From an uncultured Aliiroseovarius sp. (GTDB lineage Bacteria; Pseudomonadota; Alphaproteobacteria; Rhodobacterales; Rhodobacteraceae), in assembly GCF_947497285.1 (NCBI RefSeq), contig NZ_CANMFT010000002.1, positions 310,001 to 374,000 on the forward strand: 64,000 nucleotides of DNA. Direction: 5' to 3'. Below, in pieces: positions 1 through 64,000 of this stretch (its first letter is position 1; each line of letters starts with the position of its first letter). Position numbers and translations under genes: made by a program. The notes under the pieces are model-generated. The model worked only from the letters and a program-made list of their open reading frames with translations. It did not search any database and had not been told where the DNA came from.

Positions 1-169
1 CATTCGTTCTGTGGGCAAGGCTGCCGGCATCTTGCACTACGACAGCGCAGATTTTGCGGGTTATGCGCAGATGGGCGTCACGTTTCTGGGTGTGGGGTCT
101 GATGCGACGTTGTTGCGCAGCGCGGTTCAGCGCAATCTGGACGCAGCTCGCGCAGCTGTAAGGGTGTGA
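1..169 (+). CDS. HpcH/HpaI-family aldolase, C-terminal fragment
   Basis: The frame entering at base 2 gives 55 residues and stops at TGA 167-169. It contains GKAAGIL, then FAGY, then GVTFLGVGSD followed by LLRSA. This is the end of the barrel of HpcH/HpaI aldolases, which cleave 2-keto-3-deoxy sugar acids or 4-hydroxy-2-oxoheptanedioate into pyruvate or an aldehyde plus a 2-oxoacid, using a divalent metal. Only the tail is present, so substrate and gene name cannot be given; the catalytic residues lie to the left of the window. The next gene starts 118 bases downstream with its own ribosome binding site, so a shared transcript is possible but not shown. Confidence 0.7.
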   Translation, partial: IRSVGKAAGILHYDSADFAGYAQMGVTFLGVGSDATLLRSAVQRNLDAARAAVRV

Positions 170-287
170 CGCACGACGCCCCTTAGGTCACCAAGGCGCT
201 GTGATGCGGCAATCGGACCCGTGGTCAGGGCTTCCCCCGGCGGGTTTCACAGGCTAAAGGGGCGATACGACGTTCAAGGAGCGCCCG

Positions 288-1292
288 ATGACGCAAGCCA
301 AAGCCCCATATTTTCCGCCACCGCCACCCATCCCGCCAAAAACGCGGATGTTCCAGCGCATGCCGCCTGCAGTCTTCACCTCGATCATGGGGGCGTTTGG
401 CTTGGGTCTGGCGTGGCGTCGAGCGGTCGAAGGGTTTGGCGCGCCGCAGGCGATCGGAGACCTTATTCTGGGCGCGACGACGCTTCTTTATCTATTTAGC
501 TTAGCGGCTTACATCGCAAAGCTCATGCAAAGGTCCGGCACGTTTGTCGAAGATCTTCGGGTGTTGCCGGGGCGGGCCGGGATCGCGGCGATGGTTCTGT
601 CGGGCTATTTGCTGGCTGCAACTCTGGTCGCCCATACCACGGTGATCGCCGGGGCGGTGTTGATCGCGGCCTTTCTGGCGCATCTGTTCGTGGCGTTGCG
701 TGTCGCCCATTTGCTGATCACGGGTCCGGTCGAAGCCAGAACCGTTACACCAATCTGGCACCTGACCTTCGTCGGGTTCATCCTGAGCCCTCTGGCGGCG
801 GTGCCGCTTGGGTTGATGGCGGCCTCGTCCTTTATCTTTTGGGTCTGCCTTGCGGCGGCGCTCGCGATCTGGGGGGCGAGCCTTGTGCAAATGATGCGCG
901 TCAGCGTGCCCGCACCGCTGCGCCCGCTTCTGGCCATCCACCTAGCGCCCGCAAGTGTGCTTGGCACGGTGGCGTTTTTGGTGGGGCAGACGCAGGTTGC
1001 CATGGTGCTAAGCGTGTTCGCCATCATGATCCTGAGCGCCCTTATCCTACGCGCCCGCTGGATGACCGCCGCCGGGTTCAGCCCGTTGTGGAGCGCCTTC
1101 ACCTTCCCGTTGGCCGCCTTTGCGACACTGATGCAGATCGCGGCAGGGTTTTTGAGCAGCGAACCGCTGCGCATCTTCGCGGGGCTCACCCTTGTGGCGG
1201 CGACACTGATCATCGCGCCGATTGTCTATAAGGTGATGCAGATGTGGACCAAGGGTGTGTTGGCGGTGAAAACCAACGCGGCACAAGCCTAA
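288..1292 (+). CDS. TehA/SLAC1-type (TDT family) membrane channel/transporter
   Basis: A 334-residue protein with a proline-rich N-terminus (PPPPPIPP) and about ten hydrophobic segments. The opening stretch PPAVFTSIMGAFGLGLAWRR resembles the first helix of the TehA/SLAC1/C4-dicarboxylate transporter (TDT) family, whose members pass small anions or are linked to tellurite resistance. Length fits the family. AAGGA lies 8 bases before the ATG, supporting this start. It converges on the MmcQ/YjbR gene and the two stop codons overlap by 4 bases. A second member of the same family lies at 36190-37188, so the genome has at least two. The transported anion cannot be read from the sequence. Confidence 0.72.
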   Translation: MTQAKAPYFPPPPPIPPKTRMFQRMPPAVFTSIMGAFGLGLAWRRAVEGFGAPQAIGDLILGATTLLYLFSLAAYIAKLMQRSGTFVEDLRVLPGRAGIAAMVLSGYLLAATLVAHTTVIAGAVLIAAFLAHLFVALRVAHLLITGPVEARTVTPIWHLTFVGFILSPLAAVPLGLMAASSFIFWVCLAAALAIWGASLVQMMRVSVPAPLRPLLAIHLAPASVLGTVAFLVGQTQVAMVLSVFAIMILSALILRARWMTAAGFSPLWSAFTFPLAAFATLMQIAAGFLSSEPLRIFAGLTLVAATLIIAPIVYKVMQMWTKGVLAVKTNAAQA

Positions 1293-1642
1293 TCGTCGAT
1301 CGTAAAAGGGGCGAGGCTGGCTTGCGTCTTTTTCGTCAGGCTGGCCCGGATCAGCGCATAAGACCGTTGGATGCGGTGGGTCAACTCGTCCTTGCCCGCG
1401 TCAAACGGGATCAGAACCCATGAGCGATGGAAATAGGGGGCTTTGCGGCCCACGCCTGCCTCGATCAGCATCGTCGCCGTTTCAACATCGGGTGTCTTGA
1501 CCGATACGCCGGGGGTTTCGGCGCCAATCGCTGCGAAAATTTTGCCACCCACCTTCCACACGTCATGGCCCGGCCCAAACGGCTCGGACCATTCCGCGCC
1601 GGGCAGGGCTTCGCATATCTTGTTCACAGCTTTACGGGTCAT
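1289..1642 (-). CDS. MmcQ/YjbR family protein
   Basis: 117 residues beginning MTRKAVNKICEALPGAE, followed by WSEPFGPGHDVWKVGGKIFA, then VSVKTP and RSWVLIPFD. This is the single-domain MmcQ/YjbR fold (PF04237), with a CyaY-like shape and a proposed nucleic-acid-binding role that has not been firmly proven. The N-terminal LPGAEW and the W-V-[IL] pattern near residue 85 are the usual landmarks. It is cytoplasmic, with no membrane segment. It is a lone gene facing the TehA-like gene; its start is 216 bases from cysS, which is read the other way, so both may be served by the divergent gap 1643-1858. Confidence 0.85.
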   Translation of the reverse strand: MTRKAVNKICEALPGAEWSEPFGPGHDVWKVGGKIFAAIGAETPGVSVKTPDVETATMLIEAGVGRKAPYFHRSWVLIPFDAGKDELTHRIQRSYALIRASLTKKTQASLAPFTIDD

Positions 1643-1858
1643 AAGATCACGATAACCCGCTTGGCAGGCGCTGGGAAGGGTGCTAGCGTGCAGCCCATGA
1701 AACGGACAGTAAAGCCCTTGGGCATCAACATTATCTGCTGCATTACCTGCTGAGACACTCAGGCGGGCCGTTCTTCTATTCCATACATGTCAGGAACTTG
1801 GTAAGCCCGCTCGGGATAATTCTGTGGGAATACCTGTGCGCAGACTTGCGAGGACATT

Positions 1859-3361
1859 ATGACGGACATCAAACTTTACAACACGATGGCGCGGGAAAAG
1901 CAGGTCTTTACCCCGATCGACCCGAAAAACGTCCGCATGTATGTCTGCGGGCCGACCGTCTATGACCGCGCCCATCTGGGCAATGCGCGCCCTGTTGTGG
2001 TGTTCGATGTGCTCTATCGCCTGCTGCGCCATGTTTATGGCGCGGATCACGTGACCTATGTGCGCAACTTCACCGACGTGGATGACAAGATCAACGCAAC
2101 CGCGCTGCAGCGCAAAGAGGCTGGGGCCGAAGGCACATTGGAAGAGCTGGTGCATGAACGCTCGGACGAGACCATCGGCTGGTATCTACACGATATGGGC
2201 GCGCTTGGTGCGTTGGAGCCGGACCAGATGCCGCGGGCGACCGAGTTCATAGGGCCGATGGTTGCGATGATCGAGGATCTGATCGCCAAGGGCCACGCCT
2301 ATGAGGCCGAGGGCCATGTGCTGTTCGCGGTCGAAAGCTATAAGAACTATGGCCGCCTGTCGGGCCGCTCGGTCGATGACATGATCGCCGGTGCGCGGGT
2401 CGAAGTCGCGCCTTACAAAAAGAACCCGATGGACTTCGTGCTGTGGAAACCCTCCACCGATGATCTGCCGGGTTGGGACAGCCCGTGGGGTCGAGGTCGT
2501 CCGGGTTGGCATATCGAGTGTTCTGCCATGAGCCACGACCTGCTGGGCGCGTCGTTCGACATCCACGGTGGCGGCAACGACCTGCAGTTCCCGCACCACG
2601 AAAACGAGATCGCCCAGTCGAAATGCGCCCACCCCGACGCGGGGTTCGCTAATTACTGGCTGCACAACGAGATGTTGCAGGTCGAGGGCAAGAAGATGTC
2701 CAAATCGCTGGGCAACTTCTTCACGGTGCATGATTTGTTGGAGCAAGGCGTGCCGGGTGAAGTGATACGGTTCGTCTTCTTGGGCACGCATTATCGCAAG
2801 CCGATGGATTGGACGGAGAAGAAGCGGGCCGAGGCATTAAGAAAACTTCGCGACTGGGCGAGTGTTGTGCGTGAAGCTGAACCTCCAACGATCTCTCCAG
2901 ATTTTCTGGATATCTTGGCTGACGACCTCAATACCGCAGGCTCTATTGATTACTTGGATCAACAGTATCGAGATGAAGATTATGCCGAACTAATTGGCTG
3001 TGCCAAATTGTTGGGTATTGATCTAGCCGAGATTTCCAAAGCGAACTGGGCGAGCCCTTTCCGTTTTGAAACGCCAGATGGAACTGACTGGGTGGAGGGT
3101 AAGGATTTTCAGCCAACTACTAGTATGGTGGGCTGGGGCGAACACTCAAGTGAGTTTGTCGATGTGACCATGAAACTCGTTCGGACTTGGATGAAGCTGC
3201 GGCGAGAGGAAAACTGGCGCGCGGCAGACTCTTTGTCGAAAGATGCACGCGAGATTGGCATTCAGTTGCGCGCAGCCAGATCAGCAAACGGGATTAATCA
3301 GGGCATCGCTAGTATTGATGGTGACCCCACAGTCGATGCTGTAGAAAGGATAATCCCGTGA
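1859..3361 (+). CDS. cysS: Cysteine--tRNA ligase, C-terminal part of different base composition
   Basis: 500 residues. It charges tRNA-Cys with cysteine in the cytoplasm. The class I core is complete: the zinc-site Cys in YVCGPTVYD, the HIGH-like HLGNA, the inner zinc ligands around [10 protein letters not shown] and [18 protein letters not shown], and KMSKS in [18 protein letters not shown] 5 bases upstream supports the ATG. The catalytic half (to about residue 325) has normal high GC. From about base 2830 the sequence turns AT-richer with different codon use (hand counts: 39 G/C of 60 at 2461-2520, 23 of 60 at 2941-3000), covering the helical and tRNA-anticodon region. The protein is longer than many bacterial CysRS (about 460). 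The stop overlaps the GTG start of cimA. Confidence 0.95.
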
Positions 3362-4977
3362 CCGCCCGCCTCTATATCTACGACACCACGCTCCGCGACG
3401 GTCAGCAAACCCAAGGTGTCCAGTTCTCGCTTGCTGAAAAACAACAGATCGCCGAGGCGCTCGACGCGCTCGGCGTGGACTATATCGAAGGCGGCTGGCC
3501 CGGTGCGAACCCGACCGACAGCGACTTTTTCGCTGCCGCCCCCAAGACCCGCGCGACCTTCACCGCCTTTGGGATGACCAAACGGGCAGGGCGCTCGGCC
3601 GAGAATGACGAGGTGCTGGCGGGCGTGATGAACGCGGGCACGCCAGCGGTCTGTCTGGTGGGCAAAAGCCATGATTTCCACGTCACCACCGCGCTTGGGA
3701 TCGAGCTGGATGAGAACGTGGAGAACATCCGCGCCTCAGTCGCTCATCTGGTCGCGCAGGGGCGCGAGGCGCTGTATGACGCCGAGCATTTCTTTGACGG
3801 CTACAAGGCCAATCCGGATTACGCGTTGGAGTGCCTGAAGGCGGCTTACGCGGCAGGCGCGCGCTGGATCGTGCTCTGCGACACCAATGGCGGCACGTTG
3901 CCCCACGAGGTGCACCAGATCACCAAGTCGGTGATCGCAGCGGGCATTCCCGGCGACCATTTGGGCATCCACACCCATGACGACACAGGCAACGCGGTGG
4001 CCTGTTCACTGGTCGCCATCGACGCAGGCGCGCGGCAGGTGCAGGGCACGTTGAACGGGCTGGGCGAGCGGTGCGGCAACGCCAACCTGACCACGCTGAT
4101 CCCGGTGCTGTTGTTGAAAGAGCCCTATGCCAGCCAGTTTGAAACGGGCGTCAAACGGGATGCCCTTCAGGGCCTGACCCGCATATCTCGCAAATTGGAT
4201 GACATCCTGAACCGTGTGCCCAACAAAGCCTCGCCTTTCGTGGGCTCGTCGGCCTTTGCGCATAAGGCGGGGTTGCACGCCAGCGCGATCCTGAAAGACC
4301 CAACGACCTATGAACACATCCCGCCCGAAACGGTGGGCAACGCGCGCATCGTGCCGATGTCCAATCAAGCGGGCCAATCGAACCTGCGCGCGCGGCTGGC
4401 GGATGCCGGGATCGACGTCGAACCGGGCGATCCGCGTCTGGGGCAAATCCTAGACCGGGTGAAGGAACGTGAAGATCAGGGCTATGCCTATGACAGCGCG
4501 CAAGCCTCGTTCGAGTTGGTTGCGCGCGACGTGCTGGGACAGTTGCCCCGATTTTTCGAGGTAAAGCGCTACAAGGTCACGATCGAGCGGCGCAAGAACA
4601 AGCGCAACCAGACGGTCAGCCTGTCTGAAGCCATCGTGGTGGTGAAAATCGGCAGCGAGAAAAAGCTGTCCGTGTCGGAAAGCATGGACGCGTCCGGTAC
4701 CGATCGTGGCCCGGTCAACGCGCTGGCCAAGGCTTTGGCGAAAGACCTTGGACCCTATCAGGATATCATCAACGATCTGCGACTGGTGGACTTCAAAGTG
4801 CGCATCACCCAAGGCGGGACCGAGGCGCAAACCCGCGTGATCATCGACAGCGAAGACGGCGACGGCCACCGCTGGTCGACCGTGGGCGTCAGCCCCAACA
4901 TCGTCGATGCATCTTTCGAGGCGCTGCTGGACGCGATCACATGGAAGCTCTTGCGCGACGGGGCCAAGCCCGCATGA
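3358..4977 (+). CDS. cimA: (R)-citramalate synthase
   Basis: 539 residues. It condenses pyruvate with acetyl-CoA to (R)-citramalate, the first step of the threonine-independent route to isoleucine. The TIM-barrel part opens with [19 protein letters not shown], the LeuA-superfamily signature, and carries the metal-binding HxH in [13 protein letters not shown] plus the [11 protein letters not shown] motif. A LeuA-type C-terminal regulatory/dimer domain follows (about residues 390-530). The size and the [10 protein letters not shown] segment fit the CimA subfamily better than LeuA or homocitrate synthase. It starts at GTG 3358 overlapping the cysS stop (GTGA), so translation is probably coupled. 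Its own stop overlaps the next gene as ATGA. Base composition is back to the high-GC norm from its first codons. Confidence 0.9.
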
Positions 4978-5771
4978 CCGACACCCCGCACGACCCCATC
5001 GCCGCCTGCGCCGAGATGGTGCAGAAGGGCGACCCCGACCGGTTTCTGGCGACCATGACCGGCGACGTGGAGGAACGTAAGCGCCTGTTTCCGCTCTACG
5101 CCTTCAACCTCGAAATCGCCCGCGCGCCCTATATGTCGCAAGAACCAATGGTGGCGATGATCCGGCTGCAGTTCTGGCGCGATCTGATTGACGCGGCTGT
5201 AGATGGGCGCGAGGCACCGAAGCATGACGTGGCCACGCCGCTGTCGCAACTGGTGATCTGGGGCGATGTCCGTGCAGCCCCCTTGGTGCGGATGATCGCC
5301 GCGCGCGAAGATGACGCGCAGGGTGCTCTGCGCGAGACTGTGGATCAGATCCAATCCTATGCGCGTGAAACCTCGGGCGCGTTGATGCTGGCGGCGGGGC
5401 AGGCCTCGGGGATCGCCGATTTTTCTGGTGATCACGACGTGGACCAAGCGCTGGAGGGATTGGGCGAAGCTGTCGGGATCGCCAATTGGCTGATGGCACA
5501 GCCGGCGCTTCTGGCCGCCGGGCGAGGGCACATTGCGCCCAGCCCTGACACAATCCGCACGCTGTGCGAAGGTGGGCTAGAGGCGCTGGCCCACGCGCGC
5601 GGTGCGCTTGATCGGCGAGGCAACGCCGCATTGCGCAGCGCTTGGCGGGCTGCACCCGTTCTGCGCCACGCCCGGAACACGCCTGAAGCGGTCGCAGCCG
5701 GAGCGCTTGGACAGTCCGAGTTCTCGCGCCGTGGTGCGCTGTTGTGGAAAAGCGTTCTTGGTGGCTGGTAG
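4974..5771 (+). CDS. Squalene/phytoene synthase family protein (NDUFAF6-like)
   Basis: 265 residues from the ATG at 4974, chosen because it overlaps the cimA stop as ATGA; a frame extension to 4941 would run deep into cimA. The pattern RKRLFPLYAFNLEIARAP followed by RLQFWRDLIDAAVDG is that of the squalene/phytoene synthase superfamily. The paired DxxxD prenyl-diphosphate motifs of true phytoene synthases are not obvious, and the closest type is the NDUFAF6-like branch, linked in mitochondria to complex I assembly rather than carotenoids. No carotenoid genes are nearby. Third gene of the cysS-cimA unit. Molecular activity here is unknown. Confidence 0.8.
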   Translation: MTDTPHDPIAACAEMVQKGDPDRFLATMTGDVEERKRLFPLYAFNLEIARAPYMSQEPMVAMIRLQFWRDLIDAAVDGREAPKHDVATPLSQLVIWGDVRAAPLVRMIAAREDDAQGALRETVDQIQSYARETSGALMLAAGQASGIADFSGDHDVDQALEGLGEAVGIANWLMAQPALLAAGRGHIAPSPDTIRTLCEGGLEALAHARGALDRRGNAALRSAWRAAPVLRHARNTPEAVAAGALGQSEFSRRGALLWKSVLGGW

Positions 5772-5799
5772 GCCGGTGTTCGATCAGGGCCGCGATCGC

Positions 5800-6408
5800 C
5801 TAGTCTGACATCGCGAGCTTTGCCCCAAGCGCCCCGAACGCCCCTGCAAAGACCCGCTTGATCCACACCATCACCGTCGGTCGGCCAATGACATATCTGC
5901 GCGCCGCCGAGGCAAAAGCGCCATATCCGACAAACACCAGAAACGTCATCACCATGAACACCACGGCAAGCAATGATAACTCGACCGTGGCATTGGGCGC
6001 GTTGACGGATATGAACTGCGGCAAAAAGGCCAGAAAAAACAGCGATAGCTTGGGGTTAAGGACATTGATCAGCGTTCCGGTCAGCGCGATCGAGCGCAAG
6101 GATTTCCGCGACCGGTCATCAGAGGCATCCATCGTGCTTTCGTCTTTCAGGATCGACCACGCCATGTAGAACAGATACAGGACGCCAAGGTATTTGATGA
6201 CCTGAAACGCGACGGCGCTGGTGTGCAACAAAGCCGACAGTCCGATGATGCTTGCGAGGGCGGCGGGTAAGATCCCGAAGGTGCACCCCAGCGCGGCTGC
6301 GATGCTGGCTTTAAACCCGCGACCCAGACCGATGGCAATCGTATACAGCACACCCGTTCCCGGCAAAAACACAACGATCAGGGATGTGAGAAGAAACTCA
6401 ACTGACAT
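5800..6408 (-). CDS. LysE/RhtB family amino-acid exporter
   Basis: 202 residues with about six hydrophobic helices. The N-terminal stretch LTSLIVVFLPGTGVLYTIAIG is the first helix and the PGP-like loop of LysE/RhtB exporters; here the usual PGP is PGT. The middle segment NVLNPKLSLFFLAFLPQF is the second family signature. Members export basic amino acids, homoserine or threonine across the inner membrane; the substrate cannot be assigned. It stands alone on the minus strand, tail to tail with the squalene synthase-like gene and about 90 bases from the eda stop. Confidence 0.9.
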   Translation of the reverse strand: MSVEFLLTSLIVVFLPGTGVLYTIAIGLGRGFKASIAAALGCTFGILPAALASIIGLSALLHTSAVAFQVIKYLGVLYLFYMAWSILKDESTMDASDDRSRKSLRSIALTGTLINVLNPKLSLFFLAFLPQFISVNAPNATVELSLLAVVFMVMTFLVFVGYGAFASAARRYVIGRPTVMVWIKRVFAGAFGALGAKLAMSD

Positions 6409-6498
6409 GGCGCACGGCCCCCTTTTTAGATGGTCAGGCTCTGGCGAAACCTGCCCAGTGTCAAGCCGAGAGGGTCGCGTGTCAGATGTGCCAATACT

Positions 6499-7140
6499 TC
6501 AACTGCCCAAAGCTGCTGCCGTTCTCGCAAGTGCCGTGATCGCGGCCCAGTCGCCAGCTTGGACCAGATCGCCGGGTGCGACCCATGACCCCCCGACGCA
6601 CAGCGTGTTGGGCAGGGACAAGTAGTCATTTGCATTCGACAGGCTGACACCGCCGGTGGGGCAGAAGCGGATCTGGGGCAGGGGCGAGGACAGAGATTTC
6701 AAGAAGGGCGCGCCACCTGCGGCCTCTGCCGGAAAGAACTTTTGCACGGTATAGCCGCGTTCCAGAAGGCGCATAGCCTCGGACGCGGAACTTGCACCGG
6801 GCAGCAGAGGCAGATCGTTGGCCTCGCACGCGTCTAGCAAACGATCGGTTGCGCCGGGTGACACACCAAAGGTTGCGCCCGCCTTCTTGGCGTTTTCCAC
6901 GTCCTTGGCGGTCAGCAATGTGCCAGCACCAACCGCGCCGCCGTCAACACGCGCCATTTCGGCGATGACCTCAAGCGCCACGGGCGTGCGCAGGGTGACC
7001 TCCAACGCGGGCAAGCCGCCTGCCACCAAGGCCGCAGCCAATGGCGCCGCGTGGGCAACGTCATCCACGACCAGAACCGGAATGACCGGGGCCAATCGAC
7101 AGATTTTCTCAGCGGCGGTGCTTGCCTCTTGCGGGGTCAT
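6499..7140 (-). CDS. eda: 2-keto-3-deoxy-6-phosphogluconate aldolase
   Basis: 213 residues. It splits KDPG into pyruvate and glyceraldehyde-3-phosphate, the last step of the Entner-Doudoroff pathway. The catalytic Glu is in ALEVTLRTP, the Schiff-base Lys in VQKFFPAEAAGG, and the phosphate site in FCPTGGVS; a GGSW near the end is also usual. AAGGAG is well placed before the ATG at 7140. It begins 11 bases after the edd stop on the same strand, so edd and eda form one operon. Confidence 0.96.
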   Translation of the reverse strand: MTPQEASTAAEKICRLAPVIPVLVVDDVAHAAPLAAALVAGGLPALEVTLRTPVALEVIAEMARVDGGAVGAGTLLTAKDVENAKKAGATFGVSPGATDRLLDACEANDLPLLPGASSASEAMRLLERGYTVQKFFPAEAAGGAPFLKSLSSPLPQIRFCPTGGVSLSNANDYLSLPNTLCVGGSWVAPGDLVQAGDWAAITALARTAAALGS

Positions 7141-7151
7141 GATTGTCTCCT

Positions 7152-8957
7152 TCAGGAAATCGAGGATGCGCCTTCGGTCGCAGAGCTGGCTGCGCGACGG
7201 AAGGTTTCGAAAAGCTCACGGCCCATGCCGTCGGTATTGTCGCTCAGGTCGACCTGAACGGCAGGTCGGTCCATGGCGCCTTCGGTCAGAACTTCAAGCG
7301 TGCCATTCTCGGCGTCCAGCCGGATCATGTCACCGTCGCGGATACGGGCGATAGGCCCGCCGCTGGCGGCTTCGGGGGCCACATGGATCGCAGCGGGCAC
7401 CTTGCCCGACGCCCCTGACATCCGCCCGTCCGTCACCAGTGCGACGCGCTGACCGCGTTGCTGCAAGACCGAAAGCGTTGGTGTCAGGCTGTGTAGCTCA
7501 GGCATCCCGTTGGCCCGCGGTCCCTGAAAGCGCACGACGACGATCAAGTCGCCCTCAAGCTCGCCTGCCTTGAAGGCGGCCTTGACGCTGTCTTGGTCGT
7601 GAAACACGCGGGCAGGGGCTTCGATCAGGTGGTGTTTGGGATCGACAGCCGAGACCTTGATGACACCGCTGCCAAGGTTGCCCGACAATTGCACCAACCC
7701 GCCGGATTGTGCGAAAGGGTCAGAGGCAGGACGCAGAATCTTGTCGTTCAGGCTTTCACGCGGGCCGGGTTCCCAACGCACCCGGTCGCCGTCCAGTTTC
7801 GGCTCCTGTGTATAGGCGGTCAGATCGCCCATGATGGTCTTTGCATCGGGGTGCAGAAGCCCCGCGTCCAGCAGCTCGCCGATCATGTAGCCAAGACCGC
7901 CAGCGGCGTGGAAATGGTTCACATCCGCCAGCCCGTTCGGATAGACCCGCGCCATCAACGGCACGATGGCCGAGATATCGGCGAAATCTTCCAGCGTCAG
8001 AATGATCCCCGCCGCCCGCGCCATGGCAGGCAGGTGCAGGACAAGGTTGGTCGAGCCGCCAGTGGCCATCAGCCCTACCAGCCCGTTTACGAAAGCTTTT
8101 TCGTCCAGCACATGCCCGGCAGGCGTGAAGCCAGCGCTGCCGTCTTTTGTGATCGCCAGCGCGCGTCGCGTCCCTTCTGCGGTCAAGGCCTCGCGCATGT
8201 CGGTATGTGGCGTGACAAAGGACGCGCCGGGAAGGTGCAGCCCCATGAACTCCATCAGCATCTGGTTGGTGTTTGCGGTGCCATAGAAGGTGCAGGTGCC
8301 GGGGCCGTGATAGGCCGCCATCTCGGCCGCCATCAGCTCTTTGCGGCCCACTTCGCCGGTGGCGAATTGCGTGCGCACCTTGGCTTTTTCGTCGTTTGAC
8401 AGGCCTGATGTCATCGGCCCGGCTGGCAAGAACACTGCCGGAATATGCCCAAAGCTGGCCGCCGCGATCACCAGGCCCGGCACGATCTTGTCACAGACGC
8501 CCAGAAACAGCGCCGCGTCAAAGGTGTTGTGGCTGAGTGCAACGGCCGAAGCGAGCGCGATCACGTCGCGTGAAAACAGGCTCAGCTCCATCCCCGTTTC
8601 GCCCTGCGTGACCCCGTCGCACATCGCAGGCACACCGCCTGCCACCTGCGCGGTTGCACCTTCGTCGCGGGCAATTCGCTTGATCAGGTCGGGGAACGTG
8701 GCAAAGGGCGCATGGGCCGACAGCATGTCGTTATAGGCCGTCACGATACCCAGGTTTGGCGCGCGCCCTTCGGCCAGCCGGTCTTGATCGGGACCGGCGC
8801 CTGCATAGGCATGTGCCTGACCCGAACAGCTTAGATGCGCGCGGCGCGGCCCGTCTTCGGCGGCGCGCGCGATCTTGTCCAGATAGGGTTGGCGGGTGGC
8901 CTTGGATCGCTCTGCGATCCGATCTGTCACTTTTGCGAGGGTGCCGTTCAGGGTCAT
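7152..8957 (-). CDS. edd: 6-phosphogluconate dehydratase
   Basis: 601 residues from the ATG at 8957, chosen over an upstream in-frame ATG (9059) because AGGACA precedes it and [14 protein letters not shown] is the usual Edd N-terminus; the upstream start would also place the promoter inside the gene. It dehydrates 6-phosphogluconate to KDPG using a [4Fe-4S] cluster. IlvD/Edd-family motifs are present: [30 protein letters not shown], the cluster Cys in GVCDKIVPG, and [15 protein letters not shown] near the C-terminus. Length matches Edd. It leads the edd-eda operon, with a LacI-type operator 88 bases upstream. The pair indicates sugar catabolism through the Entner-Doudoroff route, as is common in roseobacters. 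Confidence 0.96.
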
Positions 8958-9043
8958 GTGTCTTGTCCTGTGTCTTGCGCGAGCGCCAAGAAAGGAGCGT
9001 CGTGGCTGCGTCGCGTTACCGTTCGCCGCTTTCCTATCAGAAT

Positions 9044-9071
9044 GTGATAGCGCTAACAACGTCTATTTCAA
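9044..9071 (-). promoter_or_regulatory. edd-eda promoter with LacI-family type operator
   Basis: Read on the minus strand, TTGAAA (9066-9071) is followed after 16 bases by TATCAC (9044-9049), a fair -35/-10 pair. TGATAGCGCTAACA (9045-9058) overlaps the -10 box. It is a near-perfect inverted repeat with TAGCGCTA at its core and has the central CG and TG...CA ends of LacI/GalR-family operators. Binding there would block the promoter, so repression relieved by a sugar acid or its phosphate is expected. No LacI-family gene lies in the window. Confidence 0.6.
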
Positions 9072-9220
9072 GCGGTCCCGAGCCTTCAAATTGCATGCGG
9101 GCCAGAATGGGCATCACGCTGGCCCAACCTTCCGCCCAGAGATGGGCCTGTCGATTTACGGGTTTCCTTGCGTGTGACCGCAGGCTAGGCAAGGCGCGAC
9201 CTAATCATGGATGATATCAC

Positions 9221-10432
9221 ATGGCGCAGACACATACACCCGATCGCGCGACGATCCGACTAAAGCCCAAGGCCAATGCGCGCGCAATCCGGCACGGCGC
9301 GCCGTGGGTGTTTGACAACGAGGTGGTCACCGACCGCCGCACCAAAAACATCCCCGCAGGCGCGATTGCGCGGCTTGAGGATGGCGCACGCGACCCGCTG
9401 GGCACGGTCGCGTTTAACCCAAACTCGCGGATCATCGCCCGGATGCTTGACCGTGATCCCGATGCGGTGATTGATCGCGCCTGGCTGGGCGCGCGGTTGA
9501 AGGCTGCGCTGGATCACCGCGAAACGCTGTTTGACGCGCCATTTTACCGCCTGATCCACGCCGAGGCCGACGGGCTTCCCGGTGTGATCATCGACCGGTT
9601 CGGCGATACTGCCGTGATCCAACCCAATGCGGCGTGGGCCGATGTGCTGATCAACGATCTGGCGGCAGCGCTGGCGGATGTCACGGGCGTGACCACGATC
9701 CTGAAAAACGCGGCAGGTCGCGCTCGTGCGCTGGAAGGGCTGGACGAGCAAAGCAGCGTGTTGCTGGGCCAAGCGCCCGACGCACCGATTGCGGTGCCAA
9801 TGAATGGCGCCACCTATATGGCAGACCTGACAGGCGGACAGAAAACCGGGCTGTTCTTTGACCAACGGCCCAACCATGCCTTTGCCGCAAACCTGTCCAA
9901 AGGCGCGCGGGTGCTGGATGTATTTTCCCACGTGGGCGGGTTTGGCCTTGCTGCGCTTGCAGGTGGTGCGACCTCGGCTTTGGCGGTCGACGGATCAGCG
10001 CCTGCTTTGGCTTTGGCCGAGGAAGGTGCACGCCAAATGGCGGCAGGTGACCGTTTCTCGATCCGACAAGGCGACGCGTTTGACGTGCTGACTGCCCTCG
10101 GTGAAGAAGGCGCGCAGTTCGACGTGGTGATCTGCGACCCGCCAGCTTTCGCGCCGTCAAAGAAGGCGCTGGAACCCGGATTGCGCGCCTATGAGCGTCT
10201 TGCGCGATTGGCAGCACCACTGGTGGCCCCCGGTGGATACCTCGCCCTGTGTTCGTGTTCGCACGCCGCGACAATCGACAAGTTTCGCGCCTCGTCCATC
10301 CGGGGCATCGGCCGGGCCGGGCGGGCCAGCCAGTTGATCTACACCGGCTTTGCGGGCGCAGATCACCCGATGCACCCGCAACTGGCCGAAAGTGGCTACC
10401 TGAAGGCGCTGTTCTTCCGGCTGCTGCCATGA
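9221..10432 (+). CDS. Class I SAM-dependent rRNA methyltransferase, RlmI-like
   Basis: 403 residues. The N-terminal part (about 1-75: IRLKPKANARAIRHGAPWVF, then NPNSRIIARML) is a PUA-like RNA-binding domain. A central EEHD-like domain and a C-terminal Rossmann methyltransferase follow, with LDVFSHVGGFGLAALAGGA as SAM motif I, VICDPPAFAPSKK as the PP motif and a CSCSH motif after it. This is the layout of 23S rRNA (cytosine-C5) methyltransferase RlmI and its relatives; the exact target base is not proven. Its stop overlaps the start of the PIN gene as ATGA. Confidence 0.88.
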   Translation: MAQTHTPDRATIRLKPKANARAIRHGAPWVFDNEVVTDRRTKNIPAGAIARLEDGARDPLGTVAFNPNSRIIARMLDRDPDAVIDRAWLGARLKAALDHRETLFDAPFYRLIHAEADGLPGVIIDRFGDTAVIQPNAAWADVLINDLAAALADVTGVTTILKNAAGRARALEGLDEQSSVLLGQAPDAPIAVPMNGATYMADLTGGQKTGLFFDQRPNHAFAANLSKGARVLDVFSHVGGFGLAALAGGATSALAVDGSAPALALAEEGARQMAAGDRFSIRQGDAFDVLTALGEEGAQFDVVICDPPAFAPSKKALEPGLRAYERLARLAAPLVAPGGYLALCSCSHAATIDKFRASSIRGIGRAGRASQLIYTGFAGADHPMHPQLAESGYLKALFFRLLP

Positions 10433-10977
10433 AAGTCCTGATCGACGCCTGCGTGCTTTACCCGACGGTGATGCGCGAGATGGTGTTGGGCGCGGCGCAG
10501 GAGGGGTTTTTCACCCCCCTGTGGTCGCCCCGCATTCTGGAAGAATGGGCGCGCGCTGCCGCCAAGCTTGGCCGGGATCAGGAGAGTGTCGCGCGTGCCG
10601 AGATCGCGCTCTTGACGGCTCACTGGCCCAAAGCCAGCGTTTTGCCCCGTGACGGCGATTTGCGTCGCCTCTGGCTGCCCGATGAGAACGACATTCACGT
10701 GCTGGCCGCCGCCATAGCAGGCGGGGCGGATGTGCTGTTGACCATGAACAACGCCGATTTCCCCCGCCATACGCTGGCCGAGGAAGGGCTGCGCCGTGAA
10801 AGCCCTGACCTGTTCCTGCGCGAGTTTCTGGATCAAGACGCCGAGACGATGACGCGCATCGCAACCCGCGTTTTGACCCAAGCAAGAACACTATCAGGCG
10901 AGGATTGGACCATCCGCCGGCTGATGAAAAAGGCGCGCCTGCCACGGTTGGGCAAGGCGCTTGACGCGCTCCTCTAA
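10429..10977 (+). CDS. PIN-domain protein, RSP_2648-like family
   Basis: 182 residues from ATG 10429, which overlaps the methyltransferase stop (ATGA); longer in-frame starts lie inside that gene. The N-terminus KVLIDACVLYPTVMREM carries the first acidic PIN residue, LPDENDIHVLAAAI the central acidic pair and VLLTMNNADFP the third, so the metal-dependent nuclease site looks intact. The size and the C-terminal extension (RLMKKARLPRLGKAL) match a PIN family widespread in Rhodobacterales and named after a Rhodobacter sphaeroides gene. No small antitoxin gene accompanies it; the coupling with an RNA methyltransferase suggests an RNA-processing role rather than a toxin. This is inference. Confidence 0.8.
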   Translation: MKVLIDACVLYPTVMREMVLGAAQEGFFTPLWSPRILEEWARAAAKLGRDQESVARAEIALLTAHWPKASVLPRDGDLRRLWLPDENDIHVLAAAIAGGADVLLTMNNADFPRHTLAEEGLRRESPDLFLREFLDQDAETMTRIATRVLTQARTLSGEDWTIRRLMKKARLPRLGKALDALL

Positions 10978-10996
10978 CCGTTTCCTGCGGTTGCGG

Positions 10997-11680
10997 TCAG
11001 GTCACCCACTTGGCTTCGTTCTTTTCAATTGCGGCAATGCGCTCGGCTGTTTTGGGGTGGCTCATCAACCAGGCGGGCATGACGCCGGACCGGTTTTTCG
11101 TCAGCGTATCCAATTTGCCAAACAGTGACTTTTGCGCCTCGGCCCCGATCCCCGATTTGATCAGCAATGCGGTCGCATAGGCGTCCGCCTCGTATTCATC
11201 GCCGCGGCTCAGACCTGCGGCAACAAGCCGTGTCAGAAACCGCGCGATATAGACACCCGCGCCGGGCAGAAAGCGCGAGATCATCATCGACAGAACCGTG
11301 CGCAGGGCATTTTGACCGGAAAAGTCGATCATCCGCTTGCGCGCATGTCCCAATGCCACGTGGCCAAGCTCGTGCGCAATCACGCTGGCCAGTTCTTCGG
11401 CCGTAACGCGCCCTTGCCGATATTCGTTGAAAAACCCGCGGGTGATGAAGATCCGGCCGTCCGGCGCGGCCAGCCCGTTCACCGGGTCAATCTCGTAGAT
11501 ATGAACCGGAATGTCTGCGATCTCCAGTGACGCCGCCATCCGGTCCGTCAGCGCCTTCAGCTTCGGATCGGCCAACCGCGTCGATTGGGCGTCCAACTCG
11601 CGATGGGTGCGCCAGACCGAGAAATGGTAGAGCAAAAGGCCATACGCGATCGGCAGAAGAATGGGGATCAGCTTCAACAT
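10997..11680 (-). CDS. M48-family zinc metalloprotease (membrane anchored)
   Basis: 227 residues. One N-terminal hydrophobic segment (LKLIPILLPIAYGLLLYHF) anchors the protein. The zinc site HELGHVALGH is at about residues 104-113 and a downstream GDEYEADAYA supplies the third ligand Glu. This is the HtpX/Oma1/BepA-type peptidase M48 layout, but it lacks the four helices of HtpX and the TPR of BepA. A role in membrane-protein or envelope quality control is likely but not shown. It is the last gene of a minus-strand block and converges on the PIN gene. Confidence 0.88.
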   Translation of the reverse strand: MLKLIPILLPIAYGLLLYHFSVWRTHRELDAQSTRLADPKLKALTDRMAASLEIADIPVHIYEIDPVNGLAAPDGRIFITRGFFNEYRQGRVTAEELASVIAHELGHVALGHARKRMIDFSGQNALRTVLSMMISRFLPGAGVYIARFLTRLVAAGLSRGDEYEADAYATALLIKSGIGAEAQKSLFGKLDTLTKNRSGVMPAWLMSHPKTAERIAAIEKNEAKWVT

Positions 11681-11719
11681 AGGCGTTATATGGGTGCTAT
11701 TTTATCCGCTGGAAAGGGA

Positions 11720-12355
11720 TTAACGCGACAAGGCGTCGGATTTCAGCGCCTCTTGCGCGTCTTTCGCTTTCAGGACAGCGTGGATCCAGACCAACATCAC
11801 CACCGCGACGATCACAGCGACCAAAAGCCCCGCGATATTGCCAAGAAGGGCTGCCAGACTTTCGATGCGGGATGCAAACCCATAGCCCAGCCCAACATAG
11901 AGGCTGACCCAGATTGTTTCCCCAAGAATATCCCAGACCGCAAATCGCACCCAACCCAGCCCGGTTGCGCCAGCCACGAAATTGACCCATGGCCCCAAGG
12001 GGGCAACAGCCCATGTCGACAGAAAAACGCCAGTGCCGCCGTATTTGTCCACGAAGGCGCGCGCCCTTTCCAATATGGTTCGTTTTGCGGGCGTGCGTGC
12101 CAGCCATTGCAGGGCGCTTGCCCCGCCATATCGCCCAATCGCATAGCCTGTTTGATCCCCTATGACCGCGCCCACAAAGGCAGAAAGCATGACATTTACC
12201 AGCGAAAGATCCCCCGCCGCCGCAAACGCGCCGCCGGCCAGCATCATCAGAGAGGTGGGGATGGGAAGCGCGAGACACGACAGAAAGGCCGAGAGGAAAA
12301 CCACGATAGGGCCATAGTCCAAGAGCAGGGCAAAGACGGCTTCGGTGGTGATCAT
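11720..12355 (-). CDS. DedA family membrane protein
   Basis: 211 residues with four to five hydrophobic segments. DedA/SNARE-associated marks: an early LPIPTSLMMLAGGAF, then GDQTGYAIGRYGG, and the re-entrant FLSTWAVAPLGPWVNFVAGATGLGWVRF segment. Relatives act in lipid (undecaprenyl or phosphatidyl lipid) scrambling or flipping and in membrane homeostasis. The ATG overlaps the stop of the upstream gene (ATGA), so the two are coupled. Confidence 0.9.
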   Translation of the reverse strand: MITTEAVFALLLDYGPIVVFLSAFLSCLALPIPTSLMMLAGGAFAAAGDLSLVNVMLSAFVGAVIGDQTGYAIGRYGGASALQWLARTPAKRTILERARAFVDKYGGTGVFLSTWAVAPLGPWVNFVAGATGLGWVRFAVWDILGETIWVSLYVGLGYGFASRIESLAALLGNIAGLLVAVIVAVVMLVWIHAVLKAKDAQEALKSDALSR

Positions 12356-12726
12356 TGGCCCCCACCGGTTTCGCTGTCAGCTTGAGAGGCGCGGTGCGCG
12401 GCAATGGCGGCTTCCAGATCGGCGATCATAACGTCCAGCGGGATACCGCGCGCCTCGGCAAGTCGGCGCAGACTGCTTGGACCATCACCCGGTTGGCCCA
12501 GTTGCAATGCCTCAAACATCACCTGTCGCGGGACATCCCACGAATAGGCAACGTATCTGGCGGTCATCCATCCCTCGATCGGTTGGTCGATATGGGCGGG
12601 GTCGTTCCAGTAAATCCAGCTGGCGGTTGTTCGGACGGCAAAAAAGACGCTCATTGCCAGGGCGACCGCCAGAATAAGCGTCGCAATTGGGGCCGCGCCC
12701 CAGATGCGTTTGAGAAATGAAAACAT
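12352..12726 (-). CDS. Small membrane protein of unknown function upstream of dedA
   Basis: 124 residues with one strong transmembrane segment near the N-terminus (IATLILAVALAMSVFFAVRTT), then a soluble tail holding IDQPIEGWMTARYVAYSWDVP and a helical, charged C-terminus (IPLDVMIADLEAAIAAH). I do not recognise the family. The WMTARYVAYSW segment looks conserved rather than random. It is translationally coupled to dedA (overlap ATGA), which suggests a shared role at the inner membrane. Its start lies 55 bases from the VWA gene stop on the same strand. Confidence 0.75.
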   Translation of the reverse strand: MFSFLKRIWGAAPIATLILAVALAMSVFFAVRTTASWIYWNDPAHIDQPIEGWMTARYVAYSWDVPRQVMFEALQLGQPGDGPSSLRRLAEARGIPLDVMIADLEAAIAAHRASQADSETGGGQ

Positions 12727-12780
12727 CGCGGTTTCCTTGCCGGTTGGGTCTTGAACGCGTGGGCGCAGAACTTCCGTCGC

Positions 12781-13965
12781 TTAGCGGCCCAATTCTTTCA
12801 TCCCGCGCTCGATCCCCTCAAGCGTCATTGGGACCATGCGACCCTCAAAAATCTGGCTGATCATTTGCACTGACTGGGTATAGCGCCAGTGATGCTCCGG
12901 CAGCGGGTTGATCCACAGGTTGTCGGGCCATTGCTCACGCGCGCGCTCCAGCCAGACCTGACCGGGCTCATCATTCCAATGTTCGTTGGCGCCGCCGCGA
13001 TAGGCGACCTCATAGGGGCTCATCGACGCATCACCGACGAAGATGCATTTGTAATCGGAACCATAGGTGCGCAACACGTCCCATGTGGGGATCTGATCGG
13101 TCCAGCGCCGCGCATTGTCGCGCCACACACCTTCGTAAAGGCAGTTGTGAAAATAGTAGTATTCCAGATGCTTGAACTCCGCGCGGGCGGCGGAAAACAA
13201 CTCTTCGACGACCTTGATATGCGGGTCCATTGATCCGCCAACATCTAGAAACAACAGGACTTTTACCGCATTGTGCCGCTCGGGCCGGGTTTTCACGTCG
13301 AGATAGCCGTGTTCGGCGGTGGCGCGAATGGTGCCGTCCAGATCAAGCTCTTCATGCGCCCCGTCGCGCGCCCAGTTGCGCAGGCGTTTCAGGGCGACCT
13401 TGATGTTGCGCGTGCCCAGCTCGACCGAGTCGTCCAGATTGCGAAACTCGCGTTTGTCCCAGACCTTCACCGCGCGTTGATGGCGAGATTTGTCCTGCCC
13501 GATCCGCACGCCTTCGGGGTTGTAGCCGTAAGCGCCGAAGGGCGAGGTGCCGGCGGTCCCGATCCATTTGTTACCGCCCTGATGACGCCCTTCCTGTTCC
13601 TTCAGACGCTCTTTCAGGGTTTCCATCAGCTTGTCGAACCCGCCAAGCGCCTCGATCTCGGCCTTTTCCTCATCGGTCAGGAATTTCTCGGCCATCTTGT
13701 CCAGCCATTCCTGCGGGATATCCACGGCTTCCAGCATTTGCTCGGCGGAAATCGCTTCAAGCCCTTCAAATGTCATCGAAAACGCGCGGTCGAATTTGTC
13801 GAGGTTGCGTTCGTCCTTCACCATCGCAACGCGGGCAAGATAATAAAACCCCTCGATGTCATAGGTGACCAGCCCGGCCTTCATTGCCTCGAGAAAGGCC
13901 AGAAACTCGCGCAACGAGACAGGGACCTTGTTGGCGCGCAGGTTTTCGAAGAAGGGCAGGAACAT
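12781..13965 (-). CDS. VWA-domain protein, CoxE-like partner of MoxR ATPase
   Basis: 394 residues. The N-terminus FLPFFENLRANKVPVSLREFL is the usual start of CoxE-like VWA proteins. The C-terminal half carries a von Willebrand A fold with the metal-site DVGGSMD (DxGxS) near residue 245 and a later FVGDASMSPYE. Such proteins work with a MoxR AAA ATPase as a chaperone for metal cofactor insertion or complex maturation. The matching MoxR gene lies on the same strand at 17419-18279, about 3.5 kb upstream with five other genes between. A 52-residue membrane protein starts 9 bases upstream of this one. Confidence 0.88.
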   Translation of the reverse strand: MFLPFFENLRANKVPVSLREFLAFLEAMKAGLVTYDIEGFYYLARVAMVKDERNLDKFDRAFSMTFEGLEAISAEQMLEAVDIPQEWLDKMAEKFLTDEEKAEIEALGGFDKLMETLKERLKEQEGRHQGGNKWIGTAGTSPFGAYGYNPEGVRIGQDKSRHQRAVKVWDKREFRNLDDSVELGTRNIKVALKRLRNWARDGAHEELDLDGTIRATAEHGYLDVKTRPERHNAVKVLLFLDVGGSMDPHIKVVEELFSAARAEFKHLEYYYFHNCLYEGVWRDNARRWTDQIPTWDVLRTYGSDYKCIFVGDASMSPYEVAYRGGANEHWNDEPGQVWLERAREQWPDNLWINPLPEHHWRYTQSVQMISQIFEGRMVPMTLEGIERGMKELGR

Positions 13966-13974
13966 CGGTCGGAC

Positions 13975-14133
13975 CTAGCGGCTGATGAAGATCGAGGCGA
14001 AGAGGGCGATCAGGGCAAACCCAAGGGCATGAACGGCCGCATATTGCGCGATGTCCAACCGATTGCCGCCCCGTTTGCGGGCGCGCATAACGCCAACCAA
14101 TGCCCCGAAGATAAGCGCCGCGATGACCAGCAT
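13975..14133 (-). CDS. 52-residue membrane protein upstream of the VWA gene
   Basis: This short ORF runs from ATG at 14133 to TAG at 13975-13977. It reads MLVIAALIFGALVGV, then a basic loop RARKRGGNRLDIAQYAAVHA, then a second hydrophobic stretch LGFALIALFASIFIS. Two transmembrane helices joined by a positively charged cytoplasmic loop are predicted. It ends 9 bases before the VWA start, so it is probably co-translated with it. I recall similar short proteins in other roseobacters at this position, sometimes mislabelled as apolipoprotein acyltransferase, but cannot confirm that here. Confidence 0.65.
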   Translation of the reverse strand: MLVIAALIFGALVGVMRARKRGGNRLDIAQYAAVHALGFALIALFASIFISR

Positions 14134-14183
14134 ATGTGCCTCTACCCTTCAAAAAGGGCGGTCTTGGACGGCCCCCGTTCCCT

Positions 14184-15590
14184 TTAGCCCGGCGAGATGG
14201 CAGCGATTTCGCTGAGCCGCGCGCCGACCTGTTCGTTCGAGCCGAAGCCATACCGCGCCCAGCCCAGACTGTCGAGCCTGACAAGCTGCGCCTCAGCGCC
14301 GCGGCCAGCAAGGTCAAGAGCTTCGGCTTTGATCATCATCAGCGTCGCCAGAAGCGCCGCGTTTTCGGCGCGCATGACGGGGGAGATGTGGGAGTTGACG
14401 ATGGCAATCGCCTCTTCCGCCTGTCCGGCAGACAGGGCATAGGCCGCCAGTTGCACGCCCATATGGGCCGCGTGCAGCGCGGTTTCGGGATTGGCGCGGT
14501 AGATCGCTTCGGCCTCGCGGAAGGCGGCGAACGCCCCTTTGCTGTCCTGGCGCATGTTCAGGCGACCATAGGCAAACAAGCTGAACGCCAGTCGCGTGTC
14601 TCGCCAGCCCATATTGCGCGCGATTGTGACGGCTTGCGCAGACGCCTCACGACGGCGGGTTTTGGACTGTCCGCCGCCCAGCGCGACCTCTATCGCGACC
14701 TTCCATGCTTCGGGTGACGCACCGCCCATACGCGGCGCACCAGTGCCGCCTGCCGGGTTCAGTCGCGCCAACACCTGCGGCAGACGGGCAGCGACATCGC
14801 CACGGCTCATGCCCGAGGCCAGTTCGGGCGCGTAATACGCCCGCAAGATCAGCATATCAAAGCCGGTTAGAACGGTGTGGAAGTTATCGTCGTTGAAGAC
14901 GCTGTCATGCAGGCGATACAGATCATTCACCGGCCCCAGCGCCTGTGCGACTTCTTCATGCAGGCAATCGCGCAGCTCTTGCGGGCTGACATCGCCGGGC
15001 AGGAACACGGCCATCTTGGTGCGGGTGCGCATCTTTGCCCAATCCAGCCGTGCTGTGCCGCGCGCGGCCTTGTAGTCTTGCCAACTGGACACATTGGGCG
15101 CCACGAAACAGGCCGCATGGGGCACAAGGCGCTGAAGCTGGCGTTTCGGGATGACCTCAAGCGTAATGGACGCCGTTTCAGACCCGGACACTTGCCGGAT
15201 GTTGATCCCAGCCTCGATGCGCAGTCGCGCCAACAGGCGGGTCAGGTCGGCCATCATGTAAGTGGGCGCATTGCCAGTGACGCGCAGGGTCACAGGGCCT
15301 TCGAACCGGGTCAGAACGGGCAGGGGACGACCGCTTTCCAATTGGAAGGACAGGTCCAGAAAATCCCCGGCAATCACACTGTTGGCCCGCGTGGGGCGGG
15401 TGATCTGTGTGCCACTGAAGGCTTTCATCGGGGGCAGGGTGGTCGGCAGACCGACGCGGCGTGCGGTGACCTCGTCTCCCCCGGCAGTCTGATCGGCGCG
15501 CGTGCGTGATCCGTCCGGCACCGCGCAGCTGACAAATGCCAGACAGGTCAGGGCGAAGGCCGCGGTTTTTGTGATCGGTCGCATCGTCAA
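14184..15590 (-). CDS. DUF2927 family secreted protein (probable lipoprotein)
   Basis: 468 residues with an N-terminal signal (ITKTAAFALTCLAFVSCAVP) whose Cys at about residue 22 could be a lipobox, though the -3 residue is Phe rather than Leu. The middle part holds LRDCLHEEVAQALGPVNDLY and LHDSVFNDDNFHTVLT, the landmark of DUF2927; the HEE and DDN residues suggest a metallopeptidase-like site, unproven. The C-terminal third (about 310-455) is Ala-rich, helical and TPR-like. It is likely anchored in the envelope. The ATG overlaps the stop of the upstream GNAT gene. Confidence 0.82.
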   Translation of the reverse strand: MTMRPITKTAAFALTCLAFVSCAVPDGSRTRADQTAGGDEVTARRVGLPTTLPPMKAFSGTQITRPTRANSVIAGDFLDLSFQLESGRPLPVLTRFEGPVTLRVTGNAPTYMMADLTRLLARLRIEAGINIRQVSGSETASITLEVIPKRQLQRLVPHAACFVAPNVSSWQDYKAARGTARLDWAKMRTRTKMAVFLPGDVSPQELRDCLHEEVAQALGPVNDLYRLHDSVFNDDNFHTVLTGFDMLILRAYYAPELASGMSRGDVAARLPQVLARLNPAGGTGAPRMGGASPEAWKVAIEVALGGGQSKTRRREASAQAVTIARNMGWRDTRLAFSLFAYGRLNMRQDSKGAFAAFREAEAIYRANPETALHAAHMGVQLAAYALSAGQAEEAIAIVNSHISPVMRAENAALLATLMMIKAEALDLAGRGAEAQLVRLDSLGWARYGFGSNEQVGARLSEIAAISPG

Positions 15591-16042
15591 GCCCTCCCAT
15601 ACCGGATGAAGGGCGTTTTGACGCCAATCCGGTCATAGAGTGCGCGTGCGGTATGGTTGAAATCCTGCGTCAGCCAATAGACCGACGGCGTGCCGTTGCG
15701 ATCAGCGGCATCATACACCGCTTCGATCAAGGCCCGCCCGACACCTTTGCCCCGAACCGAAGGGTCCGCGTAAAGGTCTTGCAGGTAGCACACATTCTCA
15801 GCCTTCCATGCGTGGCGATGGAACAGGTAATGAACCAGCCCGACAGGCTGCCCATCCACGCATGCCAACAGGCCGTGGAACTCGTTCGGGTCCTCTGACA
15901 GAAGTCGGGCGAAGGTGGTTTCATAGACCTTCGCGTCCAGTTCGGTCTCATAGTAGCGCAGATAGCCTTCCCACAGGCGATCCCACGCAGCCCTATCAGA
16001 CGCCGTCAGTGGTCGAACGGTAATGTGAGCATTGTTTCCCAT
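15587..16042 (-). CDS. GNAT family N-acetyltransferase
   Basis: 151 residues from ATG 16042, preferred over 16117 because MGNNAHITVRPLTASDRAAW is a normal GNAT start and AGGTG lies upstream. The core motif A region is ADPSVRGKGVGRALIEAVY, giving the acetyl-CoA pyrophosphate loop (R/Q-x-x-G-x-G/A). ALYDRIGVKTPFIRY near the end is also typical. It transfers an acetyl group to an unknown amine. A 200-base gap separates it from the RES gene upstream, so it may have its own promoter. It is coupled to the DUF2927 gene by a 4-base overlap. Confidence 0.88.
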   Translation of the reverse strand: MGNNAHITVRPLTASDRAAWDRLWEGYLRYYETELDAKVYETTFARLLSEDPNEFHGLLACVDGQPVGLVHYLFHRHAWKAENVCYLQDLYADPSVRGKGVGRALIEAVYDAADRNGTPSVYWLTQDFNHTARALYDRIGVKTPFIRYGRA

Positions 16043-16242
16043 AACAATACACGCACACCTATTTTGTGCCCCCCCAGGCAAGGGGTCGACCTTAGGGTGT
16101 GGGGCGGGTTTCACCAAGCAAAACGGTGGTTTTCGCGAAGGATTGGTCGGAAAGCCGTGAGGGAAAACAATATGTTGTGTGGACTACCTCACGCAACACT
16201 AGGTTGGTTTGGTCAAAACGTGTTGGCTTGGCGAATCGTTTG

Positions 16243-16947
16243 CTACAGCCCTATCACGTCATAATCGGGCGAGCCGGACCACGTGATCTCCCATTTTGCA
16301 CCCGGTCTCACGTTCTGCACGGCAGCGGGGTCGAAGGCGACCAGACAGGTGCCGCCGGGATGGCGAACGGATGGATAGACGAGGCCGCGATGACCCTCGG
16401 CCCGCAGCTTGTTGGCCAAGGCTTGGCCACGCGGATACCCGACAGCGGGGTCAGCGTGCAGCGACGGATGGTCGGTCTGGTGGCTCAGGTCCGGGAAATC
16501 ACCGATGAAGTCAGCCAGAAGCTCGACATAGCAGGCTTTGGTGTCGAAAACGCCGATGTAAGACAGCTCGCGTGTGTAGTGATAGCCGACTTCAGCGACC
16601 GAGGTCATGGCGCTCCAACTGCAATACCACGCGCCGCGATGTTCGTCGTTGAACCGGTTGCCGCCTGCGCGCCGATAGGTGAAGGCCGCGTTCACATGGG
16701 TCAGGCCATAGATGCGAAGATCGGCGGCGCGGCGTTCCCATGCCAGTTCCAGCCGGTTCACTCCCAGATCGCGCCCGCGCTCAGCGATGTGGCGGGCCGA
16801 GGTCATGGCCTCGACTTCCGCCAACAGGGCCATTTCACCGTCATGATCCACCAGCCCGCGCAGAACCGGCGGTTTGTGATATGTGGCGGGGATCAGGCGA
16901 ACCAGTGCGCGGTCGCTGACAGATCGCAGCGGCAGAGCGTCAGTCAC
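16243..16947 (-). CDS. RES-domain toxin (NAD+-degrading type)
   Basis: 234 residues from a GTG at 16947 that overlaps the antitoxin stop (GTGA). RES-family marks: the Arg motif in GNRFNDEHRGAWYCS, a central TSVAEVGYHY, and the C-terminal LVYPSVRHPGGTCLVAFDP. Proven family members (MbcT, ParT, Xre-RES pairs) remove or transfer the nicotinamide side of NAD+, shutting down metabolism. It acts in the cytoplasm. The Xre/DUF2384-type partner directly upstream makes this a complete type II toxin-antitoxin module. The N-terminal 50 residues precede the RES core and look like a normal extension. Confidence 0.88.
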   Translation of the reverse strand: MTDALPLRSVSDRALVRLIPATYHKPPVLRGLVDHDGEMALLAEVEAMTSARHIAERGRDLGVNRLELAWERRAADLRIYGLTHVNAAFTYRRAGGNRFNDEHRGAWYCSWSAMTSVAEVGYHYTRELSYIGVFDTKACYVELLADFIGDFPDLSHQTDHPSLHADPAVGYPRGQALANKLRAEGHRGLVYPSVRHPGGTCLVAFDPAAVQNVRPGAKWEITWSGSPDYDVIGL

Positions 16948-17351
16948 ATCCCGCCCCGCAGTGCATCGACGTAATTGCGCACGCGCAGGAACTGGGGCAA
17001 TCCATCCTCGATCATCGTGGCAATCGGGCGGGCGCCATCAAACAGCGGGCCGGTGTTGGCAAGGGTGATCCATTGGTCGGCAATCGCCTCGTCGAAATAG
17101 AGGTGCAAGGATTTGTAGATCCCCACCAGCGCGGACAGCCGCAGCATCTGGTCGCGGGTCAGATCGCCCTTGAAGCCGGGGTTGCGGGCACGTTTCCACG
17201 TGGACGTGGACATATCCGCCAGCGCGGCGGCGTCTTCCAGCCGCAAACCCCATGCCTGCGCGATGCGGCCATAGGCTTTCAGTGCCACGGCAGCATGATC
17301 TGTCGTGGGCCGGGCCGGGGGCGGCGTTAGGGGTTGTGGGGCGGCGTGCAT
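16944..17351 (-). CDS. Xre/MbcA/ParS-type antitoxin (DUF2384)
   Basis: 135 residues from ATG 17351, chosen for the AGGAG 8 bases upstream; a frame extension to 17399 lacks one. The N-terminal half has an HTH-like helix set (YGRIAQAWGLRLEDAAALAD, then MSTSTWKRARN) and the C-terminal half is the MbcA/ParS toxin-binding region (QMLRLSALVGIYKSLHLYF, ANTGPLFDGARPIATMI, LRVRNYVDALRGGM). It neutralises the RES toxin encoded immediately after it and, as usual for such pairs, probably represses its own promoter between 17352 and 17418. The coupling GTGA ensures antitoxin is made first. Confidence 0.87.
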   Translation of the reverse strand: MHAAPQPLTPPPARPTTDHAAVALKAYGRIAQAWGLRLEDAAALADMSTSTWKRARNPGFKGDLTRDQMLRLSALVGIYKSLHLYFDEAIADQWITLANTGPLFDGARPIATMIEDGLPQFLRVRNYVDALRGGM

Positions 17352-17418
17352 GGTGCATCTCCTGTCATGTTGAGCAGAAGATAGGGTCATATGGTCCAAA
17401 TGTCAAGATCAGATGGGC

Positions 17419-18279
17419 TTATTGGCGCCCGCCACGCCCCTCTCGTCGGGCCATGAAGGCCAGACGCTCAAACAGATGCACGTCCTGTTCGTTTTTCAAA
17501 AGCGCGCCGTGCAGGGTCGGCAGCGCTGACGCTCCATCGCGTTTCAGCACTTCAGGGTCGATATCTTCGGCCAGAAGCAGCTTCAGCCAGTCCAAGACCT
17601 CAGAGGTCGAGGGCTTTTTCTTCAGTCCCGGCTGCTCGCGGATTTCATAGAATTGTGTCAGTGCCTCGGTCAGCAGGCGCGGTTTGATGCCGGGATGGTG
17701 CACCTCGACGATCTTGGCCAGCGTATCAGCGTCCGGGAAGCGGATATAATGAAAGAAACAGCGGCGCAGAAAGGCGTCCGGCAGCTCTTTTTCATTGTTC
17801 GAGGTGATGATGATGATCGGGCGGTGTTTCGCGCGAATGGTTTCGCCGGTTTCGTAGACGTGAAACTCCATCTTATCAAGCTCTTGCAGCAAGTCGTTCG
17901 GAAACTCGATATCGGCCTTGTCGATCTCATCAATCAACAGTACGACGCGCTCGTCAGCGTCAAACGCCTCCCACAACTTGCCGCGCTTGATGTAGTTTCG
18001 CACATCATGCACGCGCTCTTCGCCCAACTGGCTGTCGCGCAACCGGCTGACGGCATCGTATTCATACAAACCCTGCTGCGCCTTGGTGGTCGACTTGATG
18101 TTCCATTCGATCATCCGCGCGCCCAAGGCACCTGCGACCTGCATGGCCAGTTCCGTCTTGCCAGTGCCGGGCTCACCCTTGACCAACAGGGGGCGTTGCA
18201 AGGTGACGGCAGCGTTTACAGCAACCTTCAGGTCGTCTGTCGCCACATAGCTTTCGGTGCCTTCAAAGCGTTTTGTCAT
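17419..18279 (-). CDS. MoxR-family AAA+ ATPase
   Basis: 286 residues. Walker A is GEPGTGKT (about residues 36-43), Walker B VVLLIDEIDKAD, sensor 1 IITSNNEKELPDAFLRRC. The N-terminal FEGTESYVATDDLKVAVNAA and the small lid domain with EVLDWLKLLLAEDIDPEVL are typical of MoxR proteins that pair with CoxE-like VWA proteins. The ATPase probably remodels a target complex together with the VWA protein at 12781-13965. It leads the minus-strand block; its promoter should lie in 18280-18612. The TA pair and three other genes separate it from its partner. Confidence 0.92.
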   Translation of the reverse strand: MTKRFEGTESYVATDDLKVAVNAAVTLQRPLLVKGEPGTGKTELAMQVAGALGARMIEWNIKSTTKAQQGLYEYDAVSRLRDSQLGEERVHDVRNYIKRGKLWEAFDADERVVLLIDEIDKADIEFPNDLLQELDKMEFHVYETGETIRAKHRPIIIITSNNEKELPDAFLRRCFFHYIRFPDADTLAKIVEVHHPGIKPRLLTEALTQFYEIREQPGLKKKPSTSEVLDWLKLLLAEDIDPEVLKRDGASALPTLHGALLKNEQDVHLFERLAFMARREGRGGRQ

Positions 18280-18612
18280 CCTGTCATCCCCTTACGGTCA
18301 CGTCTGCTTATTACCGGGCGAGGTAAAGGGACGGGTTGGATTTGGCAAGTGTGCCGTTGGGTTGGCGGGCCTGTCGCGCCGGACCGGACCGCATTGCCAG
18401 AGGGCAGCAAACTTGCCACCCTGCACACAATTCCGAGTGTTTTTGTTTCATTTCATATGTTTACCCGTAATGCGGGAAAACCTTGCCGCAACTTGGTCAT
18501 TGGCTAGTGACAACAGCCAAATGCGGGTGTAAACGAGCGCCATTAGAAGCCGGGCTCCTGAGGGGCAACAAGGTTGTTAGGTAGTTACAGCCCGGTAAGT
18601 GAGGGAGTTGGT
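18280..18612. other. Intergenic region between moxR and dksA
   Basis: 333 bases between divergent genes with no convincing ORF. The left part is GC-rich and should hold the moxR promoter. The right part, from about 18435, is AT-richer. It includes TTGCCG (18482-18487) and TAGTGA 16 bases on, a weak candidate dksA promoter, and ends with the GGAG box before the dksA ATG. I see no RNA gene, strong hairpin or repeat here. Confidence 0.5.
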
Positions 18613-19035
18613 ATGAAAGCAGAGACTTTCCTGCCCGACGATTACAGTCCTGCCGAAGATGAGCCGTTTATGAACGAGCGTCAGACGGAGTATTTCCGTC
18701 GCAAGCTTCTGGCCTGGAAAGAAGAGTTGCTTGATGAAAGCCGTCACACGCTTGAAGGCTTGCAAGACAACACACGAAACATTCCAGACATCGCGGATCG
18801 TGCATCGGAGGAAACCGATCGGGCTTTGGAATTGCGCACACGTGACCGGTCGCGCAAACTGGTTGGCAAGATCGAACAGGCGTTGCGCCGGATTGACGAA
18901 GGCGAATACGGCTATTGCGAGGAAACCGGCGAGCCGATTTCGCTCAAACGCCTTGACGCCCGGCCGATCGCGACCCTGAGCCTTGAGGCGCAGGAGCGTC
19001 ACGAGCGCCGTGAAAAGGTTCACCGCGACGACTGA
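18613..19035 (+). CDS. dksA: DksA-type RNA polymerase-binding regulator with a degenerate zinc finger
   Basis: 140 residues from ATG 18613, with GGAG 6 bases upstream; the earlier in-frame ATG at 18574 lacks a good site. DksA binds in the RNA polymerase secondary channel and, with ppGpp, adjusts rRNA and amino-acid promoters. The coiled coil and its acidic tip are present (NIPDIADRASEETDRALELRTRDR region, with D62 and A64 as the tip D-x-A). The zinc finger has lost three of four cysteines: C102 remains (YGYCEET), the second is Thr, and the last pair is Ser and Ala (ATLSLEA). This single-Cys form is known from alphaproteobacterial DksA and should fold without zinc. A strong terminator follows at 19122. 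Confidence 0.93.
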   Translation: MKAETFLPDDYSPAEDEPFMNERQTEYFRRKLLAWKEELLDESRHTLEGLQDNTRNIPDIADRASEETDRALELRTRDRSRKLVGKIEQALRRIDEGEYGYCEETGEPISLKRLDARPIATLSLEAQERHERREKVHRDD

Positions 19036-19121
19036 ATGCGACGTGACTTTGCGCACGCTGGCAGCAATTGTTGCGGGCAAAGTGCGCGCATGTCACATGG
19101 CGTGTCGACCTGATCTATGAG

Positions 19122-19156
19122 AAAAAGGCGCGGGACATCCGGCGCCTTTTTTCTTT
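19122..19156 (+). terminator. Intrinsic terminator after dksA
   Basis: A 10-bp stem AAAAAGGCGC (19122-19131) pairs with GCGCCTTTTT (19142-19151), loop of ten bases, followed by TTCTTTTT. It ends dksA transcription about 87 bases after the stop codon. Confidence 0.85.
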
Positions 19157-19212
19157 TTGGGTGTTTGTCTCTGAACGGTATCTGCGGGTCGGACCAATTC
19201 TGGAGGGATCGA

Positions 19213-20382
19213 ATGATCAAAGGGCAACAGATCACGGTGCTTGGTGCTGGCATTGGCGGATTGACGGCGGCTGTTGCACTGGCCCAGCGCGGCGCCGATG
19301 TGACGGTGCTGGAGCGCGCGCCCGAGATCTCGGAAGTCGGGGCCGGATTGCAGATCAGCCCCAATGGCGTGCGGGTTTTGGACGCTTTGGGGCTGGGTGA
19401 TACAGCGCGACGCCGCGCCATGCGCGGGCGTGGGGTCTGGTTGCGCGACGGGGTGTCGGGTCGCGAAGTGATCGACTTTGCGTTTGACAACGTCGCCCCG
19501 GATGCCACGTTCTTGCTGTTTCACCGGGCTGATTTGATTGACCTGCTGGCCGAGGCCGCGCAAAGCGCCGGGGCCAAGATCCGCTGTGGGGTCACGGTGC
19601 GTGCGGTCAAACCAACGCGCGCTGATCCTCTGGTCGAGATAGAGGGGGACGCGCCCTGTTCCATGGGCTTTGTCGTCGGAGCAGACGGGTTGCATTCTGT
19701 CCTTCGCCCCGCCCTGAACGGCGTTCGCAAGCCCGTCTTTACCGGTCAGGTGGCGTGGCGTGCGGTGGTGCCCGCGACAGGCCGTGAACAGGCTGAGGCA
19801 ACTATTTTCATGGGGCCGGGCCGCCACATGGTGACCTATCCCTTACGTGATGGGTCGCTGATCAACATCGTCGCTGTGGAAGAACGCAGCGCCTGGGCCG
19901 ATGAGGGCTGGAACCACACTGACGACCCCGAGAACCTGCGCCGCGCCTTCTCAGCCTTTTGTGATGATGCACAGGCGCTTCTTGAGCGGGTGGATCGCGT
20001 GCATCTTTGGGGGCTGTTTCGTCACCCTGTCGCTTTGGAATGGCACCGGGGACACACGGCGTTGCTGGGCGACGCGGCCCATCCCACGCTGCCTTTCATG
20101 GCGCAAGGCGCCGTGATGGCGATCGAAGATGCCTATGTTCTGGCAAACTGTCTTGACAGTGAAGGGCCAGAGCAAGGCCCGGCGCTGTATCAAGCGCTGC
20201 GGCGCCCACGGGTCGAACGTATCGTCGAGGCTGCAAACAAGAACGCCCGCAACTACCACTACGCCAACCCGCTTGCGCGCCGGGTGGGGCATGGGGCGCT
20301 GCGATTGGCGGGTCGGCTTGCACCGCAAAAGGTGTTTGGCCGTTTCGGCTGGATTTACAACGCGGATGTGACGCGCCCTTAG
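19213..20382 (+). CDS. FAD-dependent monooxygenase (salicylate hydroxylase-like)
   Basis: 389 residues from ATG 19213, which has GGAGGG 5 bases upstream; the longer frame from 19117 would start inside the dksA terminator. The N-terminus has the FAD-binding VLGAGIGGLTAAVALAQRG, followed by EVGAGLQISPNG; the second FAD motif is GDAAHPTLPFMAQGAVMAIED, and FHRADLIDLLAEAA sits between. This is the group A flavin hydroxylase fold used on salicylate, 6-hydroxynicotinate and related aromatics, with NAD(P)H as donor. The substrate cannot be assigned from the sequence and no aromatic degradation genes are next to it. It converges on the PEP-mutase-family gene with a 4-base stop overlap. Confidence 0.86.
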   Translation: MIKGQQITVLGAGIGGLTAAVALAQRGADVTVLERAPEISEVGAGLQISPNGVRVLDALGLGDTARRRAMRGRGVWLRDGVSGREVIDFAFDNVAPDATFLLFHRADLIDLLAEAAQSAGAKIRCGVTVRAVKPTRADPLVEIEGDAPCSMGFVVGADGLHSVLRPALNGVRKPVFTGQVAWRAVVPATGREQAEATIFMGPGRHMVTYPLRDGSLINIVAVEERSAWADEGWNHTDDPENLRRAFSAFCDDAQALLERVDRVHLWGLFRHPVALEWHRGHTALLGDAAHPTLPFMAQGAVMAIEDAYVLANCLDSEGPEQGPALYQALRRPRVERIVEAANKNARNYHYANPLARRVGHGALRLAGRLAPQKVFGRFGWIYNADVTRP

Positions 20383-21209
20383 CGCTTTGGTGCGTCAGCC
20401 AGCAAAGCGTCGACCGTTCTGCCCGGCAAGCCAGTGCCCAGCATCGAGAAGTCTCCCTGTTGGAACATGGCCTGTGATGCGTCATGGATCACCCTGTGGG
20501 TCACACGCGCCAAGGCAGACCCAAGCGAAATTCTGGCCACCCCGGCTTGCGCCAACTGCGCGCGGGAGACCTGCGCCAGCGGTCCTGCCGCCAAGGCATT
20601 GACCGGCAGCGAGGTCGCGTCACAGATCCGCGCCTGATCGGCCAGGGTGCCGGGCATTGGCACATAGAGGCAATCGGCCCCCACCGCCTCAAACCCCGCA
20701 ATCCGGGTCATGGCTTCGTCGAGGTCATATTGCCCGTTCATTACGCCATCAGCGCGGGCCACCAGAACGAAATCTCCGGGCAGGGCGCGCGCCGCTGCCA
20801 CTGCGGCTTCGATCCGCTCGACAGCAAGCGCTCGGTCATAGGGCGTGTTGGTGGGCAGGGCGGTGTCCTCGATTGATATCCCCGCCAGCCCGGCCTCATA
20901 GGACAGGCGCACAGTTTGCGCGCAGGTATCGGGATCATCACCAAAGCCGTTTTCAAAGTCCCCTGACACCGGCACATTCACCGCCGCCACAAGGTCCTGG
21001 GCATGGGCCAAGGCCTCGTCGCGGGTGACGTGGCCCATGTCGGGCCGACCCAAGGTGAAGGCATGCGCGGCCGACGATGTGCCGATGGCTTGTGCGCCCA
21101 GCCCCGCCAGCATCTTGGCGCTGCCAATGTCCCAGGCATTGGCCAGAATGAAGGGATTGCCTTTCTGGTGCAGCGCGCGAAACGCCTCGCCTCGGGTCTG
21201 GTCTGTCAT
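20379..21209 (-). CDS. Isocitrate lyase/PEP mutase family protein
   Basis: 276 residues. The fold marks are FILANAWDIGSAKMLAGLGAQ, the metal-site DFENGFGDDP, SIEDTALP and VLVARADG. The family cleaves or forms C-C or P-C bonds next to a 2-oxoacid (2-methylisocitrate lyase, oxaloacetate decarboxylase, PEP mutase). The catalytic KKCGH loop of true isocitrate lyases is missing, so an oxaloacetate decarboxylase-like or related activity is more likely; the substrate is open. Its ATG overlaps the stop of the aminotransferase upstream (ATGA), so the two probably serve one pathway. Confidence 0.82.
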   Translation of the reverse strand: MTDQTRGEAFRALHQKGNPFILANAWDIGSAKMLAGLGAQAIGTSSAAHAFTLGRPDMGHVTRDEALAHAQDLVAAVNVPVSGDFENGFGDDPDTCAQTVRLSYEAGLAGISIEDTALPTNTPYDRALAVERIEAAVAAARALPGDFVLVARADGVMNGQYDLDEAMTRIAGFEAVGADCLYVPMPGTLADQARICDATSLPVNALAAGPLAQVSRAQLAQAGVARISLGSALARVTHRVIHDASQAMFQQGDFSMLGTGLPGRTVDALLADAPKR

Positions 21210-22390
21210 CTGATCGGATCCTTTCTGATCATCTGGGCGAAACGGATCAGGCGCTCCAGCGCGTCAAGAAACCGCGTATCTTCAACCGTCATCGCGACGC
21301 GCAGGTGCCCGGCTGCGGCCCGCCCAAAGCTTTCGCCCGGCATGACCGCGATGTGTTGCTCTTCCAGCAGTCTGAGCGCAAACGCCTCTCCGGACAAGCC
21401 CGTGGCGCGGATATCCAGCATCAGATACATCGCCCCGCCCGAGGGGATCAGTCGGACCGTGTCCTGATCCTTGAACACTGCGGCCGCGGCGGCGCGACGA
21501 CGGCAAAACGGTGCGGCAATCTTTTGCTCAAACGCAATGCCCTGCCGCAATGCAAAAAGCGCTGCATCCTGAATGAAACCCGGCACGCCATAGGTTGTAT
21601 TGATCGCAAGGTTTTCCGCAGCTTCGATGACCGGCGCTGGCCCGACGACCCAGCCGACCCGGCTGCCCGTCATGGCATGGCTTTTGGACATCGACCCCAC
21701 CACCAGCGTGCGTTCAGCCATGCCCGGCAGGGCGCGGGGGCTAAGATGAGCCCCTTGCCAGACCTGACCGTCGTAAACTTCGTCCGAGATCAGCCAAAGA
21801 TCCTCGTGTCGGCAGACCGCGGCGATCCCCTCCATCGTGTCTTGCGAATAGACCACGCCGGTCGGATTGTTTGGCGAGTTGATCAGCAAGCTTTTGGCAC
21901 CCTTCGCGGATGCGCGCAGGCGATCCGGGTCAGGCTGGAACTGCCGCGACGACTGGGTCGGGATGGCCAGGGGTCTGGCCCCGACAGATCGGATGGTGCC
22001 GGGATAGGTCGCATAATGCGGGTCAATGAACAGCGCCGTATCGCCTTCGTCGCAGACTGCCATATGGCTGGCGAAAAGCGCGGCTTGCCCGCCCGGTGTG
22101 ATCAACACGTTCTCGCGGCTGGTGGGGGTGCCGGTGCGGGCCTGAAGGCGTGTTGCAACCGCATCGCGCAGCGCCGGCACGCCTGCGATATCGGCATAGC
22201 CCGTATGGCCACGGGTGGCCGCGCGGTGCATCGCGTCAAGGATCGAGCTGTCGGTGCCGATGTCATGCTCGCCAATGGTCAGCTCTGTGATGTCGATGCC
22301 GGCCCGCAACATCGCGCGGGCTTTGTAAAACACGCCCCACCCATCGTCGCCATCGCCCAGAATGCTTTGAATGCGTTTGGAAAGATGCAT
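21206..22390 (-). CDS. Class I/II pyridoxal-phosphate aminotransferase
   Basis: 394 residues from ATG 22390 with GAGGG 5 bases before it. The same frame is open for 500 codons further upstream, but that part is antisense to guaB and is not coding. PLP-fold marks: NSPNNPTGVVYS, DEVYDGQVW, and the Schiff-base Lys in VGSMSKSHAMTGSRVGW; an Arg in HLRVAMT binds the substrate carboxylate. It belongs to the aspartate/aromatic aminotransferase group (fold type I). Specific substrate unknown. First gene of a two-gene operon with the PEP-mutase-family enzyme; divergent from guaB. Confidence 0.9.
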   Translation of the reverse strand: MHLSKRIQSILGDGDDGWGVFYKARAMLRAGIDITELTIGEHDIGTDSSILDAMHRAATRGHTGYADIAGVPALRDAVATRLQARTGTPTSRENVLITPGGQAALFASHMAVCDEGDTALFIDPHYATYPGTIRSVGARPLAIPTQSSRQFQPDPDRLRASAKGAKSLLINSPNNPTGVVYSQDTMEGIAAVCRHEDLWLISDEVYDGQVWQGAHLSPRALPGMAERTLVVGSMSKSHAMTGSRVGWVVGPAPVIEAAENLAINTTYGVPGFIQDAALFALRQGIAFEQKIAAPFCRRRAAAAAVFKDQDTVRLIPSGGAMYLMLDIRATGLSGEAFALRLLEEQHIAVMPGESFGRAAAGHLRVAMTVEDTRFLDALERLIRFAQMIRKDPIR

Positions 22391-22501
22391 TGGCCCTCGC
22401 TGTTCTTGAGACTTCGCTGTTCTGGCCCAAGTGTTTGTGCCGACAACGCCACCTTGCTGCCTGTTTGTCAAATCACCCGTTGCTTGGTTCCAGCCGCCTG
22501 A

Positions 22502-24094
<1,593 letters not shown>

Positions 24095-24139
24095 AGTCAT
24101 GGCCTTATCATGCGAAGCTGATGTCATCAGGGGTGGATT

Positions 24140-25321
24140 GTGACGCCCGGCGCGCGCGTTGCCGCCGCGATCGAGGTGCTTGACGCTTACTTGTCCGGCA
24201 CCCCTGCTGAACAGGCGCTCAGCGGGTGGACCCGTGGCCACCGGTTTGCAGGCTCCAAGGATCGTGCAGCGCTTCGCGACCATGTGTTCGACGCGCTCAG
24301 GCGGCTCAGGTCGTCGGCAGCACTAGGCGGTGGGCAGGATGGGCGCGCCACCATGATCGGGCTGCTGCGCGGACAGGGAATTGACCCGGACAGTCTGTTC
24401 ACCGGTGAAGGTCATGCCCCGGCGCGCCTTTCGCCCGCAGAATACGCCTCGCTGAAAGATCAGGCAGACCTGACACGCGGCGAACGGCTGGATTGTCCGG
24501 ACTGGCTGTTGGCGCGGTTTGACAAAAGCCTTGCGGACCAGTCCGATGCGGTGCTTGACGCGTTGCGCCACCGGGCACCAGTGTTCTTACGCGTCAATAC
24601 AGCGCGCGCCACCCGCGAAGAGGTGCAGGCGTTGCTGGCGCAGGACGCGATTTCAACCACGCCACATGATCTGGCATCAACTGCATTGCTGGTTAACGAG
24701 AATCCACGTAAAATCAATGGGTCACGTGCCTTTCTTGAGGGATTGGTCGAGCTGCAGGATGCCGCCTCTCAGGCGGTGATCGAAGCGTTGAATGTCCAGC
24801 CCGGAATGCGGGTGCTGGACTATTGCGCCGGTGGCGGAGGCAAGGCGCTTGCGCTGGCCGCGCTTGGGGCTGATGTGGTCGCGCACGACATCGCGCCTGC
24901 TCGCATGATAGACCTTCCCACGCGTGCCAAGCGCGCAGGGTGCGACATCAAGATGGTCACCACGCCAAAGCTTAATACGCTCGGAGACTTCGACCTTGTT
25001 CTTGCCGACGCACCGTGTTCGGGCAGCGGATCGTGGCGCCGCGCCCCACAGGGCAAGTGGCTGCTGGATGCCCAACGTCTGTCGTCCCTTTGCCAAATTC
25101 AGTCTGAGATCCTGACGAAACTGTCTGAATTGACGCATCGAAAGGCCGGGAATACTGCCGAGATTGCCTATGCCACATGCTCGGTTCTGGTCGAGGAAAA
25201 CCACGAGCAGGTCGCGCAGTTCGTGCTGAAGCACCCGTCCTATGACTGCGTCGAGGAACGTCAGTTTATGCCCCTTGATGGCGGTGACGGGTTTTATGTG
25301 GCCCGACTTAGGCGAAAGTAA
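24140..25321 (+). CDS. RsmB/NOP-family rRNA (cytosine-C5) methyltransferase
   Basis: 393 residues from GTG 24140 with GGGGTGG just upstream. The N-terminal 130 residues form an NusB-like RNA-binding part (ARVAAAIEVLDAYL). The catalytic domain has SAM motif I DYCAGGGGKALALAALGADV, the DAPCSGSGSWRR motif IV and the YATCSVLVEENHEQV motif VI, supplying the two cysteines used for m5C formation. It modifies 16S rRNA, most likely position 967 or a nearby cytosine. The usual Fmu/NOL1 glycine-rich loop is complete. It ends just before the cckA promoter region. Confidence 0.88.
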   Translation: MTPGARVAAAIEVLDAYLSGTPAEQALSGWTRGHRFAGSKDRAALRDHVFDALRRLRSSAALGGGQDGRATMIGLLRGQGIDPDSLFTGEGHAPARLSPAEYASLKDQADLTRGERLDCPDWLLARFDKSLADQSDAVLDALRHRAPVFLRVNTARATREEVQALLAQDAISTTPHDLASTALLVNENPRKINGSRAFLEGLVELQDAASQAVIEALNVQPGMRVLDYCAGGGGKALALAALGADVVAHDIAPARMIDLPTRAKRAGCDIKMVTTPKLNTLGDFDLVLADAPCSGSGSWRRAPQGKWLLDAQRLSSLCQIQSEILTKLSELTHRKAGNTAEIAYATCSVLVEENHEQVAQFVLKHPSYDCVEERQFMPLDGGDGFYVARLRRK

Positions 25322-25362
25322 AGCTTGGCAAAAACAATTACAGGTTGTTAACCTTGGCGCTG

Positions 25363-25378
25363 TTAATCGGTGTTTAAC
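25363..25378 (+). promoter_or_regulatory. CtrA-binding box upstream of cckA
   Basis: TTAA-TCGGTGT-TTAAC matches the full CtrA consensus TTAA-N7-TTAAC. It lies 48 bases before the cckA start. A further GTTAACC half-site begins at 25347. CtrA is the final receiver of the CckA-ChpT phosphorelay in alphaproteobacteria, so a feedback loop on cckA is suggested. Confidence 0.65.
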
Positions 25379-25425
25379 CCTCTGTTTGCGAAAAGAGGGG
25401 GACCGATTCTGAAAAGGGGACCAAC

Positions 25426-28053
25426 GTGTCGCATCCTGTATTGTCGCCAACGCCACTGACGCAAGCCGCGATCCGCTTGTCTCCGCGCATCGGGTATTTG
25501 ATGGCATTGTCCGTCTTTTTCCTGGGCGCGGCTTGGTTTGTCGGCGTTCCGGTCCTGGGACTGGTCTTGCTGGTTTGCGGTTTGACCTTCTTGTTCCTCG
25601 CGCTGACGGTGCGGGTCTTGGCGTTGTTTCACACCCGAAAACGGGGGGGACTGTTCAGGACTGTTGAAGGCTTTCTTGCCAACGACGCGGCCGCCTCGTT
25701 TTCCACGGATGCGGACGGGATGATCCTCTATCAAAACGCCTCGGCGATTGAAGATTTCGGTCCGCGGCAAGGCGACACACTGGCTGCGGCCCTGAAAGAC
25801 ATGTTTGCCTCGCCTGCTGCGGTATTGCTTCGCTTGCAAAACAAGGCACAGGCCAAGGGGGCCGCTCGTGAAGATGTGGTGTTGCGTCGCGGGCATATCC
25901 GTTTGTCGGTGCATCAGGTCGGCGACGATGGTTTTTTGTGGAGGCTCGAAGAAATCGGCGACCGGGGACCGGCAGGGCGCACAGGCGAAAACATCAGCTT
26001 GCCGATGATGACCGTGTCCAAAACCGGCACCATTCTGTTCATGAACGAAGCCGCAAGGCGCCTGTTGGGCGGGCGCGAAACGACCTTGGACCGGGTCTTC
26101 ACCGAGCTGCCGGTCCGTGCAGGGTCGGTGATGCAGGTGTCCAGCAAAGAAGGTCCGGTCCCGGCTCTGGTCTGCGATCTGGAGATCTCCGCCGGTCGAC
26201 GAGAGCTCTATCTTCTGCCGCCCCCCGCCGGGCCCGCGATCACCACCGAAGAATGGGCCTTTATCGATCGCTTGCCGGTGCCATTGGTAAAGCTGGATGA
26301 AGCCGGCGTTATCACGATGGCGAACCGACGCGCGCGCGCGCTCTTGGCAGACGAAGCGGCAATTGGGTCGCGGCTGGCAGATCAGGTCGAAGGCTTGGGG
26401 CGTCCGGTGTCAGAATGGTTGCGCGAAGCACATGCCGGCCGCCATTTGGGGCGGGTCGAAGTTGTGCGCGCGGTCAAACCAACGGATGATGTGTTTTTGC
26501 AGATTTCGCTTGGTCAGGTATTGGAAGACACTGGACCGGCGCTTGTCGCTGTTTTGCAAGATGCGACTGAGCTTAAGACACTCGAAGCGCAGTTTGTTCA
26601 GAGCCAGAAAATGGAAGCCATCGGTCAGTTGGCGGGCGGGGTCGCACATGATTTCAACAATCTTCTGACGGCCATTTCCGGCCATTGCGATCTGTTGCTG
26701 CTGGGGCGTGATCAAAACGACCCCGAGTTCTCAGACCTGTCGCAAATCAACCAAAACAGCAATCGGGCTGCCGCGTTGGTGCGCCAGTTGCTCGCGTTCT
26801 CGCGAAAACAAACATTGCGGCCCGAAAAGCTCGCGCTGACGGAATCGCTGTCTGATCTGACCCACCTCCTAAACCGTTTGGTGGGCGAAAAAGTCACCCT
26901 GGAATTGGACCATGACACGGACCTTTTGCCGATCCGTGCGGATCGTCGCCAGTTGGACCAGGTCTTGATGAACCTGGTGGTAAACGCCCGCGATGCCATG
27001 GACGAAGGCGGGCTGGTTCGGGTCGAAACCCGCAATGTCATCCTAGAGCACCCCCTCGTTCGTGATCGCGCGACCGTTCCCGCCGGGGACTATGTGACCA
27101 TCCGCGTGACAGATCAGGGAACCGGCATCTCCTCCGAGAAGATTGGCAAGATCTTTGAACCCTTCTTTACGACCAAGCGCGCGGGTAAAGGCACCGGACT
27201 GGGCCTGTCGATGGCCTATGGCATTGTGAAGCAAATGGGGGGGTTCATTTTTGTTGATTCGATCCCGGGAACAGGGTCGACCTTCACTCTTTACTTCCCG
27301 GTTTGCAGTGATCGCGAGCTTTTTGAAGACAGCTCTTCGCAGCCTTCACTGTCGTCGACCGAGATGGCAGGCGAAGAACTGCCCGAGCCGATCACCGAAG
27401 ATCGTGGGCAAGACAAAGAACCGGGCCTGAGATCGGCTGAAACTGAGACCTCTCTTCCGGAAGGAGGAGAGGCTGAGCCTGAAGACGTGCCCTCCGGCAT
27501 GTTTGCATCAAAGCGAACCCCAAATGCCGAGCAGGCCCCGTGGCCCCAACCTGCTGAGGGGCAAAACAGCAATATGTCTGCCTCGACCAGCGCATCTGAG
27601 GGTGACTTGTCCTTGAAGGTGAAAACGATTTGCGACGAGCAGGTGCCGGGTTTGCCAAAACCGACGCATGGCGCTTCCGGTGCATCGGAGGACGGGATTG
27701 TTTTGCTGGTCGAGGATGAAGCCCCGGTGCGCGCATTTGCTTCGCGTGCTTTGCGGATGCGTGGCTACACGGTGTTGGAAGCGGAGAACGCTGAAGAAGC
27801 GCTTCGAACGCTTGAAGACACCTCTCTTTCGGTTGATGTATTCGTCACCGACGTGATTATGCCGGGAATGGACGGTCCGACATGGGTCGCGAAAGCCTTG
27901 GAAGACCGCCCGGGTGTGAAGGTTGTCTTCGTTTCCGGTTATGCGGAGGATTCGGTCTCAGAGCATCAAGCGCGCATTCCGAATTCGGTTTTCCTACCCA
28001 AACCGTTTTCCCTGACAGACCTCACAACGACGGTTCAGCGACAACTGCATTAA
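25426..28053 (+). CDS. cckA: CckA-type hybrid sensor histidine kinase/response regulator
   Basis: 875 residues from GTG 25426 (AAGGGGACC upstream). Two transmembrane helices near the N-terminus (about residues 23-66) are followed by PAS-like domains (to about 385). The kinase core has His408 in AGGVAHDFNNLLTAISGHCD and the ATP lid GKGTGLGLSMAYGIV. A receiver domain lies at the end with Asp809 in VTDVIMPGMDG. This is the layout of CckA, which feeds phosphate through ChpT to CtrA; in roseobacters this relay controls motility, gene transfer agents and cell cycle traits. A linker of about 125 residues (630-757), rich in Glu, Ser and Pro, joins kinase and receiver. A CtrA box lies in the promoter region. 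Confidence 0.93.
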   Translation: MSHPVLSPTPLTQAAIRLSPRIGYLMALSVFFLGAAWFVGVPVLGLVLLVCGLTFLFLALTVRVLALFHTRKRGGLFRTVEGFLANDAAASFSTDADGMILYQNASAIEDFGPRQGDTLAAALKDMFASPAAVLLRLQNKAQAKGAAREDVVLRRGHIRLSVHQVGDDGFLWRLEEIGDRGPAGRTGENISLPMMTVSKTGTILFMNEAARRLLGGRETTLDRVFTELPVRAGSVMQVSSKEGPVPALVCDLEISAGRRELYLLPPPAGPAITTEEWAFIDRLPVPLVKLDEAGVITMANRRARALLADEAAIGSRLADQVEGLGRPVSEWLREAHAGRHLGRVEVVRAVKPTDDVFLQISLGQVLEDTGPALVAVLQDATELKTLEAQFVQSQKMEAIGQLAGGVAHDFNNLLTAISGHCDLLLLGRDQNDPEFSDLSQINQNSNRAAALVRQLLAFSRKQTLRPEKLALTESLSDLTHLLNRLVGEKVTLELDHDTDLLPIRADRRQLDQVLMNLVVNARDAMDEGGLVRVETRNVILEHPLVRDRATVPAGDYVTIRVTDQGTGISSEKIGKIFEPFFTTKRAGKGTGLGLSMAYGIVKQMGGFIFVDSIPGTGSTFTLYFPVCSDRELFEDSSSQPSLSSTEMAGEELPEPITEDRGQDKEPGLRSAETETSLPEGGEAEPEDVPSGMFASKRTPNAEQAPWPQPAEGQNSNMSASTSASEGDLSLKVKTICDEQVPGLPKPTHGASGASEDGIVLLVEDEAPVRAFASRALRMRGYTVLEAENAEEALRTLEDTSLSVDVFVTDVIMPGMDGPTWVAKALEDRPGVKVVFVSGYAEDSVSEHQARIPNSVFLPKPFSLTDLTTTVQRQLH

Positions 28054-28151
28054 GCGGTTTTTCCCTGGGTCGGATCAAAAATGACCCAGCATTGTTCCCG
28101 TTAATCCTTTGGTTACCTATTTGGTGGCAAAGTCATTGTTGAAAAGTTTAC

Positions 28152-28180
28152 TTGAAATGTTCCTATTTTGTGCCCATAAG
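28152..28180 (+). promoter_or_regulatory. recA promoter
   Basis: TTGAAA (28152-28157) and CATAAG (28175-28180) are separated by 17 bases, a good housekeeping-type pair placed about 75 bases before the recA ATG. The spacer holds GTTC-N7-GTGC, an imperfect SOS half-pair (28159-28173). Confidence 0.55.
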
Positions 28181-28189
28181 TAAGAAGAG

Positions 28190-28204
28190 GAACGTAAAGA
28201 GAAC
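28190..28204 (-). promoter_or_regulatory. LexA/SOS box of recA
   Basis: GAAC-GTAAAGA-GAAC is a perfect direct repeat with a 7-base spacer, the inverse of GTTC-N7-GTTC, the LexA box established for Rhodobacter and other alphaproteobacteria. It lies just downstream of the -10 box, covering the likely transcription start, where bound LexA would block recA. Confidence 0.8.
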
Positions 28205-28255
28205 ACGTGCATGATTGCCGCCCGTTCTCTGGTGTGAAATAAGGGAAGGCAGCAA

Positions 28256-29332
28256 ATGGCAACGGCGGACATTTTTAACATGAAACGTGATGGTGACAAA
28301 CAAAAGGCGCTTGATAGCGCACTGGCGCAGATCGAACGGCAGTTTGGCAAGGGATCGATCATGAAACTCGGCGCGGACAATCCGGTCGCTGAAATTGAAG
28401 CGACGCCAACCGGATCGCTCGGCCTGGATATTGCGCTTGGAATCGGGGGCCTGCCCAAAGGGCGGATCGTCGAGATCTACGGCCCGGAAAGCTCGGGCAA
28501 GACCACGCTTACACTGCATTGTGTCGCGGAGGAACAGAAACTGGGTGGCGTTTGCGCCTTCGTCGATGCCGAACACGCGCTTGACCCGCAATACGCCAAG
28601 AAGCTTGGTGTCGATCTGGAAGAGCTTCTGATCAGCCAGCCCGATACGGGCGAACAGGCTTTGGAAATCGTCGATACGCTTGTTCGGTCAGGTGCGGTGA
28701 GCATGGTTGTGGTCGATTCGGTTGCCGCCCTGACACCGCGTTCCGAATTGGAAGGTGATATGGGCGACAGCAATGTCGGCGTGCAGGCACGCTTGATGAG
28801 CCAGGCCATGCGCAAACTGACAGGGTCGATTTCACGATCGAAATGTACCGTTGTGTTCATCAACCAGATCCGCATGAAGATCGGTGTCATGTTCGGCAGC
28901 CCTGAGACGACCACGGGTGGCAACGCCCTGAAATTCTACAGTTCGGTGCGGTTGGATATCCGGCGCATCGGCGCAATCAAGGACCGTGACGAGGTGGTCG
29001 GAAACGCAACCCGCGTGAAGGTGGTGAAAAACAAGGTCGCGCCGCCCTTCAAACAAGTTGAATTCGACATCATGTATGGCGAAGGCATCTCAAAAATGGG
29101 CGAGCTTCTGGATCTTGGTGTCAAAGCGGGTGTCGTCGAGAAGTCCGGTGCCTGGTTCAGCTATGGCGATGAGCGGATCGGTCAGGGGCGCGAAAACGCC
29201 AAGACCTATCTACGCGAAAACACCCGCACAGCACTGGAGATCGAAGACAAGATCCGCGCCGCTCACGGGTTGGATTTCGACATGCCCCCAATGGAAAAAG
29301 ATAAGGATGATGACGGGTTGCTCGAAGCCTGA
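28256..29332 (+). CDS. recA: Recombinase RecA
   Basis: 358 residues from ATG 28256 (GGGAAGG 7 bases before it). It forms filaments on single-stranded DNA, performs strand exchange and promotes LexA self-cleavage. Walker A is GPESSGKT (residues 76-83); the catalytic and contact regions [15 protein letters not shown] and [14 protein letters not shown] are intact, as is the MAW-like N-terminal helix ([18 protein letters not shown]). The acidic C-tail [13 protein letters not shown] is normal. Own promoter with an SOS box upstream and a strong terminator after it; alaS follows, a common arrangement in alphaproteobacteria. Confidence 0.98.
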
Positions 29333-29353
29333 ATTTATCGCTTTCAAGTTCGG

Positions 29354-29386
29354 AAGGGCCGGGGGTTTCCCCGGCCCTTTGTTTTT
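29354..29386 (+). terminator. Intrinsic terminator after recA
   Basis: AAGGGCCGGGG (29354-29364) pairs over 11 bases with CCCCGGCCCTT (29369-29379), loop GTTT, followed by TGTTTTT. Confidence 0.88.
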
Positions 29387-29459
29387 GGCGGCCCACCCTG
29401 TGGACAGGCGCCACTGGCGCAGGTAAACGATGTTTGACGCTCCTTTGGGACAAGACATA

Positions 29460-32105
29460 ATGGCCAGCCTCAACGATATCCGCTCAACTTTTCTGGACTA
29501 TTTCGAACGCAATGGGCACGCGGTGGTGGACAGTTCCCCACTCGTACCACGCAATGATCCGACACTGATGTTCGTGAATTCCGGCATGGTGCAGTTCAAG
29601 AACCTGTTCACCGGCATTGAAACGCGCGACTACACGCGGGCGACCACCGCTCAGAAATGCGTCCGCGCGGGCGGTAAACACAATGACCTGGACAATGTCG
29701 GCTATACCGCGCGCCATCACACATTTTTCGAGATGCTCGGAAATTTCAGTTTTGGGGACTATTTCAAAGACGACGCGATTGCCTTCGCGTGGAACCTTGT
29801 CACGAAAGAGTTTGGCGTCGATCCCGAACGTCTGCTGACCACAGTTTATCACACCGATGATGAAGCGTTTGAAATCTGGAAGAAGGTCGGTGTGCCGGAA
29901 AGCCGGATCATTCGGATCGATACGGCGGACAATTTCTGGCAGATGGGCCCGACCGGCCCCTGTGGTCCGTGCACCGAGATTTTCTATGACCACGGTGATC
30001 ACATCTGGGGTGGCCCTCCGGGATCTGCTGAGGAAGACGGCGACCGTTTCATCGAGATCTGGAACATCGTTTTCATGCAGAACGAGCAGTTCGAAGACGG
30101 TTCGATGAAAGCGTTGGACATGCAGTCGATCGATACCGGTATGGGGCTGGAGCGCATCGGCGCGCTGTTGCAAGGCAGCCATGACAACTATGATACCGAC
30201 CTGTTCAAAGCGCTGATCGAAGCCTCGGCACATGCGACCAATGTCGACCCCTATGGCGACCAAAACGTGCATCACCGGGTGATTGCGGATCATTTGCGCT
30301 CGACCTCGTTCCTGATGGCGGATGGGGTGATGCCGTCGAACGAAGGGCGGGGCTATGTGCTGCGTCGGATCATGCGCCGTGCAATGCGCCACGCCCATCT
30401 TCTGGGGGCGCAAGACCCTGTCATGCATCGTCTTGTGCCCGAACTGGTGGCGCAGATGGGGCAGGCTTACCCCGAGTTGGGGCGTGCCCAGTCAATGATT
30501 GAAGAGACATTGCTAAACGAAGAAACCCGGTTCAAGAAGACGCTCGATCGCGGCTTGAAACTGTTGGACGACGAAGTGTCGAGCCTTCCCGAAGGGGCGG
30601 ACCTGCCGGGTGAGACAGCGTTCAAACTATATGACACCTACGGTTTCCCGCTGGACCTGACGCAGGACGCGTTGCGCGAAAAAGGGCTTGGCGTGGACCA
30701 GCCCGGATTTGACTCGGCGATGGAAGAACAAAAGTCGCGGGCCCGTGCCGCGTGGTCGGGATCGGGTGAGGCGGCGGATGCCACCATCTGGTTTGATCTG
30801 GCTGAACAGCACGGCGTGACGGAGTTCTTGGGCTATGACGCCGAACATGCCGAAGGTCAGGTGCTGGCAATTGTCTCAGACGGTGCGGTCGTGGACAGTG
30901 CCAAGTCGGGCGACGAGGTTCAAATCGTGGTCAACCAGACGCCGTTTTATGCCGAGGCGGGCGGTCAAGTGGGCGATACCGGCCTGATCCGTACCGACAC
31001 CGGGTCGGCCCATATCACCGATACGAAGAAGGTGGCGGATGTGTTCATTCACTTCGCCAAGGTTGATGAGGGCGAGATTGCCAAAGGGCAGGGCGCCGAA
31101 TTGGCGGTGGATCACCTGCGCCGCACGGCAATCCGCGCCAACCATTCGGCCACGCACTTGCTGCACGAAGCGTTGCGCAATGAATTGGGCGATCACGTCG
31201 CGCAGCGCGGGTCGTTGAACGCGCCCGACAGGCTGCGGTTTGATTTTAGCCATAACAACGCGGTGTCGGCGCAGGAATTGGGCAATATTTCGCGTGAGGT
31301 GAACACCTATATCCGCCAGAACACGCCGGTTGAAACCCGGATCATGACGCCGGATGATGCGCGCGAGATCGGGGCGCAGGCGCTGTTTGGCGAGAAATAC
31401 GGCGACGAGGTCCGCGTGGTGTCGATGGGACATTCACCGACCGGTAAAGGCACCGACGGCCAGACCTATTCGATCGAGCTGTGCGGCGGCACCCATGTGA
31501 AGCAGACCGGCGACATTGGCGTTTGCGTGATCCTGTCTGAAGGGGCCAGCGCGGCGGGCATTCGCCGGATCGAGGCGCTGACGGGCAAGGCTGCCGTCGC
31601 CTATATCGAAGATGAAGCCGCGCGTGCCTCGGAATTGCAAGGCATGCTGAAAGCCAAACCGGACGAGGTTGTTGACCGCGTCAAGGCCATGCTGGACGAA
31701 CGCAAGGCGCTGAACAACGAGATTTCGGCGTTGAAACGCGAACTGGCAAAGGCCGCGGGAGCCGGGGCGGAAGCCAAGGACATCAATGGCGTGAAGTTCC
31801 TTGCAATGACCATATCGGGTGTTGCGGGCAAAGACCTGCAAACGCTGGTGAATGAGCAGAAGGATGCGCTTGGCTCTGGCGCGGTTCTGATCATCTCGGA
31901 GAATGACGGAAAAGTCGCTGTTGCTGCTGGTGTGACGAGCGATATGACCGACCGTGTGTCGGCTCTTGACCTGGTTAAGGCCGCTGTCCCCGAACTCGGT
32001 GGTAAGGGTGGCGGAGGTCGCCCAGAACTGGCGCAGGGCGGAGGTCAGGACATTACCAAAGCTGACGTCGCCGTGGCCGCGGCCGAGGCCGTCATCGTGG
32101 GTTGA
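29460..32105 (+). CDS. alaS: Alanine--tRNA ligase
   Basis: 881 residues from ATG 29460; the in-frame ATG at 29430 would add a ten-residue extension not usual in AlaRS, whose start is M[14 protein letters not shown]. Class II catalytic core: [18 protein letters not shown], then [15 protein letters not shown]. The editing domain has [13 protein letters not shown] and the zinc/editing [11 protein letters not shown]. The C-terminal coiled coil and C-Ala domain follow, ending with a glycine-rich [16 protein letters not shown]. Length fits the family. It charges tRNA-Ala in the cytoplasm and clears mischarged Ser and Gly. A terminator follows within 25 bases. Confidence 0.98.
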
Positions 32106-32127
32106 CCAACCCCCATTGCAAATTTCG

Positions 32128-32166
32128 AAAGGCCGCGTATCGTCACCTGACATACGCGGCCTTTTT
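32128..32166 (+). terminator. Intrinsic terminator after alaS
   Basis: A 13-bp stem, AAAGGCCGCGTAT (32128-32140) with ATACGCGGCCTTT (32152-32164), is followed by T bases. The DUF1330 gene starts 18 bases later with its own AGGAG site. Confidence 0.88.
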
Positions 32167-32183
32167 CATGCAGGAGAAACAAT

Positions 32184-32471
32184 ATGCCCGCCCTTTGGAT
32201 TGCTCATGTGACCGTCACAGATGAAGAGGCTTACGGCAAATATGCCAAGCTCGCCGGCCCTGCCATTGCAAAACATGGCGGGCATTTCATCGCCCGCGGC
32301 GGACGCTATGTTCAGCTGGAAGGCAAGGACCGTCCGCGCAATGTCGTGGCGAAGTTCCCAAGCGTTCAGGCCGCTGAGACATGCTATCATTCGCCCGAGT
32401 ATCAAGAGGCGTTAAGCCATGCGCGCAATGCATCCGAGCGGGAATTGCTGGTGGTTGAGATCGACGAATAA
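32184..32471 (+). CDS. DUF1330 family protein
   Basis: 95 residues from ATG 32184 (AGGAGA 8 bases upstream). It has the dimeric ferredoxin-like barrel pattern of DUF1330: ALWIAHVTVTDEEAYGKYAKLAGPAI, then HGGHFIARGGRY, RNVVAKFPSVQAAE and SPEYQEAL. The family is widespread; no catalytic role is established. It is read alone between two terminators, so it must use a short promoter near or within the alaS terminator, or be reached by read-through. Confidence 0.9.
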   Translation: MPALWIAHVTVTDEEAYGKYAKLAGPAIAKHGGHFIARGGRYVQLEGKDRPRNVVAKFPSVQAAETCYHSPEYQEALSHARNASERELLVVEIDE

Positions 32472-32490
32472 ACCGCTGATATTAAACGAA

Positions 32491-32523
32491 GAAAGCCCCG
32501 GCGTTAATCCGGGGCTTTCGTGT
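32491..32523. terminator. Bidirectional terminator between DUF1330 gene and typA
   Basis: GAAAGCCCCGG (32491-32501) pairs over 11 bases with CCGGGGCTTTC (32509-32519). GTGTTTT follows on the plus strand and TTCGTTTA on the minus strand. It serves two convergent genes. Confidence 0.8.
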
Positions 32524-32538
32524 TTTAGATGGATCGCT

Positions 32539-34362
32539 TTACTGATCCGATGACCGTGCTTGCCGCTTGCGTTCATGCGGATCAAGGAAGCGTTTGCGCA
32601 GGCGGATGTTGTTCGGCGTGACCTCGACCAATTCGTCATTGTCGATATAGGCGATCGCCTCTTCCAGCGACATGGTGATCGGCGTGGTCAGGCGCACGGC
32701 CTCGTCAGTGCCCGAGGCACGCACGTTGGTCAGCTTCTTGCCCTTCAGCGGGTTCACCTCAAGATCGTTTTCGCGCGAGTGCTCGCCGATGATCATGCCT
32801 TGATAGATCTCTTCCTGCGCACCGATGAACATACGACCGCGATCTTCGAGGTTCCACAGCGCATAGGCGACCGAGGTGCCGTTTTCCATCGAGATCAGAA
32901 CGCCCGCGCGACGGCCGGGAATATTGCCCTTGTGGGGGGCCCAGCCGTGGAACACGCGGTTCAGAACGCCGGTGCCGCGGGTGTCTGTCAGAAACTCGCC
33001 GTGATAACCGATCAGGCCGCGCGACGGCACATGGGCGATGATCCGGGTTTTGCCAGCGCCTGCGGGCTTCATCTCGGTCATTTCGCCTTTGCGCGTGCCG
33101 GTGATTTTTTCAATCACGGCACCGGAATATTCGTCATCCACGTCGATGGTAACTTCTTCGATCGGCTCGACCGTCTCACCATCGACCTCGCGCATGATCA
33201 CCTGCGGGCGCGAGATTGACAGTTCGAACCCTTCGCGGCGCATGTTTTCGATCAACACGCCCATCTGCAATTCGCCACGGCCCGACACTTCGAAGGCTTC
33301 ACCGCCGGGGGTGTCCGCGATCTTGATGGCGACGTTGCTTTCGGCTTCTTTCATCAGGCGTTCGCGGATGACACGCGACTGCACCTTCTTGCCGTCACGG
33401 CCGGCGAGCGGGCTGTCATTGATGCCGAAGGTCACGGTGATGGTGGGCGGGTCAATCGGCTGCGCGGGCAGCGGCGTGTCAACTGCCAGCGCGCAAATCG
33501 TGTCGGCCACTGTGGCTTTTGACATGCCCGCAAGGGACACGATGTCGCCTGCGATGGCTTCGTCGATGTCTTGCTGCCCCAGACCGCGGAAGGCCTGAAT
33601 GCGGGTGACGCGGAACTGCTCGATCTTTTGGCCGATGCGCGACAGGGCTTGCACGGTTGCACCGACCTTGAGGCGTCCGGTTTCCACCCGTCCGGTTAGC
33701 AGACGACCCACAAATGGGTCAGCACCCAGCGTTGTGGCCAGCATCGAGAAATCTTCGTCCTGATGCGCCAGTTGGCGCGGAGCGGGGACGTGGTTCACGA
33801 TCAGGTTGAACAGCGCGTGCAAATCCTTGCGCGGCCCGTCCAGCTCCGCATCCGCCCAGCCGTTGCGGCCCGAGGCATACATATGCGGGAAGTCGAGCTG
33901 GTCATCATCTGCACCGAGGTTGGCGAACAGGTCAAAACATTCGTCCAGCGCGCGGTCGGGTTCGGCGTCGGGCTTGTCGACTTTGTTCAAGACAACGATG
34001 GGGCGCAGACCCAGCGCCAGCGCTTTCGACGTCACGAATTTTGTTTGCGGCATCGGGCCTTCGGCGGCATCGACCAGCAGGACAACGCCGTCCACCATCG
34101 ACAGGATGCGTTCCACCTCGCCACCGAAATCTGCGTGGCCGGGGGTGTCGACGATGTTGATGCGCGTGCCTTTGTATTCGACCGAGGTAGGTTTGGCGAA
34201 AATGGTGATCCCGCGCTCACGCTCCAGATCGTTCGAGTCCATGGCGCGTTCGGCCACGGCCTGATTTTCCCGGAACGCGCCGGATTGTTTCAAAAGCTCG
34301 TCAACCAGAGTTGTCTTGCCGTGGTCAACGTGTGCGATGATCGCGATATTGCGCAGGTCCAT
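32539..34362 (-). CDS. typA: Ribosome-associated translational GTPase TypA/BipA
   Basis: 607 residues. The G domain has [10 protein letters not shown] (P-loop), [12 protein letters not shown] (switch I), [14 protein letters not shown] (G3) and NKVDKPDA (G4). EF-G-like domains II, III and V follow, with the BipA-specific C-terminal domain ([15 protein letters not shown], then [13 protein letters not shown]). BipA assists late 50S assembly and growth under stress or cold. It is a single gene on the minus strand; its promoter lies in the 125-base gap before the SMR gene stop. Confidence 0.97.
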
Positions 34363-34487
34363 AGGGCCACCTTGTGGGGGAAACGTGTAAATATGTTAGA
34401 AGTTAGGGGCGCGCATAGCCCGGTTGGGATGCGAAAGCCACCCTAAAAACCAATCTTGTTAAATTTCGCGCCGCTTCAGCCTGGGGA

Positions 34488-34817
34488 TCAATGCTGGGCA
34501 GATTGTGAAAACAGATGGATGATCAGAATCCCGCCAAGGATCATAGCCAGGCCGATCAGCGCAGGCAGATCGAGCCGTTGCCCAAACAGCGCATACCCAA
34601 TGCAGGCGATCAGCACGATGCCCAGCCCGGACCAGATCGCGTAGGCGACGCCTACGGCCATGTATTTCAGTGCCCAGCCCAGAAGCACGAAGCTGATCCC
34701 GTAGGCAACGACCACCGTCACGGATGGCCACAGCCGACTGAACTGCTGGCTGGCCTGCAAGGCGGTCGTGCCAATGGTTTCGGCAACCACGGCGAAAAAC
34801 AGGATCAGGTATGGCAT
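34488..34817 (-). CDS. SMR family multidrug efflux protein
   Basis: 109 residues with four transmembrane helices. The essential membrane Glu of EmrE-type transporters is present early (FAVVAETIGTTAL, residue 13), as are WALKYMAVGVAYAIWSGLG in helix 3 and the ALIGLAMILGGI helix 4. Such proteins form antiparallel dimers and export cationic drugs or guanidinium in exchange for protons. The substrate is not known. It lies 21 bases after the enoyl-CoA hydratase-like gene on the same strand and may be co-transcribed with it. Confidence 0.92.
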   Translation of the reverse strand: MPYLILFFAVVAETIGTTALQASQQFSRLWPSVTVVVAYGISFVLLGWALKYMAVGVAYAIWSGLGIVLIACIGYALFGQRLDLPALIGLAMILGGILIIHLFSQSAQH

Positions 34818-34838
34818 GGCGACCTCGTGGTCCAGGGA

Positions 34839-35636
34839 TTACTGGGACTGATCCCAGTCCGGTTTGCGTTTCTCTATGAAGGCGCTGATGCCTTCTTCGG
34901 TGTCGCGCAGCATCATGTTCTCGACCATGGCGGCACCGGCGAAGGCATAGGCAGCCTCAAGCGACATATCGGCCTGATCGTAAAAGCTCGCCTTGCCGAT
35001 CTTGACCGCCGCCCCGAGCTTCGAGGCCACGGTCTGCGCCAGTTCGTCGGTTGCCGCGCGCAACTGATCATGCGGGACGACACGGTTGACCAGCCCGACT
35101 TCACGCGCGCGGGGCGCGTCGATGAACTCGCCGGTGGTCAGCATTTCAAACGCGACCTTGCGCGGCACGTTTCGGGTCAGCGCCACCATCGGCGTCGAGC
35201 AAAACAGCCCGATATTGACGCCATTCACCCCAAACCGCGTGCCTTCGGCGGCGACGGCCATGTCACAGGTCGCCAGAAGCTGGCAGCCTGCGGCGGTGGC
35301 GATCCCGTGGGCCTCGGCGATCACCGGTTGGGGCAGGCGGGGGATCATGCACATGACCTCGGCGCAGCGATCAAACAGGTCTTTGAAATAGGCCGCCCCA
35401 CCATCCTCGGCCTGCCGCCCGGCGGTCATTTCTTTCAGGTCGTGACCGGCGCAGAAAACCTTGCCCGCGCCCGCAATCACGACAGCGCGGATCGAGCTGT
35501 CTTGCGCAAGCGCCTCGAACTCGGCCTTCAGGGCCGCAAGCATCGCATCCGACAGCGCATTCAGCGCGCCGGGGTTGTTCAGGGTCAATCGCGCAACTGA
35601 CGCTGCGTCCTCTCGGATCAGTATTGGGTCTGCCAT
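34839..35636 (-). CDS. Enoyl-CoA hydratase/isomerase family protein lacking both catalytic Glu
   Basis: 265 residues. Crotonase fold: VARLTLNNPGALNALSDAML, then FCAGHDLKEMTA (oxyanion hole and CoA binding). In the region that holds the two catalytic glutamates of true hydratases, this protein reads HGIATAAGCQLLATCDMAVA and FGVNGVNIGLFCSTP; a Gln and a neutral residue stand in the two Glu positions. This pattern is typical of the ECHDC3-like branch, whose reaction is uncertain. It is likely a CoA-thioester binding protein with a different chemistry. Divergent from the thioesterase at 35694, 57 bases away. Confidence 0.85.
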   Translation of the reverse strand: MADPILIREDAASVARLTLNNPGALNALSDAMLAALKAEFEALAQDSSIRAVVIAGAGKVFCAGHDLKEMTAGRQAEDGGAAYFKDLFDRCAEVMCMIPRLPQPVIAEAHGIATAAGCQLLATCDMAVAAEGTRFGVNGVNIGLFCSTPMVALTRNVPRKVAFEMLTTGEFIDAPRAREVGLVNRVVPHDQLRAATDELAQTVASKLGAAVKIGKASFYDQADMSLEAAYAFAGAAMVENMMLRDTEEGISAFIEKRKPDWDQSQ

Positions 35637-35693
35637 CTTGTCCTCGCTTGGTGTTCTGGCACACGATAGGCGGGAAAATCACGGGGGGAAACC

Positions 35694-36119
35694 ATGCAGT
35701 TGAAAATGACGCGCGACGAGCTTCAATCCTTCATGGAGGCCGAGTTTCCGCAAGTCGCGCCTGATTTTGAGATCGCTGACGTGGCCCCTTTGCAGGTCAC
35801 CGTGCGCACACGGATTGGCGACAAACATCTGCGCCCCGGCGGCACGGTATCAGGTCCGACCATGTTCGCGCTGGCAGATGTGTCGATCTATCTGGCGATC
35901 CTTGCGATGATCGGGCCGAAGGCGCTGGCAGTGACCACCAATTGCTCGATCGACTTCATGCGCAAGCCCGCCGCCAATACCGATCTGGTGGCCCATGCGC
36001 GGCTGCACAAATTGGGTCGCGTTTTGGCCGTGGGCGACGTGCTGATCCATTCCGAAGGCAATGACAGCCCGGTTGCCCGCGCCAGTTTGACCTACTCAAT
36101 TCCACCTGAACGGGCTTGA
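35694..36119 (+). CDS. PaaI-type hotdog-fold thioesterase
   Basis: 141 residues from ATG 35694. The hotdog core shows VTVRTRIGDKHLRPGGTVSG, the following MFALADVSIYLAIL (the helix with the catalytic acid) and FMRKPAANTDLVAHARL. PaaI-family enzymes hydrolyse acyl- or phenylacetyl-CoA thioesters. It is read divergently from the enoyl-CoA hydratase homologue, so the two may act on related CoA esters. The TehA-like gene starts 70 bases downstream. Confidence 0.86.
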   Translation: MQLKMTRDELQSFMEAEFPQVAPDFEIADVAPLQVTVRTRIGDKHLRPGGTVSGPTMFALADVSIYLAILAMIGPKALAVTTNCSIDFMRKPAANTDLVAHARLHKLGRVLAVGDVLIHSEGNDSPVARASLTYSIPPERA

Positions 36120-36189
36120 CCGCTTCGGGTGATTGACGCACCAAGAGTGAGGCTGGCACACGCCGTCACCATGTCATAACGAGGCCCCC

Positions 36190-37188
36190 ATGTCCGACCA
36201 GATGACCAATTCCCCAGATCCCATCACCCCACCGCAAGAAATCAGCCGGCTTGCGCATTTCCCCGTCACCTTCTTTGCCATCGTCATGGGGCTGATGGGG
36301 TTGACGCTGGCGCTTCATGCCGGTGCGCCGGCTTATCGTTGGCTGGAACATGCCTCGTCGCTGATGTTGTTGATCGGTGCGACCGTGATGATCGTGATCT
36401 CGCTTTTCTATCTGGCCAAGGCGCTGCGTTATCCGGGGATGGTGGCCGAAGAGTGGCACCATCCGGTGAAGCTCGCATTTTTCCCGACGATCACCGTTTC
36501 GCTTTTGCTGCTGGCAACCGCGACGTATCCCTATGGCGCGACGCTGGCGGAATGGATCTGGCTGGCAGGTGTTGCCGGGCAGGGCGTTCTGACCCTTGCG
36601 GTGATCACTGGATGGATGAGTCACCGCAGCTTTCAGGTTGGGCATTTGACGCCCGCATGGTTCATTCCGGCCGTTGGCAACGTCATTGTGCCCATTCTGG
36701 GCGCGCGGATTGGCTATATTGAAACCTCGTGGCTGTTCTTTTCGGGCGGCATGATCTTCTGGATCGTGTTGCTGACACTGGTGATGAACCGGCTGATTTT
36801 TCACGACCCGATTGTGGCGCGGCTGTTTCCCACCATGGTGATCCTGATCGCGCCGCCTGCCGTCGCGTTTCTTGCCTATGTCAGTATGACAGGCGAGGTG
36901 GACGGGTTCGCGCGTATCTTGTTGAATGCCGGCTATATCTTCGCAGCACTGGTGGTTGTGCAGGTGCCGCGACTGGCCCAGCTTCCCTTTGCGCTGAGCT
37001 GGTGGGCGCTGAGCTTTCCGCTGGCGGCCTTGTCGATCGCATCTTTCCGGTTTTCCCAGTTGGACGGCTCACGCGGGCACCAAACCGCCGGGGTGGTAAT
37101 CCTTGTGGTGCTGGTCGTTGTGGTTGCGGGATTGATCCTACGCACCGGTCAGGCAATCGCGCGTGGAGAGATTTGCCAGCCCGAATAG
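36190..37188 (+). CDS. Second TehA/SLAC1-type membrane channel/transporter
   Basis: 332 residues with about ten hydrophobic helices. The opening LAHFPVTFFAIVMGLMGLTLAL and the HLTPAWFIPAVGNVIVPI helix are SLAC1/TehA marks, clearer here than in the paralog at 288-1292; YPGMVAEEWHHPVKLAFFPT is also shared with TehA proteins. Probable role: passage of small anions or export of toxic oxyanions across the inner membrane. A short disordered N-terminus (MSDQMTNSPDPITPP) precedes the first helix. No regulator or reductase gene is next to it. Confidence 0.85.
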   Translation: MSDQMTNSPDPITPPQEISRLAHFPVTFFAIVMGLMGLTLALHAGAPAYRWLEHASSLMLLIGATVMIVISLFYLAKALRYPGMVAEEWHHPVKLAFFPTITVSLLLLATATYPYGATLAEWIWLAGVAGQGVLTLAVITGWMSHRSFQVGHLTPAWFIPAVGNVIVPILGARIGYIETSWLFFSGGMIFWIVLLTLVMNRLIFHDPIVARLFPTMVILIAPPAVAFLAYVSMTGEVDGFARILLNAGYIFAALVVVQVPRLAQLPFALSWWALSFPLAALSIASFRFSQLDGSRGHQTAGVVILVVLVVVVAGLILRTGQAIARGEICQPE

Positions 37189-37284
37189 GGGCGATTGAGC
37201 TGTTTCAGGCGATTTGGCGTGGGGTAAAATAATACCTTATTTGTAAGCCCTTGAAAACACGTTAATTTGAGGCAAAGACAGCGC

Positions 37285-37312
37285 TTGACCGCGCGCACGA
37301 AATCTCTAGAAA
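37285..37312 (+). promoter_or_regulatory. Candidate rplM-rpsI promoter
   Basis: TTGACC (37285-37290) is followed after 16 bases by TAGAAA (37307-37312), 34 bases before the rplM ATG. The -35 box is good, the -10 box moderate. Confidence 0.4.
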
Positions 37313-37345
37313 CAGCCCATCCGAAACCCAGTTAGGGCTGAATCA

Positions 37346-37810
37346 ATGAAAACCTTCTCTGCAACGCCTGCAGATATCGACAAAAAGTGGATCCTGATCG
37401 ACGCCGAAGGCGTTGTTCTGGGCCGTCTGGCGTCGATTATCGCAACGCGTCTTCGTGGCAAGCACAAAGCCTCGTTCACACCGCATATGGACATGGGTGA
37501 CAACGTCATCGTGATCAACGCGGACAAAGTTCAAATGACCGGCAAGAAGCGCACCGACAAAGTGCACTACTGGCACACCGGTTATCCGGGCGGCATCAAG
37601 TCGCGCACCGCCGGTCAGATCCTTGAGGGTAAACACCCCGAGCGTCTGCTGACCAAAGCCGTGCAGCGCATGCTGCCGGGCGGTCCGCTGAGCCGTCAGC
37701 AGATGACCAATCTGCGCGTCTATGCTGGCACCGAGCACCCCCACGAGGCGCAAAGCCCCGAAGTGCTGGATGTCAAATCCATGAACTCCAAAAACACGCG
37801 TGAGGGCTGA
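37346..37810 (+). CDS. rplM: 50S ribosomal protein L13
   Basis: 154 residues. An early binder of 23S rRNA in 50S assembly. Family marks are [50 protein letters not shown] and [12 protein letters not shown]. It forms the usual two-gene operon with rpsI, 2 bases apart. The C-terminal tail is extended a little ([16 protein letters not shown]), as in other Rhodobacteraceae. Confidence 0.98.
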
Positions 37811-37812
37811 TC

Positions 37813-38301
37813 ATGGCTGAAGAGATCAAAACACTCGAAGACCTGAACGAAGTTGCCGAAGGCACCGAAGCCGTGGTCGAGATTGCCGCCCCCCGTGAGC
37901 CCGTTCGCGACGATCTGGGCCGCTCCTATGCGACCGGCAAGCGTAAAGACGCAGTCGCCCGCGTATGGATCAAACCGGGTTCCGGCAAGGTCACCGTGAA
38001 CGGCAAGGAAATGGGCGTCTACTTCGCACGTCCCGTTCTGCAGCTGATCGTGCGCCAGCCCGAGCAAATCGCCGGTGTCGAAGGCGAATTTGACGTGGTT
38101 GCCACCGTCAAAGGTGGCGGTCTGTCCGGTCAGGCCGGTGCCGTCAAGCACGGGATTTCGAAAGCCCTGCAGCTTTACGAACCCTCCTTGCGTGGCGCCC
38201 TGAAAGCCGCTGGCTTCCTGACCCGCGACAGCCGCGTGGTGGAACGGAAGAAATACGGTAAAGCCAAAGCCCGTAAGAGCTTCCAGTTCTCGAAGCGTTA
38301 A
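37813..38301 (+). CDS. rpsI: 30S ribosomal protein S9
   Basis: 162 residues. The conserved core starts at [20 protein letters not shown] and ends with the basic tail [17 protein letters not shown] that reaches the P-site tRNA. An acidic N-terminal extension of about 40 residues ([20 protein letters not shown]) precedes the core, longer than in E. coli but usual in alphaproteobacteria. Second gene of the rplM-rpsI operon, followed by a strong terminator. Confidence 0.98.
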
Positions 38302-38320
38302 TCGCTGCGAACATGTTTTC

Positions 38321-38357
38321 GAAAAGGGCTGCCTTCGGGTGGCCCTTTTCTTTTTGG
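38321..38357 (+). terminator. Intrinsic terminator after rpsI
   Basis: A 13-bp stem (GAAAAGGGCTGCC with GGTGGCCCTTTTC, two G-U pairs) closes on a stable TTCG tetraloop and is followed by TTTTTGGG. It ends the rplM-rpsI operon. Confidence 0.92.
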
Positions 38358-38382
38358 GTCAATCTTTTGGTGGCTTTTCGTG

Positions 38383-38411
38383 TTGCGAGGCGCAGGGCGA
38401 TGGCCTATATC
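38383..38411 (+). promoter_or_regulatory. tRNA-Arg promoter
   Basis: TTGCGA (38383-38388) and TATATC (38406-38411) are 17 bases apart, 23 bases before the tRNA. Good -10, moderate -35. Confidence 0.55.
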
Positions 38412-38434
38412 CCGGCCCAGACAAAGTGTCATTG

Positions 38435-38511
<77 letters not shown>

Positions 38512-38544
38512 CCTCTTTACCCTTAATGGCTTACAGCCCGTGAT

Positions 38545-39285
38545 CTAGGCCCGATACCGATCAACGAAGTTCCGCAAAATCTGCGCAGGGGCATGCACGT
38601 TTGCCGCATGCACCATGTCGACCAAAGCTTCGGCTTCCTCTGGCGGGAAATACCCGTGATGTTTGTAAATCCCGATGCGGGTTTCAAAACTATGTGCGTC
38701 GGCCTCTGGGTGGAACTGGGTGGCATAGACGTGCTGCCCAAAGCGGATCATCTGAAACGGGCAGGGGCCAGAGGCGACCAGATGGGTGCAACCTTCTGGC
38801 AGAACCTGCATGGCTTCCTTGTGGCCAACGAAAGCTTCAAATGCCGCAGGAATACCTTTCAATAACGGGTCTTTCGCACCTTCTGCAGTCAGATGGCAGG
38901 CGCTTGCGCTGACCGGTTCGCCATAGTTTTCCTTGGACACAGAGCCGGGTGAAAGGTGATGACCCAGAATGCCGATCCCATAGCAGCATCCCAAAAACGG
39001 AACGTCGCCCTCCGTGATTTGGGGCATTAAGGACAGGCAGGCGGCTTCGATCCGTGCCTCCAGCGCAGATTTCTTGTCCGGTGCGTCTGAGACGCAGCCC
39101 GGCCCACCGCCGACGATCACACCTGAATAGGCGTCAAGCGACAGATCCGCGGGAATGTCCTCTTGATCCAGCCTGATGCGCTGCACGTCATCCGGGTCCA
39201 GCCCGCCTTTGGACAAGAAAGCACGGAATTCGTCGTCTGACGCATCCGTTTCGGGGCGCAGCTGCAAGATCAAAAAGGGTTTCAT
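38545..39285 (-). CDS. Class I glutamine amidotransferase (GMP synthase-like domain)
   Basis: 246 residues. The nucleophile elbow is PFLGCCYGIGILGHHL (normally G-x-C-x-G-x-Q/H) and the catalytic His is in YATQFHPEADAHSFE, followed by Glu. GVIVGGGPGCVSDAPD near residue 57 is the substrate loop. Stand-alone class I amidotransferases of this size release ammonia from glutamine for, or directly hydrolyse, an unknown gamma-glutamyl compound. No synthetase partner is adjacent, so a gamma-glutamyl hydrolase role is possible. It is antiparallel to the tRNA and to the cytochrome gene. Confidence 0.85.
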   Translation of the reverse strand: MKPFLILQLRPETDASDDEFRAFLSKGGLDPDDVQRIRLDQEDIPADLSLDAYSGVIVGGGPGCVSDAPDKKSALEARIEAACLSLMPQITEGDVPFLGCCYGIGILGHHLSPGSVSKENYGEPVSASACHLTAEGAKDPLLKGIPAAFEAFVGHKEAMQVLPEGCTHLVASGPCPFQMIRFGQHVYATQFHPEADAHSFETRIGIYKHHGYFPPEEAEALVDMVHAANVHAPAQILRNFVDRYRA

Positions 39286-39458
39286 ATGCGCCTCTTATCA
39301 GGTCGGTCGACGATGCCAAAGCACGGGCGTCGGGTCAATCGTTCTGCCGGTCAACTGCGGCATTTTGGCATTAGGTGAAGCGCCGGAAGCTTGCTACATA
39401 TTAGAATAGCAGAATGTAATCCTCCGCGGCGCGAACCGGAGATGAGGAAGGCATAGCC

Positions 39459-41117
39459 ATGAACAGACTCGTGACGACGATCCTGACACTTGTGATGCTG
39501 GCCGGAATTGGCACATCAGCATGGGCCGAAACGCAGGCGGCTGCCCCCAAGCCTCCGCCCGCGCCTCCGGCAATTCCGACGGCAGCGACGGCGGATCACT
39601 CGAAATTCGACATCCTGAAAAAGCCGTTTGCCTCTGGACCTGAGGTCACGCAGGCCTGCGTCAGCTGCCACACCGAGGCTGATGACCAGATCATGCACTC
39701 GATCCATTTTGACTGGACCTATGAAAGCGACAGCGGACAAACCTTGGGGAAATCCAAGGTTATCAACGCGTTCTGTGGTAACGTCGCGGGTAACGAGCCG
39801 CGCTGCACGTCGTGTCACGCTGGCTATGGCTGGGACGACATGTCAAAGACACCTGAACAGGCCGGGGTGACGGCAGACTGTCTGGTGTGTCACGACCGCT
39901 CTGGTCAGTATACCAAGACGGCCACTGGGGCGGGTCATCCGCCTCTTGAGCCTGTGAAGGCGGGCACGAAGACGATAACAGGGGCCTTGGCGTGGCCTGT
40001 TGATCTGGCGAAGGCCGCTCAATCGGTCGGGATGCCGGGGCGCGACAATTGCGGCAACTGCCACTTCTACGGCGGGGGCGGTGACAACGTGAAGCACGGC
40101 GATCTCAGCTCGGCGCTTTATGCGCCCCCGAAAGAGGTCGATGTCCACATGTCGCCCGACGGTTTGAACTTCACCTGCTCGAATTGCCACGTGGAAGACA
40201 AGCACAACTGGGCCGGGTCGCGGTATGATACGGTGGCCAAGGATATGGTCGGCACCGGCAAGCCGGGGTCCGTGCGCACCGCGGCGACCTGCGAAAGCTG
40301 TCACTCGAACGATCCGCACCCGCTCAACATCAAAGGCGTGAAGCTGAACGATCACGTCGACAAGGTGGCCTGTCAGTCGTGTCACATCCCGGAGTTTGCC
40401 CGTGGCGGTGTCGCGACAAAAACCTTCTGGGATTGGTCGACCGCAGGCAAGATGGGTGCTGACGGCAAGCCGATGCACGAAGCGAACTATGTCCAGTCGG
40501 ACGGAAAAGAGCTTCACACCTACCTGTCCACCAAGGGTGATTTCAAATGGGGCGAGGATGTCGTTCCACACTATGCTTGGTTCAACGGCCATGTCGAATA
40601 CGCGACCGGGGAACCGATCGACCCGACAAATACGGTCGCGGTCAATCGGATCAATGGCGCGCCGGGCAGCAAAGACAGTCGCATCTGGCCCTTCAAACAG
40701 ATGGAGGGACGCCAAGCCTATGACACCGTGTCCAATAAGCTGGCCTATTCCCAGGTGTGGGGGCCCACGACTGACACCGCGTTCTGGACCAACTACGACT
40801 GGCCCAAGGCGATTGAGGCTGGCATGAAAGCCGCCGGACAGGAGTATTCGGGTCAGTTCGATTTTGTGGACACCCATATGTATTGGCCAATCACCCACAT
40901 GGTCGCGCCAGCAAAGGACGCCTTGGACTGCGCGGCGTGCCATGCTGAAGACGGTCGGCTGGACGGGCTTGCGGGCGTTTACATGCCCGGCACCAATCCG
41001 CGTTCACCTGTCGGACTGTTGGGGATGGCGCTGGTGGCGCTGACCCTTCTGGGCGTTGGGCTTCACATCATCCTGCGTATCTTCGGTGGTCGCAAAGGAG
41101 GCACAGATCATGGCTAG
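39459..41117 (+). CDS. Octaheme c-type cytochrome, tetrathionate reductase (Otr) family
   Basis: 552 residues. A signal peptide (MNRLVTTILTLVMLAGIGTS, cleavage after AWA) is followed by a Pro/Ala linker, then eight CxxCH heme sites starting at residues 67, 116, 141, 198, 240, 278, 305 and 491. The spacing and the long gap before the last heme match octaheme tetrathionate reductase Otr, which can reduce tetrathionate and also nitrite and hydroxylamine. Unlike the soluble Shewanella protein, it has a C-terminal transmembrane helix (LLGMALVALTLLGVGLHIIL) that would anchor it to the inner membrane with the hemes in the periplasm. Its end overlaps the cytochrome b gene by 8 bases, so electrons likely come from quinol through that subunit. 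Confidence 0.88.
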   Translation: MNRLVTTILTLVMLAGIGTSAWAETQAAAPKPPPAPPAIPTAATADHSKFDILKKPFASGPEVTQACVSCHTEADDQIMHSIHFDWTYESDSGQTLGKSKVINAFCGNVAGNEPRCTSCHAGYGWDDMSKTPEQAGVTADCLVCHDRSGQYTKTATGAGHPPLEPVKAGTKTITGALAWPVDLAKAAQSVGMPGRDNCGNCHFYGGGGDNVKHGDLSSALYAPPKEVDVHMSPDGLNFTCSNCHVEDKHNWAGSRYDTVAKDMVGTGKPGSVRTAATCESCHSNDPHPLNIKGVKLNDHVDKVACQSCHIPEFARGGVATKTFWDWSTAGKMGADGKPMHEANYVQSDGKELHTYLSTKGDFKWGEDVVPHYAWFNGHVEYATGEPIDPTNTVAVNRINGAPGSKDSRIWPFKQMEGRQAYDTVSNKLAYSQVWGPTTDTAFWTNYDWPKAIEAGMKAAGQEYSGQFDFVDTHMYWPITHMVAPAKDALDCAACHAEDGRLDGLAGVYMPGTNPRSPVGLLGMALVALTLLGVGLHIILRIFGGRKGGTDHG

Positions 41118-41775
41118 ACGTATCGTCAAGGTTTATCCCCGCTTCGAGCGCCTTTGGCACTGGACGCAAATGATCATGATCATGATCTTGCTGTTTACCG
41201 GCTTTGGTCTGAACGGGATGCATTCAGTTCTGCCTTTCGGCCCGGCGGTGATGCTTCACACAATCGCGGCGCTTGTCCTGCTGGCGGTCTGGATCTTCGC
41301 CACGTTCTGGTTGTTCACAACCGGAACCTGGAAGCAGTTCGTGCCGCAGATCGAAGGGCTGTTCAAGATGGCGCGCTTCTATGCCTACGGCGTGTTCCGG
41401 GGCGAAGAACCTCCGTATCGCAAGGTCTTCTGGCGCAAGCATAACCCGCTTCAGGCGCTCACGTATTTCGGCCTGAAAGTGGTCGTGTTCCCCGCAATTT
41501 GGGGATCAGGGCTGCTTTATCTGACCTATAATTTCTGGGCCGGGGACGAAGGGTCGACATTTGCGCTGTTTGTCATTGCGAACGTGCACTTGCTTGCCGC
41601 CTATGTGATCGCGGCCTTCGTTGTGATCCACGTCTATCTTTTGACGGTCGGGCATGGGTTCAAGGAACACGTGCGCCCGATGGTAACCGGCTATGAATGC
41701 ATCGACCTGACGGCCGAGCAGGAAGCCTATCTGGAAACCAACGAGCCTGAGCGTTTGATGCCCAAGCAGGGCTGA
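41110..41775 (+). CDS. Membrane cytochrome b (quinol-oxidising partner of Otr)
   Basis: 221 residues from ATG 41110 with AAAGGAGG 9 bases upstream; it overlaps the octaheme gene end. Four to five transmembrane helices. The first has YPRFERLWHWTQMIMIMIL, with the heme-binding His after the first loop; further His lie in MLHTIAALVLL, NVHLLAAYVI and VIHVYLLTVGHGF. This is the di-heme b561/hydrogenase-type cytochrome b fold (PF01292). It should take electrons from the quinone pool and pass them to the octaheme protein. The pair has its own terminator. Confidence 0.87.
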   Translation: MARRIVKVYPRFERLWHWTQMIMIMILLFTGFGLNGMHSVLPFGPAVMLHTIAALVLLAVWIFATFWLFTTGTWKQFVPQIEGLFKMARFYAYGVFRGEEPPYRKVFWRKHNPLQALTYFGLKVVVFPAIWGSGLLYLTYNFWAGDEGSTFALFVIANVHLLAAYVIAAFVVIHVYLLTVGHGFKEHVRPMVTGYECIDLTAEQEAYLETNEPERLMPKQG

Positions 41776-41792
41776 CAGCTGATGGACAGTCT

Positions 41793-41827
41793 AAAGGCGT
41801 GCCGTGGCAACACCGCACGCCTTTTTT
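41793..41827 (+). terminator. Intrinsic terminator after the Otr-cytochrome b pair
   Basis: AAAGGCGTGC (41793-41802) pairs over 10 bases with GCACGCCTTT (41815-41824), followed by TTTCA. It starts 18 bases after the stop codon. Confidence 0.85.
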
Positions 41828-41947
41828 CATGAGCATTTGGCCCTGGAAGGGAAATCGCTGCTTGTCAGGTGCCGCACTCAGGCGTGCGCGCGGGTGGTCT
41901 GCGCAAGCCGCCGGGTCTTTCGGGACGGCCGTGCGATGTCTGCGTCC

Positions 41948-41979
41948 CAAAAGAAAAGGCCCACCTGACAGGGGGCCTT
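41948..41979 (-). terminator. Intrinsic terminator after the DUF882 gene
   Basis: On the minus strand AAGGCCC and GGGCCTT (41973-41979 and 41956-41962) form a 7-bp stem followed by TTCTTTTGGG. It lies about 40 bases past the stop of the DUF882 gene. Confidence 0.65.
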
Positions 41980-42016
41980 GACGGATGTTCTGGTGTTATA
42001 CCGGTGGGGCTACGGT

Positions 42017-42598
42017 CTAGCGCCCCCAGCTACGGATCACACCGCAATCCATATGCACAAAGTTGGAGCCGGAGTATTTCCCGACCCCACCGCCGTTGCA
42101 AGCGACCGCCGCTTTGAACATCTGGTTGACCGAACGAGAGCTCAACCGCAGATCAGCGGCCTGACCCTTCATATGAAGCGAATTCTTTGCTACCCCGCGT
42201 GAGCGCGAGCGAAGCATGGCGTTGGTCTTTGGCGACCGATAGCCCGAAAGCATCAGGTAGGGTTCGCGCACGTCCATCAGCCCGTGGGCTGCGGCCATGA
42301 TGTCGATTGTGCGGGTGTCGATCTTGATGGCTTGATCCGTGCGCCAGTCGCGCATGAAGTGATTGACCTCTTTCAAGGCGTCTTTGATATACTTGCCTTC
42401 GATCCAGTAGATCATGTTGATCGTTTCGCCGGTGCGACCCGAATGCATTGCGATGCGCCGGACGTCTCCGCCACCGCGAAGGAAACCAGCTGCATTTGCA
42501 TAGAAGGGCGTTGCGGTCACGGCTGTGGCGGTAAACGCCCCCAGCAAACCGCGGCGTGTCAAAATCGATTTAGATCCGACTGAGGTGTCGTGAGTCAT
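42017..42598 (-). CDS. DUF882/YcbK-type (MepK-like) peptidase, Tat-exported
   Basis: 193 residues. The N-terminus has a twin-arginine signal (LTRRGLLGAFTATAVTATPF, cleavage after ANA). The catalytic part is an M15-type zinc peptidase: a helix with HFMRDWRTDQAIKID, YLMLSGYRSPKTNAML, then SLHMKGQAADL (two zinc ligands) and the last ligand in FVHMDCG. YcbK/MepK relatives cleave meso-DAP crosslinks in peptidoglycan made by L,D-transpeptidases. The next gene, read divergently, is an L,D-transpeptidase, so the two enzymes probably make and cut the same crosslink. Confidence 0.9.
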   Translation of the reverse strand: MTHDTSVGSKSILTRRGLLGAFTATAVTATPFYANAAGFLRGGGDVRRIAMHSGRTGETINMIYWIEGKYIKDALKEVNHFMRDWRTDQAIKIDTRTIDIMAAAHGLMDVREPYLMLSGYRSPKTNAMLRSRSRGVAKNSLHMKGQAADLRLSSRSVNQMFKAAVACNGGGVGKYSGSNFVHMDCGVIRSWGR

Positions 42599-42950
42599 TG
42601 TTCCAGCGTGTCCCGTCGCTTGCCTGATGTCTGATCACTGCAGGATTCTGCGTCCCGCGCGCGTTCAGAGTGTTTATATGCCTCTCCCCAGGCGTGTGAG
42701 TGTTATTACACAACTCGAATCGTGGGCCAAGCAAAGATTTCGGGCGGTTAACGCGTTCAAGAAAAATCGGCAGAATTTTGCTGAAACCAGTGAATTTCTG
42801 GTTAACCGTGGCCGAAACGCGCCAGAGGTCGGGCAGCTGCGCAGGACGGATACAATCGCCCTCGATTTTTCCTCTTTCTCAATGGACTTGCCCTAAGGGA
42901 GTATGAGATGTTCTAGACTACAGATCTGTTGCATCTCTATTGGACGAAAT
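42599..42950. other. Intergenic region between the DUF882 and L,D-transpeptidase genes
   Basis: 352 bases with no convincing gene. A short plus-strand frame at 42627-42896 lacks a ribosome binding site and a recognisable product. On the minus strand TATAAA (42676-42681) is a possible -10 for the DUF882 gene. Two GTTAAC sites (starting at 42749 and 42801) and an inverted repeat AACCAG/CTGGTT (42785-42803) lie upstream of the transpeptidase. The stretch is AT-richer than its surroundings and probably holds both divergent promoters. Confidence 0.5.
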
Positions 42951-44573
42951 ATGATTACGAACGCGCTGTCTTTCCGTCGTGCTTTTGGCTTTTCCACCTT
43001 GGTCGCTTTGATCGTCGTGGTCGGGGCTTCTCTCGCGTCGTCCCCCCTGCATGCCCAAAGCAAAGTGTCTGCTTTTGCGCAGGCCGTCGCCGAAGCCGCG
43101 GCGCGTGACGATGAAATTGCCGCGTTCTATCGCTCCAACGGGTATCAACCCCTGTGGACAGGCACCGGGGCGCAGGACAAATCGCGCCGCGCGGCACTGC
43201 TGAAGGCGCTGGCCTCGGCAAAAGATCATGGCTTGCCAACCTATGATGTCAGTGTGTTGAAAACCCAACTGAAAAACGTGAAAAGCCTGCGCGCGCTTGG
43301 CCGCATTGAAGTCGAAATGTCAAAGCTGTTCGTTGCGTATGCGCAAGACATCAACAGCGGCGTTCTGGTCCCGGCCCGGATTGACAGCGGCATCGTTCGA
43401 TCTGTGCCACGCAAAAGCGGCACGAGCCTTCTTGCTGGGTTTGCCAACTCAAACCCAAGTGGTTTTCTAAAGGCCATGCCGCCGAAATCGCCCGAATATG
43501 CCCGTTTGATGAAAGAAAAGCTGCGTCTTGAAGCGCTTTTGGCAAAAGGCGGCTGGGGCACGCCCGTGTCGGCAAAGTCGCTGAAACCTGGGCAAAGCGG
43601 TGCGGCTGTGGTGGAGTTGCGCAACCGATTGATCCGTATGGGGTATCTTAATCGGTCGGCCAGCCAAAGCTATGATGCTTCGATCCAGACGGCGGTTCAG
43701 CTGTTTCAACAAGATCACGGTCTGACCCCTGATGGTGTCGCCGGTGCTGGCACGATGGTCGAGATCAACACGCCACTGCAACGCCGGTTGGCATCGGTCG
43801 TCGTGGCGATGGAGCGGGAGCGCTGGACCAACATCGCGCGCGGCGAGCGTCACATCTGGGTTAACCTGACTGATTTCAGCGCGCAGATCATCGACAATGG
43901 GCGGGTCACATTTGCCACGCGCTCGGTCGTCGGGAAAAACCAGCCTGACCGCCGCAGCCCCGAGTTTTCGGACGTGATGGAATTCATGGTGGTCAACCCG
44001 ACCTGGAACGTGCCGCGTTCGATCGCGACGAAAGAGTATCTGCCGATGCTGAAGCGCAATCCAAATGCGGTCAGCCACCTGAAGCTGATCGACAGCCGGG
44101 GACGCGTGGTGAACCGGTCAGCGGTGAACTTCAATGCCTTTTCGGCGAAGTCCTTTCCGTTTGCGATCAAGCAACCGCCGTCCAGCCGGAACGCGCTGGG
44201 GCTGGTGAAGTTCATGTTTCCCAACAAGCACAACATCTATTTGCACGATACGCCTTCCAAAAGCCTGTTTGCGCGTGAAGTGCGCGCCTTTAGCCATGGC
44301 TGCATCCGGCTGAGCGATCCGTTCGATTTCGCCTATGCGCTTCTGGCCAAACAGACCAGCGACCCCGAAGGCACCTTCAAAAAGGCCCTGAACAGCCGAG
44401 TGGAAACCCCGATCACGTTGCAAACGCCTGTGCCGGTGCACTTGGTCTATCGCACCGCGGTTGCCCCGGCCAAAGGGCGCATGAATTATCGTCGCGACGT
44501 TTACGGGCGGGATGCCAAAGTTTGGGCCGGATTGGAAAAAGCCGGGGTGGCGCTTGGCGCCGTTGGCGGTTAA
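42951..44573 (+). CDS. L,D-transpeptidase of the YcbB/LdtD type
   Basis: 540 residues from ATG 42951 (GGACGA 5 bases before it). An earlier in-frame ATG at 42903 has a purine-rich site only 2 bases away, too close to favour. Signal peptide (TLVALIVVVGASLASSPLHA), then a scaffold domain, a peptidoglycan-binding domain with LKPGQSGAAVVELRNRLIRM and FQQDHGLTPDGVAG, and a YkuD catalytic domain with HIWVNLTDFSAQIID and the Cys in AFSHGCIRLSDP. It forms 3-3 crosslinks between meso-DAP residues in the periplasm. The divergent DUF882 peptidase is a likely antagonist. Confidence 0.9.
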   Translation: MITNALSFRRAFGFSTLVALIVVVGASLASSPLHAQSKVSAFAQAVAEAAARDDEIAAFYRSNGYQPLWTGTGAQDKSRRAALLKALASAKDHGLPTYDVSVLKTQLKNVKSLRALGRIEVEMSKLFVAYAQDINSGVLVPARIDSGIVRSVPRKSGTSLLAGFANSNPSGFLKAMPPKSPEYARLMKEKLRLEALLAKGGWGTPVSAKSLKPGQSGAAVVELRNRLIRMGYLNRSASQSYDASIQTAVQLFQQDHGLTPDGVAGAGTMVEINTPLQRRLASVVVAMERERWTNIARGERHIWVNLTDFSAQIIDNGRVTFATRSVVGKNQPDRRSPEFSDVMEFMVVNPTWNVPRSIATKEYLPMLKRNPNAVSHLKLIDSRGRVVNRSAVNFNAFSAKSFPFAIKQPPSSRNALGLVKFMFPNKHNIYLHDTPSKSLFAREVRAFSHGCIRLSDPFDFAYALLAKQTSDPEGTFKKALNSRVETPITLQTPVPVHLVYRTAVAPAKGRMNYRRDVYGRDAKVWAGLEKAGVALGAVGG

Positions 44574-44624
44574 ATCTCTGATCAGCGTTGCCGGGGCGGC
44601 CCCGGCACCCTGCAAGGAGGCATC

Positions 44625-45731
44625 ATGCAGTTCACCCTTTCAGAAATCGCCACATCGCTTGGCACGGACGTGCTGGGAAACGGAGACATCGTGCTGTCGG
44701 GTGCCGCGGAACCTGCGGACGCGCGGGCTGATCAGTTGGCGCTGGCGATGAACCCGAAATATGCCGACGGTATCATCAAAGGCGCGGCCCGTGCGGCCCT
44801 TTTGTGGGATGGCGCGGACTGGCGCGCGCTTGGTCTTGAGGGCGCGATTTGCCTGAACCGAGGCAAAGCGGCGATGCCGCTTTTGACCCGTGCGTTGGAT
44901 CCCGGTCTGGGGATTGCGCCGGGCATCCACCCTTCAGCCGTTGTTGATGAAACAGCCGTGCTGGGGGAGGGTGTCGCAATTGGCCCATTGGCCGTGATCG
45001 GCGCTGGTGTAACGCTTGGCACGCGCGCGCAGGTTGGCGCACATGTGTCGATTGGCTACGGCACGGTGATCGGCGACGACGTCGTGTTGCATCCGGGCGC
45101 GCGCATCGCGCATCTGTGCACCATTGGTGCGCGGTTCGTGGCGCAATCCAACGCTGTGGTGGGCGGCGACGGGTTTTCGTTCGTGACACTGGACAAGGAA
45201 AGCGCTGTGGAAAGCCTGCGCAGCGGCATGGCCGAAGGTGACCAGCGCGCGTCGGTGCAAGGCAGTGCGCATTGGGCGCGCGTGCATTCTTTGGGCGGTG
45301 TGACGATTGGCGACGACGTGGAACTTGGCGCAAGCTCGACCATCGACCGGGGCACAATCCGTGACACCCGCATCGGGCGTGGCACCAAGATCGATTGTCA
45401 GGTGCAGGTTGGTCATAATGCCGAGGTCGGCGAAGACGTGATGATGTGCGGCAATGTCGGCGTGTCGGGGTCGGCGCGGATTGGCGACCGGGTGGTGCTG
45501 GGCGGCAAGGTTGGCGTCAGTGACAATATCTTCATCGGCGATGACGTGATCGCAGGTGGTGGAACCAACATCTATACCAACGTCCCTGCAGGCCGTGCCG
45601 TGCTGGGAAGCCCCGCCGTGAAAATCGAAACCGAGATGGCCATTCGGCGCGAATTGCGCCGTCTTCCGCGCCTTGCCGAGACATTGCGCGAGCTTCAGAA
45701 AACTGTTTCAAAACTCGTCGACAAGGACTAG
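44625..45731 (+). CDS. lpxD: UDP-3-O-(3-hydroxyacyl)glucosamine N-acyltransferase
   Basis: 368 residues from ATG 44625 with AAGGAGG 7 bases before it. It adds the second 3-hydroxyacyl chain in lipid A synthesis, using acyl-ACP. The N-terminal uridine-binding domain is followed by a left-handed beta-helix of hexapeptide repeats (IGPLAVIGAGVTLGTRAQVG and others), with the catalytic His in VQVGHNAEVGED and the NIFIGDDVIAGGGTN repeat near the end; a C-terminal helix follows. The usual lpxD context (bamA, fabZ, lpxA) is absent here. Instead an ACP gene and a ketoacyl-ACP synthase gene follow in the same direction. Confidence 0.95.
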   Translation: MQFTLSEIATSLGTDVLGNGDIVLSGAAEPADARADQLALAMNPKYADGIIKGAARAALLWDGADWRALGLEGAICLNRGKAAMPLLTRALDPGLGIAPGIHPSAVVDETAVLGEGVAIGPLAVIGAGVTLGTRAQVGAHVSIGYGTVIGDDVVLHPGARIAHLCTIGARFVAQSNAVVGGDGFSFVTLDKESAVESLRSGMAEGDQRASVQGSAHWARVHSLGGVTIGDDVELGASSTIDRGTIRDTRIGRGTKIDCQVQVGHNAEVGEDVMMCGNVGVSGSARIGDRVVLGGKVGVSDNIFIGDDVIAGGGTNIYTNVPAGRAVLGSPAVKIETEMAIRRELRRLPRLAETLRELQKTVSKLVDKD

Positions 45732-45759
45732 AACGCCTCGCAACGCGAAAGGGAACACC

Positions 45760-46035
45760 ATGTCGGACAGCATCAAGGATCGCGTCATTGCCATCATCGC
45801 CGAACAGGCGGTTCTGGAACCGGGCGATGTGCACCCTGAACAGACACTCGACGATCTGGGAATTGACAGTCTTGGGGTGGTCGAAAGCATCTTCGCCATA
45901 GAAGAGGCCTTCGATGTCTCGGTGCCGTTCAATGCCAATGATCCCGCTTCTGGTGACTTCGACATATCGTCCGTCGCGGCAATCATCGCCGCGGTCGAAG
46001 GGTTGGTTGCCGATCAGCGGACCGCCTGCGCGTGA
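45760..46035 (+). CDS. Acyl carrier protein, lpxD-linked
   Basis: 91 residues from ATG 45760 (AAAGGGA upstream). The phosphopantetheine Ser is S37 in LDDLGIDSLGVVESIF. It is longer than the housekeeping AcpP (about 78) and has an insert FNANDPASGDFDISSV between helices 3 and 4, so it is a specialised ACP. It sits 28 bases after lpxD and overlaps the ketoacyl synthase start (GTGA), which suggests it carries a particular acyl chain made for lipid A. It is not clearly AcpXL of the rhizobia, which has a different sequence, though a parallel job is possible. Confidence 0.87.
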   Translation: MSDSIKDRVIAIIAEQAVLEPGDVHPEQTLDDLGIDSLGVVESIFAIEEAFDVSVPFNANDPASGDFDISSVAAIIAAVEGLVADQRTACA

Positions 46036-47252
46036 CAGGTCAGATGCGACGCGTCGTCATCACCGGGCAGGGCACCATCAACGCGCTCGGCCGCAATGTA
46101 GCCGACACGCTTGAGGCCATGCGCGAAGGCCGCTGCGCGATCACCGATCTGGAGTTTCAGGACGTCGAACGCCTGTCGATCCGCATCGGGGCACAGATCA
46201 AGGATTACGAGGCCGAGGCGTGGTTCAACCGCCAACAGATCTCGCTTTATGACCGGTTCACCCAGTTCACCCTTTTGGCCGCCCGCGAAGCGATCGGGCA
46301 ATCCGGGCTGAGCTTTTCTGGCGATCTGGCGGCGCGCGCGGGCGTCGTGCTGGGCACCTCGGGTGGGGGCATGAACACGCTGGATGAAAACTATCGGTCG
46401 GTCTACGAGGATGGAAAGAACCGCGTTCATCCCTTCGTGGTGCCCAAATTGATGAACAACGCAGCCGCCAGCCACGTGTCGATGGAATGGAACCTGAAAG
46501 GGCCCAGCTTCACCGTGGCGACTGCCTGTGCCAGCTCCAATCATGCGATGGGGCAGGCGATGCTGATGATCCGCAGCGGGATGGCTGATGTGATGATCAC
46601 CGGTGGATCCGAAGCCATGCTGTGTTTCGGCGGGATCAAGGCATGGGAGGGGCTGCGGGTGATGTCCAAAGACGCCTGCCGCCCGTTTTCAGCCAACCGC
46701 AACGGGATGGTGCAGGGCGAAGGGGCTGCGGTGTTTGTCTTCGAGGAATACGAGCGCGCCCGCGCGCGCGGCGCTGAAATCCTGGCCGAAGTGGTGGGGT
46801 TTGCCATGACCTCGGACGCGGCCGATATCGTCATGCCGTCAAAACAAGGCGCGTCCCGTGCGATCTCGGGCGCGATGCAGGATGCGCGGCTCAACCCCGA
46901 AGACATTTGTTATATCAACGCCCACGGCACCGGCACTGCGGCGAATGACAAAACGGAATGCGCCGCCGTCGCGGACGCGTTCGGGCACCATGCGGATGAC
47001 CTGATGATTTCGTCAACCAAGTCGATGCATGGGCATTTGATTGGGGGGACGGGTGCGGTGGAACTGCTGGCCTGTATCATGGCGCTGCGCGACGGTGTGA
47101 TTGCGCCGACGATTGGGTACGAGGAACCCGACCCGGAATGTGCGTTGGATGTTGTGCCGAATGTTGCCCGCTCGGCGAAGGTCGATGCCGTGTTATCAAA
47201 CGCCTTTGCCTTTGGTGGGCTGAACGCGGTTTTGGCATTGCGCGCCGCCTGA
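46032..47252 (+). CDS. 3-oxoacyl-ACP synthase II-type (KAS) enzyme, lpxD/ACP-linked
   Basis: 406 residues from GTG 46032, which overlaps the ACP stop (GTGA); an ATG at 46044 is the alternative. Thiolase-fold condensing enzyme with the Cys-His-His triad: C166 in TVATACASSNHAMG, H298 in NAHGTGTAANDKTE and H335 in KSMHGHLIGGTGAVE. It elongates acyl-ACP with malonyl-ACP. It differs from standard FabF in the CASSNHA elbow and in lacking a nearby fabG or fabD, and it is coupled to a dedicated ACP, so it is probably not the housekeeping KAS. A role in making a special or long acyl chain for lipid A is inferred from the lpxD context. Confidence 0.9.
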   Translation: MTGQMRRVVITGQGTINALGRNVADTLEAMREGRCAITDLEFQDVERLSIRIGAQIKDYEAEAWFNRQQISLYDRFTQFTLLAAREAIGQSGLSFSGDLAARAGVVLGTSGGGMNTLDENYRSVYEDGKNRVHPFVVPKLMNNAAASHVSMEWNLKGPSFTVATACASSNHAMGQAMLMIRSGMADVMITGGSEAMLCFGGIKAWEGLRVMSKDACRPFSANRNGMVQGEGAAVFVFEEYERARARGAEILAEVVGFAMTSDAADIVMPSKQGASRAISGAMQDARLNPEDICYINAHGTGTAANDKTECAAVADAFGHHADDLMISSTKSMHGHLIGGTGAVELLACIMALRDGVIAPTIGYEEPDPECALDVVPNVARSAKVDAVLSNAFAFGGLNAVLALRAA

Positions 47253-47272
47253 TCCAACCCAAGGACAAACGA

Positions 47273-47308
47273 AAAACGCCGCCCGGGATGGGGCGGCGTT
47301 TTGTTTTC
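47273..47308. terminator. Bidirectional terminator between the KAS gene and ialB-like gene
   Basis: AAAACGCCGCCC (47273-47284) pairs over 12 bases with GGGCGGCGTTTT (47291-47302); the plus strand continues TGTTTTC and the minus strand TTCGTTTG. It ends both convergent genes. Confidence 0.85.
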
Positions 47309-47323
47309 AGCTTGGTCAGCGTG

Positions 47324-47998
47324 CTACTGCGCGGGCTTTGGACCCGCGGGCACGATCAGCGCGTCAAAGGCACCGGTAAACCCGGACAACGACATCGTCA
47401 GGTTCACTTTCTGATCCGGCGCAGCGGCGGGCACGATCGAAACCGTCGCCTTGGCCCCTTTCTTGAAGCCTGCAATCTCGTCTGCGGTGAAGCCGATATT
47501 GGCAACACAGCCGGGCTGCGAACAAAAGCGGAAGGGATAGCGTTTGCCCTGACCACCATCAACAGCGATGGTCAACTGCTGCGTCAGCAGGGTTTCAAGA
47601 GGCACCACGACGGTGGCACCTGCCACGGCCTGCGACCCGGCGGGCAGTTTGCCCAGCGAAATCTCGGCCACCGGGTTGCCGGTTTCATCTTTCAGCAACT
47701 GATACATCTGGCACGGATCATCGCCTTGGCCCTCTGGCAAGGTGATACATTTGCGTTCCCAGTCCCCGACCACATCTTCGACATAGGTCTGGCCGGGCTG
47801 GCGTGTGCCATCGACCGCTTCACCCATATCGACTGCGGGTTGCTGGGGCGCGTCTGCCTGTGCCGGCTGGTCGGCGGCGGGCGCCTCGGCGACAGGTGCG
47901 TCAGCGTTCGTATCTGCGGTTGTGTCTTGTGCAAGGGCAGGGGTGCCCAATGCCAGAAGAACTGCCAGCGGCAGTGTTTTCATCAGCTCAGCCTTCAT
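47324..47998 (-). CDS. Invasion-associated locus B (IalB)-like periplasmic protein
   Basis: 224 residues from ATG 47998 (AAGGA upstream). A signal peptide (MKAELMKTLPLAVLLALGTP, cleavage after ALA) is followed by an acidic Ala/Pro/Asp-rich stretch (25-65), then the IalB domain: VGDWERKCITLPEGQGDDPC, MYQLLKDETGNPVAEISLG, a conserved VVPLETLLTQQLTIAVD and RFCSQPGCVANIGF. Two cysteine pairs should form disulfides in the periplasm. Despite the name from Bartonella, the family is common in free-living alphaproteobacteria and its function is unclear. Its upstream region (47999-48546) contains the small RNA candidates. Confidence 0.86.
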   Translation of the reverse strand: MKAELMKTLPLAVLLALGTPALAQDTTADTNADAPVAEAPAADQPAQADAPQQPAVDMGEAVDGTRQPGQTYVEDVVGDWERKCITLPEGQGDDPCQMYQLLKDETGNPVAEISLGKLPAGSQAVAGATVVVPLETLLTQQLTIAVDGGQGKRYPFRFCSQPGCVANIGFTADEIAGFKKGAKATVSIVPAAAPDQKVNLTMSLSGFTGAFDALIVPAGPKPAQ

Positions 47999-48196
47999 AG
48001 TGGATCCTTGCTTTGTCTTCAGGTCTCGTTGCCGGGTTGGATACCATGGCTGTTTGAAGGTGTCAGGTGCAAAAACCCGTGTTCTGTGCTTGAAGTCCGT
48101 TCGCGCGCCGGGATTTGGCAAGTCCTTGCCGACCAGACGCCATTCGGGTCTTGGTAAGCTTGCCTGGGTCTCTGGGGATGGTCGCTTGACTGTAAA
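47999..48196. other. ialB upstream region
   Basis: 198 bases between the ialB start and the first small RNA terminator. It carries the ialB ribosome binding site (AAGGA) and presumably its promoter. I see no ORF with coding character and no clear hairpin. Confidence 0.4.
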
Positions 48197-48264
48197 TGAG
48201 AAAAGGGCCCGACCAGCGGACCCTTTTCAATATTCTCTCCCTGCCGGACTGACCGGCTTATTGG
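48197..48264 (-). ncRNA. Candidate small RNA 2 (about 68 nt)
   Basis: On the minus strand a 12-bp hairpin with one G-U pair (48200-48228, loop CTGGT) ends in CCCTTTTCTCATTT, an intrinsic terminator. The G-U pair would be a C-A mismatch if read on the plus strand, which favours the minus strand. No minus-strand ORF precedes it. TTGACC (48293-48298) and ATAGCG (48271-48276), 16 bases apart, could start a transcript near 48264. A small stem GCCGG/CCGGC precedes a purine-rich AGGGAGAG. Product and targets unknown. Confidence 0.42.
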
Positions 48265-48389
48265 GTGTGACGCTATGTCACTTGCCAAAACCGGTCAAGA
48301 GCCTTTTTCGCGCAAATTTGGATGGACCGGCCGAGAACGGCACATTCAGCGGTCAAGATCGCCTTTAAGGTGCAAATACTTGTCAGTGT

Positions 48390-48480
48390 TAAGAAAAAAG
48401 ACCCCGCCCGAAGGCGAGGTCAGTCTGACAGGGAGGAAGTCATTCCCAAAACGTCAGGTATTCGGGAATGATTCCACTCT
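48390..48480 (-). ncRNA. Candidate small RNA 1 (about 90 nt) with an exposed UUCCUCC motif
   Basis: Read on the minus strand from about 48480 the sequence forms a first hairpin, TCATTCCC paired with GGGAATGA (8 bp), then a single-stranded CTTCCTCCCTGTCAG, then a terminator: a 9-bp stem with TTCG loop (48400-48421) followed by TTTTTTCTT. The middle motif could pair with Shine-Dalgarno sequences. An RpoH-like promoter lies just upstream (48487-48512). No ORF on this strand. The arrangement is that of Hfq-type trans-acting small RNAs and recalls the stress-induced CCUCCUCCC RNAs of Rhodobacter, but homology is not shown. Confidence 0.6.
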
Positions 48481-48486
48481 GGTGCA

Positions 48487-48512
48487 AAATGGTTAATTAA
48501 GTATTGTTTCAA
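48487..48512 (-). promoter_or_regulatory. RpoH-like promoter of small RNA 1
   Basis: Minus strand: TTGAAAC (48506-48512), 13 bases, then CCATTT (48487-48492). The TTGAAA...CCAT form is that of heat-shock sigma (RpoH) promoters, in Rhodobacter RpoHI/RpoHII. Confidence 0.5.
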
Positions 48513-48546
48513 CCAAGAGATTTTTCAGGCCCTGGGAGGCAATCAG

Positions 48547-50085
48547 ATGGACGGTGCGATTTTCATTGGTGGTGGTGGCGAAGACTATGGCGTGAAGCAG
48601 GGGCTGTTGATGAAATATGCCAACCGCCACGGGCTGGTCGCCGGCGCAACCGGCACCGGCAAGACCGTGACCCTGCAGATCATGGCCGAAAGCTTCGCAT
48701 CTGCGGGCGTGCCTGTGTTCCTGTCGGATGTCAAAGGCGATCTGTCTGGCCTTGCAAAAGCCGGGACGGAAGGGTTCAAACTGCACAAAGCCTTCACCGA
48801 TCGGGCCACCAAAATCGGGTTCACGGATTACGCTTATGGCGCGTTTCCCGTCACCTTCTGGGATCTCTACGGCGATCAGGGCCACCCGGTCCGCACCACG
48901 GTGTCCGAAATGGGGCCGCTATTGCTGGCCAGATTGCTGGAGCTGACTGATGCGCAGGAAGGTGTGCTGAACATCGCCTTCCGCGTTGCTGACGAACAAG
49001 GCTTGCCGCTGTTGGATCTGAAGGATCTTCAGGCGCTTCTGGTCTGGGTCGGGGAAAACGCCAAAGAGATGTCGCTGCGCTATGGCAACGTGTCCACCTC
49101 GTCCGTCGGGGCCATCCAGCGCGCGCTGTTGGTGTTGGAAAACCAAGGCGGGGAAAAGCTGTTTGGCGAACCGGCGTTGGAGCTGTCCGACATCATGCGC
49201 ACCGATCGTGACGGGCGGGGGCGTATCTCGATCCTGGCGGCCGACAAGCTTATGGGTGCGCCGCGCCTATATGCGACCTTCCTTTTGTGGTTGCTGTCTG
49301 AGCTGTTTGAAGAATTGCCCGAGGTCGGTGACCCGGACAAACCCAAGCTTGTGTTCTTCTTTGACGAGGCGCATCTGTTGTTCGATGACGCCCCCAAGGC
49401 ACTGGTCGATAAGGTCGAACAGGTCGCCCGCCTGATCCGATCCAAAGGGGTTGGCGTCTATTTCATCACCCAAAACCCTGCTGATGTGCCCGAGGACATC
49501 CTTGGTCAGCTTGGCAATCGCATCCAGCATGCCCTGCGGGCGTTCACCGCCAAGGACAGAAAAGAGCTCAGGCAGGCCGCCGAAACCTATCGCGACAATC
49601 CGCGGTTTTCGACCGAGGATGCGATCCGCGAAGTCGGTGTGGGCGAGGCCGTTACCTCGTTTCTGGAACGCAAGGGCGCGCCGGGTGTGGTCGAACGGAC
49701 GCTGATCCGCCCGCCCAGCTCTCAGCTTGGGCCGATTGATGTGGCGGAACGCAAGGCGTTGATTGATGCCTCACCCATCGCAGGAAAATACGAGACGCTG
49801 AAAGACCGTGAAAGCGCCTATGAGGTGTTGACCAAACGCGCGGCTGATGCAGCGCGCGAAGCGGAAGAGGCTGAGCGCAAGGAAGAAGAAGCCAAAAGTG
49901 TAGCCGAACGCGAATACCGCGCCGGACGCCGCTATTCCGGCACCAAAGTGGGGCGTTCGTCGTCGCGCAAATCATCCGGCGGGTTTGGCGGCGCGGTCGC
50001 AGATGTGGTCATGAAAGAGCTGAAGGGCACCACCGGAAAGCGCATCGTGCGCGGCATCCTGGGATCGCTGTTCAAGGGTCGCTAG
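48547..50085 (+). CDS. HerA/DUF853-type ATPase (YjgR-like)
   Basis: 512 residues. P-loop [21 protein letters not shown] (residues about 28-48), Walker [16 protein letters not shown], and the arginine/sensor region [19 protein letters not shown] are those of the HerA/FtsK-like superfamily, DUF853 (YjgR) group. The C-terminal tail from about 415 is charged and coiled ([19 protein letters not shown]), then Gly/Ser-rich. Hexameric HerA enzymes move along DNA with the NurA nuclease, but no NurA gene is here and the role of the DUF853 branch is not established. It is divergent from small RNA 1, with about 65 bases of shared promoter space. A 20-base palindrome (50074-50093) covers its stop codon. 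Confidence 0.88.
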
Positions 50086-50093
50086 CGACCCTT
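50074..50093. terminator. Palindrome at the convergent gene ends
   Basis: AAGGGTCGCTAGCGACCCTT is a perfect inverted repeat spanning the TAG stop. Neither side has a T run, so it is a weak terminator or RNA-stabilising hairpin. Confidence 0.35.
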
Positions 50094-50117
50094 TGCCAAC
50101 CGGTGGTGTCTTGAAAT

Positions 50118-50486
50118 TTAGCGCAACGTATAGGTGCGTATGGTGCCATCCGCGCTGGTCAGGGTCGCCTGTTCACCGTCGATCACAATGTCCAGACACC
50201 CGCTAGAGCGCATCGGCTCGGGCGTGGGTTCGGTCAGGGTGCGGCAATATTGTCCGTCCTCGACCGTCCAGGTGCCGCCAAATTGAAACGCGTCGTTGCC
50301 GCCGCTGATCGTCCCGTCAGCTTCCAGCGTGATGGCCATACCGGTCTTGCCTACGAAAGATTTGCCTGACAGCGCCTGAATCAAAGCGCTATCGGCGTCG
50401 CTTTGCGCCGATACGGGGGGTGCGAGCGCCAGCAAGCCGCTGAACGCGGAGGCGAGGCAGAGGGGAAAGATCGTGTTTCGGGTCAT
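50118..50486 (-). CDS. Small secreted protein of unknown function
   Basis: 122 residues with a signal peptide (CLASAFSGLLALAPPVSA, cleavage before QS). The mature part of about 94 residues is beta-rich: FVGKTGMAITLEADGTISGG, FQFGGTWTVEDGQYCRTL, RSSGCLDIVIDGEQATLTS. It has two cysteines likely to pair. The pattern of turn-rich strands, a GTW and a paired Cys suggests a small beta-barrel periplasmic domain; I do not recognise the family. It is a lone gene, 88 bases past the CorC-type stop on the same strand. Confidence 0.75.
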   Translation of the reverse strand: MTRNTIFPLCLASAFSGLLALAPPVSAQSDADSALIQALSGKSFVGKTGMAITLEADGTISGGNDAFQFGGTWTVEDGQYCRTLTEPTPEPMRSSGCLDIVIDGEQATLTSADGTIRTYTLR

Positions 50487-50573
50487 CTGTGGCTCCGATT
50501 GATATTGGTTGAATGCAGCATGGCGCGATCAGCCCCGCCGGTTCAAGCGAGAACTGAAGGACATATGGACGCG

Positions 50574-51848
50574 CTACAACGGGCGTATCTTCAGTCGCGC
50601 AACCCGGTTTCCTTCGCGTTTCAAGACCTCGAAACGGAAGCCGTGGAACGAAAAGACCTGTCCTTCGAAGGGGATCATCTGCGCTTCGTGGATCACCAGC
50701 CCTGCGATGGTGTTGGCCTCGTCATCAGGCAGATTCCAGTCAATGGCACGGTTGATATCGCGGATCGTCACGCCGCCATCGACCACATAATTGCCGTCCG
50801 CAACACGTTTGATCTCAAGCTCGCTCTGCACGTCGAATTCATCGGTGATTTCGCCCACGATCTCTTCCAGAATGTCTTCCAGCGTGATCAGACCTTCAAG
50901 CGAACCGTATTCGTCCACCACAAGCGCAAAATGCGTGTGGCGGCGCAAAAACTGACGCATCTGGTCGTCCAGCGTCGTGGTTTCGGGGATGAAATAGGGC
51001 TTCATGGCCACTTGCAGAACGTCGAATTCCTCGATCGGTTTGCCCTCGGCCTGCGCCATATACATCGCGCGGCTCAGGTCCTTTGCGTGGATCACACCGA
51101 TGATGTTTTCGGGCTCGTCGCGAAACACAGGCAGGCGCGTGTGGCGCGAGGCAAGGATCTGTTCGAGGATTTCAAGCGCCGGGGCCGAGGCGTCGATCAT
51201 TTCGATCTGGCTGCGGTGAAGCATGATTTCCTCGACCACCCGGTCGCCAAGATCCAGCGCGCCCAACAACCGGTCGCGGTCTTCTTTCTCGACCGCTCCT
51301 TCGGAATGGCCCAGGGCGATGGCGCCGATGATTTCTTCGCGAACGGCCAGAATGTGGCTGTCGGGGTCGGTTTTCACACCGAAAAGGCTCAGCAACCCGC
51401 GGGTGATGACACGCACCGCAGAAACGACGGGCGCAAAGACCAAGATGACCAGCCGAATGGGCGCCGAGGCTTTTGCGGCCGCGTCCTCGGGCCGGGTGAT
51501 GGCATAGGTCTTGGGCAGCACTTCGGCGAAGATCAGGACCAACAAGGTCATCACAAGCGTCGCCAGCGCCACGCCGCTGTCTCCGAACAGGCGGGTAAAC
51601 AGGGCGGTGGCCAGTGAAGCCGCCAGAATGTTCACCAGGTTGTTGCCCAGCAGAACGGACCCGATCAGACGCTCGTTGTCTTCGGTGATTTCCAACGCGC
51701 GTTCGGCGCCCCGGTCCCCGCGATCGGCGCGCGACCTCATCTTGCCGCGCGATGCCGCCGTCAGGGCGGTTTCCGACCCCGAGAAGAAGGCTGACAGCAC
51801 AAGCAAAGCCGTAATTGCCGCGCAACTGAGCCAAAAGCCACTATCCAT
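50574..51848 (-). CDS. CNNM/CorC-HlyC-type membrane protein with CBS pair
   Basis: 424 residues. Four N-terminal transmembrane helices form a DUF21 domain (AAITALLVLSAFFSGSETAL, then GNNLVNILAASLATALF and FAEVLPKTYAITRPE). Two CBS domains (about 205-325, ILASRHTRLPVFRDEPENII and HFALVVDEYGSLEGLITLED) and a CorC_HlyC/transporter-associated domain follow (SELEIKRVADGNYVVDGGVT). CNNM/CorC-family proteins export or sense Mg2+ in the inner membrane. The DUF21 pocket motif is intact. Divergent from the MmgE/PrpD gene. Confidence 0.93.
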   Translation of the reverse strand: MDSGFWLSCAAITALLVLSAFFSGSETALTAASRGKMRSRADRGDRGAERALEITEDNERLIGSVLLGNNLVNILAASLATALFTRLFGDSGVALATLVMTLLVLIFAEVLPKTYAITRPEDAAAKASAPIRLVILVFAPVVSAVRVITRGLLSLFGVKTDPDSHILAVREEIIGAIALGHSEGAVEKEDRDRLLGALDLGDRVVEEIMLHRSQIEMIDASAPALEILEQILASRHTRLPVFRDEPENIIGVIHAKDLSRAMYMAQAEGKPIEEFDVLQVAMKPYFIPETTTLDDQMRQFLRRHTHFALVVDEYGSLEGLITLEDILEEIVGEITDEFDVQSELEIKRVADGNYVVDGGVTIRDINRAIDWNLPDDEANTIAGLVIHEAQMIPFEGQVFSFHGFRFEVLKREGNRVARLKIRPL

Positions 51849-51959
51849 GATGATCCCATTTGCCTTTTTGCATTCTGCTTAGTCTTATGGGGGGCAATGA
51901 GCGTGCTTTCAAGGGACGCGCAAGCGACGGGCCCATTGGGCGCTGGTAAGAGGGGGAAC

Positions 51960-53261
51960 ATGGGAGGCGTTTCAAACGATCTGGTGCAGTTCGGTTTGGC
52001 GCCGATTGATAGGGCGTCTGCCAGCGAAGCGCGGCGCATGATGGCGTTGTCGCTGTTGGATTGGGTCAGCGTCGGGGTGGCTGGCAGCCGGGAACCGGTG
52101 TCGCAAATCCTGCGTGATCTGGCGGTGGAAAGCGGCGGTGCGGCGCAGGCCAGCGTGATCGGTTGCCCCCAAACACTGCCCGCGGCGGCGGCGGCGCTGG
52201 TGAATGGCACGGTGTCGCATGCGCTGGACTATGACGACACGCATTTTGCCCATATCGGGCATCCTTCGGTTGCCGTGCTTCCCGCGGCGATTGCCATGGC
52301 CGAAACCACCGGGGCGTCTGGCGCGCACATGCTGGATGCCGCCCTGATCGGGGTCGAGGCGTCGATCAGGGTCGGGCGCTGGCTGGGGCGGACCCATTAC
52401 GAAACCGGCTTTCATCAAACCGCCACAGCGGGCGCCTTTGGGGCTTGCGTGGCCGCAGGGCGGTTGGCAGGGCTGACCGCCGCTCAGATGAGCCATGCGC
52501 TTGGACTGTGCGCCACACGCGCGACCGGATTGAAAAGCCAGTTCGGCACGATGGGCAAACCCTATCACGCGGGTCTTGCCGCCCAAACCGGGGTCGAGGT
52601 CGTGCGCGCCGCAAAGGCGGGGTTTACCTCGACGCCAGAAAGCATTGACGGGCCGCAGGGCTTTGGTCCAACCCATGCCGGCGAAGATAACCGACAGGCC
52701 TTTGACGGTCTGGGCGTGACATGGGACATCCTGACGATCAGCCACAAGTTTCATGCCTGCTGCCACGGCACCCACGCGATGCTAGAGGCGCTGGCCGGGA
52801 TAAATTGCCCCGCAGACGAGGTGGCCGAGCTTCAGCTTTGGACCCATCCGCGCTGGCTGAGCGTGTGTAACATTCCCCACCCTGCAACAGGGCTTGAGGT
52901 CAAATTTTCCTATGCCCATCTGGCGGCGATGGCCCTGTCGGGTGTGAATACGGCGGCGCTCGACAGCTTCAGCGACGCGATTGCGCAGGATCCTGACCTG
53001 ATCCGTCTGGCCGCGCGGGTGCATGTATCAGCCGATGACAATTTGCCTGAAACGGCGGCATTGGTCGAACTGACCTCGACCACCGGGGCGCTATTCACGC
53101 GCGACCACAACCTGAATGCGCCCATGTCACTTGCGCAGCGTCAGGCCAAGATTGTGGCAAAGTCGCGCGCCTTGCTGGGGGCGCAGTCCGATCAGGTGTT
53201 CAACGCCATCCGGGCCGGACCGGATTTGCCAGTCCTGACGGGTTTGTTGCGGGCGGCGTGA
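51960..53261 (+). CDS. MmgE/PrpD family protein
   Basis: 433 residues from ATG 51960 (GAGGGGG upstream); an in-frame ATG at 51897 also has a possible site, so the start is uncertain by 21 codons. Family marks: LVNGTVSHALDYDDTHFAHI, a YETGFHQTATAGAFGACVAA stretch, ATRATGLKSQFGTMGKPYHAG and FKFHACCHGTHAMLEAL-like KFHACCHGTHAML. Relatives are 2-methylcitrate dehydratase (PrpD) and cis-aconitate decarboxylase/immune-responsive gene 1 types; the catalytic Asp-His residues seem present. No prpB or prpC is near, so the substrate is not known. Confidence 0.88.
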   Translation: MGGVSNDLVQFGLAPIDRASASEARRMMALSLLDWVSVGVAGSREPVSQILRDLAVESGGAAQASVIGCPQTLPAAAAALVNGTVSHALDYDDTHFAHIGHPSVAVLPAAIAMAETTGASGAHMLDAALIGVEASIRVGRWLGRTHYETGFHQTATAGAFGACVAAGRLAGLTAAQMSHALGLCATRATGLKSQFGTMGKPYHAGLAAQTGVEVVRAAKAGFTSTPESIDGPQGFGPTHAGEDNRQAFDGLGVTWDILTISHKFHACCHGTHAMLEALAGINCPADEVAELQLWTHPRWLSVCNIPHPATGLEVKFSYAHLAAMALSGVNTAALDSFSDAIAQDPDLIRLAARVHVSADDNLPETAALVELTSTTGALFTRDHNLNAPMSLAQRQAKIVAKSRALLGAQSDQVFNAIRAGPDLPVLTGLLRAA

Positions 53262-53283
53262 TCTGGCAGGTTCACAGGCAGAC

Positions 53284-53310
53284 AGAAGGCGAGGACCAGC
53301 CCCGCCTTCT
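53284..53310. terminator. Weak hairpin between MmgE/PrpD gene and amt
   Basis: AGAAGGCG (53284-53291) pairs over 8 bases with CGCCTTCT (53303-53310); the T content after it is low on both strands (CCTCTTCTGG, GTCTGCC). Possible shared terminator for convergent genes. Confidence 0.35.
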
Positions 53311-53332
53311 CCTCTTCTGGTCCTATGGAAGG

Positions 53333-54514
53333 TCAGGACATGATGTCATAGGCCCGTTCGCCATGCGCTGACAGGTCCAGCCCGTTGGCCTCTGTCTCCA
53401 GATCGACGCGCAGGGGGAAGACAAGCCCAACCAGTTTGATCAAGGCGACCGTGGCGACAGCTGTGAATGCGCCGACGATGATCAGGGCGCCTAATTGGGA
53501 AATCCAACTGCCCTGACCGAAGACCGCGATCATAATTGTGCCAAAGATGCCGCCAACACCGTGCACCGCGAACACGTCCAGCGTGTCGTCGATTTTCAGT
53601 GTGTTGCGGATGAAGTTGACCGCTTCCTGACACAAAACACCTGCAATCGCCCCGATGATCAGCGCCTCGACCGGACCGACAAAGCCAGACGCAGGTGTGA
53701 TCGAGGCCAACCCCGCGATGGTGCCGGTCACGATACCCACGAGGCTGGCTTTGCCGTATTTGATCCGTTCATACACAGCCCATGACAGCGACGCTGTGGC
53801 GGCCGAGATATGGGTGACGGTGATCGCCATCGCGGCGCCCCCGTCAGCCGCCAATTGCGACCCTCCGTTGAAGCCAAACCAGCCGACCCACAACATGCCT
53901 GCGCCCATGAACACCATCCAAGGCGCATGTGGCGGCGTGGTGCGGTGTTTGCGCGGTCCAAGAAAGATGGCGATCAACAGCGCCGCGATGGCTGCGGTTT
54001 CATGCACGACGATACCACCGGCAAAGTCGCGGGTGCCGATGGCTCCGAAAATGCCGCCATCCGCCAATGCGCCGCCCCCCCAGATCCAGTGCACAACCGG
54101 CGCATAGCACAGCAGCATCCACAGGCCCGAGAAGGTCATGACAAAGCCAAAGCCAACCCGTTCCACATAGGCCCCAACGATCAGCGCGGGCGTAATAATC
54201 GCGAAGGTCATCTGGAAGGCGAAGAACAAGACCTCGGGCAGGGTGCCTGACAGGCTGTCAGCGGTGACGCCGGACAGGAAGGCTTTGTCCAGACTGCCAA
54301 ACCAGCCGTGTGTCACATCCCCGAAGGCAATGGTGTAGCCCAAGGCGAGCCACAGCACGCTCATCAAACAGGCAATGGCATAGACATGCATAAAGACGCT
54401 CAGCACATTGCGGGCGCGCACGAGCCCGCCATAAAAAAGCGCGAGCCCCGGCAGCGACATGAAAAGCACAAGGGCTGTGGCGACGATGATCCAGGCGGTG
54501 TCTGCCCCGTTCAT
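53333..54514 (-). CDS. amt: Ammonium channel Amt
   Basis: 393 residues from ATG 54514 (GAAGGAG 6 bases before it); the frame extends to 54586 but without a good site. Eleven transmembrane helices. The pore residues are there: the gating Phe in FFAFQMTFAIIT, the twin His in GGIVVHETAA and VFAVHGVGGIFG, and the outer W in YAPVVHWIWGGG. It conducts NH3/NH4+ into the cell. Unlike the common glnK-amtB operon there is no PII gene beside it; PII control could still act in trans. The 176-base region upstream to the pncC stop should hold its promoter, likely under NtrC control. Confidence 0.95.
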   Translation of the reverse strand: MNGADTAWIIVATALVLFMSLPGLALFYGGLVRARNVLSVFMHVYAIACLMSVLWLALGYTIAFGDVTHGWFGSLDKAFLSGVTADSLSGTLPEVLFFAFQMTFAIITPALIVGAYVERVGFGFVMTFSGLWMLLCYAPVVHWIWGGGALADGGIFGAIGTRDFAGGIVVHETAAIAALLIAIFLGPRKHRTTPPHAPWMVFMGAGMLWVGWFGFNGGSQLAADGGAAMAITVTHISAATASLSWAVYERIKYGKASLVGIVTGTIAGLASITPASGFVGPVEALIIGAIAGVLCQEAVNFIRNTLKIDDTLDVFAVHGVGGIFGTIMIAVFGQGSWISQLGALIIVGAFTAVATVALIKLVGLVFPLRVDLETEANGLDLSAHGERAYDIMS

Positions 54515-54690
54515 GGAATGCTCCTTCAAAGAGTTGGTGGTGCTGCGTTTTGTGGCGCAATGCGCAGGAGGAGGGGACAGGCGCACGGGGATTTACGCCC
54601 ATGCGGCAGGCACAAAACGACGCGCGCTTAAATATTAGGCGGTTTTTTGGGGTGTATGGCGCAGATATGGGCGCAAACCGGATCTGCGTT

Positions 54691-55182
54691 TCAGGCTTTG
54701 CCTAAGGACAGGGCAGCTTGCGCCAGAAGTTTAACCGCGTGTTTCGCAGCGGCGTGGCGGACCTTGGCACGGCCCAGCGCGCCGAATTCGACGGTCTCGG
54801 TCTGGCAGGCGTCTCGCTTCGCCAAGCCGAAGCACACACGCCCCTCGGGCTTGTGCTCGGACCCGCCGGGGCCAGCGATGCCGGTGATCGACACCGCAAG
54901 GTCTGCCTGCGATCTGGACAACGCGCCCAGCGCCATTTCGCGCGCGACCTGTTCCGATACAGCCCCGTGCGCGTCAAGCGTGGCTGGGCTGACCCCTAAC
55001 ATGTCGCGTTTGGCGGCGTTGGAATAGGTGATGAAGCCCCGGTCAAAGACGTCCGAGCTGCCCGCCACGTCCGTCAGCCAAGCACCCACCATGCCGCCCG
55101 TGCAGCTTTCCGCTGCAGCGATCTTGAGGCCCTTGCTGCGGCACAGGTCGAGAAGATCAGCGATTTCTAACGTGTCGGGCAT
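54691..55182 (-). CDS. pncC: Nicotinamide-nucleotide amidohydrolase (CinA C-terminal domain, PncC)
   Basis: 163 residues. It deamidates NMN to NaMN in NAD recycling. The active-site IAAAESCTGGMVGAWLTD contains the nucleophile Ser, GFITYSNAAKRDMLGVS supplies the Lys and Tyr-like residues, and SITGIAGPGGSEHKPEGRV is the second family loop. The N-terminal molybdopterin-like domain of full CinA is absent. It starts 4 bases after the pgpA stop region on the same strand, so it is the third gene of the ispDF-pgpA-pncC run. Confidence 0.93.
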   Translation of the reverse strand: MPDTLEIADLLDLCRSKGLKIAAAESCTGGMVGAWLTDVAGSSDVFDRGFITYSNAAKRDMLGVSPATLDAHGAVSEQVAREMALGALSRSQADLAVSITGIAGPGGSEHKPEGRVCFGLAKRDACQTETVEFGALGRAKVRHAAAKHAVKLLAQAALSLGKA

Positions 55183-55185
55183 AGG

Positions 55186-55686
55186 TCACATCATAAACGC
55201 ATGAACACCGTAGGCCGCAACGATCACCGTGATCGCCGCTGCTACGCCAGCATAGACATCATCCATCATGACCCCCGTCGCATCGCCGCGCCGGTCGGCT
55301 GTGCCGATGGGACCAAGCTTGGTGATGTCGAAGAACCGGAAGGCCAGAAAGCCGATGACCCACCCGGGATAGAGCGCCAGTATTTCCGCGCCCATCATCT
55401 TGGCCCCGAAGGACACGGGAAACAGGGTGATCCACATGCCGACGACCTCGTCAATTACCACCTCGCCGGGGTCGTGATTGTCGGAACCTGCCGTATACGC
55501 CTCGGTCGCCTTCAGGCCGACATAATAGGCGACGATGGTCGCACCAGTCAGGGCAATTGGCCCGCCAATCATGTGTAGCAGCCACGCGACGGGCAGGGCG
55601 GCCAGCGTGCCCCATGTGCCGGGGGCGGGCTTCAAAAGCCCCGCATAGAAGAAGGTTGCGATCAGCTTGGCGGTGGATTTCTGCAT
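55186..55686 (-). CDS. pgpA: Phosphatidylglycerophosphatase A
   Basis: 166 residues with four hydrophobic helices. It removes the phosphate of phosphatidylglycerophosphate to give phosphatidylglycerol at the inner membrane. Family marks: FFYAGLLKPAPGTWGTLAAL, the acidic metal site DPGEVVIDEVVGMW, FRFFDITKLGPIG and GVMMDDVYAGV. It starts just 3 bases after the ispDF stop and ends next to pncC. Confidence 0.95.
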   Translation of the reverse strand: MQKSTAKLIATFFYAGLLKPAPGTWGTLAALPVAWLLHMIGGPIALTGATIVAYYVGLKATEAYTAGSDNHDPGEVVIDEVVGMWITLFPVSFGAKMMGAEILALYPGWVIGFLAFRFFDITKLGPIGTADRRGDATGVMMDDVYAGVAAAITVIVAAYGVHAFMM

Positions 55687-55689
55687 GGC

Positions 55690-56835
55690 TTAGTCCTTGA
55701 TCAAAGTGGCCGAGGCCAGCGAGGCAATGCCTTCGGACCGCCCGGTGAAGCCCAACCGTTCGGAGGTTGTGGCTTTCACCGACACCCGGTCCACATCCAT
55801 GCCCATGATACTCGCCAAGGCCTCGCGCATGGCGACCGCATGAGGCCCGATCTTGGGGTGTTCGCAGATCAGCGTCACGTCCACGTTCGACAACCGATAG
55901 CCGCGCGATTTGGCCAGATTGACCGCATGGCGCAGGAAAATATCGCTCTCAGCCCCTTTCCACTGCGGGTCCGAGGGCGGGAAGTGCTGGCCAATGTCGC
56001 CTTCCGCCAGCGCGCCATAGATCGCATCGGTCAGGGCATGCATCCCTACATCGGCGTCGGAATGACCCTTCAGCTTGCGACCATGCGGGATGCGCACACC
56101 GCACAGGATGACGTGGTCGCCATCTTCAAACGCATGCACGTCAAACCCGTTGCCCACACGAATATCCATGGCCTGTTCCTTTGCTCTGTCGCGGATCAAC
56201 TTGTCTGCACGCGCGAAATCGTCCGGCGTGGTGATCTTTATATTCGCCTCATCGCCCATCGTGATGGCAACGTCCAGCCCGGCCTTACGCGCAACCTCAA
56301 CGTCATCCGCCGCGCCGCCGTTATGGGCACGGTGAGCGGCAAGGATAGGGGCATAGCGGAAACCTTGCGGGGTCTGCGCCCGATAAAGCCCGTCGCGCGA
56401 TTGCGTGCCTGTTACCACCCCTTCATCACCGCGCCACAACGCGTCGGTTACGGGGATCGCAGGCGCGGCCCCTTGCGCGGATGACAAAGCGTCAATCACC
56501 GCGTCGATCACTTTGGCAGAGACCAAGGGCCGGGCCACATCGTGGATCAACACAAGATCGGGCGGGTTGGCTTGCAACGCCTCCAGTCCAGCCCGCACAC
56601 TTGCGTCGCGGGTGGCGCCCCCGATCACGGTTTGGATGCCGTCGATCTGCTGCGCGTCACCGTGATCCTCTGGGTGGATGACCAACACGCAACGCGTGAC
56701 ACGCGGGTGATCGCGGAATGCGGCCACGCTGTGGGCTGCGACCGATGCCCCGGCCACGGTTTGCCACTGTTTGGGGCGCTGCCCGCCCGCACGGGTGCCG
56801 CGCCCTGCGGCAACGATGATCGCTGCGATATCCAT
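55690..56835 (-). CDS. ispDF: Bifunctional 2-C-methyl-D-erythritol 4-phosphate cytidylyltransferase/2,4-cyclodiphosphate synthase
   Basis: 381 residues, a natural fusion. The N-terminal IspD part (to about 222) has [21 protein letters not shown] (CTP loop), [12 protein letters not shown] and the ending [13 protein letters not shown]. The IspF part begins at [20 protein letters not shown], with the zinc His/Asp ligands, [19 protein letters not shown] and [20 protein letters not shown]. Together they carry two non-consecutive steps (2nd and 4th) of the non-mevalonate isoprenoid pathway. The fusion is frequent in alphaproteobacteria. It leads the run ispDF-pgpA-pncC and is divergent from dusB. 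Confidence 0.97.
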
Positions 56836-57001
56836 GGCTCTTGTTTAGGCCGTGCTGAAATGAAGGACAATGGGGCGGTTTGGGTGCGAAAAACTGCACA
56901 AAAAATGGGCGGTTTGTGAAATGACGGCTCGCACATCGCGCTGAAAGTTGATATTTCGCAGGGGTATCGGGCAGGTTGAACCCACTGCACAAGGATTAGG
57001 C

Positions 57002-57982
57002 ATGTCAGTCCGCGTCAAAGATGTAACGCTCGACCCTCCGGTTATTCTGGCCCCAATGGCCGGGATCACGGATCTTCCCTTTCGCAACATTGTCAGCAGC
57101 TTCGGCGCGGGGCTTGTGGTGTCGGAAATGGTTGCCAGCCAGGAAATGGTGCAGGCCAAACCGGGTGTGCGCGAACGGGCCGAGCTTGGCTTTGGCCACG
57201 CAAACACCGCCGTGCAACTGGCCGCGCGCGATGTCTATTGGGCGGGCGAGGCTGCGCGGATGGTCGAACAGAACGGCGCGAGGGTCATCGACATCAACAT
57301 GGGCTGCCCCGCCCGTAAGGTCGTGGGCGGCATGTCTGGATCAGCCCTGATGCGCGATCTGGATCATGCGCTGAAGCTGGTCGAGGCAATCGTGGCCGCA
57401 GTGTCGCTCCCGGTCACGCTGAAAACCCGGCTGGGATGGGACGATGACAGCCTGAACGCTGCCGAGCTTGCCAAGCGCGCCGAAGCGGCGGGCATTCAGA
57501 TGATCACCATCCACGGCCGCACCCGTTGTCAGTTCTACAAAGGCCGCGCCAATTGGGCGGCGATCCGTCCGGTCAAGGACGCCGTCTCGATCCCGGTCAT
57601 TGCCAATGGCGACATCGTAGACGCGCAGACCGCCCGGCAAGCGCTGGCAGACAGCGGCGCAGATGGCGTGATGATCGGGCGTGGGGCAGGCGGGCAACCG
57701 TGGCTCCTGGCACAGGTCGCGCATGATATCTATGGCACAGGCGCCCCCATGATCCCGCAAGGCGCGGCACTGGCCCGGCTTGTCGAAGACCACTACCGCG
57801 CCAGTCTTGAGTTTTACGGACCTGAGCTTGGCGCGCGCGTCATACGAAAGCATCTGGGCTGGTATATGGATCAGGCGGGCACCGACGCGGAGCTGCGCCG
57901 CCGTGTGCTGTCCAACCGAAACCCCATAGACGTATGCGCCATGTTGCCCGATGCCATCATGACAGAGCGGCGGGCGGCATGA
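57002..57982 (+). CDS. dusB: tRNA-dihydrouridine synthase (DusB/NifR3)
   Basis: 326 residues from ATG 57002 (AAGGATTAGG upstream); an upstream in-frame ATG at 56948 is less likely. It reduces uridines in the tRNA D-loop using FMN and NADPH. Marks: PVILAPMAGITDLPFRNIV, INMGCPARKVVGGMSGSAL with the catalytic Cys, TLKTRLGWDDD, ITIHGRTRCQFYKG and ANGDIVDAQTA. Known historically as nifR3. It heads the ntr operon; its stop overlaps the ntrB start (ATGA). Confidence 0.96.
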   Translation: MSVRVKDVTLDPPVILAPMAGITDLPFRNIVSSFGAGLVVSEMVASQEMVQAKPGVRERAELGFGHANTAVQLAARDVYWAGEAARMVEQNGARVIDINMGCPARKVVGGMSGSALMRDLDHALKLVEAIVAAVSLPVTLKTRLGWDDDSLNAAELAKRAEAAGIQMITIHGRTRCQFYKGRANWAAIRPVKDAVSIPVIANGDIVDAQTARQALADSGADGVMIGRGAGGQPWLLAQVAHDIYGTGAPMIPQGAALARLVEDHYRASLEFYGPELGARVIRKHLGWYMDQAGTDAELRRRVLSNRNPIDVCAMLPDAIMTERRAA

Positions 57983-59061
57983 TCAGCGACGCATCACTAT
58001 GGGCCGCGCTGCCCGTCCCGGCGATCGAGTTGGACGGGGCAGGGCTGGTGGTCCGCCTGAACGGCGCGGGCGAGGCGTTTTTGAACAGCTCGGAGCGCAG
58101 TTTTCGCGGGGCGAAGCTGTCAACGAAGCTGACCCTTTCAATAGATATCGAGGGCGCGCAAGACCGGGTGCGCAACTCGAAAGGGCCATATTATGTGGAC
58201 GGGGCCAAGTTGACGCTTCCCTCTGGCATGGTGCGCGAAGTCAACTTGCAAATAGCCCCTCTGGCCACCACGGACGGGCGCGACGACCACGTGGTGATCT
58301 TGTTTCAACCACGCCATGGCGCCGAACATCTTGGCCTTGTGCAGGGGTCGAAAGCGGCGGCCCGTCAGGCCATCGGCATGGCCGAGATGCTGGCGCACGA
58401 GATCAAGAACCCGCTGGCCGGGATCACCGGTGCCGCGCAGCTTTTGTCGATGACCCTGTCGGCAGAGGATCAAGAGATGACAGACTTGATCGTCGCGGAA
58501 AGCCGCCGGGTGGTCGCGTTGCTGGATCAGGTCGAGCAATTCGGAGACCTTCGCCCCCCAGCCCGCACCGCCGTGAATATCCACGACATTCTGGACCGCG
58601 CACGCGCCACCGCTCAGGTCGGGTTTGCGCCGGGGATGGACATTCTGGAACGATATGATCCGTCCTTGCCCGATGTCTGGGTGGATGGCGATCAGTTGCA
58701 ACAGGTGTTCCTGAACTTGTTGAAGAACGCCGCGCAAGCCTGCTCTGGTGCAGGAAAAATTGAACTTCACACGTTCTACGAGGCCGGGTTGAAACTGCAC
58801 CTTCCCGATGGCGGCTTGGCCAGTTTGCCCCTTCAGGTCGAGATCATCGACAACGGGCCGGGGTTGCCTGCCGATATCGCCGATCAGGTGTTTGACCCGT
58901 TCGTGTCGGGGCGTGAAAACGGCACCGGGCTGGGCTTGGCACTGGTGTCCAAGATCCTGTCGGACCATGACGCGCTGATCGCCGTTGACAGCCGGCCGGG
59001 GCGCACCGCGTTTCGCATTTCATTGCCGATCGCCCCGGCCCCTCACCGCAAAGGAGACTGA
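57979..59061 (+). CDS. ntrB: Nitrogen regulation sensor kinase NtrB (GlnL)
   Basis: 360 residues from ATG 57979 overlapping the dusB stop. A soluble two-component kinase that phosphorylates or dephosphorylates NtrC according to PII signals. A PAS domain (about 8-120) is followed by His140 in [21 protein letters not shown] and the ATP domain with [11 protein letters not shown] (N box), IIDNGPGLP and [13 protein letters not shown]. No transmembrane segments. ntrC follows 2 bases downstream. Confidence 0.96.
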
Positions 59062-59063
59062 AC

Positions 59064-60464
59064 ATGGATGGAACTGTCCTTGTTGCAGATGATGACCGCA
59101 CGATCCGCACGGTTTTGACGCAGGCGCTGACCCGCGCGGGGTGTCGGGTGCATGCGACGGGGTCAATGGCGACCCTGATGCGCTGGGTTGAGGATGGGCG
59201 CGGGGATGCGGTGATCTCGGACGTGGTGATGCCGGACGGGAACGGGCTAGAGGCCTTACCGCAGATCGCAAAGCTGCGCCCGAACCTGCCGGTGATTGTC
59301 ATCTCGGCGCAAAACACCATCATGACCGCCATTCAGGCCGCCGAAGCCGAGGCGTTCGACTATCTGCCCAAACCTTTCGATCTGCCTGACCTGATGAAAC
59401 GCACAGCACAGGCGCTGGACCGCAAGCGCGTCAAGGCACGCAGCCCCGACACCGAAACAGCCAAGCGCGCGGATGTCGCGACCGAGCTGCCCTTGGTAGG
59501 GCGCACACCTGCAATGCAGGATCTGTATCGGCTCGTCGCGCGGGTTTTGAACGTCGATCTGCCGGTGTTGATCACCGGGGAAAGCGGCACGGGGAAATCG
59601 CTGATTGCGCAGGCCTTGCACGATTTCTCGGACCGGCGCGAGGCACCGTTTGTCGTGGCCACGCCCGATGACCTGATCCCGTCCGATGGCGTCAACGAGG
59701 TTGCCCGCCGTGCCGGATCGGGCACGATCCTGTTTGATGGTGTTGGCGATCTCGACGCCGAAGCGCAGGCCCGCCTGTCGCGGCTTCTGGATCATCTTGG
59801 GCAAGGGGGACCGCGCGTTTTGGCGATCTCGCAAGGGGATTTGGCCAAAGCCTCGGCGCAGGGCCGGTTTCGAGATGACCTCTATTACCGTCTTGCCGGC
59901 GTGATGATTCCTGTCCCCAGCTTGCGTGAGCGGCTTGAGGACATCCCGGCCTTGGCCCAGCATTTTCTGGCCCGCGCCGCGCGTGATGGTCTTGCAGAGC
60001 GGCGTTTTTCCGCCGAAGCGACCGAAAGGCTGCGCGCTTATCCCTGGCCGGGTAACGTGCGTGAACTTGAAAACATCGTGACGCGGCTGGTGGTCACGGG
60101 GGGCGAAGACGAAATCAACACCGCCGAGGTCGATGTTGCCTTGGGCGCGCGAGGAGGTGCGCGAGGAGGTGCACGGAGCGCAAACGCGATCCAGCCGCTA
60201 GATCACACAGATGAGCGCCTGACAGACGCGGTCGCCCGCCACCTTCAGCGCTATTTTGATCTGCACGGCGGTGCCTTGCCGCCTGCGGGCGTCTATCAGC
60301 GAATTTTACGCGAAATCGAGCTGCCTCTGATCGAGATTGCATTGGATGCGACCGGGGGAAATCAAGCTAAATGTGCTGATTTGCTGGGCATCAACCGCAA
60401 TACCTTGCGTAAAAAGATCACGGAACTCGGAATCGAGGTGACACGCCGCCGCAAGTTGATGTAA
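59064..60464 (+). CDS. ntrC: Nitrogen regulator NtrC without the GAFTGA loop
   Basis: 466 residues. The receiver has Asp53 ([11 protein letters not shown]). The AAA+ domain has Walker A GESGTGKS (about 172-179) and a Walker [12 protein letters not shown], but the stretch between them is short and has no GAFTGA loop, so it cannot contact sigma-54 in the standard way. This matches Rhodobacter capsulatus NtrC, which activates promoters with the housekeeping sigma factor. The C-terminal Fis-type HTH is intact ([20 protein letters not shown]). The linker contains [10 protein letters not shown], encoded by a 12-base tandem repeat. Third gene of the dusB-ntrBC operon. Confidence 0.95.
60147..60176 (+). 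repeat. 12-base tandem repeat inside ntrC
   Basis: GCGCGAGGAGGT occurs twice in tandem from 60148, followed by a partial third copy (GCACGGA), encoding [10 protein letters not shown] in the linker between the AAA+ and HTH domains. It is in frame, so slippage would only add or remove four residues. Confidence 0.7.
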
Positions 60465-60485
60465 TAAAGCAACAGAGCGTGGCAA

Positions 60486-62819
60486 ATGGGCATAAGACCC
60501 GCAGCCACTCAGGCGGTCGCCGCAGAGATGCGGCCATCAGGAATAGGGGCAAGCACAGTGGCGCGACGCGCGGTGCGGAAGTCGAGGTTGGACCGATACC
60601 TGTCCTTGCGCCGTTGGCGTAGGTTCAGATCGCTTGGCGCGTTCAGCATGATTGTTCTGGGCCCGATCCTTGCCATTACGACATTCCTGGCGCTTGGACC
60701 GTTTGCGCAAGGTGCACAAAGCAATGCGCTTCGGTTCATCCTGCTGGCCGATATCATCTATGTGATTTTGGTCGCGGGGTTCGTGCTGGCGGGTGTCGGC
60801 CGGATGATCGTGGCGCGGCGTCAGGAAAGCGCGGGCTCGCGGTTGCACCTGAGGCTGACGGTAGTCTTCGCCGTGATCGCCCTCAGCCCGACGATCCTTG
60901 TCGCCATCTTCGCCATGTTGACGCTGAATATGGGGCTTGAAGGCTGGTTTTCAGACCGGGTGCGCACTGTCGTGGGCAATTCGCTGTCGGCCGCGCAAGC
61001 CTATAAACAGGAAAGCCGCGACGGGTTGGTGCAGGATGCCGACGCGCTGGTCAGGTTCTTGCAGCAGCAACGCCAGACACAGGCCCTGCTGACGGATGCC
61101 GAATTGGGCCAGCTTCTCACCCAGGGTCAAGCGCGCATTCAGCGCGGTCTGCGCGAGGCTTATGTGATTGACAGTCAAGGCGGAATTCTGGTCCGGGGCG
61201 GGGGGTCCTACCTGTTCGACTATGAAGCGCCGGATGCGGCGCAGTTGCGCCGTGCCTTGGCCGGGGAAACCGTTGTGATCGAGGATTGGGACAACAATGA
61301 GTTTCGTGTCCTGATCAAGCTGGACGGGTTTGCCGATCACCTTGTCCAACTGACCCGAGATGTGAATGGCGAGATCCTGAGCCTCGTGGATGAAACCCAG
61401 GAAGCGGCGCGCGTCTATAACCAGTTGGAAAGCCAACGTGGCCAGCGGCTGTTCCAGTTCGGTCTGATCTATCTGGGCTTTGCGGTGATCTTGATCCTTG
61501 CGGCAATCTGGATGGGAATGTGGTTTGCCGAACGGCTGGCGCGCCCCGTGGGGCGGCTTGCAGGGGCAGCCCAGCGTGTGGGCGCGGGCGATCTGGATGT
61601 GCGCGTCATTGAAGAAGAGGGTGACGACGAGATTGCGATGCTTGGCCGGTATTTCAACCAGATGACCACGCGCTTGAAAGGTCAGCGCGCGCGGCTATTG
61701 GAGAACACCGAACAGATCGAACGCCGCCGGCGGCTGTTTGATAGTGTGCTGAGCTCTGTCACCGGCGGGGTCATTGGGTTGAACCCAGCCGGGCAGGTGA
61801 CGTTTCTGAACCGCGCTGCCGAGCAGCTGCTTGAAGTGCAGGACGAAAACGATCAGGAGCACGAGTTGTCACTTGTCGTGCCGGAATTTCAGCCCTTGCT
61901 GGATGAGGTGACGCAGGGCGGGCGCGAAACTGCTCAAAGCGAGATTCGCCTGACCCGGAGCGGGTCGCAGGAAAACCTGCTGGTGCGCATTGCCACCCGG
62001 CGCAACGATGAAGGCGGGCTGGAAGGCTATGTGATCGCATTCGACGATGTCACGGATCTTGTCTCGGCCCAGCGCATGGCGGCATGGGGCGACGTGGCGC
62101 GGCGCATTGCCCATGAAATCAAGAACCCCCTGACCCCGATCCAGCTTTCGGCCGAACGCATCAAGCGCAAATTCAGTCGCGTTGACGGTGTCGATGTCGA
62201 AGCGTTGGAGCAATATACCGACGTGATCGTGCGCCAGACCAACGACCTGCGGCGCATCGTCGACGAGTTCTCCAAATTTGCCCGGATGCCTGAGCCAGAA
62301 CGCCGCGCAACGGACATCGTTAGGCTGGTGCGTGATGCCGTTCTGTTGCAGCAGGCCGGTCAGGAAGGCGTGCAGATCACGTCTGAGCTTCTGGAGGGTC
62401 CGATCAACGTCGAAATCGACGCAACCATGATCGGTCAGGCCTTGACCAATTTGATTAAGAACGCCGGAGAGGCTATTGAAAGCCTTGAGGAAAAGGGAGC
62501 GCCAGAAGGGCACTCACCAGAAATTCGCGTCGTTCTGGCGCGGGTGGCGGGTGGCATCGAAGTCACCATTGCCGACAACGGAATTGGCTTGCCCGAGGAC
62601 CGGGCGCGGCTGTTCGAACCCTATGTGACAACCCGTGAAAAGGGCACCGGGCTCGGGCTTCCGATTGTGAAGAAGATCATTGAAGAACATGGCGGGCGTC
62701 TGACCCTTGAAGATGCGCCCGTCTTTAACGAGGGCGGCGCCCATTTCGGCGCCATGGCACGCATATTTCTGCCCAGTGACGACGGGCAGGCTGAGCAAGT
62801 AGAAATGGTGGAAACATGA
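60486..62819 (+). CDS. ntrY: Nitrogen regulation sensor kinase NtrY
   Basis: 777 residues. Four transmembrane helices at the N-terminus (about 45-160 and 320-345: FSMIVLGPILAITTFLAL, FILLADIIYVILVAGFVLAG, VFAVIALSPTILVAIFAML, FGLIYLGFAVILILAAIWMG), a periplasmic part, a HAMP (RLARPVGRLAGAAQRVGAGD), a PAS domain, then His543 in [21 protein letters not shown] and an ATP domain with GTGLGLPIVKKII. It senses an unknown signal, often linked to redox or nitrogen state, and passes phosphate to NtrX. The ntrX ATG overlaps its stop (ATGA). Confidence 0.95.
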   Translation: MGIRPAATQAVAAEMRPSGIGASTVARRAVRKSRLDRYLSLRRWRRFRSLGAFSMIVLGPILAITTFLALGPFAQGAQSNALRFILLADIIYVILVAGFVLAGVGRMIVARRQESAGSRLHLRLTVVFAVIALSPTILVAIFAMLTLNMGLEGWFSDRVRTVVGNSLSAAQAYKQESRDGLVQDADALVRFLQQQRQTQALLTDAELGQLLTQGQARIQRGLREAYVIDSQGGILVRGGGSYLFDYEAPDAAQLRRALAGETVVIEDWDNNEFRVLIKLDGFADHLVQLTRDVNGEILSLVDETQEAARVYNQLESQRGQRLFQFGLIYLGFAVILILAAIWMGMWFAERLARPVGRLAGAAQRVGAGDLDVRVIEEEGDDEIAMLGRYFNQMTTRLKGQRARLLENTEQIERRRRLFDSVLSSVTGGVIGLNPAGQVTFLNRAAEQLLEVQDENDQEHELSLVVPEFQPLLDEVTQGGRETAQSEIRLTRSGSQENLLVRIATRRNDEGGLEGYVIAFDDVTDLVSAQRMAAWGDVARRIAHEIKNPLTPIQLSAERIKRKFSRVDGVDVEALEQYTDVIVRQTNDLRRIVDEFSKFARMPEPERRATDIVRLVRDAVLLQQAGQEGVQITSELLEGPINVEIDATMIGQALTNLIKNAGEAIESLEEKGAPEGHSPEIRVVLARVAGGIEVTIADNGIGLPEDRARLFEPYVTTREKGTGLGLPIVKKIIEEHGGRLTLEDAPVFNEGGAHFGAMARIFLPSDDGQAEQVEMVET

Positions 62820-64000
62820 GCGATATTCTGATTGTCGATGATGAAAGGGACATCCGCGAACTGATCTCGGATATCTTGGAAGATGAAGGGTTCACCACTC
62901 GATTGGCGGGCACGTCGGACGAGGCGGTGGCGCAGGTCAAGGCAGAGCTTCCTGCACTGATGATCCTGGACATCTGGTTGAAAGACAGCGCCATGGACGG
63001 GATCGACATCCTGAAGATGGTAAAACGCGAACACCCGGAAGTTCCGGTTGTGATCATCTCGGGGCATGGCAATATTGAAATCGCCGTCGCGGCGATCAAG
63101 CAGGGCGCATATGACTTCATTGAAAAGCCCTTCAACATAGACCAGTTGATGGTGGTGATCGGTCGGGCGATGGAAACAAGTCGGCTGCGGCGCGAAAACA
63201 CTGAACTCAGACGCCGTGACACCCATCCAACCGAGATGATCGGCACCAGTGCTGCGTTCAAGTCGTTGAAAAGCCAGTTGGATAAGGTGACGAAGTCGAA
63301 CGGGCGGGTGTTGCTGACGGGGCCGGCGGGCTCGGGCAAGGAAATGGCGGCGCGCTATGTGCACGCCAATTCCGATCGCGCATCGTCGCCGTTTGTCGTG
63401 GTGAACTCTGCCTCGATCGATGCGGAGCGGATGGAGGAGGTTCTGTTCGGCCGTGAAAGCGCGGATCGGGGCATCGAACCGGGACTGCTGGAAGAGGCGA
63501 ACGGCGGTGTGCTCTACTTTGATGAAGTGGCCGACATGCCGTCTGGAACGCAATCCAAGATCCTGCGTGTTCTGGTTGATCAGAGGTTCCAGCGGGTGGG
63601 CGGTGCCGACAAGGTGTCGGTTGACCTGCGGGTCATCACCTCGACCAATCGCGATCTGCAAGCCGAGATTGAGGCTGGAAACTTCCGCGAGGAGTTATAT
63701 CACCGGCTGAATGTCGTGCCGATCTCGGTGCCGCCATTGGGCGAGCGCCGCGAAGACATCCCCGAACTTGCGCGCTATTTCCTGGAGGTTTTCAACCGCG
63801 ATCAGGGCTTGCCTTTGCGCAATATGGCGCAGGACGCCGAGGCGATGCTGCAAACCATGCAGTGGCCGGGCAATGTGCGGCAGTTGAAGAACGTGATTGA
63901 ACGGGTTCTGATCCTTGGGGAAGGGACGGGCGACATTCTGGCGACCGAGCTTCCGGGGAACGATCACGGGGGCGAAGACAGCCACGATCAAGGTATTGTC
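62816..64000 (+). CDS. ntrX: Response regulator NtrX, 3' truncated by window edge, without GAFTGA
   Basis: The frame opens at ATG 62816 overlapping the ntrY stop and is open for 395 codons to the right edge. The receiver has Asp52 (MILDIWLKDSAMDG). The AAA+ domain has a Walker A-like GPAGSGKE and Walker B GVLYFDEVADMP. Where sigma-54 activators have GAFTGA this protein reads LFGRESADRGIEPGLLEEA, so the loop is missing, as reported for NtrX of Brucella. The WPGNVRQLKNVIER end of the AAA+ part is present; the DNA-binding HTH lies outside the window. Partner kinase: NtrY. Confidence 0.94.
   Translation, partial: MSDILIVDDERDIRELISDILEDEGFTTRLAGTSDEAVAQVKAELPALMILDIWLKDSAMDGIDILKMVKREHPEVPVVIISGHGNIEIAVAAIKQGAYDFIEKPFNIDQLMVVIGRAMETSRLRRENTELRRRDTHPTEMIGTSAAFKSLKSQLDKVTKSNGRVLLTGPAGSGKEMAARYVHANSDRASSPFVVVNSASIDAERMEEVLFGRESADRGIEPGLLEEANGGVLYFDEVADMPSGTQSKILRVLVDQRFQRVGGADKVSVDLRVITSTNRDLQAEIEAGNFREELYHRLNVVPISVPPLGERREDIPELARYFLEVFNRDQGLPLRNMAQDAEAMLQTMQWPGNVRQLKNVIERVLILGEGTGDILATELPGNDHGGEDSHDQGIV

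Follow-up and report, generated by a model that had tools for sequence, protein, structure and literature searches.

A candidate anti-Shine-Dalgarno small RNA gene and its putative partner RNA in the herA-ialB gap of Rhodobacterales

Roseobacters and their relatives are common marine bacteria but, to our knowledge, little is known about their riboregulation. In the 64,000-nt stretch of DNA from an uncultured Aliiroseovarius sp. that we analyzed (hereafter the window), a first-pass annotation, made from the letters alone, had flagged part of the gap between a herA-like and an ialB-like gene as a possible small RNA gene behind an RpoH-like promoter. This raises the question of whether the gap encodes a regulatory RNA and, if so, to which class it belongs, what kind of promoter precedes it, and with which RNAs it might pair. 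Compared across related genomes, this part of the gap has the appearance of a real, conserved small regulatory RNA gene (here called sRNA1), and it is followed by a second conserved element (RNA2) that may be its partner.

Anatomy, conservation and class of sRNA1

The features of the locus, apart from RNA2, are as follows.
48547..50085, plus strand: herA-like ATPase gene (Pfam HerA_C), divergent from sRNA1
48487..48512, minus strand: RpoH-like pair of the first-pass annotation, TTGAAAC (48512-48506), 13 bases, then CCATTT (48492-48487); not conserved
48476..48505, minus strand: conserved upstream region (from alignment counts) with AATAC (48505-48501), TTAACC (48496-48491) and a -10-like CAGAGT (48481-48476)
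48472-48394, minus strand: sRNA1 gene, from its estimated start (placed by the -10-like box) to the T run
48440..48471, minus strand: sRNA1 hairpin 1, an 8-bp stem TCATTCCC/GGGAATGA (48471-48464 with 48447-48440) and a 16-nt loop, to which the predicted fold adds three inner pairs
48422..48439, minus strand: sRNA1 core CTTCCTCCCTGTCAGACT, the anti-Shine-Dalgarno motif, near-invariant in alignments and including the C-rich stretch CTTCCTCCCTGTCAG (48439-48425)
48394..48421, minus strand: sRNA1 intrinsic terminator and T run (from stem and covariation), a 9-bp stem with a TTCG loop (48421-48400), then TTTTTTCTT
47327..47998, minus strand: ialB-like gene (Pfam IalB, by Pfam match), downstream of sRNA1 and RNA2

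The hairpin, the C-rich motif and the TTCG-loop terminator all lie on the minus strand where the first-pass annotation had placed them. The stretch also lacks an open reading frame on that strand, as had been claimed: no minus-strand ORF of at least 40 aa overlaps 48390-48480, and the plus strand has two mechanical ORFs that run across it. When folded from 48481, the predicted RNA has an energy of -40.4 kcal/mol (z = -5.2), matched in stability by 1 of 200 shuffles. The further claim that the C-rich motif is single-stranded depends on where transcription starts, since on re-folding the stretch is fully open with a start at 48472 but partly paired with a start at 48481, 48474 or 48469.

A 141-base DNA query matched 19 of 20 genomes of the same genus, 9 of 16 from elsewhere in the family (one of the nine matches, in G023, being SorX) and 0 of 24 from other families, or 29 of 61 with the own genome included. 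A second match in the own genome (C5:175721) was set aside, as it covers the terminator part only. An alignment of 28 loci (without L027 and L030) displays a conserved upstream region, a sequence-variable hairpin, the nearly invariant CTTCCTCCCTGTCAGACT and a terminator. Anchoring the comparison on herA, which was matched in 50 of 61 genomes, frees it of bias from core selection: among the 30 best-scoring loci, one per genus and with the window's own included, the core was present in the divergent gap in 26 (at most two mismatches in TCCTCCCTGTC), four of which carry TGTTGGAC in place of TGTCAGAC, and ialB lay downstream in 28.

The core pattern itself occurs in at least 118 stretches from named genomes, and we used the 80 listed ones. 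Their titles are presumably all those of Rhodobacterales, except for one labelled only Alphaproteobacteria. Because these loci were chosen by exact core match, the core is conserved in them by construction; the herA-like gene adjoins sRNA1 divergently in 70 of the 80, and ialB was found in 74. Of 133 loci pooled from several searches, 125 have ialB no more than 1.5 kb downstream. A model of the core matches 259 of 295 genomes of the family, with SorX- and SorY-type paralogs counted in, and 44 of 190 across the class, mostly more weakly.

The hairpin appears to be maintained in form rather than in sequence. From 139 loci given, 129 passed our filter and 117 were unique, and in all 117 the 46 nt before the core fold at -8 kcal/mol or below (mean z -2.66; 79 of 117 below -2), by stems that take many different sequences. 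The terminator stem is paired in 100% of cells and shows both-side changes in 3 of its 8 pairs, a number reached by 7 of 500 shuffles. The first-pass annotation had made its reading depend on conservation of the hairpin-motif-terminator order in related genomes, and this order is conserved: our alignments show the predicted gene, with its hairpin, core and terminator, at one locus in most genera sampled. In 55 of the 117 orthologs (e.g. L281, L299 and L300) the hairpin region contains another C-rich motif, GUCCUC in type, which is absent from the 20 same-genus sequences, the window included.

The description of the locus as an uncharacterised sRNA gene that lies upstream of ialB, carries a C-rich anti-Shine-Dalgarno motif and ends in an intrinsic terminator agrees with our Rfam searches, in which no covariance model scored sRNA1 above its cut-off. 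The best score, for SorX (RF02784), was 31.6 bits (E 1.9e-5) against a gathering score of 46.6, followed by SorY (RF02651) at 23.9 bits against 111, a threshold passed by only 1 of 295 genera, and suhB/mmgR (RF00519) at 23.3 bits against 41. Elsewhere in the genome, a SorX ortholog scores 59.6 bits and immediately follows the 3' end of a response-regulator gene, the arrangement reported for R. sphaeroides, and a separate SorY ortholog scores 47.9 bits, itself under its cut-off (111). Because the genome carries its own SorX and SorY orthologs, sRNA1 can be neither of these and is a third, separate member of the group. Judged by its sequence, it adds an unnamed member to the alphaproteobacterial UUCCUCCCU (anti-Shine-Dalgarno) class of sRNAs.

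Within this class, sRNA1 shares the anatomy of SorX but not its location, the 3' UTR belonging to an ompR-type gene. Like sRNA1, SorY is free-standing and consists of a hairpin, a ACCUCCCUGUUGGACUU core and a terminator. The alpha-r8 sRNAs (MmgR, and SisA-D of Caulobacter), described as a hairpin, the 10-mer UUUCCUCCCU and a terminator (PMC12559287), likewise resemble sRNA1 in having a hairpin, the 10-mer and a Rho-independent terminator. Their 10-mer is single-stranded and follows a weak hairpin; its counterpart in the window reads CUUCCUCCCU (9 of 10 letters) and, with the 5' end that is assumed, changes from open to partly paired. In most species, however, alpha-r8 genes are linked to an N-formyl glutamate amidohydrolase gene, whereas the neighbours of sRNA1 are HerA_C and IalB genes, and the sRNA1 core is extended by GUCAGACU. 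Additional class-like elements surfaced during these searches. The same genome holds a possible further TTCCTCCCTGACTG element with a terminator-like stem (L092 1493-1544, G000:C3 near 321837; 12.2 bits, E 0.11), a genome of another family has three core-model matches in about 0.6 kb (G480:C1:3175664-3176242), possibly a tandem array, and L060 (G021:C9:60608-60866) and L325 each contain two tandem CTCCCTGTTGGAC sRNA-like units, whose cores are separated by about 180 and 120 bases, respectively.

RNA2 and the ialB leader

Alignment of the herA-ialB gap within the genus exposed a second conserved block, between sRNA1 and ialB, which the first-pass annotation had left unmentioned.
48270..48298, minus strand: RNA2 promoter, TTGACC-N17-TAGCGT (from sequence and alignment)
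48262-48200, minus strand: RNA2 (ends estimated), with hairpin GCCGG-TCAGT-CCGGC (48257-48243), AGGGAG (48242-48237) and terminator (48228-48200)
48237..48250, minus strand: RNA2 segment AGTCCGGCAGGGAG, complementary to the sRNA1 core by 12 Watson-Crick pairs and 1 G-U of 14

RNA2 is present in 117 of 120 unique loci (all but L188, L207 and L297), and a model of its 5' part matches 252 of 295 genomes of the family (one per genus), mostly once each. Its 5-bp hairpin reads GTCGG/CCGAC in most loci and GCCGG/CCGGC in this genus, followed by (A/G)GGGAG. Pairing in this hairpin holds for 98.1% of cells, and both-side changes are seen in 2 of 5 pairs (reached by 64 of 500 shuffles) and in 5 cells (0 of 500). 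TTGAC occurs within 60 nt upstream in 117 of 117 loci and TA[GA][CG] in 107 of 117. An Rfam search over the stretch at a lax threshold returned only three matches (E 3.2 to 4.7). RNA2-like sequences near the sRNAs of eight loci in genomes of other families (L311-L318) were discarded, all 7 matches being, by position, the antisense of the sRNAs' own cores. The predicted order herA-like gene, sRNA1, RNA2, ialB is kept in most genera sampled, and we regard RNA2, as delimited by alignment, as a newly recognised and highly conserved short unit of RNA within the leader of ialB.

As a 14-mer complement to the sRNA1 core, RNA2 ranks second in the window, behind the gene's own antisense, and it is a best or joint-best window match for the SorX and SorY cores. 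Pairing was counted in 116 of 117 loci, R. sphaeroides being omitted because its core could not be aligned without a gap. Against the RNA2 of the same locus, the sRNA1 core pairs at 14 positions in 5 loci, 13 in 98, 12 in 11 and fewer in 2 (at least 13 of 14 in 103 of 116), and the SorY core would pair at 14 positions in 105 loci and at 13 in 11. When the 60-420 nt downstream are searched for the best complement, a locus's own core scores higher than a shuffled one in 113 of 116 loci, and shuffled cores bind RNA2 equally well in 4 of 2000 trials. Changes within the site are mostly A/G opposite U, such that wobble pairing is kept.

Other measures set limits on how this complementarity should be read. 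RNA2s permuted among loci score as high in 410 of 2000 trials, and there is thus no sign of co-variation between the sRNA1 core and RNA2. Half of the pairing site sits in RNA2's own hairpin, and the energy of the whole-molecule duplex is unexceptional (energies as low are reached by 65 of 3000 75-mers drawn at random from the window and by 22 of 1000 shuffled RNA2s). By energy, an unrelated site at 32020 (plus strand) binds the sRNA1 core better than RNA2 does, and part of the match between RNA2 and the core is plain anti-Shine-Dalgarno against the Shine-Dalgarno-like GGGAG.

A precedent for such an arrangement comes from Caulobacter, in the sponge CrfA and its targets SisA-D (PMC12559287). 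Like CrfA, RNA2 is purine-rich and complementary to a core common to an anti-Shine-Dalgarno sRNA family, and it shows the CrfA-type extended complementarity to the cores of several sibling sRNAs. Unlike CrfA, this putative sponge is encoded beside one presumed partner, in the ialB leader. The predicted pairing of RNA2 with sRNA1 thus resembles the CrfA/SisA-D sponge by analogy, and RNA2 may be a sponge or a target within the ialB leader.

RNA from this locus has probably already been seen by northern blot in R. sphaeroides. We infer that genome G095 is R. sphaeroides 2.4.1 because its SorY match starts at 1,632,645, near the published SorY 5' end at 1,632,642 (PMC6238624). Its orthologs of sRNA1 (C4:1426676-1426734, with a core that differs from the window's, CTCCCTGAACTGGACT) and RNA2 (C4:1426570-1426603) share a gap between a catalase gene, next to a LysR-type gene, and ialB; no herA-like gene was found by search in this genome. 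Since katE is RSP_2779 (PMC3413700), RSs2778, since renamed UdsE (PMC8625941), should sit in the katE-ialB gap, and on the strength of its name and this assignment the orthologous gap probably holds RSs2778/UdsE, as either sRNA1 or RNA2; the northern-blot attribution follows from this placement. In the literature accessible under those names, we recognised no functional study of RSs2778 or UdsE.

UdsE is described as 5'-UTR-derived, affected by RNase E and PNPase, with a predicted 5' end at a start site, and as co-transcribed with its mRNA (PMC8625941). These descriptions favor an alternative in which sRNA1 and RNA2 are both segments of the ialB leader, with partial termination in a long 5' UTR releasing short RNAs (as for UpsM) and pairing in cis within the read-through RNA tuning ialB. 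The same alternative accommodates five loci that lack an adjacent herA and still have ialB downstream (L147, L167, L185, L209 and L211). However, sRNA1 has a strong terminator of its own and RNA2 a promoter of its own, so that two separate units are the simpler account, and UdsE may correspond to RNA2 alone. We therefore consider an origin of both RNAs as leader fragments unlikely and continue to treat them as separate units.

The upstream region of sRNA1

The promoter proposed by the first-pass annotation would make sRNA1 an RpoH-driven, stress-induced RNA. The pair is indeed present in the window, where TTGAAAC-N12..14-CCATTT is expected by chance only 0.03 times, and SorX, SorY and CcsR of R. 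sphaeroides are reported to depend on RpoHI/RpoHII (PMC8307010, PMC5036791). Among 121 unique upstream loci (including L297, which lacks a recognisable sRNA1), however, the TTG of the proposed -35 box occurs in 2 and CCATTT in 7, and both occur in 1, the window itself; within the genus, the TTG is found in 1 of 20. As a positive control, a single regular expression for the RpoH-like CTTG..CCYA matched 21 of 24 SorY loci (40-nt stretches) versus 0 of 121 sRNA1 upstreams (50-nt stretches). The SorY ortholog of this genome has an RpoH-like promoter and sRNA1 does not. Although the pair is rare by chance, only 1 of 121 loci keeps it, so its reading as a promoter is probably coincidental, and the pair may be a species-specific gain. 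Stress induction through RpoH loses its support together with the non-conserved promoter, and an RpoH-driven sRNA1 now seems very improbable.

What is conserved upstream of sRNA1 is of a different kind. ATAC and TTAAC each occur in 95 of 121 loci, TTAA occurs in 109 of 121, and a -10-like CANNNT is found in 92 of 117. The predicted sRNA1 promoter is accordingly not RpoH-like, its conserved parts being TTAAC and CANNNT; TTAACC may resemble a CtrA half-site. The exact AATACNNNNTTAACC is present twice in the genome, upstream of sRNA1 and inside an apparent coding sequence, and a genome-wide AATAC-N4-TTAACC regulon was rejected (11 sites with at most one mismatch versus 33 for the reversed control).

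Two of the conserved upstream motifs were compared with the presence of herA. ATAC is present in 95 of 111 herA-adjacent loci versus 0 of 7 others, and TTAAC also drops, from 91 of 111 to 3 of 7, in a comparison that omits 3 loci with too little upstream sequence and counts the doubtful L297 among the seven. As ATAC tracks herA, it could be part of the divergent herA promoter, although TTAAC falls as well; the tracking suggests that the sRNA1 and herA promoters overlap divergently. The same tracking would suit a stretch that is only a terminator or a divergent herA/ialB promoter region without a functional RNA, but this can hardly be so, given a core conserved far beyond the needs of a terminator, a hairpin whose form is kept despite changing sequence, and an sRNA1 core and terminator that persist at loci without herA.

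Proposed mechanism and candidate targets

We consider it likely that the locus as a whole is best explained by a free-standing, trans-acting anti-Shine-Dalgarno sRNA1 with its own upstream region and terminator, and perhaps with RNA2 titrating it. The core UUCCUCCCUGUCAGACU, lying between two hairpins, would pair with ribosome-binding sites of the GGGAGG type, and this pairing would repress translation of several mRNAs, with sRNA1 probably loaded on Hfq through its U tail. By analogy with SisA, SorX and SorY, sRNA1 most likely represses mRNAs via its core; the Hfq binding and translation block already put forward by the first-pass annotation are suggested by the U tail, in the case of Hfq, and by likeness to the same three RNAs. 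Less surely, RNA2 would start from its own promoter, within the leader of ialB, end early at its terminator and pair with the cores of sRNA1, SorX and SorY, thereby titrating the sRNA class. A two-RNA module in the herA-ialB gap of Rhodobacterales, with RNA2 as a common sponge of sRNA1, SorX and SorY that is coupled to ialB transcription, is a possibility that we advance tentatively.

The sRNA1 core is not specific as a target seed. GGGAGG-N4..10-ATG occurs 118 times in the genome, compared to 13 times for the reversed pattern, and specificity must therefore be supplied by the GUCAGACU extension, by the loop or by Hfq. A target search with CTGACAGGGAGGAA (at most two mismatches) yielded 17 sites versus 3 for the control, among them the antisense of sRNA1 and of the SorX ortholog. 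The best-looking candidate target, named by eye, is the apparent start of a TRAP-type binding-protein gene with ATGACTGGGAGGAACCTCATG (L094, G000:C4:420149). The herA-like gene also starts behind GGGAGG (GGGAGGCAATCAGATG, 48534-48549, plus strand) and is a possible target of the sRNA class.

An sRNA encoded at one locus across most of the genera sampled is an obvious candidate regulator. If RNA2 is a sponge, the CrfA/SisA principle would extend to another order, with the sponge encoded beside one of the sRNAs, and SorX and SorY would come under an added negative control. Should the two-RNA module prove true, it would set the strength with which these stress sRNAs silence their targets.
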